A stretch of DNA of 54,740 nt from Acidimicrobiia bacterium (GCA_003235475.1 QJWC01000070.1:1-54740); one strand, 5' to 3'; positions 1 to 54,740 are shown, counted from the stretch's first letter. The notes: generated by a model not told the origin, from the sequence alone. A program made the numbers and translations.

Positions 1-141
1 CTCGATCTTCTCATCGACGACGCGACGCTCGAAACCCGTCGCGCCGCATGGAAGCCGATTCCACCCCGCTACACGACCGGCGCCCTCGCCAAGTACGCCA
101 AGCTCGTCGGCTCAGCCGAGACAGGCGCCGTCCTCGCGTAA
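1..141 (+). CDS. ilvD: Dihydroxy-acid dehydratase, C-terminal fragment (gene begins before window)
   Basis: Frame 1 from base 1 to TAA at 139-141 reads [46 protein letters not shown], the typical IlvD C-terminus (W-P-P-Y[13 protein letters not shown]). Missing from the ORF track because it has no start in the window. Confidence 0.85.
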
Positions 142-158
142 CTCGTCCACGTCGAGGA

Positions 159-286
159 ACCCCCCTGCATCGCACTTCGTGCTCTGCCGTCCCCCCTGAA
201 GGGGGGACATCGTGTGTAGCGTGGTGTGTGTTTCGTGTGCGTCCCCCTTTCAAGGGGGACAGGCGAGCGAAGCGAGCCAGGGGGAT
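159..286 (+). repeat. Family A palindromic repeat, copy A1 (left arm 159-208, right arm 241-286)
   Basis: AACCCCCCTGCATCGCACTTCGTGCTCTGCCGTCCCCCCTGAAGGGGGGAC, spacer, then GTCCCCCTTTCAAGGGGGACAGGCGAGCGAAGCGAGCCAGGGGGAT; recurs near-identically at five other loci. Confidence 0.9.
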
Positions 287-325
287 CCCCTTGAACGGGC
301 CGCGCCGCGCGGTCACAGTGCAATC

Positions 326-673
326 GTGGTCAGCAGTCGCCTTCGGGACTTCGCACGTGGAAACAGGAAGAGCCCGACGCTGGCTGAGCGAATCCTGTGG
401 CAGGAGTTGCGCGGACGGGCACTCGGTGTGCGGTTTCGCCGAGAGGACCCGATCGGGCCGTACATCGCGGACTTCTCGTGCCGGGATCGGCGGCTCGTCA
501 TCGAGGTCGACGGTGTGTCGCATGAGAACAGCCAGAGCGACGATGCCCGCGACGCGTGGTTTCGGCTTCATGGGTGGCGCGTGCTGAGGGTTCTCGATGA
601 GGACGTGCTCGACAACCTCGACACGACGCTCGACGCGATCGACCGTGCAATTCACGAACCGAGGGCGTGGTAG
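326..673 (+). CDS. DUF559 / Vsr-like endonuclease domain protein
   Basis: SPTLAERILWQELRGRALGVRFRREDPIGPYIADFSCRDRRLVIEVDGVSHE...RDAWFRLHGWRVLRVLDEDVLDNLD matches the DUF559 pattern (FRRQ-pIgpYivDFyc...LviEvDG..H...D..R...L...G..VlR). GTG at 326 chosen as start because the longer ORF (from 212) runs through repeat A1. Confidence 0.85.
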   Translation: MVSSRLRDFARGNRKSPTLAERILWQELRGRALGVRFRREDPIGPYIADFSCRDRRLVIEVDGVSHENSQSDDARDAWFRLHGWRVLRVLDEDVLDNLDTTLDAIDRAIHEPRAW

Positions 674-683
674 CTTCTAACCC

Positions 684-932
684 ATGAAGCTGAGCATCGA
701 ATACTGCGCGTCTTGAGGCTATACCGACCGTGCCGTGAGCATGGTTGAGGCAATACTCGGGAAGTACGAGCACTACATCGACGACATCACCGTGGTCCCG
801 TCCACAGGCGGCGTCTTCGAGGTCAATGTCGGTGACGCTCTCGTGTTCTCCAAGAAGGAACTCGGGCGGCACGCCACCATCGACGAAGTCATGGAGTCCG
901 TCGGCGCCATCGTCGGCCCGACGGCGACCTGA
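684..932 (+). CDS. SelW/Rdx-family protein with in-frame UGA (probable selenocysteine) at 714-716
   Basis: ATG at 684: MKLSIEYCAS-U-GYTDRAVSMVEAILGKYEHYIDDITVVPSTGGVFEVNVGDALVFSKKELGRHATIDEVMESVGAIVGPTAT. TGA falls at the second Cys position of the CxxC/CxxU motif; the FEV.V...L.FSKK block is typical of SelW. The listed ORF 735..932 is the same frame, truncated. Confidence 0.85.
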
Positions 933-936
933 CCGC

Positions 937-2502
937 CTAATCGACCCACGTCGGCAGGCTGCGGTCAACGTGAACCAGGTCTCCGTCGATGATCGTCTCG
1001 AACACCTCCGCCGACCTGATCTCGTCCGCAGTCGATTCGAGCGGGTTGACGCTGAGCACGGTGAGATCAGCTGGACTCCCAACGCTGAGGGGCGATGCCT
1101 CGCCGATCGCAGAAGCCGCGCCAGCGGTGAACAAGCCGAGTGCATCGGCAGGGCTCAGGGCTTCCGAAAGGACGATCCCTGCCCGATCGATGGCGGCTGC
1201 CATTCCCCAGAGAGGGTGCGGAGGCTCGACGGGGCTGTCTGACGACCCAGCGAGCGGAATGCCGAGTTCTCGCATCGACTCGAACGGGTAGACCCAGCCT
1301 TCGCGATCGGGGCCGACGCGGCCGAGCACCCAGTCCGTCTCCGATGCGAGAAACGCCGGTTGTACGCACGCGGTGACCCGGAACCGACGGAAACGCTCCC
1401 GCTGTGCCGGCGAAATGACGGAAACGTGTTCCACCCGCATCCGGCTCGCGTCGAATCCTTCGCCGATGAGTTGCTCGTACACATCCAATACGGCGTCGAC
1501 GGCGCGATCGCCTATCGCGTGGATCGCGACGATCCCACCGAGCGAGAGTGCATGTCTGGCGAGGTCTGTGTCGACATCGGAGAGTCGCAGCGTCCCGGTG
1601 GTGTCGACGTCCGCGAACGGATCATGCATCGCGGCCGTGTGTCCCCCGAGGCTCCCATCGGCGAACCGCTTGAGCCCGAGCCACCGAAGGCGCGGCCCTG
1701 TGTCCGAGAGAACCTGCCTGGCGCGTGTGATGGCCTCGGGCGTGTCCGCGATGACGATGCCGTGCACCTTGATCGGGAGTCGGTCAGCGACCTCCGCCCA
1801 CAGGCCGAGCTCTGCATCCAAGCGCTCCGAGGGCCTCTCCCCGTAGCCGATCATGGCTCCGATCGACGTGAGCCCAAGCCCCGCAAGCCGTCTCAACCCC
1901 TCGACGAGGTCGTCTGCGGACAACGATCCCCCACGGGCGAGAGAGCTCGCGATCAGGCCCATGGCCGTCTCGCGGAGCACGCCTGTCGGTTCGCCGTTCG
2001 GGTCGCGGTCAACGACCCCACCAGCGGGGTTGTCGCGTGCTGCGTCGATACCGGATCGGCTGAGCGCCATCGAGTTCGCCACGGCGATGTGGCCGCAGTA
2101 CCGGTAGATGACGGCTGGGCGGTCCGGAACGGCGCGGTCGAGGTCCTGCCTCGTCGGGAGCCGCTGTTCGGCGAGGGACTCGTCGTCGAACCGCGTCGCC
2201 ACCACGGGACTCAGCTGTGGCACCGTCTCGGCATACGAGGCGAGACGGTCCACGAGATCGTCGATCGACATCGCGGACTTGAGGGAGCAGCCCCTGAGCA
2301 GGCTCGCATAGGGGACCGCGTGGATGTGGGCATCACGAAGCCCGGGAACGATCGTCGCGCCTGCGTGGTGCAGCCGCTCGCATCCCGGTTCCAGCAGGTC
2401 GCTCGCCGCACCGACCCGGAGGATCTTGCCGTCGTCGACGAGAACGGCATCCCCGACGATCCCATCAGATGTGACGACCCTCTCGGCGGAGATGACCCTC
2501 AC
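937..2502 (-). CDS. Amidohydrolase family 3 (YtcJ-like) metal-dependent hydrolase
   Basis: VPGLRDAHIHAVPYA, TGVLRE, LKRFADGSLGGHTAAMHDPF, VAIHAIGDRAVDAVLDVYE, RVEHVSVI, SSDSPVEPPHPLWGMAAA. GTG start at 2502 overlaps the upstream TGA (GTGA). Confidence 0.85.
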   Translation of the reverse strand: MRVISAERVVTSDGIVGDAVLVDDGKILRVGAASDLLEPGCERLHHAGATIVPGLRDAHIHAVPYASLLRGCSLKSAMSIDDLVDRLASYAETVPQLSPVVATRFDDESLAEQRLPTRQDLDRAVPDRPAVIYRYCGHIAVANSMALSRSGIDAARDNPAGGVVDRDPNGEPTGVLRETAMGLIASSLARGGSLSADDLVEGLRRLAGLGLTSIGAMIGYGERPSERLDAELGLWAEVADRLPIKVHGIVIADTPEAITRARQVLSDTGPRLRWLGLKRFADGSLGGHTAAMHDPFADVDTTGTLRLSDVDTDLARHALSLGGIVAIHAIGDRAVDAVLDVYEQLIGEGFDASRMRVEHVSVISPAQRERFRRFRVTACVQPAFLASETDWVLGRVGPDREGWVYPFESMRELGIPLAGSSDSPVEPPHPLWGMAAAIDRAGIVLSEALSPADALGLFTAGAASAIGEASPLSVGSPADLTVLSVNPLESTADEIRSAEVFETIIDGDLVHVDRSLPTWVD

Positions 2503-3296
2503 GGTTCGATCAGCCGCATCGGCATCCAGGACTCGATGACCTCCCGCAGCGCCTCGTGGACCGCGCCGTTCGATGCGATCGTGTGCCCGTCGAACGGCGT
2601 CGAGTCCCTGCCGAGCGGGTTCGTGACGGACCCGCCCGCCTCGGTGACGAGAAGCAGCCCTGCTGCACAGTCCCACGGTGCAATGCCGAACTCCCAGTAG
2701 GCGTCGAACCGCCCTGCGGCGACCCATGCAAGGTCCAGGGCCGCGGACCCGAATCGCCTGAGGCCGTTGACCCTGCGGAGGACCTCGCGGATCATGATGC
2801 CGAGTTCGTCCGCCCTCTCGTCATGGTCGTAGGGAAAGCCTGTTGCGACGACCGATCGTCCGAGCTCGGCGGTTGCTGACACGCTCATCATGTGTCCGTT
2901 GAGACGGGCACCCTGCCCGGAGGCCGCGGTGAAGATCTCGTCCCTCAGCGGGTCGCACACGACGCCGACGAGGGGTTTTCCACCCTCGTACAACGCGACG
3001 GATACCGATACCTGGGGGATCGAATGCACGAAGTTCACGGTCCCGTCGAGGGGATCGATGATCCATTGGCGCCCGTCGTGGCGTTCGTGAGCGCCCTGAT
3101 CCTCTTCTGCCAGCACCGTGTCATCGGGACGCTCGGCTCGGATCATCGCGACGATCGCAGCTTCCGAAGCCCTGTCGACCGCCGTGACGGGATCGAACTT
3201 CCCCTTGTACTCGGTCTCGGGAGGCGATCCGAAGAACCTCGCGACGACATCTCCACCTGCCTTGGCGGCGCGCATCGCGAGATGGAGGTCATCCAT
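2499..3296 (-). CDS. Inositol monophosphatase family protein
   Basis: EEDQGAHE, WIIDPLDGTVNFVHSIPQVSVSVAL, AALDLAWVAAGRFDAYWEFGIAPWDCAAGLLLVTEAGG motifs. Confidence 0.9.
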   Translation of the reverse strand: MDDLHLAMRAAKAGGDVVARFFGSPPETEYKGKFDPVTAVDRASEAAIVAMIRAERPDDTVLAEEDQGAHERHDGRQWIIDPLDGTVNFVHSIPQVSVSVALYEGGKPLVGVVCDPLRDEIFTAASGQGARLNGHMMSVSATAELGRSVVATGFPYDHDERADELGIMIREVLRRVNGLRRFGSAALDLAWVAAGRFDAYWEFGIAPWDCAAGLLLVTEAGGSVTNPLGRDSTPFDGHTIASNGAVHEALREVIESWMPMRLIEP

Positions 3297-3363
3297 GTGG
3301 CGATGCTATCCGCGCCACCAGGCCACGGGGGACAACGAGGTGCCAGACCTATGCTCACCGTCC

Positions 3364-4866
3364 ATGGTGCCCATCGCACTCGTCTTGGTGAGCGCAGTCC
3401 TCATGTGGGCGTCGTTTCCTCCCCTGGGACTCGCGCCGCTCGCGTTCGTGGCTCCGGTCCCGTTCCTCCTCGGGATCCGGCGCGTCGAGCGCTCCCTTTG
3501 GGCGATGATGCTCGGTTTCGTGTGGGGCGCCGCCTTCTTCGGCCTTCTCCTCAACTGGTTGATGGTGCTCGGCTTCGTCGCGTGGTTCCCGCTGTCGATC
3601 CTCATGGGGTCGTTCACTGCCGCGTACGCGTTCCTCATCTGGACCTTCCGGCTCTGGCCGACGTGGCGGTGGTGGCTCATCGCAGTCGGGGGATGGTCCG
3701 TACTCGAATTCGTACGCGGGCGATTCCCGTTCGGTGGCTTCCCGTGGGGCGACATCGGATACCCGGCGGCGGGCCTGCCGGGAGCCGCTGGATCCGTGCA
3801 GTGGATCGGCCCGGCAGGCTGGACAGTGCTTGTGGTCGCCTTCGCTGCCGGCATCACACTCGTGATCGAGTCACGCAAGGAGTGGCGCTTCGTGGTCGAC
3901 CCTGCGAGCGCAATCCTGCTCCTCGTGATCGGCGGAGCGCTCCTTGCGCCGTCGCCGGACGGCCAGGTGTGGCGGACCGCAATCGTCCAGGGCGGTTCGC
4001 CATGCCCGCAGACGCACTGCCAGAACGAGAGCCAGCGAATCTTCGAGAGCCACCTCGCCCTGACCGCGTCGATTCCAGAAGGGTCGGTCGAATTCGTCGT
4101 CTGGCCCGAGAACTCGACTGGCACGCCGTTCGAACCGGAGGGGAACGACGAGGTCAGGAGTGCGATCATCGAGCAAGCGCGGCGCCTCAACGCGCACATC
4201 CTCGTCTCCGGCACGCGAGTCGTCGATGACGAGCACTTCATCAACTTCAACGTCCTCTATTCGCCCCAAGGCGTGAAGGTTGGCGAATACCTCAAACGAC
4301 ACCCGGTGCCGTTCGGGGAGTTCGTCCCGCTACGTGGCCTGTTCGATTTCGTCCCGCAACTGGACCAAGTGCCCCGCGACATGGTCCGCGGCGAAGCCCC
4401 GGTGGTGTTCCCCACCGAGCAGGGGACCGTTGGGTCGGTGATCTCGTTCGAGGGGTCCTTTGCACGATCCGTTCGGTCGACCGCGAACGCGGGCGCTCAG
4501 ATCCTCGTGGTGACGACGAATACATCGTCGTACGGGAAGAGTCCTGCCACGGACCAGGCGATTGGCATGGTGAAGGTCAATGCCGCGGCTGCCGGGCTCG
4601 ACACGGCATATGCGTCGATCACGGGGAAATCGACCTACATCAGCGGAGGCGGGGAGGCCGGGCGAACCACGGAACAGCTCGAGGAGGTGGTTCTGTACGG
4701 TTCGCTGAGATTCACGACCGCCAGCAGAACCCTCTGGGTGCGGTTCGGGGACTGGCTCCCGATCCTTGCGATGCTTGCGCTGATCGCCGCGATTGCGATG
4801 CCCGGGGATCGGGGAGACGGCTTCCGGCGGAAGGGCGCGGCCAGTCGTTTTGCACGATCCGGGTGA
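3364..4866 (+). CDS. lnt: Apolipoprotein N-acyltransferase
   Basis: Multi-TM N-terminus, WSVLEFVRGRFPFGGFPWGDIGYPAAG, and nitrilase-like domain with VVWPENS, LKRHPVPFGEFVPLR, ISFEGSFARSVR. ATG 3364 is in frame inside ORF 3118..4866. Confidence 0.9.
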   Translation: MVPIALVLVSAVLMWASFPPLGLAPLAFVAPVPFLLGIRRVERSLWAMMLGFVWGAAFFGLLLNWLMVLGFVAWFPLSILMGSFTAAYAFLIWTFRLWPTWRWWLIAVGGWSVLEFVRGRFPFGGFPWGDIGYPAAGLPGAAGSVQWIGPAGWTVLVVAFAAGITLVIESRKEWRFVVDPASAILLLVIGGALLAPSPDGQVWRTAIVQGGSPCPQTHCQNESQRIFESHLALTASIPEGSVEFVVWPENSTGTPFEPEGNDEVRSAIIEQARRLNAHILVSGTRVVDDEHFINFNVLYSPQGVKVGEYLKRHPVPFGEFVPLRGLFDFVPQLDQVPRDMVRGEAPVVFPTEQGTVGSVISFEGSFARSVRSTANAGAQILVVTTNTSSYGKSPATDQAIGMVKVNAAAAGLDTAYASITGKSTYISGGGEAGRTTEQLEEVVLYGSLRFTTASRTLWVRFGDWLPILAMLALIAAIAMPGDRGDGFRRKGAASRFARSG

Positions 4867-4959
4867 GACGTTCTACAATCCATCCACCGATGATCACTCC
4901 GGCGGTTCTGCGCGACGTTTGCGCCGCCGCCTTGGACACGAAGAAAGGCATGTACATCA

Positions 4960-5148
4960 ATGTCTGACATCCTCAAGGCTTCGCGCCCAAAGGGTCGGTC
5001 CCGACGACCGAAGACGTACGAGGAGGACCGCACCTGCGCTCACTCCGAATGCACGACGCAGCTCTCGCGGTACAACCGTGCCGAGTTCTGCCACACGCAT
5101 CGCCCGGTGCGGTATCCGCGACTCCGTGGCGTTTTGACCGAGGAGTAG
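4960..5148 (+). CDS. Small Cys/His zinc-ribbon-like protein
   Basis: 62 aa with C-x4-C-x12-C-x2-H (CAHSECTTQLSRYNRAEFCHTH); ATG within 100 bp downstream of lnt. Confidence 0.6.
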   Translation: MSDILKASRPKGRSRRPKTYEEDRTCAHSECTTQLSRYNRAEFCHTHRPVRYPRLRGVLTEE

Positions 5149-5169
5149 CCCGGTCAGTCAGCAATGGTG

Positions 5170-5195
5170 AAAGCCCCGGCCGGAGCCGGGGCTTT
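5170..5195. terminator. Terminator-like hairpin between convergent genes
   Basis: AAAGCCCCGGC-CGGA-GCCGGGGCTTTT: perfect inverted repeat followed by T-run. Confidence 0.85.
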
Positions 5196-5201
5196 TCTCT
5201 G

Positions 5202-6503
5202 TCATGAGGCGCCGTTGAAGGCCCCGCTCGACCGTTCGTGGGTGGTGATCGCCGATGCGAGGATGTCGATCCCTGCATCGAGGTCCTCCATCGTGACGTT
5301 GAGCGGCGGGATGAACCGGATCACGTTCGAGTCGGGGCCGCAGTTGAGGATGAGCAGGCCAGCATCGAGCGCTGCCCGGCCGACTGATCCGAAGGCGGCC
5401 GGATCCGGTTTGCCGTTCGGGTCGACGAGCTCGATGCCGATCATCAAGCCGAGCCCGCGCACGTCGCCGATGGACGGATGATCCGCCTTCAGCTCGTTCC
5501 ATCTGGCGAATGCGTGCTCCGATCGCTCAGGAACGCCGGGGATGACAGGCTTCAACGCCTGGACGACCGCGGCGGCAGCTGCACAGGACACCGGGTTGCC
5601 ACCGAATGTCGTTCCGTGCGAACCGGGACCCCACTGGTCGAGGAGTCTCGAGGACGCGATCACGCCTGAAAGCGGCAGCCCGTTTGCGATTGCCTTTCCG
5701 ACGACGAGGACATCCGGCCGCAGGTCATACACCTGACTCGTGAACCAGTCACCGGTGCGCCCGAAGCCCGTCTGCACCTCGTCGACGACGAGCAGGATGT
5801 CGTGGGCATCCGCGATGGCGCGGAGCGCGTGCATGAACTCCTTCGAACCCGGGTAGTAGCCGCCCTCACCCTGCATCGGCTCGACGAGGAACGCAGCGAT
5901 CTCGCCGGGCGTCACCTCGTACTTGAACTTCATCTCGAGTTCCCGGAGGGCGTATGCGTTCGCCTCCTCCTGGGACATACCCCAACCGAACGGATGGGGG
6001 TACGGCGTGACGAAGGTCGATGGCAGCAACGGGTGGTACCCCTCTCGGTACTTCGCCTTCGACGTCGTGTATGTGACGGCTCCCATCGTTCGACCGTGGA
6101 ATCCGCCTCGGAACGTGATGATCCCCTGCCTGCCGGTGACCTTCCTGGCGAGCTTCATGGCTGCTTCGACCGACTCGGCGCCCGCATTCATGAAGAACAC
6201 CTTGTCGAGGCCCTCGGGTGCGACCGAGACGATCGCCTCCCCTGCCTCCACGATCGACTCGTAGAGGAACGAACCGCCGGCGTGCCAGACCTTGTTGAGT
6301 TGTGCCTGTGCGGCTGCGACGACATCGTCAGGCCTGTGGCCGAGGTTCGTGGTTGCGATGCCGCAGGCGAAGTCGAGGTACTGCTTTCCCGATGCTGCCG
6401 TGACCCACGAGCCTTTGCCGTCCACGATGTGGACGTCGTAGTCGTGGGCCGCCGAAATCACCGGGGCGATGACGCTGTGGAAGCGATGCTGTAGATCAGC
6501 CAT
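5202..6503 (-). CDS. Class III aminotransferase (4-aminobutyrate aminotransferase-like)
   Basis: YLDFACGIATTNLGH, NAGAESVEAAMKLARKVTGR, FRGGFHGRT, LLVVDEVQTGFGRTG, VVGKAIANGLPLSGV, GTTFGGNPVSCAAA. Confidence 0.85.
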   Translation of the reverse strand: MADLQHRFHSVIAPVISAAHDYDVHIVDGKGSWVTAASGKQYLDFACGIATTNLGHRPDDVVAAAQAQLNKVWHAGGSFLYESIVEAGEAIVSVAPEGLDKVFFMNAGAESVEAAMKLARKVTGRQGIITFRGGFHGRTMGAVTYTTSKAKYREGYHPLLPSTFVTPYPHPFGWGMSQEEANAYALRELEMKFKYEVTPGEIAAFLVEPMQGEGGYYPGSKEFMHALRAIADAHDILLVVDEVQTGFGRTGDWFTSQVYDLRPDVLVVGKAIANGLPLSGVIASSRLLDQWGPGSHGTTFGGNPVSCAAAAAVVQALKPVIPGVPERSEHAFARWNELKADHPSIGDVRGLGLMIGIELVDPNGKPDPAAFGSVGRAALDAGLLILNCGPDSNVIRFIPPLNVTMEDLDAGIDILASAITTHERSSGAFNGAS

Positions 6504-6648
6504 GGATGTCTCCGTTTCACGAGGTTGTGGACAGGGGCGCGCGCGACCGACCTCCTACGGAGACGCGAAGAGGTGGCTCCTGTCCGTTCGCGGTGCGGTG
6601 AGCATGCAGCGATGCTAGCCGACGTGATCGGCGAAATTCGGCTGTCGC

Positions 6649-7488
6649 CTACTCGCCCGTGAACTCTGGAGGGCGCTTCTGGATGAAGGACGAGACGCCT
6701 TCGATGAAGTCGTTCGAGTGGAGGAACGCGGCGTTCCAGAGCGCGACATAGTCGAGGTTTGCCTCGACGTCGCGGGCCCTTCCACGGTTGAGGACGGCCT
6801 TGGTTCCTTGCACGGCGAGGGGAGAGTTCGACGCGATCTCGGCCGCGAGTTCGTTCGCTGCCTCGTGGAGCTCTTCGGGGTTCGGGTACACCCTCGACAC
6901 CAACCCGAGCTCGTGGGCCTCGTCCGCCGAGAAGTCGCGCCCGGTGAATGCCATCTCCGCGACCTGCGCATGCCCGACGATCAGCGGGAGCCTCTGGAGC
7001 GTGCCGAGGTCCGCGACCATCCCGATCTTCGTCTCCCTGACCGAGAAGACGGCATCCTCGGAGGCGAGCCGGATGTCGACCGCTGTGATCAGGTCGACGC
7101 CTGCCCCGAGGCAGTACCCGTGCACCGCCGCGATCGTCGGCTTCCGTGCGTCCCCGAGCGCGTTGAAGGTGTGTTGGAGCCGTCTTGCGTCTTCGTAGGT
7201 GGAGCGGCGCTGCGTGACCGGGGAGCCTTCGCCGGATCCGCCCATCAACATCGGCCCGAACGCCTTGAGGTCGATGCCCACGCTGAACGCCGGTCCTCGC
7301 GCAGCGACGACGATCACCCGGACGTCTGCTTCCCTGTCGAGGGCTTCGATGATGACGGGGAACTCATCCCAGAAGGCAGGCGCCATCGCGTTCCTGGCCT
7401 CTGGCCGGTCGAGCCACACGGAGGCAATGTGATCTGCGACCTCGACAGAGATCACGTCACTCGTCGGGATGGTGCTCCCTCCTGTCAC
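6649..7488 (-). CDS. Enoyl-CoA hydratase/isomerase (crotonase) family
   Basis: VWLDRPEARNAMAPAFWDEF, ARGPAFSVGIDLKAF, IAAVHGYCLGAGVDLITAVDIRLAS, TKIGMVADLGTLQRLPLIVG. Start likely GTG near 7488 (GTGA overlap). Confidence 0.85.
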   Translation of the reverse strand: MTGGSTIPTSDVISVEVADHIASVWLDRPEARNAMAPAFWDEFPVIIEALDREADVRVIVVAARGPAFSVGIDLKAFGPMLMGGSGEGSPVTQRRSTYEDARRLQHTFNALGDARKPTIAAVHGYCLGAGVDLITAVDIRLASEDAVFSVRETKIGMVADLGTLQRLPLIVGHAQVAEMAFTGRDFSADEAHELGLVSRVYPNPEELHEAANELAAEIASNSPLAVQGTKAVLNRGRARDVEANLDYVALWNAAFLHSNDFIEGVSSFIQKRPPEFTGE

Positions 7489-8096
7489 GGCTTCAGGGAG
7501 AAGGGCGGGTAGATATCGGTGAGTCCCGCGATCCAGCCCCATGTACGTGCCCACCATCGGTGGAATCCGACGAAGTACCAGTGGAGGGCAAGTGGCAGGC
7601 GCCCGTTGAGGACGATTGCCACGTACCCGAACCAGGCTGCGACCAGCGTGCCGATGGTGAGCCAGAGCAGCGCGAACAGGTGAGGTACGGCGAGGGCGGT
7701 TCGAATCCCCAGGATTCCCGCGAGTGCGAGCCAGCGGCTCTGGGGCTCCGGCGCCTCCTCGACGAGCACCTGCGCGGGGTGCTGGTCGTCGGTGCCGAAG
7801 GTGGGATACACGTCGGTGCAGCTGGTGAACCATGCGAAGGCTCGGCTTGTCCACTCGAGGAAGATGAGCTCGTAATTCTCGACCCAGAAGGGCTTGCCGC
7901 CCTGGATGAGGATGTACCAGTACCCGATCCAGGCAATCACCTGCACCACGGCCGCGTACAGCATCAGCAGGATGATGTGGGGAAGGAGGAGGACGGCCTT
8001 GGCGAAGAGCAGCACGCCAAGGCTGGCCAGTCCCCTGGAACGTTCCTCGTCGTCCACCGGGACCACGAAATCGATCGGGTAGCTGGACGTGGTCAT
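7485..8096 (-). CDS. DUF4389 domain membrane protein (tandem repeat of the domain)
   Basis: Two homologous halves: ...YWYILIQGGKPFWVENYELIFLEWTSRAFAWFTSCTDVYPTF and ...YVAIVLNGRLPLALHWYFVGFHRWWARTWGWIAGLTDIYPPF. Confidence 0.7.
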   Translation of the reverse strand: MTTSSYPIDFVVPVDDEERSRGLASLGVLLFAKAVLLLPHIILLMLYAAVVQVIAWIGYWYILIQGGKPFWVENYELIFLEWTSRAFAWFTSCTDVYPTFGTDDQHPAQVLVEEAPEPQSRWLALAGILGIRTALAVPHLFALLWLTIGTLVAAWFGYVAIVLNGRLPLALHWYFVGFHRWWARTWGWIAGLTDIYPPFSLKP

Positions 8097-8105
8097 GCCG
8101 CCAAG

Positions 8106-9122
8106 CTACCGGATCTCGACGCCGTGGTTGCCTTCGCGCACGTGGCCGATGACCACGGCCTCGAGGTTGCTCGATTCAAAAGCCCTGAGCGTGGCGTCGG
8201 CATCTGACTCCGGAACGATTGCCGCAAACCCGATGCCCATGTTGAACGTGCGATACATGTCAGCCGGCGGAACGCCCCCGACCTCTTGGAGCACGTTGAA
8301 CACATGCGGCACGTTCCACCGCGCGCGCTCGACTGTGGCTCGGAGCCCCTCCGGTAGCACACGGATGAGGTTGCCGGGAAGCCCCCCGCCCGTGATGTGA
8401 GCCAGGGCGTGCGGCTGCACCCTTGCGAGCAGGTTCACCACGGCAGGGGAGTAGATCGTGCTCGGTTGGAGGAGCACCTCGGCGGTCGGGGTGGAGGTGT
8501 CGGGAAAGTCTGCGTCCAGCGGGAGATGTTTGGCGACGATCGCCCGTACGAGTGAGAAGCCGTTCGACCTGAGGTTGTCACTGCGGACACCGACGATGAC
8601 ATCTCCCGAGGCGACGTTCTTCGGATCGACCTCCTCACCGAACTCCACGATGCCGAGGGCGGTCGCCGAGATGTCGAATTGGTCGGGCGCCATGACGCCG
8701 GGGTGCTCGGCGGTCTCTCCCCCGAGCAAGGCGATGTCCGCCTCGTTGCAGGCGTCCGTGATGGACTCGACCAGCAACTCGACCAGGTCCACGTCGAGGC
8801 GTCCGATCGCGATGTAGTCGGAGATGGCAATGGGCTGGGCGCCCGCGGCAGCGAGGTCGTCTGCGACCATCGCGACGAGGTCGTACCCGAGTCCCTCGAC
8901 CATGCCCGTCTGCCGTGCGAGCTCCGCCTTCGTTCCCACGCCGTCGGTTGACATCATCAACACGGGGGTGTCGAACCCGGCTGGGATCTGGATTCCTGCC
9001 GCGAACCCGCCGAAGCCGCCTACGACGTCCTCAGTCCACGTGGCGGTGACCCTCCACCCGATCCGATCGACCAGCTCGTCGGCTGCGTTCAGGTTCACTC
9101 CGGATTGCTCGTACGAGGTCAA
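8106..9122 (-). CDS. purM: Phosphoribosylformylglycinamidine cyclo-ligase
   Basis: GVGTKAELARQTG, DDLAAAGAQPIAISDYIA, LLGGETAEHPGVM, HITGGGLPGNLIRVLP, FNMGIGF. Confidence 0.95.
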   Translation of the reverse strand: MTSYEQSGVNLNAADELVDRIGWRVTATWTEDVVGGFGGFAAGIQIPAGFDTPVLMMSTDGVGTKAELARQTGMVEGLGYDLVAMVADDLAAAGAQPIAISDYIAIGRLDVDLVELLVESITDACNEADIALLGGETAEHPGVMAPDQFDISATALGIVEFGEEVDPKNVASGDVIVGVRSDNLRSNGFSLVRAIVAKHLPLDADFPDTSTPTAEVLLQPSTIYSPAVVNLLARVQPHALAHITGGGLPGNLIRVLPEGLRATVERARWNVPHVFNVLQEVGGVPPADMYRTFNMGIGFAAIVPESDADATLRAFESSNLEAVVIGHVREGNHGVEIR

Positions 9123-10576
9123 GGAGCGACCTCGAGGAGGAACTTGCCGTCGGTGAGCGGCACATCGGTGGGGTAGTCACCGGAGAGGCATGCCGTGCAG
9201 AACGCGTCGCGATCACCGCCGGTTGCCTCAACGACCGAGTCGAGGCTGAGGTACGTGAGTGAGTCGACGCCGAGCGTCTGAGCGATCTCGTCGACACTCC
9301 TTCCTGCGGCCAGAAGGGTGGAGCGGTCGCCGGTGTCCATGCCGTAGAAGCAGGGCCATCGGTACGGGGGTGAAGATATTGCGAGGTGCACTTCGGTGGC
9401 GCCAGCCTCGCGAAGCATCGAGACGAGTTGGTGCGTCGTCGAACCTCTCACGATCGAATCGTCAACGAGCACGACTCGCTTGCCTCCTATCACGCCGGGC
9501 ATCGCGTTCAGCTTCATCCGGACGCCGCGCTCCCGCATCGACTGGGCGGGGTTGATGAATGTCCTTCCGACGTATCGGTTCTTGACGAGACCGTCGACGT
9601 ACGGAATGCCGGAAACCGCTGCAAACCCTTGCGCTGCTGGGATTCCGGACTCCGGAACCGGCACCGTGATGTCGGCGTCGATATCCATCTGCGCCGCGAG
9701 ATGGCGCCCCATGCGCTGTCGGGTCGTGTGGATGGTTTCGCCGAGCAGTTTCGAGTCGGGTCTGGCGAAGTACACGAACTCGAAGAGGCAGAGGCGCGCT
9801 TCGGCGTCCTCGAAGGGAAAGAGGCTCCGCGGCCCGTTCTGGTCGATCACGACCATCTCGCCACGCGCAAGCTCTCGCACGAACTCGGCCCCGATGATGT
9901 CGAGCGCCGCGGTCTCCGACGCCACGATCCAGGATCCCTCGAGGCGACCGAGGCACATCGGCCTGAAGCCGTGGGGGTCGCGAACGCCGACGAGGGTCGT
10001 GGAGTCCATCACCGCGAGCGTGAAGGCACCCTTGAACGACGGGAGCACCGCAGCGAGGGCTTCGTCGAGGGCAGCGCCGGATCTGTTCATCTCGGATGCG
10101 ATCGCCTCGGTCATCAGCTCGGAGTCAGTCGTCGCGGCAAGCGGGCCGAACGTTGATGCGAGTTCTGAGGTGTTCGTCAGGTTGCCGTTGTGCGCGAGGG
10201 CGATGCCGTTGTGTCCGATGTGCCGGAAGACGGGCTGGCTGTTCTCCCAGCTCGTCGAACCGGTGGTCGAGTAGCGGTTGTGGCCGATGGCCAGGCTGCC
10301 CGGCAGCCCGGCGAGCACGCCCTCGTCGAACACCTGTGCAACGAGTCCGAGGTCCTTGTAGACGCGGATGTTTTCCTCGTCGCTCGCCGCGATGCCCGCT
10401 GACTCCTGGCCACGATGTTGGAGTGCGAAGAGTCCGAAGCTTGTGAGGCGAGCGGCTTCGATGTCGGTTCCCCGAATGCCAAACACCCCGCACGCCTCGC
10501 CCGGCCGATCGAGGATCGGATCGCTGAGTGGGTGCTCGTCCACGGCGGGGAGTGTACCCACCGGATGTCCTCGCAC
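9119..10576 (-). CDS. purF: Amidophosphoribosyltransferase
   Basis: CGVFGI...LFALQHRGQESAGIA, IGHNRYSTTG, PVPESGIPAAQGFA, LVDDSIVRGSTT. Confidence 0.95.
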   Translation of the reverse strand: MRGHPVGTLPAVDEHPLSDPILDRPGEACGVFGIRGTDIEAARLTSFGLFALQHRGQESAGIAASDEENIRVYKDLGLVAQVFDEGVLAGLPGSLAIGHNRYSTTGSTSWENSQPVFRHIGHNGIALAHNGNLTNTSELASTFGPLAATTDSELMTEAIASEMNRSGAALDEALAAVLPSFKGAFTLAVMDSTTLVGVRDPHGFRPMCLGRLEGSWIVASETAALDIIGAEFVRELARGEMVVIDQNGPRSLFPFEDAEARLCLFEFVYFARPDSKLLGETIHTTRQRMGRHLAAQMDIDADITVPVPESGIPAAQGFAAVSGIPYVDGLVKNRYVGRTFINPAQSMRERGVRMKLNAMPGVIGGKRVVLVDDSIVRGSTTHQLVSMLREAGATEVHLAISSPPYRWPCFYGMDTGDRSTLLAAGRSVDEIAQTLGVDSLTYLSLDSVVEATGGDRDAFCTACLSGDYPTDVPLTDGKFLLEVAP

Positions 10577-11413
10577 TCAGACAAGCAGGACGACGAAGAT
10601 GGCGGCCACACCGACCACCGCAGCCACGAGCGTCCTGATCGTCCGGGCTTGCGGCTTCCCTACGGCGAGCAGCGACCACAGGAGGGCGATCAGCACGCCA
10701 GCTCCGAAGCCACCGAGGTGCGCGCGCCAATCGATATTCGACACGAAGAGCGGCAGCGACAGGTTGATGAGGAGGAGGAACCCGAGCTGGTTGAACATCG
10801 CCCTGCCACCCGGCGTCCCGCGCATCTTCCATGCCACGAACATCCACGCGCCGAACAAGCCGAAGATGGCGCCGGACGCACCAATGGACACCTGGATGAA
10901 CGGCCCGAACGCGTAGCTCACCGCGCCGCCCAACCCGGCGGATGCAACGTACAACGCGAGAAACCCCGGGCTTCCAACCTGTTGCTCGAGGCGCGGACCG
11001 AAGAGGTACAAGGCGTACATGTTGAAGAGGACATGCATGAGGCCACCGTGCAGGAGGGCCGCGGTGAAGATTCGCCACCACTCACCGTCCGCCACGAGGA
11101 AGTTGGCCTGAGCGAGGTTCTCGACGAGCCAGCGGTCGATGTCGGGAGAGAGGAGTCCCGCAACGAAGATCGCCACGGTCACACCCATGATCGCGAACGA
11201 AACGGGCGCGGTCTGGCGAGTGGGCCTGCCGATTGCGGCTCGACCGGAGACAACCCGCGCGCGTGGCGCTGGCTGAGCGCACTCGGGGCACTTCTGTCCG
11301 ACGGACGCGTCGTGTGAGCACTCGACGCAGATCGGGCGCCCGCATGTGGTGCAGGCAAGTCGAGTCTCACGGCCCGGATGGCGGTAGCAGGTGGTCGCAG
11401 TGGAATCGGTCAT
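10577..11413 (-). CDS. Rhomboid family intramembrane serine protease with N-terminal Cys-rich zinc finger
   Basis: CYRHPGRETRLACTTCGRPICVECSHDASVGQKCPECA N-terminus; WWRIFTAALLHGGLMHVLFNMYALYLFGPRLE; SIGASGAIFGLFGA; WRAHLGGFGAG. ATG at 11413. Confidence 0.9.
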   Translation of the reverse strand: MTDSTATTCYRHPGRETRLACTTCGRPICVECSHDASVGQKCPECAQPAPRARVVSGRAAIGRPTRQTAPVSFAIMGVTVAIFVAGLLSPDIDRWLVENLAQANFLVADGEWWRIFTAALLHGGLMHVLFNMYALYLFGPRLEQQVGSPGFLALYVASAGLGGAVSYAFGPFIQVSIGASGAIFGLFGAWMFVAWKMRGTPGGRAMFNQLGFLLLINLSLPLFVSNIDWRAHLGGFGAGVLIALLWSLLAVGKPQARTIRTLVAAVVGVAAIFVVLLV

Positions 11414-11504
11414 CGTATGAGACGGTAACGACGCCCGAGGCTTGGCATTCCCCGCCAGTACTTCTCCCTTGTCGTCTGCCGGGGAAAAGGGGCGTTCATT
11501 GGAC

Positions 11505-11643
11505 TTCCTCCGCCAGATCCCGGGCGAGGTCGCCGAGCGGAGGGAGGACGGTCGGGGCAACGTCTTTGCGCGTGGTGTGAGGTGCCCCCTCTGGCCCGCC
11601 CACGGGGCGGGCCTGTCTCCCCCGTCTGCGCCGGGGGAGACGG
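11505..11643. repeat. Family B palindromic repeat, copy B1 (diverged left part)
   Basis: GCCGAGCGGAGGGAGGACGGTCGGGGCAACGTCTTTGCGCGTGGTGTGAGGTGCCCCCTCTGGCCCGCCCACGGGGCGGGCCTGTCTCCCCCGTCTGCGCCGGGGGAGACGG; homologous to 17531-17670 and 54653-54740. Confidence 0.8.
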
Positions 11644-11653
11644 AGCGTGGTCG

Positions 11654-13069
11654 TCAGATCGCGGTTGGGCGTCGCTTCCAGAGCATGGTTGCTTGTTGGA
11701 AGGCGAACGCTGCCTTGAGGACGTCGAGATCTGCGTGGTGCCTGCCGACGATCTGGAGTCCGACGGGCAGGCCGTCTGCGGTGAAGCCTGCAGGGACCGA
11801 GATTGCTGGCAACCCGGTCTCTGAGATGTAGTAGCAGCTCGCAAACCACGACGTGTAGTTCTCCATGGGCGTGCCGTCGATCTCCGTTGGGTATTCGGTG
11901 TCGACGCTGAATGGCGGAATGGCCGCGGTGGGGATGGCGAGGAAACGATGTTCGTCGAGGAACGTCGTGACCCTTCGGAAGAGGCGCGTGCGGGCTTCTG
12001 CCGCCTTGCCGAGCTCGACTGCGGTCAACTCTGCGCCGTACTCGGCATTCCACTTGATCGAGTCCTTGTACGCGTCCGGGTTCGCCTCGATCGCCTTGAG
12101 GAAGTCCCTCGCGTACGAATACCCGCGATGAACCCTGAAGGACTCCTCGGCACCGGAGAAGTTTGGCGATGCCTCGGTCACCCTGAATCCGATCTCCTCG
12201 AGGACCCGCTTCGCCGGCGCGAGTGCTGCGGTGACCTCCGGATCGATCGGGAGCCCGCCGAGGTCGTGGGACCACGCAAGGGGCACGTCGCGCCAGTCGC
12301 CTGCGAGCGGCTCTGCGAACACGGATCCCGGCTGCTCGATCGAGATCGGGATGCGGGGGTCGGGTCCTGCCGTGGCGGCCATGAACAGGGCGATGTCCTC
12401 GACCGTCCTCGCCATCGGGCCGTGCACGGAGTGGTCCCACCACACGTCGCGGCTCGGCCATGTCGGGATACGCCCGGGCGATGGCCTGAACCCGACGGTA
12501 TTGGTGAACGACGCGGGGTTCCGCAGCGATGCGCCGTAGTCGGAGCCGTCCGCGAGGCTGACCATCCCCGCGGCGAGCGCCGCTCCGGCACCTCCCGAAC
12601 TCCCGCCCGGGGTCAGGTCGAGGTTCCACGGGTTCCGGGTGACGCCGAACACTTCATTGAACGTCTGGCTGCCTGCCCCGTGCTGTGGCGTGTTGGTCTT
12701 GCCGACGGTGACGGCCCCTGCCTGCTGCATCCGGTCGACGATCAGCGTTGTCCTGTCCGGCACGAAGTCCGCGTAGACGGGAGACCCGAAGGTCGTGCGG
12801 ATACCCGCGGTCTCGTGCAGGTCCTTGTGGGCAGCCGGCAGTCCACAGAGCAGCGGCACGACGCCGCCCTCGGCGAGCTGTTCGTCGGCTCGCCGGGCCA
12901 TGCCCATTGCCACCTCGGGAACGAGCGTCACGATGGCGTTGACCGACGGGTTGACACGGTCGATCTGATCGAGGTGCGCCTCGAGGAGTTCGACCGCGGA
13001 GATCTCTTTGCGCCGCAACAGACCGGCCTGGTCGACCGCCCTCGCGAAGACGATGTCGCGGTCTGTCAT
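11654..13069 (-). CDS. Amidase (amidase signature family)
   Basis: LLCGLPAAHKDLHETAGIRTTFGSP, VGKTNTPQHGAGSQTFNEVFGVTRNPWNLDLTPGGSSGGAGAALAAGMVSLADGSDYGASLRNPASF. Confidence 0.9.
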   Translation of the reverse strand: MTDRDIVFARAVDQAGLLRRKEISAVELLEAHLDQIDRVNPSVNAIVTLVPEVAMGMARRADEQLAEGGVVPLLCGLPAAHKDLHETAGIRTTFGSPVYADFVPDRTTLIVDRMQQAGAVTVGKTNTPQHGAGSQTFNEVFGVTRNPWNLDLTPGGSSGGAGAALAAGMVSLADGSDYGASLRNPASFTNTVGFRPSPGRIPTWPSRDVWWDHSVHGPMARTVEDIALFMAATAGPDPRIPISIEQPGSVFAEPLAGDWRDVPLAWSHDLGGLPIDPEVTAALAPAKRVLEEIGFRVTEASPNFSGAEESFRVHRGYSYARDFLKAIEANPDAYKDSIKWNAEYGAELTAVELGKAAEARTRLFRRVTTFLDEHRFLAIPTAAIPPFSVDTEYPTEIDGTPMENYTSWFASCYYISETGLPAISVPAGFTADGLPVGLQIVGRHHADLDVLKAAFAFQQATMLWKRRPTAI

Positions 13070-15222
13070 GCCATGCGACGAGGAATGGCGTCTCTCCAGA
13101 TGGTGGCCGCCTCGTCGAGCGGGATCGATCCCGATGGTCCGAAGTCGAGGTCTGACCCGCCGATCCGACCGATCTTCCTGACCGGAGCGAAGCTGTCGAG
13201 CTCTTCGCCTTCACCGACGATGATGAACCGCAGCGGTGTCTCATCGAGCAGCTGCGCTGGCGAGAGATCATCTACGTGGAGACCGACACCCGACCGGATC
13301 GCGATCTCAGCGAGAGCGACCGCGAGCCCACCGGTCGATATGTCGTGGAGCACCGGTTGCTCGAACGCGAGCGTCGCGGCCGCGGACACGACGCGCCTTC
13401 CGAGGTCACCGTCGACGTCTGCAGGACGGCCACGCAGCTCGCCGTTGACGACGCGATCGTATGCGGAGCCGGCGAAGTCGTGCTCGGGGTCCGGGCCGAC
13501 CACCCAGATGGACATGCCCGCTGCGGCGGCGTCGAGGCGCGGCGGCCGCTCAGGCATCGGGTCACAGAATCCGAGCATGCCGACGACCGGCGCCGGGTAG
13601 ATGTCGACACCGTCTGTCTGGTTGTAGAAGGACACATTGCCGCCGACGACGGGGACGTCGAGCTCGTCACACGCCCATGCCATCCCCTCGACCGCCTCGA
13701 TGAACTGCCACATCACCTCGGGTTCTTCCGGGTTGCCAAAGTTGAGGTTGTCGACGACGGCGTACGGGCGGGCGCCGGTGACGGCGACGTTGAGCGCCGC
13801 CTCGAAAACGATGCGCGCCGCGCCGCGCCGCGGGTCGAGCCAGGTCCGGAGGGCATCGCCATCCGTCGAGAGCGCCATGCCCTTGTTCGTGTCCTTGATG
13901 CGCAGGAGCGAACCGTCGTGGCCCGGCTCCACCACCGTGTTGAGGAACAGCATGTGGTCGTACTGGCTCGAGATCCACGAGCGATCGCCGATTGCGGGAT
14001 CGTCGAGGAGGATTCGCAGAACGTCCCCGACGTCGATGTCCTCCGGCACCGTCGGGGTGTCGGCCCACACCGCGTCGAGCGACGCTGGGCGTTCGGCAGG
14101 CCTGTGATACAGCGGCGCCTCGTCAGCGAGCGAAGCTGCGGGAACCTCCGCGACGAGCTCACCTTCGGAGAACACGCGGAGCTGTGGACCACGCGTGACC
14201 ACGCCGATGCTCGATGCCTCGATCTCCCATCGTTCCGCAAGGGCGCGGACCTCGGGCTCGTTCTCGGGCGTGACGATCGCGAGCATCCGCTCCTGGGACT
14301 CCGACATCAGGATCTCGCCCGGGGTCATGTCGTGCTCGCGGAGGTGCACCTTGTCGAGATCCACGTCCATCCCCATGCCGCCGTTCCCGGCGATCTCGGA
14401 GGTCGCACACGAGATCCCCGCTGCGCCGAGGTCCTGGATCGCGACGACGAGCCCCCGGTCGTACAGCTCGAGGCATGCCTCGATCAACTTCTTCTCCTCG
14501 AACGGGTCGCCGACCTGCACGTTCGGACGCTTCGCCTCGTCCCCCTCCTCGAACGAAGCCGACGCGAGGATGCTCGCTCCGCCGATGCCATCGCGACCGG
14601 TCGCGTTGCCCAACAGGATCGCCACGTTGCCCTCACCTGATGCCGCTGACAGCACCAGCTGCTCTCTCTTCAGGATGCCGAGTGCCATGACGTTGACGAG
14701 CGGGTTCTTCGCGAAACGGTCGGCGAACTCGACCTCGCCTCCAACGGTGGGAACGCCGACGGCGTTGCCGTACCCGGCGATGCCCGAGACGACCCCTTCG
14801 AACAAGTATCGGTTGTGGGGATCGTCGAGGGGGCCGAAGCGGAGCGGGTCGAGCACTGCGATCGGCCGGGCGCCCATCGTGAACACGTCTCGCAGGATTC
14901 CGCCGACACCGGTCGCCGCGCCTTCGTACGGCTCCACGTAGCTGGGATGGTTGTGGCTCTCGATGCGGAGGGCAGCGAGCCACCCGTCACCGAGGTCGAC
15001 GACCCCCGCGTTCTCCCCCGGACCGACGACGACCCACGGCTGGTCCGAGTTGAACCGCCCGAGGTGAGCCCTCGACGACTTGTACGAGCAATGCTCGGAC
15101 CACATCACCGAGTACATCGCAAGCTCGGCCGCCATCGGTGTCCGCCCGAGGATCTCGACGACGTGGTCGTATTCCTCGTCGGTCATCCCGAGCGCGATGT
15201 GGTCCGGCGTGGTGGTGGTCAT
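13066..15222 (-). CDS. purL: Phosphoribosylformylglycinamidine synthase large subunit
   Basis: EHCSYKSSRAHL, RIESHNHPSYVEPYEGAATGVGGILRDVFTMGARPIA, GNAVGVPTVGGEV, QDLGAAGISCATSE, VVGGNVSFYNQT. Confidence 0.95.
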   Translation of the reverse strand: MTTTTPDHIALGMTDEEYDHVVEILGRTPMAAELAMYSVMWSEHCSYKSSRAHLGRFNSDQPWVVVGPGENAGVVDLGDGWLAALRIESHNHPSYVEPYEGAATGVGGILRDVFTMGARPIAVLDPLRFGPLDDPHNRYLFEGVVSGIAGYGNAVGVPTVGGEVEFADRFAKNPLVNVMALGILKREQLVLSAASGEGNVAILLGNATGRDGIGGASILASASFEEGDEAKRPNVQVGDPFEEKKLIEACLELYDRGLVVAIQDLGAAGISCATSEIAGNGGMGMDVDLDKVHLREHDMTPGEILMSESQERMLAIVTPENEPEVRALAERWEIEASSIGVVTRGPQLRVFSEGELVAEVPAASLADEAPLYHRPAERPASLDAVWADTPTVPEDIDVGDVLRILLDDPAIGDRSWISSQYDHMLFLNTVVEPGHDGSLLRIKDTNKGMALSTDGDALRTWLDPRRGAARIVFEAALNVAVTGARPYAVVDNLNFGNPEEPEVMWQFIEAVEGMAWACDELDVPVVGGNVSFYNQTDGVDIYPAPVVGMLGFCDPMPERPPRLDAAAAGMSIWVVGPDPEHDFAGSAYDRVVNGELRGRPADVDGDLGRRVVSAAATLAFEQPVLHDISTGGLAVALAEIAIRSGVGLHVDDLSPAQLLDETPLRFIIVGEGEELDSFAPVRKIGRIGGSDLDFGPSGSIPLDEAATIWRDAIPRRMA

Positions 15223-15911
15223 GCGGAAACGAGTTCGAGGCTCGCCACGAAGCTCTCGAGCAGCACCAACCCGTCGTCCGAACCCAGGATCGCCTCAGAT
15301 GCCCGCTCGGGGTGCGGCATCAGCCCCGCGACGTTGCGGCGATCGTTCGTGACGCCTGCAATTGCGTTCGTCGAGCCGTTCGGGTTGCTTGCCGGCCTTT
15401 TGCGACCGCCGGCATCCGAGTACCGGAGGATGACGTTGCCTGAGCCTTCGAGGGAGTCCACGTCTGCTGTGACGTAGTTGCCCTCGTATGAGTTCAAGGG
15501 GATTCGCAGTACCTGGCCACGCGTCGCTGCCCGCGTCAGCACGCTGTCCGTCGACTCAACCTCGAGGTGCACCGGTCGGCAGATGAACTTCAGATCGCGG
15601 TTGGCGACCAGCGCACCGGGCAGGAGGCCCGCTTCGCAGAGGATCTGGAACCCGTTGCAGATGCCGAGGACGGGGAGACCATCGTTTGCCATTCTCTCGA
15701 CCTCCGCCATCACCGGCGAGAATCGCGCGATCGCGCCGGTTCTCAGGTAGTCCCCGTGGGCAAAACCACCGGGGAGCACGACGCCTTCCGCCCCTTCGAG
15801 GTCGGTGTCGCGGTGCCAGACGAGTTCGGCTTCTGCACCTGCCGTTGCCAAGCCCCGCACGACATCGTGTTCGCAGTTCGTGCCGGGGAACACGACGACG
15901 GCGACGGTCAT
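15219..15911 (-). CDS. purQ: Phosphoribosylformylglycinamidine synthase glutaminase subunit
   Basis: MTVAVVVFPGTNCEHDV, LPGGFAHGDYLRTGAIARFSPVM, VLGICNGFQILCEAGLLPGAL, LMPHPERASE. Confidence 0.95.
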   Translation of the reverse strand: MTVAVVVFPGTNCEHDVVRGLATAGAEAELVWHRDTDLEGAEGVVLPGGFAHGDYLRTGAIARFSPVMAEVERMANDGLPVLGICNGFQILCEAGLLPGALVANRDLKFICRPVHLEVESTDSVLTRAATRGQVLRIPLNSYEGNYVTADVDSLEGSGNVILRYSDAGGRKRPASNPNGSTNAIAGVTNDRRNVAGLMPHPERASEAILGSDDGLVLLESFVASLELVSA

Positions 15912-16156
15912 GGCCGCTCCTCGATCGTGTAGGACTCGATCACGGGGTTGGCGAGCAGTTTCTGGCACATGGCTTCGAGTGCCAGTCGGGCATCATCGCC
16001 GGATGCCGCTTCGAGGTCCACGTCGATCGTGCGTCCGAATGCGACGTGTGACACATCGGTGAATCCGAGGTCCTGGAGGGCCTTGAGGGTGGTGGTACCT
16101 TCTGGATCGGAGAGGCCGGGCTTGCGGGACACGCTCACGCGGAACCGGTGCGTCAT
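15908..16156 (-). CDS. purS: Phosphoribosylformylglycinamidine synthase subunit PurS
   Basis: 82 aa, MTHRFRVSVSRKPGLSDPEGTTTLKALQDLGFTDVSHVAFGRTIDV; sits between purC and purQ. Confidence 0.9.
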   Translation of the reverse strand: MTHRFRVSVSRKPGLSDPEGTTTLKALQDLGFTDVSHVAFGRTIDVDLEAASGDDARLALEAMCQKLLANPVIESYTIEERP

Positions 16157-17043
16157 GTCGCGCCCGCCGAGGCGAGGTAGTCGTCGAAGGAGCGACCTGT
16201 GAGGCGCTCGTAGGCGTCGACATACCGTGCAGCCGTCGCCTCGACGACCTCGGCTGGCATCGCCGGTGCAGGCGGTGTCTTGTCCCAGCCGTCGACCGTC
16301 TCGAGCCAGTCCCTCACGGGTTGCTTGTCGAACGACGGCATCGTTGCCCCCTCGGCCCACGACTCCGCCGGCCAGTAACGCGAGCTGTCTGGTGTGAGTA
16401 CCTCATCGACAAGGATCACCTCGCCGTCCACGATCCCGAACTCGAACTTCGTGTCGGCGAGAATGATGCCGCGGTCCGCGGCATAGGCCGAGCCCTTCAG
16501 GTAGATCTCCATCGACCTGGTTCGGAGAAGCTCGTAGAGGTCGTCGCCGACGAAGTCGCGCGCTTCGGCTTCGGTGAGGTTCTCGTCATGTCCCGATTCG
16601 GCCTTCGTCGCCGGCGTGAAGATCGGCTCGTCGAGGCGAGACGCCATCTGGAGCCCGCCTGGCAGGTGTTCGGTCGTTGGCCCGCCACCCGCCGAGTACT
16701 CCTTCCACGAGGACCCGTACAGGTAGCCGCGGATCACGCACTCCATCGGCACGACCTCTGCTGCTTTGACCAGCATCGCGCGACCGGCGTACTCCGACCT
16801 TTCAGCGTCGGACAGGAACGTCATCTCGGCCGTATCGGCGGTGACCAGGTGGTGCGGCGTGTCGAGGATGTCGAACCAGTGGAGCGACAACCCGGTGAGC
16901 ACGCGTCCCTTGTTGGGAATGGGGTCATCGAGCACCACGTCGAACGCGGAGATCCGATCCGTGGTGACGATCAAGAGGTGGTGTGGGTCGACCCGGAAGA
17001 TCTCGCGAACCTTCCCCGACCCGATGTGCTCCAGCGCGGTCAC
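16153..17043 (-). CDS. purC: Phosphoribosylaminoimidazole-succinocarboxamide synthase
   Basis: GSGKVREIFRVD, TTDRISAFDVVLDDPIPNKGRVLTGLSLHWF, ECVIRGYLYGSSWKEY, LADTKFEFGIVDGEVILVDEVLTPDSSRYW. GTG start near 17043. Confidence 0.95.
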   Translation of the reverse strand: MTALEHIGSGKVREIFRVDPHHLLIVTTDRISAFDVVLDDPIPNKGRVLTGLSLHWFDILDTPHHLVTADTAEMTFLSDAERSEYAGRAMLVKAAEVVPMECVIRGYLYGSSWKEYSAGGGPTTEHLPGGLQMASRLDEPIFTPATKAESGHDENLTEAEARDFVGDDLYELLRTRSMEIYLKGSAYAADRGIILADTKFEFGIVDGEVILVDEVLTPDSSRYWPAESWAEGATMPSFDKQPVRDWLETVDGWDKTPPAPAMPAEVVEATAARYVDAYERLTGRSFDDYLASAGAT

Positions 17044-17123
17044 AAGAGGCGATGGTACTCCTGGCACCGAGCGACGCTGCGACCAGCGGCGGCGCGTTCG
17101 GGGCGCGACGTACGCTTCCGCGC

Positions 17124-17522
17124 ATGACCGGATCAGCGCATGCGTGGGGCGACGAACCGACACCGTTCGATGCCCTCGGGGGAGAGGATCGGATCGTCGC
17201 GATCGTCGAACGCTTCTACGACATCATCGACGCCGAGGCACCGGTGATCCGGGCGATGCTCCCGGCGAACGACTCGGTGTCGCGGCGCAAGCTTGCGATG
17301 TACCTCGTCGAATGGACGGGCGGTCCCGCCCGGTACACCCCAGACCGCGGCCACCCGCGCATGCGGATGCGACACCTTCCGTTCACCATCGGCGCAGACG
17401 AGGTCGCGACGTGGCTGGCGTGTTTCGGCAGGGCGCTCGACGACAACGAGGTCACCGGTGAAGTGCGAACCTTCCTCGATGAGAAGGTGACCGCCCTCGC
17501 CACCCACCTGCAGAACGCGTAA
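17124..17522 (+). CDS. Group II truncated hemoglobin (trHbO-like)
   Basis: GGEDRIVAIVERFYDIIDAEAPVIRAMLPAND...YLVEWTGGPARYTPDRGHPRMRMRHLPFTIGADEVATWLACF. Confidence 0.85.
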   Translation: MTGSAHAWGDEPTPFDALGGEDRIVAIVERFYDIIDAEAPVIRAMLPANDSVSRRKLAMYLVEWTGGPARYTPDRGHPRMRMRHLPFTIGADEVATWLACFGRALDDNEVTGEVRTFLDEKVTALATHLQNA

Positions 17523-17530
17523 GCGTTGGC

Positions 17531-17670
17531 TTTCCTCCCCCACGAAGTGGGGGAGGTGGCCGAGCGAAGCGAGGACGGAGGGGGCAAACGTCCCTGCGCG
17601 TGACAACAGGTGCCCCCTCTGGCCCGCCCTCGGGGGCGGGCCTGTCTCCCCCGTCTACGCCGGCGGAGAG
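17531..17670. repeat. Family B palindromic repeat, copy B2
   Basis: CTTTCCTCCCCCACGAAGTGGGGGAGGTGGCCGAGCGAAGCGAGGACGGAGGGGGCA...GGTGCCCCCTCTGGCCCGCCCTCGGGGGCGGGCCTGTCTCCCCCGTC. Confidence 0.85.
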
Positions 17671-17683
17671 CTGCGTCTGGTTC

Positions 17684-17729
17684 GTCCCCCTTTCAAGGGG
17701 GACGGGCGAGCGGAGCGAGCCAGGGGGAT
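17684..17729 (+). repeat. Family A repeat, copy A2 (right arm only)
   Basis: GTCCCCCTTTCAAGGGGGACGGGCGAGCGGAGCGAGCCAGGGGGAT. Confidence 0.9.
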
Positions 17730-17739
17730 CGGCTGGCTG

Positions 17740-19035
17740 CTAGAGCGAGGTCGCCTCGAGGCGCTCGAAGACGACATCGGCCTCGTCGAGGAATCGCTCG
17801 TTCGAGAAGCACGCCGCGAGGGTGTCGGCGTCGAGCGAGACGTCCGCATCCGCCGCGAGCCTTTCCTGAAGGGTTCCGCCTTCGTCCCACGCCTTCATGG
17901 CATTGCGTTGCACGAGCCGGTACGCGTCGTCCCTGGTGAGTCCGGAGTCGATGAGGGCGAGGAGGACCGCCTGGCTGTACACCAACCCACGTGTGGATTC
18001 CAGGTTCGCGGCCATCCGGTCGGTGTCGACAACGAGGTTGTCGATGAGCTTGGTCATCCGCCGCAGTGCGTAGTGGAGGATCGTGGTCGCATCAGGGAGG
18101 ACCACGCGTTCGACCGACGAGTGCGAGATGTCCCTCTCGTGCCACAAAGCCACGTTCTCGAGTCCGGCGGACGCGTAGCCGCGAAGGAGGCGTGCGACCC
18201 CGGTCAAGTTCTCGGTCGCAATCGGGTTGCGTTTGTGGGGCATTGCAGACGAGCCCTTCTGTCCAGAGCCGAAGGACTCCCTGACCTCGGAAACCTCTGA
18301 CCGCTGGAGGTGCCTGATCTCGGTCGAGATGCGCTCGATCGTCGCGCCCACGAGTGCGAGGACGGAGAGGAAGTGGGCGTGGCGGTCGCGGGCGACGACC
18401 TGCGTCGGGGCGGGTTCGGCGTTGAGGCCGAGGTGATCGCACACGAAGGCCTCGATCGTGCTTGGCGCATGTGCGTACGTGCCAACCGCACCGGAGATCG
18501 TCCCGACGGACACGCCATTGACCGCGTCGACGAGCCGCTCGTGGTCGCGTTGGATCTCGAATGCCCAGTTAGCGAGTTTCAGCCCGAACGACGTCGGCTC
18601 GGCCCAGATCCCGTGCGTCCGCCCGATCGTCGGCGTCGAACGGAACTCGAATGCGCGCCGCCTGACGACGTCGTACAGATCTGAGAGGGCTTCGAGCAGC
18701 AGCGTGCCCGAATCCCGAAGTGCCACGCCCGTGGCGGTGTCGAGGACGTCCGAAGATGTGAGGCCGAAGTGGATCCACTCGCCCCCTTCCGACATCGAGT
18801 CAGCGAGCAGGTCGACGAACGCAGCCACGTCGTGGTGCGTGATCGCCTCACGCTCCTTCCACGCCGCCGGGTCGACCTCCGGTGTATTGCGCGCCGCTTC
18901 TGCCGCCGATGTCGGAGCAACGCCCGACTCCGCCCATGCCTCGACGACCAGCACCTCGATCTCACGCCACACGGCGAGCTTGCGTTCCTCAGACCAGAGC
19001 TCGTTCATCTCGGGAGTCGAGTAGCGCTCGATCAC
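17740..19035 (-). CDS. purB: Adenylosuccinate lyase
   Basis: IERYSTPEMNELWSEERKLAVWREIE, FGLTSSDVLDTATG, GRTHGIWAEPTSFGLKLANW, GSSAMPHKRNPIATENLTG, ERDISHSSVERVVLPD. Confidence 0.95.
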   Translation of the reverse strand: MIERYSTPEMNELWSEERKLAVWREIEVLVVEAWAESGVAPTSAAEAARNTPEVDPAAWKEREAITHHDVAAFVDLLADSMSEGGEWIHFGLTSSDVLDTATGVALRDSGTLLLEALSDLYDVVRRRAFEFRSTPTIGRTHGIWAEPTSFGLKLANWAFEIQRDHERLVDAVNGVSVGTISGAVGTYAHAPSTIEAFVCDHLGLNAEPAPTQVVARDRHAHFLSVLALVGATIERISTEIRHLQRSEVSEVRESFGSGQKGSSAMPHKRNPIATENLTGVARLLRGYASAGLENVALWHERDISHSSVERVVLPDATTILHYALRRMTKLIDNLVVDTDRMAANLESTRGLVYSQAVLLALIDSGLTRDDAYRLVQRNAMKAWDEGGTLQERLAADADVSLDADTLAACFSNERFLDEADVVFERLEATSL

Positions 19036-19478
19036 GTTGCGAGACTCTCCCTGTAGGCAGCCAGCTTGCCAGCCAGATCCGTGTCGTGGATCGAGAGGAT
19101 CGAGGCGGCCAGGTACGCGGCGTTCGCTGCGCTGTCGATCGCAACCGTGGCGACGGGGATCCCGGTCGGCATCTGGACGGTCGAGTACAGGGCGTCGACG
19201 CCCCCGAGACCGCCAGCCGCGATCGGGACGCCGATGACCGGGAGGGTGGTGTGTGCTGCCGCGGCGCCTGCAAGGTGGGCCGCCTTTCCCGCACCGCACA
19301 CGATCACGCCGAATCCGGCGCTTCGCGCTGAAGACACGAACGCGGCGACCTTTTCCGGAGTTCGGTGCGCAGACATCACGTGGACCTCGTACGGAACACC
19401 GAACTCGTCGAGCGTGTCTGCGCAGGCCTGCATCTTGCTCATGTCCTTTTCGGACCCCATCAGGATCGCGACCTTCAT
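19032..19478 (-). CDS. purE: 5-(carboxyamino)imidazole ribonucleotide mutase
   Basis: MKVAILMGSEKDMSKMQACADTLDEFGVPYEVHVMSAHRTPEKV...AGKAAHLAGAAAAHTTLPVIGVPI. Confidence 0.95.
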   Translation of the reverse strand: MKVAILMGSEKDMSKMQACADTLDEFGVPYEVHVMSAHRTPEKVAAFVSSARSAGFGVIVCGAGKAAHLAGAAAAHTTLPVIGVPIAAGGLGGVDALYSTVQMPTGIPVATVAIDSAANAAYLAASILSIHDTDLAGKLAAYRESLAT

Positions 19479-20737
19479 TGCCTCACCTTCGATCGTCCTA
19501 TGTCCGTCCTCATCTGCGCACCCTTGAACTGGATCACGTGCGCTGCTGAGTATGCATCGTCTCTGGCGTCTTCGACGGTATCGGCGACCCCGACGACGCT
19601 GAACACACGTCCCCCGTTCGTGACAAGCCTTCCGTCGTCCCACCGGGTTCCAGCGTGGAAGACGATCGCCTCGGTCACCCTGTCGAGGCCGATGACGGCG
19701 AGCCCCTTCTCGGGTGCGTCCGGGTATCCCGGTGCCGCGAGGACCACGTTGACCGCCGCACCGCTGGACCACGCGAGGCTGTCGGGCAGCATCCCATCGC
19801 CCGCCGCGCGGGAGAGCACCTTCAGCAGGTCAGACTCGAGTCGTGGCATGAGGGCCTGGGTCTCCGGGTCCCCGAGGCGGCAGTTGAACTCGAGCACCTT
19901 CGGCCCGGCATCGGTGAGGATGAGGCCTACATAGAGGAATCCCGTGTAGGGGATCCCACGATCGGCGAGCGCGGCGAGGACCGGCAGCGCGACATGCTCC
20001 CTCGCCCAGCCGACGAGGTCCTCGGCGTCCGGTTCTGCAGGGCTGTAGGACCCCATTCCCCCCGTGTTCGGGCCCCGGTCCCCGTCGAGCAGCCGCTTGT
20101 AGTCGCGGGCCGTGTCGAGCCCGAGAGCGTTGCCGCCCGCACAGATGAAGAACACCGACACCTCATCACCGTCGAGGTACTCCTCGATGACGACGGTTGC
20201 CCCTGCATCGCCGAATCGGCCCCCGAAGCAACCGTCGACCCAGGCGATCGCATCGTCTCGATCGGCGGTGACCACCACACCCTTGCCAGCTGCGAGACCG
20301 TCGGCTTTCACGACGTACGGGCCGTCGTAGGTGTTGAGGTATGCGACCGCGTCGTCGCGGTCGTTGAAAGATCGGTAGTCGCCAGTTGGTACGCCCGCGT
20401 CCTCCATCACCTGCTTGGCGAACTCCTTTGAGGACTCGAGCTGCGCTCCCGCAGCGCTCGGCCCGAACACCGGGATTCCCGCTTCGCCCAGCGCGTCTGC
20501 AACGCCTGCCGCAAGCGGTGCCTCGGGGCCGACGACCACCAGATCGGCGTGCTCCTTGCGGGCGAGTTCGACGACGCCTTCGGGGTCGTTCGGGTCGACG
20601 CCCATCTCGAGATCTCCGAGTTCGGCGAGGCCCGGGTTCCCCGGGCATGAGATGAGGTTGGAGAGCAGGCTGCTCTGGGACAGCTTCCAACCCATGGCAT
20701 GCTCACGTCCGCCACCGCCGAGCAGCAGGACGTTCAC
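19475..20737 (-). CDS. purD: Phosphoribosylamine-glycine ligase
   Basis: VNVLLLGGGGREHAMGWKL, VVGPEAPLAAGVADAL, YVVKADGLAAGKGVVV, EEYLDGDEVSVF, YTGFLYVGLILT, EFNCRLGDPETQ. Confidence 0.95.
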   Translation of the reverse strand: MNVLLLGGGGREHAMGWKLSQSSLLSNLISCPGNPGLAELGDLEMGVDPNDPEGVVELARKEHADLVVVGPEAPLAAGVADALGEAGIPVFGPSAAGAQLESSKEFAKQVMEDAGVPTGDYRSFNDRDDAVAYLNTYDGPYVVKADGLAAGKGVVVTADRDDAIAWVDGCFGGRFGDAGATVVIEEYLDGDEVSVFFICAGGNALGLDTARDYKRLLDGDRGPNTGGMGSYSPAEPDAEDLVGWAREHVALPVLAALADRGIPYTGFLYVGLILTDAGPKVLEFNCRLGDPETQALMPRLESDLLKVLSRAAGDGMLPDSLAWSSGAAVNVVLAAPGYPDAPEKGLAVIGLDRVTEAIVFHAGTRWDDGRLVTNGGRVFSVVGVADTVEDARDDAYSAAHVIQFKGAQMRTDIGRSKVRQ

Positions 20738-20739
20738 GG

Positions 20740-23343
<2,604 letters not shown>

Positions 23344-23363
23344 TCGCAAGCTGACCAATTGAC

Positions 23364-23396
23364 GGAGAGGGGGTCGCTTCGGCGGCCCCTCTTCCT
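23364..23396. terminator. GC-rich hairpin plus T-run between SBP gene and permease genes
   Basis: GGAGAGGGGGTCGCTTCGGCGGCCCCTCTTCCTTTT, imperfect stem, 20 bp after the SBP stop. Confidence 0.6.
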
Positions 23397-23510
23397 TTTC
23401 CCGAGCAGCTGATCGGAAATCACCCCGGATTTCCATGCAAAGCGATGGCACGGCCGTCTATGGTGCCACCAGACCGGTGATGGGTTCACCAATCCGGTCG
23501 AGGAAGGCGT

Positions 23511-25091
23511 ATGACCGTAGAGGTGCGTCAGCATCAGAAAACGCCATTGTGGCGCAACGCGACAGTCCTGAAGTGGGCGTCGCAGGTCTTCGTGCTGTTC
23601 ATGCTTCTCTTCCTGTTCGGCGCCCTCGGTAGCCGCGCCACCGACAACTTCGCCCAGTCGGACATTTCGTTCGGTTGGGACTGGCTCTCGAACCCGACGG
23701 GTGTCCAGATCCGTGAAGGGATCGACACGCTTCCCGATTCAGGGGCCCGGGCGCTCACTGTCGGCATCATCAACACGATGCGCGTCGCCATCTCGGGCAT
23801 CTTCGTCGCCACCCTGATCGGGACCATCATCGGGATCGCGCGCCTCTCCTCGAACTGGATCGTCAACAAGCTTGCGACTGTCTACATCGAGACCATCCGC
23901 AACATCCCGCTGCTCGTCCAGATCTTCTTCTGGTCAGCACTGGCGGTCGGTCTTCCGTCACTCACCGCAGAGGACGTCGGGACGTATTGGTTCAAGACGT
24001 CGAACAGAGGCTTCGCGTTCTCGTGGGTCTTCCCCGACGGTGGGTTCTGGCCATGGCTGGTGTTCATCGCCGTGGGATTCTTCGTCGGCCGGTGGCTGCT
24101 GAGGCGCCGCAGGCAGCACCAGGAGGACACGGGAGAGCCCGGCCACGGGGGCTGGTACATGGCTGCATCGATCCTCGTCTTTGCTGTAGTCGGTTGGTTT
24201 GCATGGCCCGTGCTGTCATTCATGGAACCAGTGCTCGAGGCCATCGAGAAGTTCGTCGCCAACCTTCCGCAGATCATCGTGCCGATCGTGATCGCGCTGG
24301 GCGCGATCGCCGCGTCCGTGTGGTGGATCCGAGGATTCTTCGAGTCGCGCCGCACGCCCGCAGGGTTTGGCAAGCTCACCGATGACGATTGGTTCCGGGT
24401 CGTTTTCGCTGGTTTCGCTGGAATCGCCATCGCGGTGGTCGCCTTCGTCATCGGCGAGTTCACGATCAAGACGGTGGCCGGCGAGGTGCTTTCGGTCGCC
24501 GAACTCGCGATCGTTGGTGTTTCGAACTTCTTCGGGTGGCTCGGTGCGAAGTTCAACGCGACCGACGCGAACACGGTGATCGAAGGGATCAGATCCGGAG
24601 GGCCGCTCGTCTTCGAGCGACCGCAGGTGATCCTCGCTGGCGGCGCGCAGATTCCGCAGTTCGGTTCGTCCGGGATGGTCCTCACCGTGCCGTTCTTCGC
24701 CATTTGGACGGGCGTGACCGTGTACACGGCCTCCTTCATTGCGGAGATCGTGCGTGGCGGCATCCTCGCCGTTCCGAAGGGCCAGACCGAGGCATCGATG
24801 GCGCTCGGCCTGAAGAGGAGCCAATACCTCCGTCAGATCATCCTGCCCCAAGCGTTCCGGATCATCCTGCCGCCGCTCGGCAACCAGTACCTCAACCTGG
24901 CGAAGAACACGTCGCTCGGGATTGCCGTTGCATTCGCTGACATCGTTGCCGTCGGCGTCACGATCGTGAACCAGACGGGCCAGTCGCTGCCTGTTGTGCT
25001 GGTGTGGATGGCGTTCTTCCTCACCGTCAGCCTGTCCATTTCAGCGGTCGTGAACTACTACAACCGTCGCATGCAGCTGGTGGAGCGTTGA
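23511..25091 (+). CDS. Amino acid ABC transporter permease (AapQ-like)
   Basis: ETIRNIPLLVQIFFW; EIVRGGILAVPKGQTEASMALGLKRSQYLRQIILPQAFRIILPPLGNQYLNLAKNTSLG (His/Glu/Gln/Arg-type permease EAA loop). Confidence 0.85.
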   Translation: MTVEVRQHQKTPLWRNATVLKWASQVFVLFMLLFLFGALGSRATDNFAQSDISFGWDWLSNPTGVQIREGIDTLPDSGARALTVGIINTMRVAISGIFVATLIGTIIGIARLSSNWIVNKLATVYIETIRNIPLLVQIFFWSALAVGLPSLTAEDVGTYWFKTSNRGFAFSWVFPDGGFWPWLVFIAVGFFVGRWLLRRRRQHQEDTGEPGHGGWYMAASILVFAVVGWFAWPVLSFMEPVLEAIEKFVANLPQIIVPIVIALGAIAASVWWIRGFFESRRTPAGFGKLTDDDWFRVVFAGFAGIAIAVVAFVIGEFTIKTVAGEVLSVAELAIVGVSNFFGWLGAKFNATDANTVIEGIRSGGPLVFERPQVILAGGAQIPQFGSSGMVLTVPFFAIWTGVTVYTASFIAEIVRGGILAVPKGQTEASMALGLKRSQYLRQIILPQAFRIILPPLGNQYLNLAKNTSLGIAVAFADIVAVGVTIVNQTGQSLPVVLVWMAFFLTVSLSISAVVNYYNRRMQLVER

Positions 25092-25092
25092 G

Positions 25093-26931
25093 ATGAGTGA
25101 CATGGCAGTCGCCCCGGATCTCGAGCTCGCACCTGAGCCGCCGCCGAAAGGCCTGCGGATCTGGCTCCGCGACAATCTCTTCTCCACGCCAGCGTCGGGT
25201 GTCCTGAGCGTCGCCGCGATCCTCGTCGTCATCTTCGCGTTGCGTGGTCTCCTCAACTTCATCTTCGACCCGCTGCGACGGTGGGATGCGGTCACGTACA
25301 ACATGCGTTTGCTCATGGTTCAGGCGTACCCGACGGATGCGATGTGGCGGGTGTGGCTTGCGGTCGGAATTGTCGTGGTGCTTCTCGCTGCGACGTTCGC
25401 GGCGTGGAGGATCGGCGGCATGCTCGAGCCGCGACAGGTCTCCAAGACCCTCATGGCTCTCGGAGGCGGCATCGCCCTTGCCGGGATCCTCGGCCCGTTC
25501 TCTGCGACGGCAACGGTCCTCTGGCTCGTGGTAGCCGCCGTTCTCGCCGGTACGGGGTTCGCCACCGGGAGGTTGACCGGGGATCGGGCGAAGGACCCGA
25601 TCATTCCGGTCATGGCGATCATCGGCATCATCTTGCTGCTGATCGTGGTCGTGCTGTGGATCCTCAAAGTTCCCGTGCCAGGAAAGATCGTCGAAGGGAA
25701 CCTCATCACGGACGGTGCCGAGGCCGCAGGTCTCCGCGGCGAACAGGTGAAGGTTCTCAGGTCTCTCTCGAACACGACCCGCATGCCGTGGACGATCATC
25801 TTCGCCCTGGGTGCGTTGGCCTTTGTGTCGGTCAGGATGTTCTCTGCTCGCGCTGTCGCGACGCTCAAGCGCGTTCTGGTCCCGACCTGGGTGGCTGCCT
25901 TCCCGGTCCTCGTGTTGATCCTTCTGCGAGATCCGGTCTGGCGATGGGGCAATTTCGGGTCGGTGTACGTAGGAGCGATTGTCGGCTTCTCCGTGGTGGG
26001 AGGCGTGATCCTGTGGTTCGTGTCGAGGCCGAGCACCGGGGAGATCGGCCGTGTGATCGGCGGACTGCTGCTCGTGTTGGCGTTCGTGTCGTTCCTGTTC
26101 CCGATGCCCTTCGTGTTCCGATTCCTCATGCTCGCACTCGCGCTCTTCACGCTGGCAGGGCCGACGTTCGGCGGCGAAACGTCCCGGTCGCTGGTCACTG
26201 CATGGGTCGTGACGGCTGCCGTCCTTTCCTTCTTCGTCTTCACGACCGCGTCGGAGTCGGGCATCGACGTCCCGGGGAACTTCTTCCTCGGCGGTCTCTC
26301 GTTGACGATCGTCCTCGCGTTCACGTCGATCGTGCTCTCATTCCCACTCGGTGTGATCCTCGCGCTCGGTCGAACGTCGACGATGCCGCTGTTCAGGCTC
26401 ATGTCGACCGTCTACATCGAGCTGGTGCGCGGTGTTCCGCTGATCACTTGGCTCCTTGTCGCATTCCTCATGCTCCCTGTTGCTCTGCCGCAGGGCATTG
26501 AGATCGGTGGGGTGATGCGAGCCGTCGGTGCCATGACGTTCTTCTCGGCGGCATATCTCGCCGAGAACGTTCGCGGGGGTCTCCAGTCGATTCCGGGCGG
26601 ACAACGGGAAGCTGCGCGTGCGCTCGGCATGTCCACCGTGCAGATGATCGTGTTCATCACCCTGCCGCAAGCGTTGCGGGCCGTCATCCCAGCCCTCGTC
26701 GGCCAGGTCATCGCACTCTTCAAGGACACGTCGTTGGTCACGATTGTCGGTCTGTTCGACTTCCTGCACCTCGCCAGGGCGGTCATTCCTGCGCAGAGCC
26801 AGCCGTTCAGCTTCCTCGGCTCGATAAAGGAGACCTTGATTTTCGCTGCGATCGTGTACTGGATGTTCACGTTCACGTTCTCACGCATCAGCCAGCGCCT
26901 CGAGAAGAAGCTCGGTGTTGGTGAGCGATAG
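25093..26931 (+). CDS. Amino acid ABC transporter permease (AapM-like)
   Basis: [72 protein letters not shown]. Confidence 0.85.
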
Positions 26932-26953
26932 CATGGATTCGCAAGGGAGCAGT

Positions 26954-27718
26954 ATGGAAAACGAACAGAGGTCAACCAGAACACTCGGAGATCCCATCGT
27001 CATCACCGACGGCGTCAAGAAGTGGTTCGGCGATTTCCAGGCCCTCAAGGGCGTGACCGCCACCGTCCGCGAGCGCGAGGTGGTCGTCATCATCGGTCCG
27101 TCGGGTTCCGGCAAGTCGACCTACATTCGATGCATCAACCGGCTCGAGGCCCATCAGGAGGGCACGATCATCGTTGATGGCACCGAGCTGACGAACGACA
27201 TCAAGAACATCGAGAAGATCCGCTCCGAAGTCGGCATGGTGTTCCAGCAGTTCAACCTGTTCCCCCACCTGACGGTGCTCGACAACATCACGCTCGCCCC
27301 CCAGTGGGTCCGCAAGCAGCCGAAGGCCGAGACCGAGGAGTACGCGATGGAGCTGCTCGAGCGCGTCGGCATTCCCGAGCAGGCCGACAAGTATCCCGGC
27401 CAGCTCTCGGGTGGTCAGCAGCAGCGTGTGGCGATCGCCCGCTCCCTCGCAATGAAGCCCCGCATCATGTTGTTCGACGAGCCGACGTCAGCGCTCGATC
27501 CAGAGATGATCAAGGAAGTGCTCGACGTGATGAAAGAGCTCGCGCACGGCGGTATGACCATGATGGTCGTCACGCACGAGATGGGTTTCGCCCGTGAGGT
27601 CGCTGACCGTGTCATGTTCTTCGACTACGGCACGATCGTCGAGGAGGGCACCCCGGAGCACTTCTTCACGAACCCGCAGCACGACCGCACGAAGCTGTTC
27701 CTGAGCCAGATCCTCTAG
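26954..27718 (+). CDS. Amino acid ABC transporter ATP-binding protein (AapP/GlnQ-like)
   Basis: [56 protein letters not shown] 26954 preceded by AGGGAG. Confidence 0.95.
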
Positions 27719-28857
27719 AGGTCTGACCAGCGGTCTCCCTCGGCGAGGTCGATGATCGTCCACGCCATCGCGAGCGCTCCGTCGCGGATCATGCGCATTC
27801 CGTCTTCGGTGATGGTGTGCGCAGCGAATTCCTTCTGGTGGTTCACGGCCGGGTAGCAGTGCAGGTCGAGCATCGGGTGGATCGACGGCACGATCTGGCT
27901 GACGTTGCCCATGTCGGTCGATCCCGATGTCTTCGGTGGCAGATCCGCGAGTCGGTTGATGTCTCTGCCCAGGGCTCGCGAGTTCGCCTGATAGAGGTCG
28001 ACCATGACGGCGTTGTTGTCGATGGCGCTGTAGCGGTGGCCTCGGCGCTCGATCGTGTACGTGCAGCCCGTCGCGAGCGCGGCTGCTTCCATGCAGCGTT
28101 CGAACTTCGCCCTCACCTCGTCGAGCCGATCGTCGGTCTCGGCTCGGACGTTCCACACCATCGAGGTGTGATCGGGGATGACGTTCGGTGCGTCACCTCC
28201 CTCGACGATGATGCCGTGGACCCGATCTGAATCGAGGAGCTGCTGGCGGAGCGTCGAGACGTTGACATACGCCTGGACCGCGGCGTCGAGTGCGTTGACT
28301 CCGAGCTCCTTCGAGCTCGCTGCATGGGCTGCGTGTCCGTAGAAGTCGACTTCCAGATGCTCGATGGCGAGGAATGCGGGGTCGACCACGTCTCTCACGG
28401 AGGGGTGCACCATCATCGAGGCAGCCGCGTCGGCGAAGGCACCAGCGTCGATCAGGTCGACCTTGCCGCCGTAGTGCTCCTCTGCGGGCGTGCCGAGGAC
28501 TTCGACCCTGATGCCGAGTTCGTCGGCGAGCGGAGCGACTGCCAGGCCGGCACCGAGAGCCGCGGTGCCGATGATGTTGTGCCCGCATGCCTGCCCGACA
28601 CCGGGGAGGGCGTCCATCTCTGCACAAATCGTGACCTTCGGGCCGCTGGTGCCGGCGACCGCGCTGTACGCGGTGTCGAGTCCGTATGCCGGGTAGGTGA
28701 CCTCGAATCCGTTGGCACGGAGGAGTTCGACCATGCGCGACGAGGTCTGGAACTCCTTGTACGCGAGTTCCGGGTTCTCGTACATCCAGAGGGAGAGTTC
28801 CCGGAGCGCCTCTTCGTGGGTGTCGAATGTTGCTCTGGCTCGGTCCTTTGCGGTCAC
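27715..28857 (-). CDS. M20 family amidohydrolase/peptidase (AbgB-like)
   Basis: [71 protein letters not shown]. Confidence 0.85.
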
Positions 28858-28984
28858 GCGCTGCCTTTCGTCGCCCGACCGCTCGGAATAGGGTGGCCGG
28901 GTTGTCGGTTCGTCGTCCCAGCGAGCGTACATTTGTGTGTTTCGCTGAGCCGACAAGACGCAGTCTCCGTACCATGGGGCACCG

Positions 28985-29947
28985 ATGAACCTGCTCGCCG
29001 CAATTCCCTCGCCGTCGAACAACGTGATCGAACTCGGTCCGTTGACGATCCACTACTACGGGATCCTGATCGCTCTCGGTGTGATCGTCGCGATCGTCGT
29101 TTCCCGACTCCGGTACGTGCGGTTCGGGGGATCCGGCGAGATGTTCGAGAAGGCTGCGATCTGGACCGTCGTGATCGGGTTCCTTGGCGCCCGTATCGGG
29201 TATGTGAGCACCCACACAGGGCGCTTCACAGGTCGCCCGTGGGCTGCCCTGTACATCTGGGAGGGTGGGCTCGCCCTCTACGGCGGCCTCCTCGCCGGAG
29301 CCCTCACCCTCGTGTACCTGATGCGGAAGCACAACGGTGACGTCTTTGCGATCGGGGACTCGGTCGCGATCGGGATTCCGCTCGCGCAGGCAATCGGCCG
29401 GTGGGGGAACTACTTCAACCAGGAACTCTTCGGGACGCCCTCGGACCTGCCGTGGGCGATCATCATCGATCCTTCCAACCGTCCAGCCGAATATGCGTCA
29501 TTCGAGACGTTCCACCCGACCTTCCTGTACGAATCGTTGTGGAACGCCATCATCCTGGTTCCGATCATCCTGTGGCTCGAGAAACGGGGGAAGCTCGCGA
29601 AGGGGTCCGGCTTCGGCATGTACATCATGCTGTACGCCGTCATCCGGTTCCTCACCGAGCTGATCCGCACCGATACGACCTTCCGATTCCTCGAGATCAG
29701 CCGCAACGGATGGATCTCGATCGGTGCCATCCTGTTCGGTGCGATCTGGGTGTGGTACATGGAACGAAGGGGAGAGAGCCGGGTCCTGTATGGGATTCCG
29801 GTCCTCCTGTCGCCGCAGCCCGCCACGGTGTTCCCTGACGAGGAGCCGGAGCCCATGGACGACGTCGTCGAGCAGGACGAGCCAGGGGAGACCTCGACGA
29901 TCGACGCGAACCGCCCCTCCTGGTCCAGGAAACCACCAGACGCCTGA
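28985..29947 (+). CDS. lgt: Prolipoprotein diacylglyceryl transferase
   Basis: IHYYGILIALGVIVA, GGLALYGGLLAGAL, IPLAQAIGRWGNYFNQELFGTPSDLPWAI, HPTFLYESLWN. Confidence 0.95.
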   Translation: MNLLAAIPSPSNNVIELGPLTIHYYGILIALGVIVAIVVSRLRYVRFGGSGEMFEKAAIWTVVIGFLGARIGYVSTHTGRFTGRPWAALYIWEGGLALYGGLLAGALTLVYLMRKHNGDVFAIGDSVAIGIPLAQAIGRWGNYFNQELFGTPSDLPWAIIIDPSNRPAEYASFETFHPTFLYESLWNAIILVPIILWLEKRGKLAKGSGFGMYIMLYAVIRFLTELIRTDTTFRFLEISRNGWISIGAILFGAIWVWYMERRGESRVLYGIPVLLSPQPATVFPDEEPEPMDDVVEQDEPGETSTIDANRPSWSRKPPDA

Positions 29948-29952
29948 GGCCG

Positions 29953-30187
29953 ATCCCCCTGGCTCCGCTGACGCTCGCCCGTCCCCCTTGAAAGGGGGAC
30001 GAATGTTTGGGACGTCCCTTTCAGGGATCGCAACGCGGAGCCTGCGCGCGGGGCGGACGATGTTGTTTTACGTCCCCCCTTCAGGGGGGACGGCAGCGCA
30101 CGGAGTGCGGTGCAGGGGGGTTCGCAAGGTGGGGAGTGCCATCCCCCTGGCTCGCTGACGCTCGCCCGTCCCCCTTGAAAGGGGGAC
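29953..30187 (-). repeat. Family A repeat cluster A3 (right', left', right' arms, reversed)
   Basis: 29953-30000 ATCCCCCTGGCTCCGCTGACGCTCGCCCGTCCCCCTTGAAAGGGGGAC; 30072-30122 GTCCCCCCTTCAGGGGGGACGGCAGCGCACGGAGTGCGGTGCAGGGGGGTT; 30141-30187 second right arm. Confidence 0.9.
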
Positions 30188-30190
30188 GCG

Positions 30191-30553
30191 CTACGAGCCC
30201 GCTTGTTCGTCCTGCTGGAAGACGCCGACGATCATGCCCGTGGGATCGGTGAAGTAGCTCGCCCAGCCCATCGACGGGATCGCGAACTTGGGTACGACGA
30301 TCTCGCCTCCGGCCATGATGATCTTCGCGAGGTAACCGTCGATGTCGTCGACGCCGATCGTTGCCACGGTCAGGGGCTGGCCGTCCTCGGACACGGTGAA
30401 GCCGGTATCGATCCCCGGTTCGTCTCCGCTCGATGCGATGAAGTAGTCGTCGACGCCGAACGGCTGGGGATCCCAACCGAACACCTCTTTGTAGAAGGCG
30501 GTCGAGGCCTCAGGGTCCCCACTGTTGAACTCAATGTATTCGACGTATGGCAT
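30191..30553 (-). CDS. VOC (glyoxalase/bleomycin resistance) family protein
   Basis: YVEYIEFNSGDPEASTAFYKEVFGWDPQPF...GMIVGVFQQDE. Confidence 0.8.
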   Translation of the reverse strand: MPYVEYIEFNSGDPEASTAFYKEVFGWDPQPFGVDDYFIASSGDEPGIDTGFTVSEDGQPLTVATIGVDDIDGYLAKIIMAGGEIVVPKFAIPSMGWASYFTDPTGMIVGVFQQDEQAGS

Positions 30554-30999
30554 CAGCCCTCCTCGGCAATCACGAACCCTGCGAACACCCCGAGGATCTC
30601 ACGGGTGCCCTCGCCGTAACCCTCGGCCACCTCATCGCTCGGGAAACCTGTGTGGTTCACCATGACGGTGGTCGTGTCGCCATTCTGGACGAACCGCACG
30701 TGCACCGTGCTCGCGCTCGGCCAGTCGGGTCCCTTCCACGTGTAGACGATCTCGTTGGGTGGGTCGTAGGTCTCGACCGTCCCGATCTCGTACTCGGAAC
30801 CGTCCTCGAACGCCTCGTAGAACCTTCCGCCGGCCCTTGCTTCGAATCGGATGTGCGCTGGCGACGTGGACTCGGGGGCGAACGAGTACCGGTACTTCTC
30901 GCCTCGCCTCGGCCACCATTCGTCGATCCGGTTCACGTACACGTTGAACACGGTCACGCGGTCGGCGACGATGTCGATCTTCTCGTTGACTTCAGCCAT
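30553..30999 (-). CDS. SRPBCC (AHSA1/ATPase activator homolog-like) domain protein
   Basis: VFNVYVNRIDEWWPRRGEKYRYSFAPES...GGRFYEAFEDGSEYEIGTVETYDPPNEIVYTWKG. Confidence 0.8.
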   Translation of the reverse strand: MAEVNEKIDIVADRVTVFNVYVNRIDEWWPRRGEKYRYSFAPESTSPAHIRFEARAGGRFYEAFEDGSEYEIGTVETYDPPNEIVYTWKGPDWPSASTVHVRFVQNGDTTTVMVNHTGFPSDEVAEGYGEGTREILGVFAGFVIAEEG

Positions 31000-31315
31000 T
31001 GGCCTCCTCCTCCACGAGCTTCTTGAGCGCTCCGAGCGCCTCGCGCCATGTCTCGCCGACCTCCTCGAGCCATCCCTCGGCTTCGTCGAAGGCGTTCGGG
31101 TTGAGCGAGTACCGGCGCTCCCTTCCAGACTTCTTGTTGGTCACGATCCCCGCATCAGAAAGCACGCGCAAGTGCCGGGAGATGGCCGGGCGCGTGATGT
31201 CGAACGGTTCGGCGAGCGCGGAGACCGTCGCGGGGGCATTGGCGAGCCGCTGAACGATCCTGCGACGTACCGGGTCGCCGAGTGCGGTGAAGGTGCGATC
31301 GAGTGTTGTCTGCAT
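30992..31315 (-). CDS. ArsR-family transcriptional regulator
   Basis: TFTALGDPVRRRIVQRLANAPATVSALAEPFDITRPAISRHLRVLSDAGIVTNKKSGRERRYSLNP. Confidence 0.9.
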   Translation of the reverse strand: MQTTLDRTFTALGDPVRRRIVQRLANAPATVSALAEPFDITRPAISRHLRVLSDAGIVTNKKSGRERRYSLNPNAFDEAEGWLEEVGETWREALGALKKLVEEEANG

Positions 31316-31316
31316 A

Positions 31317-31358
31317 CGTAACCCCTCGGTTACCGATAAAGGTAACGAAACGGTTACG
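31317..31358. promoter_or_regulatory. Cluster of four GTTACC/GGTAAC half-sites abutting the arsR-type start codon
   Basis: CGTAACCCCTCGGTTACCGATAAAGGTAACGAAACGGTTACGTG, overlapping inverted repeats 2 bp from the start codon at 31315. Confidence 0.7.
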
Positions 31359-31432
31359 TGTTGTCAAGGCGAACGCGAAGAAGGGGAGCGGTGTGGTTCC
31401 GCTCCCCCTCGCTGATGCTTCTGGATCCGGGC

Positions 31433-32392
31433 TCAGTTGCCGTATTGCGGTCCGGACGTGTCGGCTCGCTGGCCGCCGGAGCTCGTATCGCCCTGGGCGT
31501 CCTTGAACAGCTCACCGATCGCACCGATGCTCGCAAGCACACCCGATGTCTCGAGCGGCAGGTAGATCTTCGACGCTTGCCCGTCTGCGATCGTCCCGAG
31601 GGTCTCGAGATACCGAATTGCGATGAGGTCAGGCGTCGGGTCACCCGTGTGGATGGCGCCGTACACACGCTCGATCGCGCGGCCTTCGCCCTCTGCGACG
31701 GTCTCCTTCTGGTACCGCTCGGCGTCAGCGACTTCCTTGATCGCCTGTGCCTGGCCCTCGGCGTCGAGGATGCGGGACTGCTTCACGCCTTCGGCGCGGA
31801 GGATCTGTGCCCGCTTCTCACCCTCTGCCTCGGTGACCTGTGCACGGCGGTCGCGCTCTGCCTTCATCTGACGGTGCATCGCGTCCGTGACGTCGGCTGG
31901 CGGGTCGATCCGTTGGATCTCGACACGAACGACCCTCGTACCCCACACATCCGTGGCCTCATCGAGGATCACACGCAGCTCGGTGTTGATCTTCTCACGA
32001 GAGGTGAGGGCCTCGTCGAGGTCCATGTCACCGACGACGTTACGAAGGTTGGTCTGTGCCAGCTTCGTTGCGGCGATGATGAAGTTCGCCACGTTGTAGG
32101 CGAGCTTCACCGGGTCGGTCGCCTGGTAGTAGACGACGGCGTCGACGGTGACCACGACGTTGTCCTTCGTGATGACTTCCTGAGGCGGGACGTCGACGAC
32201 CTGCTCACGCATGTCGATCTTCCGAACCCGCTCGATGAACGGCACGATCATCTGGAAGCCCGGATCGAGTGTCTTGCGGAATCTTCCGAACCGCTCGACG
32301 AGCCCCTGCTCGTACTGCTGGACGATCTTGACGGCGAGTGCCACATAGATGATGAGCACCAGTATCAGGACCAGAACGATCCCTGCTGCCAT
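31433..32392 (-). CDS. SPFH/band 7 (stomatin/paraslipin) family protein
   Basis: [77 protein letters not shown]. Confidence 0.92.
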
Positions 32393-32422
32393 GGCGATCT
32401 CCTCCCTTTCTTCCTTGAATTC

Positions 32423-33205
32423 CTAGTTGTTCGAGCGCTTGACGACGAGGCGGGCGCCTCGCACCTCGACAACGGTGACCTCGGCATCGACGTCGATGTC
32501 CGGTCCGTCGGTCGTAGCGCGCCAGTCCTCGGTCCCCATCATCACGCGGCCCGTACCGGTCGCACGGCTGACAGGCTCGGTGACCCTGGCGGATGCGCCG
32601 ATGTATCTGGCGGCACCGACAGGGAGGAGCCCACCGCTCCGGTCCTTGTGGGCGAATTGCTGAAGCAGCCAGAGTGCCAGCACCGACACGAGCACGAACA
32701 CGATGATCTGGACGGTGGGGGCGATCGATGCGAGCGCGAGGATTCCGGCTGCCGCCGCGCCGATGGCAAACGGCAACAGGAAGAACCCTGCGGTGAACAT
32801 CTCGCCGATCGCGAGCAAGGCGGCCGCGACGAGCCATACGCCGACCCACATCGCCTGGTCGGTACCGCTGTCGGCGGGGCCGAACACGGCGACCAGGGTC
32901 ACGAGGGCAGCGATTGCAAGCGCACCGACCCAGAGGGCCCATCGCGATGCGCGGCTCTCGGGGAGGGTGTCGGTCATGACCCTCGGCGTTGGCTTGGGGC
33001 CACGGAAGGCCATCGCCCACTCCTCGGCGAACGCCTCGATGTCAGGTCCTGTGACCATCTCGATCGACTTGCCTGCCGCGGCTGCCTCCTCGAGATGCGT
33101 GCGGAGCTCGCCGGCCATCTCGTCGACGGCGACGGCGGTGACGCCGGATCCACTCCAATATCCCCGGCACCGCTCGACGACTTGATCCAATGACAATCCG
33201 GTCAC
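32423..33205 (-). CDS. NfeD-like membrane protein with N-terminal HAAS/DUF1700-like helical domain
   Basis: N-terminus LDQVVERCRGYWSGSGVTAVAVDEMAGELRTHLEEAAAAGKSIEMVTGPDIEAFAEEWA; then TMs LIGEMFTAGFFLLPFAIGAAAAGI (NfeD pattern) and C-terminal OB-like domain. GTG start 33205 overlaps the PadR stop. Confidence 0.75.
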   Translation of the reverse strand: MTGLSLDQVVERCRGYWSGSGVTAVAVDEMAGELRTHLEEAAAAGKSIEMVTGPDIEAFAEEWAMAFRGPKPTPRVMTDTLPESRASRWALWVGALAIAALVTLVAVFGPADSGTDQAMWVGVWLVAAALLAIGEMFTAGFFLLPFAIGAAAAGILALASIAPTVQIIVFVLVSVLALWLLQQFAHKDRSGGLLPVGAARYIGASARVTEPVSRATGTGRVMMGTEDWRATTDGPDIDVDAEVTVVEVRGARLVVKRSNN

Positions 33206-33534
33206 GTGATCGCTCCCTTCAACACCTGGTCCACGCCGTCCCTGAGGCCGGACCACTCCTCTTTCCATTCCTTGAGTCGTTTTCGCCCCTCGGGGGCGAT
33301 GCGGTAGTACTTGCGTGGCGGACCCGATCCATCGGCCTCGACGAAGAATCCCTCAATGAGGGAGTTCCGCTGCATGCGGGAGAGGGTGGGGTAGATCGAA
33401 CCCTCACTCGTCAATTGGAGGCCGCGTGTCGCGAGCTTGTCTGCCATTTCGTATCCGTAGCTCGGTTCTTCCTCGATGATCGCCAGCAGGCACATGTCGA
33501 GTACGCCCTTCAGGAGCTGACTTCGATGATCCAT
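33202..33534 (-). CDS. PadR-family transcriptional regulator
   Basis: LLKGVLDMCLLAIIEEEPSYGYEMADKLATRGLQLTSEGSIYPTLSRMQRNSLIEGFFVEADGSGPPRKYYRIAPEG. Confidence 0.92.
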   Translation of the reverse strand: MDHRSQLLKGVLDMCLLAIIEEEPSYGYEMADKLATRGLQLTSEGSIYPTLSRMQRNSLIEGFFVEADGSGPPRKYYRIAPEGRKRLKEWKEEWSGLRDGVDQVLKGAIT

Positions 33535-33638
33535 CTGTGGACTACCTAACGTCGTTGGTTATCGCATGTGAGAGAATACCTTGTCAACACAGATATCAAG
33601 GATTGGCGACATTGTCAACCCGCAACCGCGGGCGAGGT

Positions 33639-33782
33639 AACCCCCCTGCATCGCACTCCGTGCTCTGCCGTACCCCTGAAGGGGGACGAGAATTGTCCTG
33701 GTCGCGCTCGACGAGCCGACTCGAGCGTTGGACACGTCCCCCTTTCAAGGGGGACGGGCGAGCATCAGCGAGCCAGGGGGAT
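33639..33782 (+). repeat. Family A repeat, copy A4 (left 33639-33687, right 33736-33782)
   Basis: Left and right arms near-identical to A1; last base overlaps the stop codon of the 33782..34687 gene. Confidence 0.9.
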
Positions 33783-34687
33783 CATGGGCAGGTGGGGCGC
33801 CAGTCGGTCTCTCCGTACACCGCAGCAGCGATCGCATAGAGGGTCGGGTCGTACTCGCGCAGTTCGTCGCGGGTGTTCACGTGGTTGTGCTCCGAGTTTG
33901 GTTCGCGGTCCGCGGCGTTGTCCTCGATGTTGACGTCGAAGAAGGACTGCGTTCCCTCCATCCAATACTCGTCGCGGTTGATCTCTGCGAGGGTGTTCGC
34001 CCAGAGCCCGGCCGCGATCGCCTTGCCGTACGCACGGTCGATGGCCGCAGCGGTGGCCGGGTCGACGACATCGAGCCCGAAGCGGCGGATCGTGAGTGCG
34101 AACGTCCGCACGAAGATGTCCTCACCCCCGTAGAAGTCGTCGTCGTAGCAGAGGAGGTTCTCTTCGCCGCCAGCGAAGAGGGGGAGTTCAGCCGTTCCCG
34201 GGAAGCTGCGGCCCCGTCGGCGCCAGTCTGTCCCGGGGTACAGGTCGTAGAGCTTCGTGAACTCGGGCATCCGATCGATCCTCGTCCCCGACGGCACGAC
34301 CCTGCCTTCGATGGCCGTCTCGAGAAGGGCGGCCATGAGGTCAGGCCGGAACTCGAGCATGTGGAACACGCGGTCCGCTTCGGCGTCGAGTGCCGCTGGC
34401 GGGACGCCCTCGCCTGCCTTGAGGGGGATACCGAGCACCGTGCATCCCTGAGGATTGGTCTCGTCACCCGTTGGGCCGACCACGCACTCGTTCGTCGGTG
34501 GTGGCTCGGTTGTGGTGGTGGTGGTCGGCGGAACCGTCGTTGTGGACGTTGATGTGGTCCCCGGGTCGAGCGTTGTCACGGGCGCCGGTTCGGTGGTCGA
34601 GGTGGTTGTTTCGGGAGGCTCGGTGTTCGACGTGCAGGCCGACCCGACGATCGCGAGAGCAACGAGCATTGGGACCAGGGGGCGCAT
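33782..34687 (-). CDS. Secreted lipoprotein with Thr-rich linker and a zincin-like domain lacking HExxH
   Basis: Lipobox VALAIVGSACTS, TTT/P linker, then ...GRSFPGTAELPLFAGGEENLLCYDDDFYGGEDIFVRTFALTIRRFGLD...IDRAYGKAIAAGLWANTLAEINRDEYWMEGTQSFFDVN. Confidence 0.55.
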   Translation of the reverse strand: MRPLVPMLVALAIVGSACTSNTEPPETTTSTTEPAPVTTLDPGTTSTSTTTVPPTTTTTTEPPPTNECVVGPTGDETNPQGCTVLGIPLKAGEGVPPAALDAEADRVFHMLEFRPDLMAALLETAIEGRVVPSGTRIDRMPEFTKLYDLYPGTDWRRRGRSFPGTAELPLFAGGEENLLCYDDDFYGGEDIFVRTFALTIRRFGLDVVDPATAAAIDRAYGKAIAAGLWANTLAEINRDEYWMEGTQSFFDVNIEDNAADREPNSEHNHVNTRDELREYDPTLYAIAAAVYGETDWRPTCP

Positions 34688-34735
34688 TCGGGCGAGGATA
34701 CGGCCAGCGGGGTGCTTGCGGGAGTGGACGCGAGA

Positions 34736-34764
34736 CCGGGGATCAGGAGTGACCTGATCCCCGG
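34736..34764. terminator. 12-bp perfect hairpin upstream of sigma gene 1
   Basis: CCGGGGATCAGG-AGTGA-CCTGATCCCCGG. Confidence 0.6.
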
Positions 34765-34816
34765 GCGCTGACGACGACCCCCGTCTGTCGTGCATTCATG
34801 GCCATGACACGCTTGA

Positions 34817-34844
34817 GTCGGACACGCCAGAATGAATGTCCGAC
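34817..34844. promoter_or_regulatory. Inverted-repeat motif upstream of sigma gene 1
   Basis: GTCGGACA-N12-TGTCCGAC, ends 37 nt before ATG 34882; core homologous to 38308-38334. Confidence 0.65.
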
Positions 34845-34881
34845 GGGCGTGTGATCCGGCAATGAACCTGTTGAGCGAGGA

Positions 34882-35439
34882 ATGGCGACCGTGAGCAAGA
34901 AGGCTCAATTCGAGAGGCTCTACCGGGCACATGGGCAGGCGGTGTACCGGTATTGCCTGCGGCGCACCTCGCGGGACGATGCGAAGGATGCAATGGCCGA
35001 TGTGTTCGCCGTGGCGTGGCGGCGGTTCGATTCGATCCCGAACGACGAGGGACAGTTGCCCTGGCTGTACGCCGTCGCGAGGAATGTGCTCAGCGATCGG
35101 AGACGGTCGCACCGGCGACGCGACCGCCTGACCGCGAAGATCGCTTCTCACGCACCAGAGTCGGTGGAAGGCCCTGAGACCCAGGTCGTGCGGTCCGCTG
35201 AGTATCAAGCCGTGGTCGAGGCGATTGGGAAGCTTCCGCAGACCGACCAGGAGATCATTCGGCTGATCGAGTGGGAGGGTCTCGAGCGTGAGCAGGTGGC
35301 CACCATGATGTTCGTGAGTCGCGCTGCCATCGACAAGCGCATGGCCAGGGCCTACAAGAAGCTCGAGCGTCTGCTCAAGCCCGAGATCAGAGATGTACGA
35401 ACGACCCCCGTGACGATCGAAGAAGGAGGTGAGGCATGA
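34882..35439 (+). CDS. ECF-type RNA polymerase sigma factor (copy 1)
   Basis: FERLYRAHGQAVYRYCLRRTSRDDAKDAMADVFAVAWRRFDSIP...LPWLYAVARNVLSDRRR (sigma-2) and LPQTDQEIIRLIEWEGLEREQVATMMFVSRAAIDKRMARAYKKL (sigma-4). Confidence 0.9.
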   Translation: MATVSKKAQFERLYRAHGQAVYRYCLRRTSRDDAKDAMADVFAVAWRRFDSIPNDEGQLPWLYAVARNVLSDRRRSHRRRDRLTAKIASHAPESVEGPETQVVRSAEYQAVVEAIGKLPQTDQEIIRLIEWEGLEREQVATMMFVSRAAIDKRMARAYKKLERLLKPEIRDVRTTPVTIEEGGEA

Positions 35440-36767
35440 CCGACATCGGTCTCTTGGTGCGCTCGGCGAACCCCGTCCCGGACGACTCGCAGCAGCTCAC
35501 CGACGATGAGCTCGGCGCCGTTCTCCTTCTCGCCCAGCAGAGGAGCGGGGACATGGACACGAAGGAAAGAACGAGTACGGCTGTGACGTCGAATTCTCGA
35601 CGTCACAACCTTGCGATTGCGATCGGGTCGTTCGCCGCGGCACTCGCCGTGGTCGGCGTGCTGTTGTGGACAGGAGGGTCTACCGAGGACACGCCACCGG
35701 CGACGGTGCCGTCCACAACCACGACGGTGGTGGAGCTGACGACCACAACTCCTGCGGCCCCGGCGGTGAACGCCGCCGACCAGACGGTGCTGGATGGCTT
35801 CATCGGTGCCCTCAACTCAGGAGACATGGATGTGGTGGATGCAACACTGAGTCCCTCCGCAGTGACCGTGCTCCCATGGGACGAGGTCACGTACGCCAGA
35901 GATGCGATGCTGAAAGAACTCAGGTTCGTAGCGAACCGCGGGTCGACAACCGCACTGTCGGACTGTCGCCCGGACGGCGACAGGGTGTTCTGTCGCCAGA
36001 CACGGAGCGGCGACTACGAGCAGGTCGTGTACCGGAGCGACGCAATCAGCAATGTGTGGTTCACGATCGATGGCGACCACATCCTCCAGATCGAGGACAA
36101 GTGTCAGATCTGTCCGGACCAGGAGCGTTTCGAGGCCGTGGTTGACTGGGTGGCGAGCTTTGATCCCAGTGGGGCCGCGAGCATGGGGAGGCTGGTCGCG
36201 CCGCCGGCGATCGTCGATGGAATGGCCGAAGCGTGGGCGACGTATGCGCCGTTGTGGCTCCAGTCATCGATGGATGGCAATCTCGGCGAGGTTGCGTTCG
36301 TCGAGGCTCTTGTGGCCGAGTTGAATGCGGGCGATTGGGAGGCGTACTCGGCGCGCGTGTTGTCGGCAGCAACGCAAGGGTCGAGGCTCGGCACTTCGAA
36401 ATCCGGGAACACGTTCGCCATCGAGGATGTGGCTCGCGATGCACAGGATCTTGCAGATCTGGGCACTCACGAAGAGGTTCTGGTTTGCCATGTGTCCGAA
36501 GACGGTCTCACGCGGTGCGACATCGAGCGTTTCTCGGACTACGACCCGTGGGCTCCGCTTCCAACTACTGGTCAGTACCAAGTGCAGATGGACGGTGAGA
36601 CGGTGGTCTTCTTCAATTGGCTTCCATATGGGAGCGACCCGTGGTTCCAGATCTCGAAGGACTGGCAGGCGTGGGTCAGCGAGAACTACCCGGATGCCGA
36701 CCTCACTCCAGAGTTCCAGAAGGTGATCGTCGAGCGGTATCGGGAACAGGCCGGCCTGAACGGATAG
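35436..36767 (+). CDS. Single-pass membrane protein, putative non-canonical anti-sigma factor (copy 1)
   Basis: Overlaps sigma stop (ATGA); cytoplasmic LLVRSANPVPDD..., TM AIAIGSFAAALAVVGVLLW, Thr/Pro linker, extracellular domain; paralogous to 38930..39799. Confidence 0.65.
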   Translation: MTDIGLLVRSANPVPDDSQQLTDDELGAVLLLAQQRSGDMDTKERTSTAVTSNSRRHNLAIAIGSFAAALAVVGVLLWTGGSTEDTPPATVPSTTTTVVELTTTTPAAPAVNAADQTVLDGFIGALNSGDMDVVDATLSPSAVTVLPWDEVTYARDAMLKELRFVANRGSTTALSDCRPDGDRVFCRQTRSGDYEQVVYRSDAISNVWFTIDGDHILQIEDKCQICPDQERFEAVVDWVASFDPSGAASMGRLVAPPAIVDGMAEAWATYAPLWLQSSMDGNLGEVAFVEALVAELNAGDWEAYSARVLSAATQGSRLGTSKSGNTFAIEDVARDAQDLADLGTHEEVLVCHVSEDGLTRCDIERFSDYDPWAPLPTTGQYQVQMDGETVVFFNWLPYGSDPWFQISKDWQAWVSENYPDADLTPEFQKVIVERYREQAGLNG

Positions 36768-36770
36768 GGC

Positions 36771-36801
36771 TTGACTTCAAGTCAGGTTGAAGTTGTACGG
36801 T
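36771..36801 (+). promoter_or_regulatory. MerR/SoxR-type promoter-operator
   Basis: TTGACT -35 (36771-36776), 19-bp spacer, TACGGT -10 (36796-36801), with ACTTCAA-GTCAGG-TTGAAGT inverted repeat at 36774-36793. Confidence 0.55.
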
Positions 36802-36807
36802 GGGCGC

Positions 36808-37167
36808 ATGCCCACCACAACAGCTGCCCTCGAACGACTGAAGCGCACTCGGACCGTCGATCTGACCACCATTGGTCGGCGGTCCGGGTTGCCGCGTACC
36901 GTGGAGATCTGGTGGTTCCACGTCGACGACCGGTTCATCATCACGGGAACACCGGGACGTCGGGACTGGCTGGCCAACATCCGCGCGAACCCTCACGTGA
37001 CGATCTCGACACCGTTCGGTGAGTTTCACGCGACGGTTCGTGAGATCGACGACGCCGCATTCCGACGGCGAGTGTTCGAGGCCCCGGAGATCGGCTGGTA
37101 TGCCTCCCAGGCCGATCTCCAGCGCCTCGTCGACACCGCGCCGATGATCGAGGTCGACCTCAGCTGA
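36808..37167 (+). CDS. Deazaflavin (F420)-dependent nitroreductase family protein (DUF385-like)
   Basis: VDLTTIGRRSGLPRTVEIWWFHVDDRFIITGTPGRRDWLANIRANPHVTI. Confidence 0.85.
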   Translation: MPTTTAALERLKRTRTVDLTTIGRRSGLPRTVEIWWFHVDDRFIITGTPGRRDWLANIRANPHVTISTPFGEFHATVREIDDAAFRRRVFEAPEIGWYASQADLQRLVDTAPMIEVDLS

Positions 37168-37172
37168 GCGCG

Positions 37173-37206
37173 ATGACGGGGGCCGACGCACGCGGACCCC
37201 CGTCAT
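37173..37206. terminator. Bidirectional terminator-like hairpin between convergent genes
   Basis: ATGACGGGGG...CCCCCGTCAT. Confidence 0.7.
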
Positions 37207-37230
37207 CAACTCGTCTCAACGTCGTCCGTG

Positions 37231-37623
37231 CTACTCCTCGACCGTGAGGGTTCCCTTCATGCCGGCCTTGAAGTGGCCCTCTAGGCCGCAGATGATCTGA
37301 TACGTACCGGCCTCGAGCGCAGGGATCGTGTCGGACTTGGACTCACCCGCCTCGGCCTCGGTCTCCCAGAGCACCTTGTCCTCGGCGAACTCGTCCTCGG
37401 ACATGATCTCCGTCTTCATGATGACCCACTCGTGCTCGACCTGTGCGTCGTTTTTTACGGTGATCGGTGTTTCGGTGTTGGCCTTGATAGTCCAGCTGTC
37501 GGGGGAGAACTGGTAGTCGGTCGCTGTGACCTTCACCGAGTCGCTGTCTCCGTCGCTGCTGCATGCACTCATCACGATCGCAATGACTGCAACGAGCAGA
37601 ACCAATGCTCTTGCGCGCTTCAT
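37231..37623 (-). CDS. Cupredoxin-like (plastocyanin-type) lipoprotein
   Basis: Lipobox VMSACSS; KVTATDYQFSPDSWTIKANTETPITVKNDAQVEHEWVIM...GTYQIICGLEGHFKAGMKGTLTV. Confidence 0.85.
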   Translation of the reverse strand: MKRARALVLLVAVIAIVMSACSSDGDSDSVKVTATDYQFSPDSWTIKANTETPITVKNDAQVEHEWVIMKTEIMSEDEFAEDKVLWETEAEAGESKSDTIPALEAGTYQIICGLEGHFKAGMKGTLTVEE

Positions 37624-37709
37624 GCTTTGCCTTCCCTGGGGGCGCATACCCCCTGTCGGTTCCTGAGCTGCGCACGGCGGCACATCTCACGCACAACGTA
37701 CACCTCTCT

Positions 37710-37724
37710 CCGACACAGTGTCGG
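37710..37724. promoter_or_regulatory. 15-bp palindrome upstream of the cupredoxin gene
   Basis: CCGACAC-A-GTGTCGG. Confidence 0.4.
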
Positions 37725-37755
37725 GAGAAGTGGAAGTTCTGAGAAGTTCCCGAAG

Positions 37756-38127
37756 TCAGTCGGCTGAGTCCATGTCTTCGACGAGTCCAACCATGTTGCC
37801 CGCGGGATCTCTGAAGAGGGCGTACGTGACCATATCCGGGATGGTCGTGCGGGGCATGACCGTCGAGCCTCCGGCAGCTTCAGCCGCCGCCAAGGTGTCG
37901 TCGATGCTTTCGACGGACACGTAGATCGTGACGTAGGTGGGCATCTCCTCTGACCCACTCCCAACCGCTCCGCCGACGGGCATGGAGTCCTCGGCAACCA
38001 TCTGATACTCCTCGAACCCCGGTGGACCCTCCAGCTCCCAGTCGAAGAGCGACTTGTAGAACGCAACGGTTGCGGCCGCATCCGGCCCCATGATCTCCCA
38101 GTGGACGACTGGATTCTTGCTGGGCAT
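37756..38127 (-). CDS. VOC family protein
   Basis: VVHWEIMGPDAAATVAFYKSLFDWELEG...MVTYALFRDPAGNMVGLVED. Confidence 0.85.
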   Translation of the reverse strand: MPSKNPVVHWEIMGPDAAATVAFYKSLFDWELEGPPGFEEYQMVAEDSMPVGGAVGSGSEEMPTYVTIYVSVESIDDTLAAAEAAGGSTVMPRTTIPDMVTYALFRDPAGNMVGLVEDMDSAD

Positions 38128-38224
38128 GCCTGCTCCTTTTCTCGGACCGCCTCAGACTGACGACGGTACTTCCCGATCGTGACAGGAACCAGCGGAATTC
38201 CCGCGACGCGGGTTCGCACGCGAG

Positions 38225-38254
38225 ACCGGGAGCCGACCCGAGCCGACTCCCGGT
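38225..38254. terminator. Hairpin upstream of sigma gene 2
   Basis: ACCGGGAG-N14-CTCCCGGT. Confidence 0.5.
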
Positions 38255-38307
38255 GCGCTGCGCAGGCCCCCGCCTGTTCGAGGTGGGATGTCCCGTGTGC
38301 CGCCGGT

Positions 38308-38334
38308 TCTGACATGTCAGAATCGAATGTCAGA
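38308..38334. promoter_or_regulatory. Inverted-repeat motif upstream of sigma gene 2
   Basis: TCTGACAT-N11-ATGTCAGA; core aligns to the 34817-34844 motif: TCkGACAyGyCAGAAT(c)GAATGTCmGA. Confidence 0.65.
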
Positions 38335-38384
38335 TGGGACGGCGGTCCGGACATACCAGCAGCAGCGAGCCCCCTTGGACGGGT

Positions 38385-38933
38385 ATGAACCGTGATGCAC
38401 GCTTTGAATCTCTGTACCGGGCACATGCAGCCGATGTGCTCGGATACTGCGCACGCCGCGTCGGACGCCACGACGCCCAGGACGCAGCATCCGAGGTCTT
38501 CGTCGTCGCATTGCGGCGCATCGATGACGTCCCACATGGCGACGAAGCACTTCCCTGGCTGTACACCGTTGCACGAAACGTGGTCCGCAACCGTGATCGC
38601 GCCAGCAGGCGAAGGCTCCGGCTCACCACGAAACTTCACTCCACATCGGAACGATCCGTACCCGGACCTGAGCCCCAGGTCGTGCGGAACGAGGAACACC
38701 GAGACCTTGTTCGCGCGCTGGACTCGCTTCCCACAAAGGACCAGGAGGTCCTCAGGCTCGTCGAGTGGGAGGGCCTCTCCCGCGAGCAAGTGGCCGACAT
38801 GTTCTTCGTGAGCAGGGCCGCCATCGACCAACGCATCAGCCGCGCCTACAAGAAGTTGTCGAGAACCCTCGGCGTACCGCCCACAGATCCGCGCACCGCC
38901 CCCGTGCCAAACGAGAGAGGAGGTGAGGCATGA
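38385..38933 (+). CDS. ECF-type sigma factor (copy 2)
   Basis: FESLYRAHAADVLGYCARRVGRHDAQDAASEVFVVALRRIDDVP...LPWLYTVARNVVRN...LPTKDQEVLRLVEWEGLSREQVADMFFVSRAAIDQRISRAYKKL. Confidence 0.9.
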   Translation: MNRDARFESLYRAHAADVLGYCARRVGRHDAQDAASEVFVVALRRIDDVPHGDEALPWLYTVARNVVRNRDRASRRRLRLTTKLHSTSERSVPGPEPQVVRNEEHRDLVRALDSLPTKDQEVLRLVEWEGLSREQVADMFFVSRAAIDQRISRAYKKLSRTLGVPPTDPRTAPVPNERGGEA

Positions 38934-39799
38934 GCGACATCCAGACCCTGATGCGAAGCGCAAACCCGGTCCACGACGTGACGACCGAGTTCGGTCAGGA
39001 CGACCTCGACGCCTTGCTGCTCCTCACACGCACAAGGAGCACGGAAATGGACCTGAGGGAAGTCACACGACCGGTGAAGAAGGGACCTCGGCGTGGACGG
39101 TCAGGATTGCTCGCGGCAGCGGCGGCATTCGGCGCCGTCGTGGTCCTGATCGGCAGCTTGGTGGTTCTGAACCGCCGCACCGACCCGGAGATCCCGCCAG
39201 CCACCGTTACCACGACGACGGTTCCGTCGACGACGGCGCCCGCCACCACGACCATCACCGAGCCATCCACGACCTCGACGGCGCCGGCTCCGGAGGTGGA
39301 CGCTGCGGCTGTCGCCTACATCGAGGCATTGGTAGCTGACTTGAACGCCGGGGATGTCGACGCGATGACACAACGGATTCTGGAAGCCAAGCAGGTCGGT
39401 TTCGGCGACGGTGCGGGAGGTACGGAGCAGCCGATTCGCGCTGTGACGTACTGGATCGGGATTGAGGTGCAGGCCGAGATCCTCGGATGCCGGATGTCCG
39501 ATGTGGGAATCACGAAGTGCGATGTTGACATGTACTCGGACTACTTCCCGTTCGCGCCACTGCCGATGACCGGTCAGTGGCAGGTGAGGCTGGATGGCAC
39601 CGAAGTGGCCTTTCAGACGTGGTACGCCTTCGCGATGGATCCGTGGTTCCAGATCGACCTCGACTTCCAGGCCTGGGTCGTGGAGAACTACCCCGAATAC
39701 CAAGCCGTGATCCTCGTCCCGACCGATCCGGTGAGGGCCGCCGAGCTCACGAAGCAGATAGTCGCTGAGTATCGGGAGCAAGCTGGCCTGAGCGGATAA
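38930..39799 (+). CDS. Single-pass membrane protein, putative anti-sigma factor (copy 2)
   Basis: ATGA overlap with sigma 2; LMRSANPVHD..., TM LLAAAAAFGAVVVLIGSLVVL, Thr-rich linker; C-terminus homologous to 35436..36767 and 39909..40652 (EYREQAGLSG/NG). Confidence 0.65.
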   Translation: MSDIQTLMRSANPVHDVTTEFGQDDLDALLLLTRTRSTEMDLREVTRPVKKGPRRGRSGLLAAAAAFGAVVVLIGSLVVLNRRTDPEIPPATVTTTTVPSTTAPATTTITEPSTTSTAPAPEVDAAAVAYIEALVADLNAGDVDAMTQRILEAKQVGFGDGAGGTEQPIRAVTYWIGIEVQAEILGCRMSDVGITKCDVDMYSDYFPFAPLPMTGQWQVRLDGTEVAFQTWYAFAMDPWFQIDLDFQAWVVENYPEYQAVILVPTDPVRAAELTKQIVAEYREQAGLSG

Positions 39800-39908
39800 C
39801 TCGCGGCGCTGCGATTCAGGCCCTTCGCCCTATCGGCCCCGACTGACATGGTGCTTGTGACTGCAACCACGCATTGGAGACCTGGGGTTTCCAAGACTTA
39901 CAAGGAGT

Positions 39909-40652
39909 ATGGAGATGAATGAAAAGAACGTTGTAGCCCCGGACGAAGGCAAGAAGACCTTCGGAAGAGGCTCATTGACTGCGGCAGCGGCCCTCGTCGT
40001 TGTCGTCCTCACTGTCGGAATTGTGGCCGTGCTGAACCGAGGCGGAGACCCCGACGTTGTGTCAGGCGCATCCTCGTCTACGACAACCAGCCAACCCGCA
40101 ACGACAACGACCCGGACAACGACGACGGTCGCCACCACGACGACGACCGTGCCCGAGCCGGACGCAGTAGCGGTGACGTTTGTCGGGGAGTTGGTGGCTG
40201 AAATCAACGCTGGTGATCGTGAGGCTGTGGATTCGACTCTGGCGTCGGTGCCGGAGCTCAAGCGTCCGAGCGGCGGATGGGATGGGACCCTTCTGGCTCC
40301 GTATGTGCAGTTCTGGATCGAGGTTGACTCGACTGTCGAGATCCTTGGCTGCCGGAAGTCGGATGACGGTACGACTCGGTGCAACATCGAGCGGTACTCC
40401 GATGCTGAGCCTTGGGCGCCGCTCGCGTGGACCGGCCAGCTTGTTGTCACCATGAACGGGGACTCCGTGGAGATCTTGAACCTGATGGGGTTCGATAGCG
40501 ACCCGTGGAAGGCGGCGGGAGAAGCTTTCCGCTATTGGGTCCGACAGAACCGAAACGACGATCTGTATCTCATCTACAACAACGACGATCCCGTAGAACG
40601 AGCTGAGGCACAAGCGAGGCTGCTCGCCGAATACCTGGAGCTGACCGGCTAG
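39909..40652 (+). CDS. Orphan, N-terminally shortened paralogue of the anti-sigma-like proteins (no sigma gene upstream)
   Basis: TM SLTAAAALVVVVLTVGIVAVL, Thr linker, VAVTFVGELVAEINAGDREAVDSTL..VEILGCRKSDDGTTRCNIERYSDAEPWAPLAWTGQLVV resembles copy 2 (QAEILGCRMSDVGITKCDVDMYSDYFPFAPLPMTGQWQV). Confidence 0.65.
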   Translation: MEMNEKNVVAPDEGKKTFGRGSLTAAAALVVVVLTVGIVAVLNRGGDPDVVSGASSSTTTSQPATTTTRTTTTVATTTTTVPEPDAVAVTFVGELVAEINAGDREAVDSTLASVPELKRPSGGWDGTLLAPYVQFWIEVDSTVEILGCRKSDDGTTRCNIERYSDAEPWAPLAWTGQLVVTMNGDSVEILNLMGFDSDPWKAAGEAFRYWVRQNRNDDLYLIYNNDDPVERAEAQARLLAEYLELTG

Positions 40653-40676
40653 TTGACGTATCGACCGCATCGCTCC

Positions 40677-40715
40677 AGTGGGAGGGTCCAGGTGAAGCCA
40701 CCGGGCCCTCCCACT
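40677..40715. terminator. Hairpin upstream of sigma gene 3
   Basis: AGTGGGAGGG...CCCTCCCACT. Confidence 0.6.
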
Positions 40716-40732
40716 AGGTTCCCGTGCGTAGT

Positions 40733-40790
40733 CCGGACACCTCCACATGTCCGGGGCGACCACGCTCGGACAGAAACATCTGTTGTCCGG
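40733..40790. promoter_or_regulatory. Two inverted-repeat motifs upstream of sigma gene 3
   Basis: CCGGACA-N8-TGTCCGG (40733-40754) and TCGGACA-N11-TGTCCGG (40766-40790). Confidence 0.6.
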
Positions 40791-40827
40791 GAACCGCCGA
40801 TCCGGACATGGGACGGTGAAGGAGTCG

Positions 40828-41403
40828 ATGAGGATGGATGCCCGCATGGCGACGAACACCAACGAGGAAGCACGCTTCCGCAGGTTGTTCCACGCCGAGT
40901 ACGACCCCATCCTGCGGTACTGCCTGCGGCGGCTCCCGACGGCTGACGCCAACGACGCGGCATCGGAGGTGTTCATGGTCGCCTGGCGACGCATGGACGC
41001 ATTTCCCGCCGATAATCCGCGGCTCTGGCTGTACGGGATCGCCCGCAACGTCGTCCGGAACTTCCAACGCTCCGCCAGGCGGTCCCGCCGCCTCGCGGGC
41101 AAGATCGCGGGCCTGTCGCCCGAGGTCGTGGAGAGTCCCGAACGGCAGGTGGTGACCAACGACGAGCTGCGAAGTGTGCTCGTGAGCATGGAGCGCCTTC
41201 GCCCGGACGACCAGGAGATCCTGCGTCTGAAGGCGATGGAGCGGCTCTCGCTTCCTGAAGTGGCATCCGTGCTCGGATGCTCCGAGGAAGCGGCGAGGAA
41301 GCGGTTCGAACGAGCAGCCAAGCGACTTCAGAGCAAGGTCGGCAGTCCCGTGCCGGCATCAACACACATCCCGTGCGATCCAGAAGGGGAGGTGACCGTA
41401 TGA
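40828..41403 (+). CDS. ECF-type sigma factor (copy 3)
   Basis: FRRLFHAEYDPILRYCLRRLPTADANDAASEVFMVAWRRMDAFP...LWLYGIARNVVRNFQRS...LRPDDQEILRLKAMERLSLPEVASVLGCSEEAARKRFERAAKRL. Confidence 0.88.
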   Translation: MRMDARMATNTNEEARFRRLFHAEYDPILRYCLRRLPTADANDAASEVFMVAWRRMDAFPADNPRLWLYGIARNVVRNFQRSARRSRRLAGKIAGLSPEVVESPERQVVTNDELRSVLVSMERLRPDDQEILRLKAMERLSLPEVASVLGCSEEAARKRFERAAKRLQSKVGSPVPASTHIPCDPEGEVTV

Positions 41404-42302
41404 ATGCCGACATGCTGACGAGGCAGATCGCCAACGCCGACGCGTATGCGCCGGAGTTCGATCTACCCGAGGCGGCCCGTCCAGCTGACGTCGCCTTCGC
41501 CGACATCTCGAGGAGGATCGACATGGACGCAAAGGAAATGACCCGAGCAGTCGAGGCGGACCCCCGAAACCGGTGGTCCGGGTGGATGGCCGCAGCCGCG
41601 GCATTCGGCCTTGTGGTACTGCTCGCTGGTGGTGTGATGCTATTGAACGGCAGCAACTCAGAAGTTCCGCCGGCAACGACCCCAACGAACCCGGCGCCAC
41701 CGACCACGCAAGCTTCGGAGCCGACGTCAACGGTCGCAACAACGACCACAACGCAGGCCGTTGAGCAAGTCACCGCGGCAGAGCTGGAGATCATCGCCGC
41801 GTACGAAGCTGCTGTGAACTCGGGAGACGAACAACAGATTAGTGAGGTACTCGCCGCCGACTTCCGGCAGACGACCCAGGGAGAGGGCGACTTCTTCCGC
41901 GCTGCCGATACGTGGATCAGGCAGCAGCTGTTCGAAACGCTCGAGGGATCAAGCGTCACCTACACCGAGTGCGTGCGCAAGGAAGCCGCGGTGTCGTGCA
42001 CTGAGACCTGGACGGGTCCCCGCCAGATTGCGATCATGTGGCGGGACTGGACCGCACAGGTTGACTTCTTCTTCGCCGAGGGCGTGGTGGTCTCGATGCA
42101 TACTCGGCACATGACGTTCCCGGGCATCCCAACGATCGGGGAGACGACCGACAACATGGTGCGTTGGGCAGCCGAGCAGGTCGATGCCGAGACCCTTGCG
42201 GGCCTCGAGAAGTGCGGCGACCCGGCGCTGTACTACGACGTGACCCAGCCCGGTCTTTGCGGCGAGTGGTTCCAGAAATGGATTGATGCCGGTCGGCCCT
42301 AG
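41400..42302 (+). CDS. Single-pass membrane protein, putative anti-sigma factor (copy 3)
   Basis: ATGA overlap with sigma 3; cytoplasmic ...ISRRIDMDAKEMTRAV, TM MAAAAAFGLVVLLAGGVMLL, Thr-rich linker, SnoaL/NTF2-like-looking extracellular domain. Confidence 0.6.
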   Translation: MNADMLTRQIANADAYAPEFDLPEAARPADVAFADISRRIDMDAKEMTRAVEADPRNRWSGWMAAAAAFGLVVLLAGGVMLLNGSNSEVPPATTPTNPAPPTTQASEPTSTVATTTTTQAVEQVTAAELEIIAAYEAAVNSGDEQQISEVLAADFRQTTQGEGDFFRAADTWIRQQLFETLEGSSVTYTECVRKEAAVSCTETWTGPRQIAIMWRDWTAQVDFFFAEGVVVSMHTRHMTFPGIPTIGETTDNMVRWAAEQVDAETLAGLEKCGDPALYYDVTQPGLCGEWFQKWIDAGRP

Positions 42303-42311
42303 AGCTGATGC

Positions 42312-44879
42312 CTAGTTGAAGGCGAGGCTGTCGCCGTCGACGTGGACGGTGACAGCCGAACCTTCGCCCAACTCCCCGTCGAGCACCTTGAGTGCGAGTG
42401 GGTCGGCAACGGCCGTCTGGAGCAGCCGCTTCAGCGGACGTGCACCGTACACCGGGTCGTAGCCGTGGTCCGTGAGCCAGTCGATCGCATCGTCCTTGAG
42501 CTCCACGTTGATCTTCCGATCCGCGAGGCGCTCACGGAGGTCGGCAAATTGGATCTCGACGATGCGCCGCAGGTCAGCCTTCGAGAGGCGGTGGAACACG
42601 ATCGTGTCGTCCACCCGATTCAGGAACTCCGGCCTGAAGTGGGCCCTCACGGCACCCATCACGCGATCGGCGACCACCTCCTCGGGCAGTTCGGGATCGA
42701 TGAACTCAGACCCGAGGTTCGATGTCATCACCAGCACCGAGTTCGTGAAGTCGACGGTGCGGCCATGGCCGTCGGTCATCCGGCCGTCGTCGAGTACCTG
42801 GAGGAGCGCGTTGAAGACGTCGGCATGCGCCTTCTCGACCTCGTCGAGCAGGATCACCGAATACGGACGTCGCCTCACCGCTTCGGTGAGCTGGCCGCCC
42901 TCGTCGTAGCCGACGTACCCGGGAGGCGCGCCGATGAGGCGGCTCACCGAGTGCTTCTCCATGTACTCGGACATGTCGATGCGGACCATCGCCCGCTCGT
43001 CATCGAAGAGGAACTCGGCGAGCGCCCTGGCGAGCTCGGTCTTGCCGACACCCGTCGGACCGAGGAACAGGAACGACCCGATCGGACGGTTCGGATCCGA
43101 GAGTCCTGCCCTCGATCGGCGAATCGCATTGGAGATCGCTGACACCGCAGCGTCCTGGCCGACCACGCGCTCGTGGAGGTGCTCTTCGAGGTGGACGAGC
43201 TTCTGCATCTCGCCTTCCATCAGCTTGGACACGGGGACGCCCGTCCAGCGGCTCACGACCTCTGCCACATCCTCCTCGTCAACCTCCTCCTTGAGCATCT
43301 TCACGTCGCTCTGGAGTTCATCGAGGCGCGCTTGGCCGGCTTCGACCTCCTGCGTCAGTGCCGGCAGCGTTGCGTACCGCAGCTCGGCGGCGCGTTCGAG
43401 GTCTCCTGACCGCTCGGCGCGCTCCGCTTCGGCCTTCGTGTCCTCGAGGCGCTGCTTGGTGGAGCGAATGGCGGCGATGGCCTCCTTCTCGAGGTTCCAG
43501 TGCGCCATCAGCCCGTCGAGTTCCTCGCTGATGTTGGCGAGCTGTTCCTCGATCGTCGCGAGCCGCTCTGCTGACGCGGCGTCCTCCTCCTTGGAGAGCG
43601 CTTGACGCTCGATCTCGAGTTGGCGTCTGCGGCGCTCGAGCTCGTCGATCTCGTCCGGCATCGAGTCGATCTCGATACGGAGCTTGGACGCGGCCTCATC
43701 GACGAGGTCGATGGCCTTGTCGGGGAGATGGCGCCCCGTCACGTAGCGGTCGGAGAGGACCGCAGCAGCGATCAGGGCAGCGTCCGTGATGCGCACGCCG
43801 TGGTGGACCTCGTACCGCTCCTTCAGGCCACGCAGGATCCCGATCGCCTCCTCAACCGATGGCGGGTCAACGAGGACGGGCTGGAAACGACGTTCGAGGG
43901 CCGGATCCTTCTCGACGTACTTGCGGTATTCGTCGAGTGTGGTCGCACCGATCATCCGAAGTTCGCCTCGCGCAAGCATTGGCTTGAGCATGTTGGACGC
44001 GTCCATCGAACCCTCGGCAGCTCCCGCGCCGACGATCGTGTGCATCTCGTCGATGAACGTGATGATCCGGCCCTCGGCGGCCTTGATCTCGTCGAGGGTG
44101 GCCTTCAGGCGCTCCTCGAACTCGCCCCGATACTTGGCGCCGGCGACCATCGACCCTATGTCGAGAGCGACGAGGCGTCTGTCCTTGAGGCTCTCCGGGA
44201 CGTCGCCATCGACGATGCGCTGGGCGAGCCCCTCGGCGATCGCCGTCTTGCCGGTGCCGGGCTCGCCGATGAGGACGGGGTTGTTCTTCGTGCGCCGCGA
44301 GAGGACCTGGATGACGCGGCGGATCTCGTCGTCGCGTCCGATGACCGGATCGAGCTTGCCCTTCCGAGCGTCCTCCGTCAGGTCCCGGCCGTACTGCTCG
44401 AGTGGTGCGTAGGTGTCCTCGGGGTTCTGGGATGTGACCGACTGTGTGCCTCTCACCGACTGGAGCGCCCCATAGATCGCGTCCTTCGTGATGCCCGCAC
44501 CGCGCAGGATGTCGCCCACCTTGCCACGGCTGTTGGCGAGCGCGATGAGGAGGTGTTCGACCGACGTGAATTTGTCCTTCAACGCATCGCGTTCGCCCTC
44601 GGACGCGTCGAGGATCGCGGCCAGATCGGGGGAGAACGCGACGTCCCCGCCACCGGTGACCGTTGGCATTGCCGCGAGCGCGGCATCGAGGGGGTTCCGG
44701 AGATCCGTGGCGTGTGCACCGACCGCTGCCAAAATCGGGTAGACGAGGCCGTCGGTCTGGGCCATCAGGGCATCGAGCAGGTGCTCTGGCTGGACGTAGG
44801 GGTGCGAGCGGGTGACCGCCCGCTCTCTTGCTCCGAGAATGGCTTGCTGGCTTCGTTGGGTGAAGGTGTTGATTTCCAT
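42312..44879 (-). CDS. clpB: ATP-dependent chaperone ClpB
   Basis: [138 protein letters not shown]. Confidence 0.97.
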
Positions 44880-44933
44880 GGTGCGTTCCTCAGTGTCAGT
44901 GTACACCCGTACAACCGATGGAGTGAGTGGTCT

Positions 44934-45437
44934 ATGCCAGAAAATCTTAGTGATAACGACTTAGATTCAGTCCACGAGGGACGGGGTGGGGCCTGGGTCG
45001 TCGGCCAAGCGCTCCTCTTCGGATTGTTCCTCGGATCACTGATCTGGGGCGAGTCCGTGGACGACCTTCCCGGACTCGTCGTGATCCAGATCGTGGGGCT
45101 GGCGCTCGCCCTCATCGGGGCCGCGATGTCCGGCTGGGCCGCGGTGCATCACGGAACCAGGCTCACGCCTTTTCCCAAGCCGACGGAGGGCATGCCGCTC
45201 ATCGACTCCGGCCCCTACCGCATCGTGCGACACCCCATGTACACGGGGATCATCGCTTTCGTCCTCGGTGTCGGCCTCGCGTACGCCAACCTTGCGACGG
45301 TTCTGACCGGGATCGCGTTCATCGTCTTCTTCATGGCGAAGACCGGCGAGGAGGAGGACATGCTCATCAGGAATGTGCCCGGATATCGCGAATACCGCTC
45401 TTCCGTCCACTGGAGACTCATCCCATACGTCATGTAG
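44934..45437 (+). CDS. Isoprenylcysteine carboxyl methyltransferase (ICMT)-family membrane protein
   Basis: [32 protein letters not shown]...[23 protein letters not shown]. In-frame ATG 44934 inside the long ORF 43602..45437. Confidence 0.85.
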
Positions 45438-45467
45438 CCTCGCCCCGATCGAAACGGAGGTGGCGAA

Positions 45468-45923
45468 ATGGCCGAGAAGGACAGGTTTTCCGACGAGGAG
45501 TGGGATCACCTGACGGCTGCTCCCCTGGCAGCGGCTGCGGCGATCGTTGCCGTGGGCCATCCGGGGCCGATCACAATGCTCAAGGAGCTGAGGGCGGCTG
45601 GCAAGACGATCAAGCGTGGTCGGAAGCGAAAGGACCTACCGGCCGTCGTCGCCGAGATCGTCGCGGTCGATCCGAAGGAGCCGCTCGGTAACGGCAATGC
45701 AAGCGACTACGAGGGCCTTTACGAGAAGTCGATGGCCGCGGTGTCATCGGCAGGTGAGGCGGCTCGGAAGCTCACCCCTGACGAGTTGGACGCGTATGTC
45801 GATTGGGTCAGCGGTCTCGGTACGGCGACTGCAGAGGCCGTCACCGACAAGGGAGACGACGACCCGGTGAGCGACACCGAACGGGAAGCCCTCCAGGAGA
45901 TCGAGCGCCGACTCCGCGGCTGA
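45468..45923 (+). CDS. Hypothetical protein
   Basis: 151 aa ORF with GGAGGTGGCGAA RBS upstream; FSDEEWDHLTAAPLAAAAAIVAVGHPGP. Confidence 0.6.
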   Translation: MAEKDRFSDEEWDHLTAAPLAAAAAIVAVGHPGPITMLKELRAAGKTIKRGRKRKDLPAVVAEIVAVDPKEPLGNGNASDYEGLYEKSMAAVSSAGEAARKLTPDELDAYVDWVSGLGTATAEAVTDKGDDDPVSDTEREALQEIERRLRG

Positions 45924-45961
45924 GCGGGAATCGCCACCACGTCGGCGAGGTTGTTGCGTCC

Positions 45962-46246
45962 ATGGCAAAGGCAGTCTGGAATGGAACCGTGGTCGCCGAG
46001 AGCGACGAGACGATCATGGTCGAGGGCAACCACTACTTCCCGCCCGAAGCCGTGAAGTGGGAGTTCTTCGTCGACTCTCCGGCCCACACCGTATGCGGAT
46101 GGAAGGGCACGGCGAGCTACTACGACGTGGTCGTCGAAGGTGAGACATCGCGGGGCGGCGCGTGGTACTACCCGGATCCGAAGCCAGCCGCATCCGACAT
46201 CAAGGACTACATCGCCTTCTGGCGCGGCATCCGCGTCTCCTCGTAA
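45962..46246 (+). CDS. DUF427 domain protein
   Basis: AVWNGTVVAESDETIMVEGNHYFPPEAVKWEFF...HTVCGWKGTASYYDVVVEGE...AWYYPDPKPAASDIKDYIAFW. Confidence 0.9.
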   Translation: MAKAVWNGTVVAESDETIMVEGNHYFPPEAVKWEFFVDSPAHTVCGWKGTASYYDVVVEGETSRGGAWYYPDPKPAASDIKDYIAFWRGIRVSS

Positions 46247-46249
46247 ATC

Positions 46250-46365
46250 GTCCCCCTTTCAAGGGGGACGGGCGAGCGCAGCGAGCCAGGGGGATCCGCG
46301 TCCTCCACCCTGCGAACCCCCCTGCATCGCACTTCGTGCTCTGCCGTCCCCCCTGAGGGTGGGAC
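46250..46365 (+). repeat. Family A repeat, copy A5 (right arm 46250-46295 then left arm 46315-46365)
   Basis: Arms near-identical to A1 but in swapped order; 3 bp after the DUF427 stop. Confidence 0.9.
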
Positions 46366-46431
46366 GTTCCTCCTTCATCCTCCTCCAGCCTTGGGCGGGG
46401 GAGAGATCCAACGTGTGGCTACATTTGCGGG

Positions 46432-47067
46432 ATGATTCCGATCCGTCTGATCGAGACCGAGCGCGAGGACTTCGACGGTCCCGTCATCGAACTGTGGCGC
46501 GACCGGGACTTCGTCGGTTTCGTCTTCTTCGACGGTGAGTCCACGATCCTCCAGGTCTATCCCGACGGCGAAGGGGATGTCCACGACCTCGACGTCAACG
46601 AACTCCAGACGCTCCTCGACACCGCCGTTCGTATGGTCGACCCTGACGCGTTCAACGACGAGTTGGACGAACTCAGGGAAGCCGCCGCCGCGATCTCACC
46701 GGCTTGGGGGAACGAGCACCCTGCCACGGTGGCGCTGCTCGCAGAGTTCGATCCGCTCGCCGTGCACAGGAGCGAGGACGGAGAGGGCTTCTTCCGAAGG
46801 TCGATCGCAGGACGCTTCATCACGAAGGCCGAGGAACTCGACCTCGCCGTGACCGAGATGGATGGATTCGACCTCGAGGGTGACACGCTCACCCCGATCC
46901 CCGATCTCGTGTTCGAGGTCGCCGACCAGCCGATGATGACATGGTCGGAGTTCAGGGCCTTTGCCAACACGTCGGCGCACAACGCGCTGTCGACCTGGCC
47001 CTCCCGCGACACCGTTGTCGTGGCATTCGTCTTCAAACAGCCGGACGACGAGGAGATCGTTGCCTGA
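46432..47067 (+). CDS. Hypothetical protein
   Basis: 211 aa ORF, MIPIRLIETEREDFDGPVIELWRDRDFVGFVFFDGE; no family recognised. Confidence 0.6.
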   Translation: MIPIRLIETEREDFDGPVIELWRDRDFVGFVFFDGESTILQVYPDGEGDVHDLDVNELQTLLDTAVRMVDPDAFNDELDELREAAAAISPAWGNEHPATVALLAEFDPLAVHRSEDGEGFFRRSIAGRFITKAEELDLAVTEMDGFDLEGDTLTPIPDLVFEVADQPMMTWSEFRAFANTSAHNALSTWPSRDTVVVAFVFKQPDDEEIVA

Positions 47068-47070
47068 CGG

Positions 47071-47427
47071 TCACGCCGTCGCAACGATGAGCACACCCGT
47101 CACGAGGTAGATCGCACCGACCAGCAGCGGCATGTTCGTGATGATCGACTCGGTGCCACGAGGCGTTTCCCACTGCGCGCCGTTGATGTAGAGGTCGAGG
47201 AGCGATCCTGCGATCGGTCCGAGGATCATGGTCAACACGCCGAGCACGATCACCAGGTAACCGGCAACCGTCTGGGTCGCGACGACATCGCACGGCGCGC
47301 CGGGTATGGATCCGTCGCAGAACTCGGGCCATGCAGGAGCGATCCACAAGGCGAGCAGGAACGCCAACCCGTAGCCGAGCAGAGTGAGGATCACCGTGCG
47401 CTTCAGGCGATGGCGAAACGGATTCAT
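47071..47427 (-). CDS. Small membrane protein, hypothetical
   Basis: Three to four hydrophobic segments (VILTLLGYGLAFLLALWIAP, VAGYLVIVLGVLTMILGPIAG, LLVGAIYLVTGVLIVATA). Confidence 0.6.
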   Translation of the reverse strand: MNPFRHRLKRTVILTLLGYGLAFLLALWIAPAWPEFCDGSIPGAPCDVVATQTVAGYLVIVLGVLTMILGPIAGSLLDLYINGAQWETPRGTESIITNMPLLVGAIYLVTGVLIVATA

Positions 47428-47498
47428 GGGGCGATGGTACGCGATCGCGCTCGCGGCTTGGAATCCTGTGTCCGGGTACGCTTGTCCGCGGAAGGAGG

Positions 47499-48587
47499 AT
47501 GATGAGTTCGCCGACGTTTCGACCCGATCTTGACACCATCCCTCGTTACGTTCCCGGCAAACCCATCGAAGAGGTGGCCCGCGAGTTCGGGCTGACGTCC
47601 ATCGACAAGCTCGCATCGAACGAGAACCCGACCGCACCCTTCCCGGCCGTGCGTGAAGCGATCGCCGACGCCGCCCACCTCGTCAATCGATACCCGGACT
47701 CCGCGTCGTACGACCTCACGAATCAGCTCGCCGAGTTCCACGACCTTGCCCCGGAGTCGATCTGGGTCGGCGCTGGTTCATCGGAGGTGCTCAGGTGCAC
47801 GGCGCTCACCGTCGGCGGTCCCGGCACGAGCGCGGTCTACGCCAACCCTTCGTTCATCATGTACGTCATCGGCACGCGGCTTTCTGGTGCAGAAACGGTT
47901 CCGGTTCCCCTGACCGACGCGCTCGACCATGACCTCGACGCGATGCTCGGCGCGCTCCGTGACGACACGACGATCGTCTACGTGTGCAACCCGAACAACC
48001 CGACTGGGGGGATCCGATCGGGGGACGACGTACGGCGGTTCATCGACGAGGTCCCTGAGCGGATCTCGATCGTGGTCGACGAGGCCTATGCCGAATACGT
48101 CACCGACGACCGGTACGAGAGTCTTCTCGAAGAGGCGCCCCTGCGATCGAACGTCCTCGTGGCACGCACGTTCTCGAAGATCTACGGACTCGCCGGCCTC
48201 AGGATCGGGTTCGGCGTCGGCAACCCCGCGCTCATCGACAAGCTCCGCACAACCCAGGCCCCCTTCTCGGTGAGCGCGGTCTCGCAGGCGGCGGCGTCCG
48301 AGGCGCTGCGTTATCAGGACGAGGTCGAGCAGCGCCGCAAGGACAATGCCATCGGCCGGATCACGATGACTGAGGGACTGACCGATCTCGGCTACCGCGT
48401 TGCGCCCTCGCAAGCGAACTTCGTGTACTTCGAGACGCCTGACGCCGAGCGCATCACCGACGGTTTGCTGCACGTGGGCGTCGTCGTCCGACGGTTCGGC
48501 GACGCCATCCGAGTGACAGTCGGCACAGCTGACGAGAACTCCAGGTTCCTGATGGAGATCGCACAGTTCGGAGCGGTCGATGCGTAG
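47499..48587 (+). CDS. hisC: Histidinol-phosphate aminotransferase
   Basis: IPRYVPGKPIEEVAREFGLTSIDKLASNENP, VCNPNNPTGG, VVDEAYAEYV, RTFSKIYGLAGLRIGFGVG. Confidence 0.85.
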   Translation: MMSSPTFRPDLDTIPRYVPGKPIEEVAREFGLTSIDKLASNENPTAPFPAVREAIADAAHLVNRYPDSASYDLTNQLAEFHDLAPESIWVGAGSSEVLRCTALTVGGPGTSAVYANPSFIMYVIGTRLSGAETVPVPLTDALDHDLDAMLGALRDDTTIVYVCNPNNPTGGIRSGDDVRRFIDEVPERISIVVDEAYAEYVTDDRYESLLEEAPLRSNVLVARTFSKIYGLAGLRIGFGVGNPALIDKLRTTQAPFSVSAVSQAAASEALRYQDEVEQRRKDNAIGRITMTEGLTDLGYRVAPSQANFVYFETPDAERITDGLLHVGVVVRRFGDAIRVTVGTADENSRFLMEIAQFGAVDA

Positions 48588-50688
48588 GCCCGAGGACGTC
48601 AAGTGGGATGAACTCACGGAGGTCGTGGCGCTGGACGGGAGTCCGTCGGCCGACGACGGTTGGGTCACAGAGGACCTCGCCGTCGCCTTGTACAAGGACA
48701 TGGTGCGGGCCCGCATCTTCGATCGCCGCGCGACCCAGGCCCAGCGCCAGGGCCGTGTCGGGACCTATGCGATCGCCGAAGGCCACGAGGCCATCCAGGT
48801 CGGGAGCGCCCATGCGCTCCGCGGTGACGACTTCGTCTACCCGGGATACCGCGAGCACGGCGTCCAGATCGCGATGGGGATGCCCTACGAGACGATCCTG
48901 TCGTACTGGCGGGGGCTCCCGAACGCCACATGGGACCCGCGCGAGTACAACCAGATGGTGGTGACGGTTCCGATCGGGAGCCACCTTCCCCATGCCGTCG
49001 GGCATGCCTATGCCGAACAGCTCCGCGGAAACGACGTCGTCACCGTCTCGTACATCGGCGACGGCGGGACATCCGAAAACGACTTTCATTCGGCGCTCAA
49101 CTTCGCCGGCGTCTGGAAGTCCCCGTCGGTCTTCATCGTCTCGAACAACTTCTACGCGATCTCCGTGCCGTTTGAGAAGCAGACGGCAGCCGAGTGGATA
49201 GCGGACAAAGCCGTCGGCTACGGCATCGCCTCGGAGAAGGTGAACGGATTCGACGTGTTCGCCGTGTATCGCGCGACGAAGACCGCGGTCGACAGGGCGA
49301 CGAGCGGTGGCGGCCCGACCCTCATCGAAGCGGTCTGCTACCGCTTCGGCCCGCATGCAACCGCGGACGATCCTGCCCTGTACCGCACCAAGGACGAGGA
49401 AGCGCTGTGGCGCCCGTACGACCCGCTCGACAGGGCCCGCTCGTACATCGAGTCGAAAGGATGGTGGGACTCCGAGCGCGATGCGGAACTGACCGCCGAT
49501 GCGACGGCCGAGTTCGACAAGGCGCTCGACCGGGTGTCTGCGATCGAGCTTCCCGTCCGCGCGGACATCGTGGCACACGTGTTCGATCGGACACCGGCCT
49601 CGATGGTCGAGCAACTCCATCGTCTCGAAGACGGAGCTGGGCAGCCCCGTTCGGAGATCCCCGTCTCGAAGATCTGGACGGTAGGCAAGGATCGGCTTCC
49701 GGACGGTCAGCGTTCCGAGATGACGATGGCCGACGCGATCAACGCAGCGCTCCACCAGGAGATGGCATGGGACCCAACCACCGTCCTCCTCGGTGAGGAT
49801 GTCGCGGTTGCCGGGGGTGTGTTCAGGATCTCTGAGGGGCTGCTCGCCAAGTTCGGGGAGCAGCGCGTGATCGATACGCCGATCAACGAGTCAGGGATCG
49901 TCGGCACTGCGATCGGTATGGCGATGGGCGGTGCGCGGCCGATCGCAGAGATCCAGTTCGAGGGTTTCTCGTATCCCGCGTTCGACCAGATCGCTAGCCA
50001 CCTCGGACGGATCCGGTTCAGGGCTCGCGGCAACACGTCGCTGCCCATGGTGGTGCGGATGCCGAACGGTGCCGGCATCGGGGCGCACGAGCACCACTGC
50101 GACAGCCCCGAGGCGCTCTTCGCCCACATCCCGGGAGTCGTCGTCGTGGTTCCGTCGTCGCCGATCGATGCGAAGGGCCTGCTCGCAGCTGCCATCCGGT
50201 CCGACGATCCGGTGATCTTCCTCGAACCGAAGGTGCTCTACCGAGCTGGCCGCGAGGCTGTCCCAGAGGCGAGGTACGAACTGCCGCTCGGGCGCGCGAA
50301 GGTGCGGCGCGAGGGCACGGATCTGACTCTTGTGACCTATGGCGGAATGGTGCCGGTATCTGAACGAGCCGCGGCCGCAGTCGCGGATGAGGGCATCAGC
50401 GTCGAGCTCATCGACCTTCGGACGATCTACCCGTGGGACGTGGAGACGATCGGTGCCTCAGTGGCGAAGACGGGTCGGCTCCTCGTCGTCCAGGAGCCCC
50501 AGCGCACCGGAGGGATCGCGGCCGAGATCGTCGCCGAGATCGCCGAACGCCACGGCTACGACCTGATCACCCCGCCGCGACGACTGACGGCGACCGACGC
50601 CCCGTGGCCGCAGTTCGCGATCGAGAAGCACGCGCTGATCACAGACGCGATGGTCGCTCACGAGATCCGCGGACTGGTCGGCGGGTAG
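48580..50688 (+). CDS. Thiamine-dependent 2-oxoacid dehydrogenase E1, fused alpha and beta subunits
   Basis: Alpha half: KDMVRARIFDRRATQAQRQGRVGTYAIAEGHEAIQVGSAHAL, VSYIGDGGTSENDFHSALNFAGVWKSPSVFIVSNNFYAIS. Beta half: MTMADAINAALHQEMAWDPTTVLLGEDVAVAGGVFRISEGLLAKFGEQRVIDTPINESGIVGTAIGMAMGG. Confidence 0.92.
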   Translation: MRRPEDVKWDELTEVVALDGSPSADDGWVTEDLAVALYKDMVRARIFDRRATQAQRQGRVGTYAIAEGHEAIQVGSAHALRGDDFVYPGYREHGVQIAMGMPYETILSYWRGLPNATWDPREYNQMVVTVPIGSHLPHAVGHAYAEQLRGNDVVTVSYIGDGGTSENDFHSALNFAGVWKSPSVFIVSNNFYAISVPFEKQTAAEWIADKAVGYGIASEKVNGFDVFAVYRATKTAVDRATSGGGPTLIEAVCYRFGPHATADDPALYRTKDEEALWRPYDPLDRARSYIESKGWWDSERDAELTADATAEFDKALDRVSAIELPVRADIVAHVFDRTPASMVEQLHRLEDGAGQPRSEIPVSKIWTVGKDRLPDGQRSEMTMADAINAALHQEMAWDPTTVLLGEDVAVAGGVFRISEGLLAKFGEQRVIDTPINESGIVGTAIGMAMGGARPIAEIQFEGFSYPAFDQIASHLGRIRFRARGNTSLPMVVRMPNGAGIGAHEHHCDSPEALFAHIPGVVVVVPSSPIDAKGLLAAAIRSDDPVIFLEPKVLYRAGREAVPEARYELPLGRAKVRREGTDLTLVTYGGMVPVSERAAAAVADEGISVELIDLRTIYPWDVETIGASVAKTGRLLVVQEPQRTGGIAAEIVAEIAERHGYDLITPPRRLTATDAPWPQFAIEKHALITDAMVAHEIRGLVGG

Positions 50689-50689
50689 G

Positions 50690-50796
50690 CACCCCCCTGC
50701 ATCGCACCTTCGGTGCTCTGCCGTCCCCCTGAAGGGAGGACACCGTCTCCGTCCCCCTTTCAAGGGGGACGGGCGAGCGGAGCGAGCCAGGGGGAT
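50690..50796 (+). repeat. Family A repeat, copy A6 (left 50690-50741, right 50751-50796)
   Basis: CCCCCCTGCATCGCACCTTCGGTGCTCTGCCGTCCCCCTGAAGGGAGGAC...GTCCCCCTTTCAAGGGGGACGGGCGAGCGGAGCGAGCCAGGGGGAT; fills the gap between convergent genes. Confidence 0.9.
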
Positions 50797-50798
50797 GG

Positions 50799-51188
50799 CT
50801 AGACGTCGCGGCGGATGTCGGGGAGGGGGCGTTTCTTCTTTGCGGCGATGAAGGTGGTGTTGATCGTGGTGCCCCGACGGACTTCCGCGTCCTCGAGGAG
50901 TCGACGGAGCCGATCCACCTGGGCGCGGAGGCGTTCGTTCTCCGCGCGCAGCTTCAGGACGCGTTTGATGCCCTCGATGTTGACGCCCTCGTTCGACATG
51001 TCCTGGATGAGGAACAGGCGGTCGAGGTCCTCCTGGCTGTACCGCCGCGTTCCTCCGGGGGTGCGGTACGGCTCGACGAGGCCCTTGCGTTCGTAGACGC
51101 GGAGGGTCTGAGGGTGCATGCCCACGATCTCGGCGGCCACCGAAATGATGTAGACGGCGTCTGCTTCTGATGGCTGGTCCATGGTCAC
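50799..51188 (-). CDS. hspR: MerR-family heat shock repressor HspR
   Basis: YIISVAAEIVGMHPQTLRVYERKGLVEPYRTPGGTRRYSQEDLDRLFLIQDMSNEGVNIEGIKRVL; directly follows dnaJ. Confidence 0.93.
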   Translation of the reverse strand: MTMDQPSEADAVYIISVAAEIVGMHPQTLRVYERKGLVEPYRTPGGTRRYSQEDLDRLFLIQDMSNEGVNIEGIKRVLKLRAENERLRAQVDRLRRLLEDAEVRRGTTINTTFIAAKKKRPLPDIRRDV

Positions 51189-52078
51189 ACTCCCAATCTG
51201 GACCGCGGGTTGCGGTCCGACTGCGCGTCCTTGAGCGCCTCGATGGCGCTTCTCTCTGAATCCGTGAGCTCACGCGGAACCTCGATCTCGAGCGTCACGA
51301 GCATGTCGCCGGTACCCGTGGACGTCTCGACGCCCTTGCCGGAGATCCGCAACGTGGTGCCAGACTCGGTTCCTGGGGGAACCTTGATCTTCGTCGTGCC
51401 GTCGAGGGTCGGCACGGTGATGACCGCCCCGAGTGCCGCCTCGGTGAAGCTGATCGGCACCGTGATGGTCAGGTTCTTCTTGCCCTTGCGGCCGAAGACC
51501 GGGTGCTGTCCGACCCTCACGGTCACGAGGAAGTCCCCTGCGGGGCCGCCGTTCGCTCCCGGAGATCCTTTCCCCGATGCCTTGACCGTCGTGCCGTCTG
51601 CGACGCCCTTGGGGATCTTGACCCTGACGGTTCCGGTCGGGGTGTTGAACTCCTTGGTGGTCCCTGCGAGCGCCTCGTGGAACGACAGGGTGACGGATCC
51701 GCTGACGTCGGCGCCCTTCGCGGGTCTCGGTTGGCGGGCCCGGCCCCCGAAGATGTCCTGGATGCCAGAGAAGATGTCCTGCCCTGAACCGCCGAAGCCG
51801 CTCCCGAACAGATCCTCGACACGGACGTACTGCTGGCTGCCCTGGGGGCCACCGACGAAGTAACCCATCTCTCGGGCGTGGTCGTACTCCCGTCTCGTTT
51901 CCTCGTTGCCGAGCGTGTCATACGCCTCGTTGATCTCCTTGAAACGGGACTCGGCGGCCGCGTCGCCCGGGTTGCTGTCAGGATGGGACTCGCGCGCGAG
52001 TTTGCGGTACGCCTTCTTGATGTCCTTGTCGGAGGCGTCCTTGGCCACGCCGAGCGTGGCGTAGTAATCCTTCTCCAT
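51185..52078 (-). CDS. dnaJ: DnaJ-family co-chaperone (CbpA-type, no Cys-rich zinc region)
   Basis: MEKDYYATLGVAKDASDKDIKKAYRKLARESHPDSNPGDAAAESRFKEINEAYDTLGNEETRREYD; no CxxCxGxG repeats. Confidence 0.92.
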   Translation of the reverse strand: MEKDYYATLGVAKDASDKDIKKAYRKLARESHPDSNPGDAAAESRFKEINEAYDTLGNEETRREYDHAREMGYFVGGPQGSQQYVRVEDLFGSGFGGSGQDIFSGIQDIFGGRARQPRPAKGADVSGSVTLSFHEALAGTTKEFNTPTGTVRVKIPKGVADGTTVKASGKGSPGANGGPAGDFLVTVRVGQHPVFGRKGKKNLTITVPISFTEAALGAVITVPTLDGTTKIKVPPGTESGTTLRISGKGVETSTGTGDMLVTLEIEVPRELTDSERSAIEALKDAQSDRNPRSRLGV

Positions 52079-52085
52079 CCATTCC

Positions 52086-52676
52086 TTACGCATGTCCCAC
52101 GACGACGAGCGTCGGACGCACGACCCGACCTCGCATCACATATCCCTTTCTCAGCTCTTCGATGACGACCTGGTCGCCGTCACCGGGTTGGACCGACACC
52201 GCCTCGTGCAGCGCCGGGTCAAACGGCTGCCCGACCGCTTCGATGGGCTCGAACCCTTCGGCCCTGAGCGCTTCGAGCATCAGGGTCTTCGTGCCGCGCA
52301 TGCCGTCGAGCATTTTCAGCTCTGCTTCTGTTGATCCCTCGATCGCGAGGGCGGCATTCAGGCTGTCGAGCGTCGGCAGCAGCGACTCGATGACGCGCTG
52401 GCTCGCCCGCTGCACATTGTCGCGCTGATCACGCTCCGTTCGCTTGCGGTAGTTCTCGAACTCGGCCGCAAGGCGCTGGAGGTTGTCGAGCAGCTCCCCG
52501 GCCTCCTGCCGGGATTCGTCGAGCTCACTCAGCAGCAGCGAGGCAGCCTCGCTCGGATCGTCTGGGATCGCGAGCCCGAGCGCCTCAGGAGACACCTCGC
52601 GACCATCGTCGGTGACCTCCTCGCCTTCGACGACCTCGGGGGTCAGCACCTCGTCGTTGTGGTCCGTGTGTTCCAT
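52086..52676 (-). CDS. grpE: Nucleotide exchange factor GrpE
   Basis: LLDNLQRLAAEFENYRKRTERDQRDNVQRASQRVIESLLPTLDSLNAAL...GFEPIEAVGQPFDPALHEAVSVQPG. Confidence 0.93.
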   Translation of the reverse strand: MEHTDHNDEVLTPEVVEGEEVTDDGREVSPEALGLAIPDDPSEAASLLLSELDESRQEAGELLDNLQRLAAEFENYRKRTERDQRDNVQRASQRVIESLLPTLDSLNAALAIEGSTEAELKMLDGMRGTKTLMLEALRAEGFEPIEAVGQPFDPALHEAVSVQPGDGDQVVIEELRKGYVMRGRVVRPTLVVVGHA

Positions 52677-52718
52677 GATTCGGTTCCTCTCGTGTTGGAG
52701 GGACGGAGGGCTTGCGCC

Positions 52719-54551
52719 CTACTCGTCCTCCTCCACGACCTCGGCCTCCACGACGTCGCCATCGGCACCGTCGCTTTCGCCTTCGGATGTCTCCGCAGCT
52801 GCGGCCTCTGCCTGCGCCGCCTCGTACATCTTCTGGCCGATCACCTGTGCGCTCTGCATGAGCTCAGTCGTCCCAGACCTCAGCGCATCGGTGGATGCGT
52901 CTTCGTCGCCGAGGAGCGCTTTGAGGGCGTCGAGCTTCTCCTGGATCGGTGCCTTGTCGCTCTCTTCGAGCGCATCGCCGTGGTCCGCGAGCTGCTTGCC
53001 GACGGTGTGGACCGCGTGGTCCGCAGCGTTGCGTGCCTCGGCAGCTTCCTTCCGTTCGGCGTCCTGCGCAGCGTGCTCTTCTGCGTCCTTGATCATCCGA
53101 TCGATCTCGTCCTTGTCGAGAGCGGTGCCACCGGTGATCGTCACCTGCTGCGACTGGCCGGTGCCGAGATCCTTGGCAGACACGGACACGATGCCGTTCG
53201 CATCGATGTCGAACGTGACCTCGATCTGCGGAATGCCCCTTGGAGCCGGCGGGATCCCTTGGAGCTTGAACCGCCCGATGCTCATGTTGTCGGACGCCAT
53301 GGCGCGCTCGCCCTGGAGCACGACGATTTCGACCTCAGGCTGGTTGTCCGCAGCCGTCGTGAAGATCTCCGTCCGTCGCGTCGGGATCGTGGTGTTCTTC
53401 TCGATCATCTTCGTCATCAGGTTGCCCTCGGTGGCAACACCGAGGGTGAGGGGAGTGACGTCGAGGAGGAGGATGCCCGACACGTCGCCGCTCAGGACGC
53501 CCGCCTGGATGGCGGCGCCGAGTGCGACGACCTCATCCGGGTTCACACCCTTGTTCGGGTCCTTGCCGGCGAGCTCTTTCACGAGCGCCTGGACAGCCGG
53601 GATACGGGTCGATCCGCCGACGAGGATCACGTGGTCGATGTCGCCCACGGAGACGCCCGCGTCCTTGACGGCCTTCTCGAACGGAGACCGCGTGCGTTCA
53701 ACGAGGTCAGCGGTCATGCGCTCGAACTCCGAGCGGGTCAGCGTCTTGAGCAGGTGGATCGGCCCGTCCGCGTTCGCAGTGATGAACGGGAGGTTGATCT
53801 CGGACTCCTGGACCGACGAGAGCTCGATCTTCGCCTTCTCGGCCGCTTCTTTGAGGCGGGTCATCGCCATGGGGTCCTTGGACAGGTCGACGCCCGTGTC
53901 GTTCTTGAACTCGGTCACGAGCCAGGAAATCACCTTCTCGTCCCAGTCGTCGCCACCGAGCTGCGTGTCACCTGAAGTCGACTTGACCTCGAACACGCCC
54001 TCGCCGATCTCGAGGATCGACACGTCGAATGTGCCTCCGCCGAGGTCGTAGACGAGGATCAGCTCGTCACTGTTCTTGTCGAGGCCGTACGCGAGGGACG
54101 CCGCGGTCGGCTCGTTCACGATCCTGTCGACCTCGAGGCCTGCGATCTGGCCGGCCTCCTTGGTCGCTTGGCGCTGTGCGTCGCCGAAGTAGGCGGGAAC
54201 CGTGATGACGGCGTTCGTGATCTTCTCGCCGAGGAACGCCTCGGCGTCGGACTTCAGCTTCTGGAGGATTCGGGCAGAGATCTCCTGTGCCGTGTAGTCC
54301 TTGCCGTCGATCGTCACCGACCAGTCGGTACCCATATGGCGCTTGACCGACCGGATGGTGCGGTCCGGGTTCGTGATCGCCTGGCGCTTCGCCTGATCAC
54401 CTACGAGAACATCCCCGTTCTTCGCAAACGCGACCACGGACGGGGTCGTGCGATGTCCTTCGGCGTTCGCGATGACCTGCGGCTCGCCGCCGTCGAGGAC
54501 CGAGATGACCGAGTTGGTGGTTCCGAGGTCGATTCCGACCGTGCGTCCCAT
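52719..54551 (-). CDS. dnaK: Chaperone DnaK
   Basis: [115 protein letters not shown]. Confidence 0.98.
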
Positions 54552-54624
54552 GCTGTGCTCCTTGTGCTCTCGCCGCACGCATCAGGGCGCACGCGGCAGT
54601 TCTAAGTCGTTGCAGGGAGTATAA

Positions 54625-54645
54625 CTTGAGTCGCCTCGTATCAAT
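54625..54645. promoter_or_regulatory. Degenerate HAIR (HspR-associated inverted repeat)-like site upstream of dnaK
   Basis: CTTGAGT-N7-TATCAAT versus consensus CTTGAGT-N7-ACTCAAG; 74 bp upstream of the dnaK start. Confidence 0.5.
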
Positions 54646-54652
54646 TCCTGAT

Positions 54653-54740
54653 TTCCTCCCCCAGGCGCGACTGGGGGGGTTGGCCGAGCGAAGCGAGGAC
54701 GGAGGGGCAGATGCCCCTACGCGTGATGTGAGGTGCCCCC
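54653..54740. repeat. Family B repeat, copy B3 (cut by window end)
   Basis: TTCCTCCCCCAGGCGCGACTGGGGGGGTTGGCCGAGCGAAGCGAGGACGGAGGGGCAGATGCCCCTACGCGTGATGTGAGGTGCCCCC. Confidence 0.85.

Follow-up and report, generated by a model that had tools for sequence, protein, structure and literature searches.

Why does an inverted repeat precede each of three ECF sigma factor genes in one stretch of DNA from an Acidimicrobiia bacterium (GCA_003235475.1, QJWC01000070.1; 54,740 nucleotides, hereafter the window)? A sequence-only reading had located the repeats and suggested an autoregulatory operator or an RNA hairpin common to the three systems. We found the arms where that reading had put them: GTCGGACA (34817-34824) and TGTCCGAC (34837-34844) before sigma 1, TCTGACAT (38308-38315) and ATGTCAGA (38327-38334) before sigma 2, and TCGGACA (40766-40772) and TGTCCGG (40784-40790) before sigma 3, with a second copy, CCGGACA (40733-40739) and TGTCCGG (40748-40754), near sigma 3. 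The sigma 1 and sigma 2 repeats do align almost base for base, and the repeats end 37-50 nt 5' of the sigma ATG codons as described, with the proviso that sigma 1 may start at a GTG instead. That the motif is shared by all three genes also held up: the plus strand of the 54.7 kb window has just three instances of the strict pattern TCNGACA-N10..14-TGTCNG, one ahead of each sigma gene and none elsewhere (mean 0.13, maximum 2 in 60 dinucleotide shuffles of the window). The pattern GGACA...TGTCC is likewise over-represented in the window (4 vs 0.89).

All three genes lie on the plus strand and encode proteins of about 182-188 aa that consist of sigma regions 2 and 4 only and end shortly past region 4. 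Sigma 1 (34891..35439, from GTG 34891, which is preceded by an RBS-like GAGGA, or from ATG 34882) and sigma 2 (38385..38933) match Pfam Sigma70_r2 and r4_2, and all three, including sigma 3 (40828..41403; 2.6e-21), match NCBIfam sigma70-ECF. Each sigma gene overlaps or abuts a plus-strand gene whose product, a putative anti-sigma, spans the membrane once and has a Thr/Pro-rich linker. The partner of sigma 1 (35436..36767, overlapping the sigma gene by 4 nt) has one TM segment and a SnoaL-like outer domain (SnoaL_2 match of 1.4e-5, below cut-off), that of sigma 2 (38930..39799) has a weak CU044_5270-family match, also below cut-off, and that of sigma 3 (41400..42302) has a TM segment and the linker. 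None of the anti-sigma family models in Pfam and NCBIfam matched these putative partners. Among relatives of these sigma genes, the next gene encodes a TM protein in 105 of 107 cases. The assembly to which the window belongs (2.1 Mb) holds 14 such ECF sigma genes, and the few close named relatives found are Acidimicrobiia or unspecified actinobacterial MAGs. The family is strongly expanded in relatives, with up to 28 detected copies in one 4 Mb genome and a membrane protein nearly always next. We also observed an orphan membrane protein between operons 2 and 3 (39909-40652, plus strand) that resembles the outer part of the putative anti-sigmas and has neither a sigma gene nor the N-terminal cytoplasmic segment. 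Elsewhere in the window, a perfect 36-nt direct repeat, CGCTGACGCTCGCCCGTCCCCCTTGAAAGGGGGACG, occupies 29966-30001 and 30153-30188 and contains the hairpin-like CCCCCTTGAAAGGGGG; a similar reading-frame peptide occurs near 33.7 kb.

To ask what the repeat belongs to, we gathered the sequences lying 5' of related ECF sigma genes across the genome's order, starting with 94 regions and reaching 161 once the set was enlarged. In a model-free count, 22 of 83 upstream regions had TGTC and GACA starting at a distance of exactly 22 nt, and shuffles gave at most 4 at any distance. The invariant feature is therefore TGTC...GACA, whereas the GACA...TGTC spacing of the sequence-only reading is variable. 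The underlying unit is TGTC[A/C]G-N12/13-CCGGACAT, which has the form of an ECF-type promoter. The sites are directional, TGTCAG or TGTCCG followed by CCGGACAT, and many have a reversed copy, TGTCCG...CTGACA, upstream. In the window, the same wider unit lies on either side of each repeat, with TGTC and GACA starts 21 or 22 nt apart, and had been overlooked. Its outer boxes fall at 34856-34862 and 34799-34806 for sigma 1, at 38347-38353 and 38289-38294 for sigma 2, and at 40802-40808 and 40748-40754 for sigma 3.

A promoter matrix built from other genomes only, with the window's own genome excluded, and refined on the upstream regions of those same relatives, placed its top four window matches at 40784 (plus), 40748 (minus), 38328 (plus) and 34837 (plus), with 34799 (minus) ranked tenth. 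The predicted forward promoter of sigma 3 (40784..40808, plus strand) is the best in the window (PWM 21.0), with -35 TGTCCG at 40784-40789 and -10 CCGGACA at 40802-40808. Its mirrored counterpart on the minus strand (40748..40772; PWM 16.3, rank 2) has -35 TGTCCG at 40772-40767 and -10 CCGGACA at 40754-40748, leaving a gap of 11 bp between the two -35 boxes. For sigma 2, the candidate forward promoter (38328..38353, plus; PWM 16.2) has -35 TGTCAG at 38328-38333 and -10 CCGGACA at 38347-38353, and was also an own-genome hit of a sequence model of the promoter (E = 0.0145). The mirrored unit (38289..38314, minus) is weak (PWM 7.9), with -35 TGTCAG at 38314-38309, -10 GGGACAT on the complement of 38288-38294, a box spacing of 22 nt and a gap of 13 bp. 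For sigma 1, the candidate forward promoter (34837..34862, plus; PWM 15.0, rank 4) has -35 TGTCCG at 34837-34842 and -10 CCGGCAA at 34856-34862, and the mirrored one (34799..34824, minus; PWM 10.6, 12 bp gap) has -35 TGTCCG at 34824-34819 and -10 ATGGCCA on the complement of 34799-34805. The visible inverted repeat is thus formed by the two inner -35 boxes, because the mirrored copy sits back to back with the forward unit. The extra CCGGACA near sigma 3 (40733..40739, no strand assigned) has no -35 partner at promoter spacing. A scan for sigma-70 consensus promoters gave a single match at chance level (34804-34833).

The motif is not scattered through the genome apart from sigma operons. At promoter spacing, the strict pattern has only six sites in the 2.1 Mb assembly, half of them in this cluster and three outside it, near chance, and we rejected a wide regulon on that count. 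A sequence model of the promoter gave one further good own-genome candidate, C15:3210-3240 (G000; about 1011-1041 of L184), a palindromic site between M24-peptidase-like and metallo-hydrolase-like genes, which is unconvincing as a target because a hairpin separates it from the next gene on that strand. Several TGTCCG...CGGACA pairs also occur within 250 bp at C17:9854-10099 of the same genome (L100-L103), possibly in coding sequence.

How common is the mirrored copy, and is it related to the forward one? A forward unit was present at 123 loci, and at 39% of these a mirrored unit reached a score of 10 or higher within 110 bp upstream; in the same stretches, shuffles gave 0.4% and another forward unit was found in 5%. 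The two copies at a locus resemble each other more than copies from different loci, both in the -35 (8.39 vs 6.35 matches, z 9.6) and in the -10 (9.61 vs 8.33, z 6.2), and 0 of 10,000 permuted pairings reached the within-locus agreement. The excess lies at -35 positions 3-9, counted from the first T, and in the -10 GGaCAT and just after it, and the spacers have no excess. These data bear on the proposal that the repeat acts as an RNA hairpin or a DNA cruciform. The three window elements do form more stable folds than shuffled sequences (z -3.2 to -3.9), but they fold well because of the mirrored boxes, and symmetry across loci is confined to the -35 and -10 boxes. Spacer pairing across 51 loci was no better than between mismatched loci (p = 0.41), and swapping spacers between loci left the folding energy unchanged (gain -0.17 +/- 0.41 kcal/mol). 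Moreover, transcription is predicted to start downstream of the repeat, and an Rfam scan found nothing. We consider a hairpin or cruciform scarcely plausible, and the RNA hairpin of the sequence-only reading found no support.

Next, we considered that only the forward promoter is autoregulatory and that the mirrored copy serves a divergent gene also targeted by the sigma factor. Divergent ECF targets are known, for example for RpoE7 of S. meliloti (PMC6180224), and sigma 1 and sigma 2 have divergent neighbors, a lipoprotein-like gene (33782-34690) and a glyoxalase-like gene (37756-38127), respectively. Sigma 3 has none, however, and its mirrored copy is among the nearly half that point towards the 3' end of a gene oriented like the sigma gene. 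With approximate gene calls from codon-position GC, a divergent upstream gene was present at 26 of 49 loci with a mirrored unit and 28 of 67 without, which is not a clear enrichment. The divergent-target reading also does not predict the clustering of the gaps between facing -35 boxes, which fell at 2, 10-14 and 19-25 bp (n = 50, gaps up to 40 bp). At a 10.5-bp period the gap resultant was 0.55, compared with 0.13-0.18 for smoothed nulls (p < 1e-4). Helical phasing is suggestive rather than proven, because some of the loci are orthologs; if real, it would mean that the two promoter sites act on each other or on a common partner. We regard a promoter for a divergent gene as a rather unlikely purpose of the mirrored copy. 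On the sigma tree, the presence or absence of this copy switches at least 26 times, and therefore the copy is frequently gained or lost, yet where present it is matched to the current specificity of its sigma factor.

That specificity could be traced to particular residues. Mutual information with the -35 bases peaked at sigma residues 145, 148 and 149, in the recognition helix of region 4.2; in region 2, the variable -10 base was associated with residue 69 and the following bases with 65 and 66. Using the mirrored copy alone, the peaks fell at the same alignment columns. For the -35, Q149 goes with A (56/57), K149 with C (24/29), K148 with C (12/12) and D/E148 with G, and for the -10, N69 goes with A (89/91), H69 with G (13/14) and D69 with C (3/3), in counts that include kin, as the loci are phylogenetically related. 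The mirrored copies by themselves gave Q to A in 26/26, K to C in 17/19, N to A in 35/36 and H to G in 7/7. With tree control, the sign test could draw on 3 and 6 independent pairs with branch support; nearly all agreed with the expected direction, but they were too few for significance. As read from aligned sequences, the residue-base code is nearly one-to-one. Upstream regions of some H69 sigma genes (L013, L022, L043, L055 and L057) form a promoter subclass, TGTCAGGAA...GGTGGGAAT...GGTATGAA, without a mirrored copy.

The three sigma factors of the window follow this code. Sigma 1 (K149, D69) has TGTCCG and GGCAA, sigma 2 (Q149, N69) has TGTCAG and GGACA, and sigma 3 (K149, N69) has TGTCCG and GGACA, each as predicted. 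The seemingly degenerate -10 of sigma 1 is expected because D69 predicts C, and GGCCA is found with two D69 sigma factors at other loci (L130 and L176). In the nearest homologs of sigma 2 (L002 and L112, 61-63% identity), K149 goes with TGTCCG in both copies, as opposed to Q149 and TGTCAG in both copies of sigma 2. The compensatory changes noted earlier between the arms are therefore real, but they track sigma residue 149, a K to Q change accompanied by C to A in both -35 boxes. Since the boxes of each sigma factor match its own residues 149 and 69, the three tandem paralogs have pairwise distinct promoters, and each appears to have its own private promoter signal.

The same covariation bears on whether the repeat could be a palindromic operator through which a separate dimeric regulator controls all three operons. 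Two-fold symmetry and DNA-phased spacing would suit an operator, which would also need no divergent gene. The bases covary with the DNA-contacting residues of the adjacent sigma factor, however, and there is a consistent difference between outer and inner boxes, of the kind seen between -10 and -35 boxes. In addition, no regulator gene travels with the operon, and none is encoded between or within the three operons. An operator of this kind is very unlikely, and of the earlier term autoregulatory operator we retain autoregulatory and replace the operator for another regulator with a promoter pair read by the sigma factor itself. The unit, its spacing, its mirroring, the covariation and the residue-base code are all properties of the sequences compared. 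From these we conclude, with high confidence, that the repeat represents two -35 boxes facing each other in a back-to-back pair of promoters, predicted to be read by the product of the ECF sigma gene immediately downstream.

The elements of this arrangement are in part familiar: ECF positive autoregulation, TGTC-type -35 boxes, residue-base codes and bidirectional promoters with a shared -10 are already known. Positive autoregulation is predicted for about 55% of ECFs (PMC8103513), and as in autoregulated ECF operons, the sigma gene here is followed by a membrane protein gene and directly preceded by an own-sigma promoter, here recognized by its code and spacing. Unlike those operons, about 40% of the loci add a mirrored promoter for the same sigma factor at preferred -35 to -35 gaps. 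The promoter of ECF41, TGTCACA-n16-CGTC (PMC3426412), shares a -35 box that starts with TGTC and a nearly equal -35 to -10 distance; the boxes here, TGTC[A/C]G and CCGGACAT, differ from TGTCACA and CGTC. These sigma factors also lack the fused C-terminal SnoaL-like domain of ECF41, and where such a domain is recognizable it lies in the separate membrane partner. In the bidirectional promoters of E. coli described by Warman, Grainger and colleagues (PMC12825309), symmetry lets polymerase bind in either orientation, one excluding the other, with one symmetric -10 shared and starts 10-23 bp apart in tested cases; here there are two complete promoters, with the -35 boxes inside and two separate -10 boxes outside. 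The ECF specificity code of Todor et al. 2020, as represented in PMC8103513, likewise correlates residues of domains 2 and 4 with bases in autoregulated ECFs. Beyond the code as represented there, ours can be read separately from each of the two promoters at a locus and fits three neighboring paralogs. In the open-licence literature we came across no account of autoregulatory promoters that are paired back to back and matched to their sigma factor, and the conserved, covarying, phased mirror arrangement looks new relative to known ECF autoregulation.

In the model that we propose, the forward promoter (-35 TGTC[A/C]G, 12-13 nt, and -10 CCGGACAT or a sigma-specific variant) would drive the operon of sigma factor and putative anti-sigma. 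Once the membrane anti-sigma lets go of the sigma factor, the holoenzyme would amplify its own operon, and the mirrored promoter would be read by the same sigma factor in the opposite direction. The forward and mirrored promoters probably serve as alternative binding sites or constrain each other. Mutual exclusion at short gaps is a reasonable guess, because two polymerases could hardly fit side by side there. We infer transcription from either promoter, the anti-sigma role of the membrane proteins and the purpose of the mirrored copy from this arrangement.

The broader proposal is that an ECF sigma factor autoregulates through two complete, opposed, helically phased promoter copies, kept in step with each other and with the sigma factor through repeated specificity changes, with no divergent gene required; we give it about even chances. 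If it is true, the pair itself would be regulatory, for example through polymerase competition, cooperative loading or antisense insulation. The finding raises the question of why a sigma factor retains another copy of its promoter that faces away from its own gene. It would also let the repeat, so far unexplained, be read as a sigma-promoter code for a large family of ECF paralogs in uncultured Acidimicrobiia, a code that would account for the insulation of three tandem paralogs by one or two residue changes.
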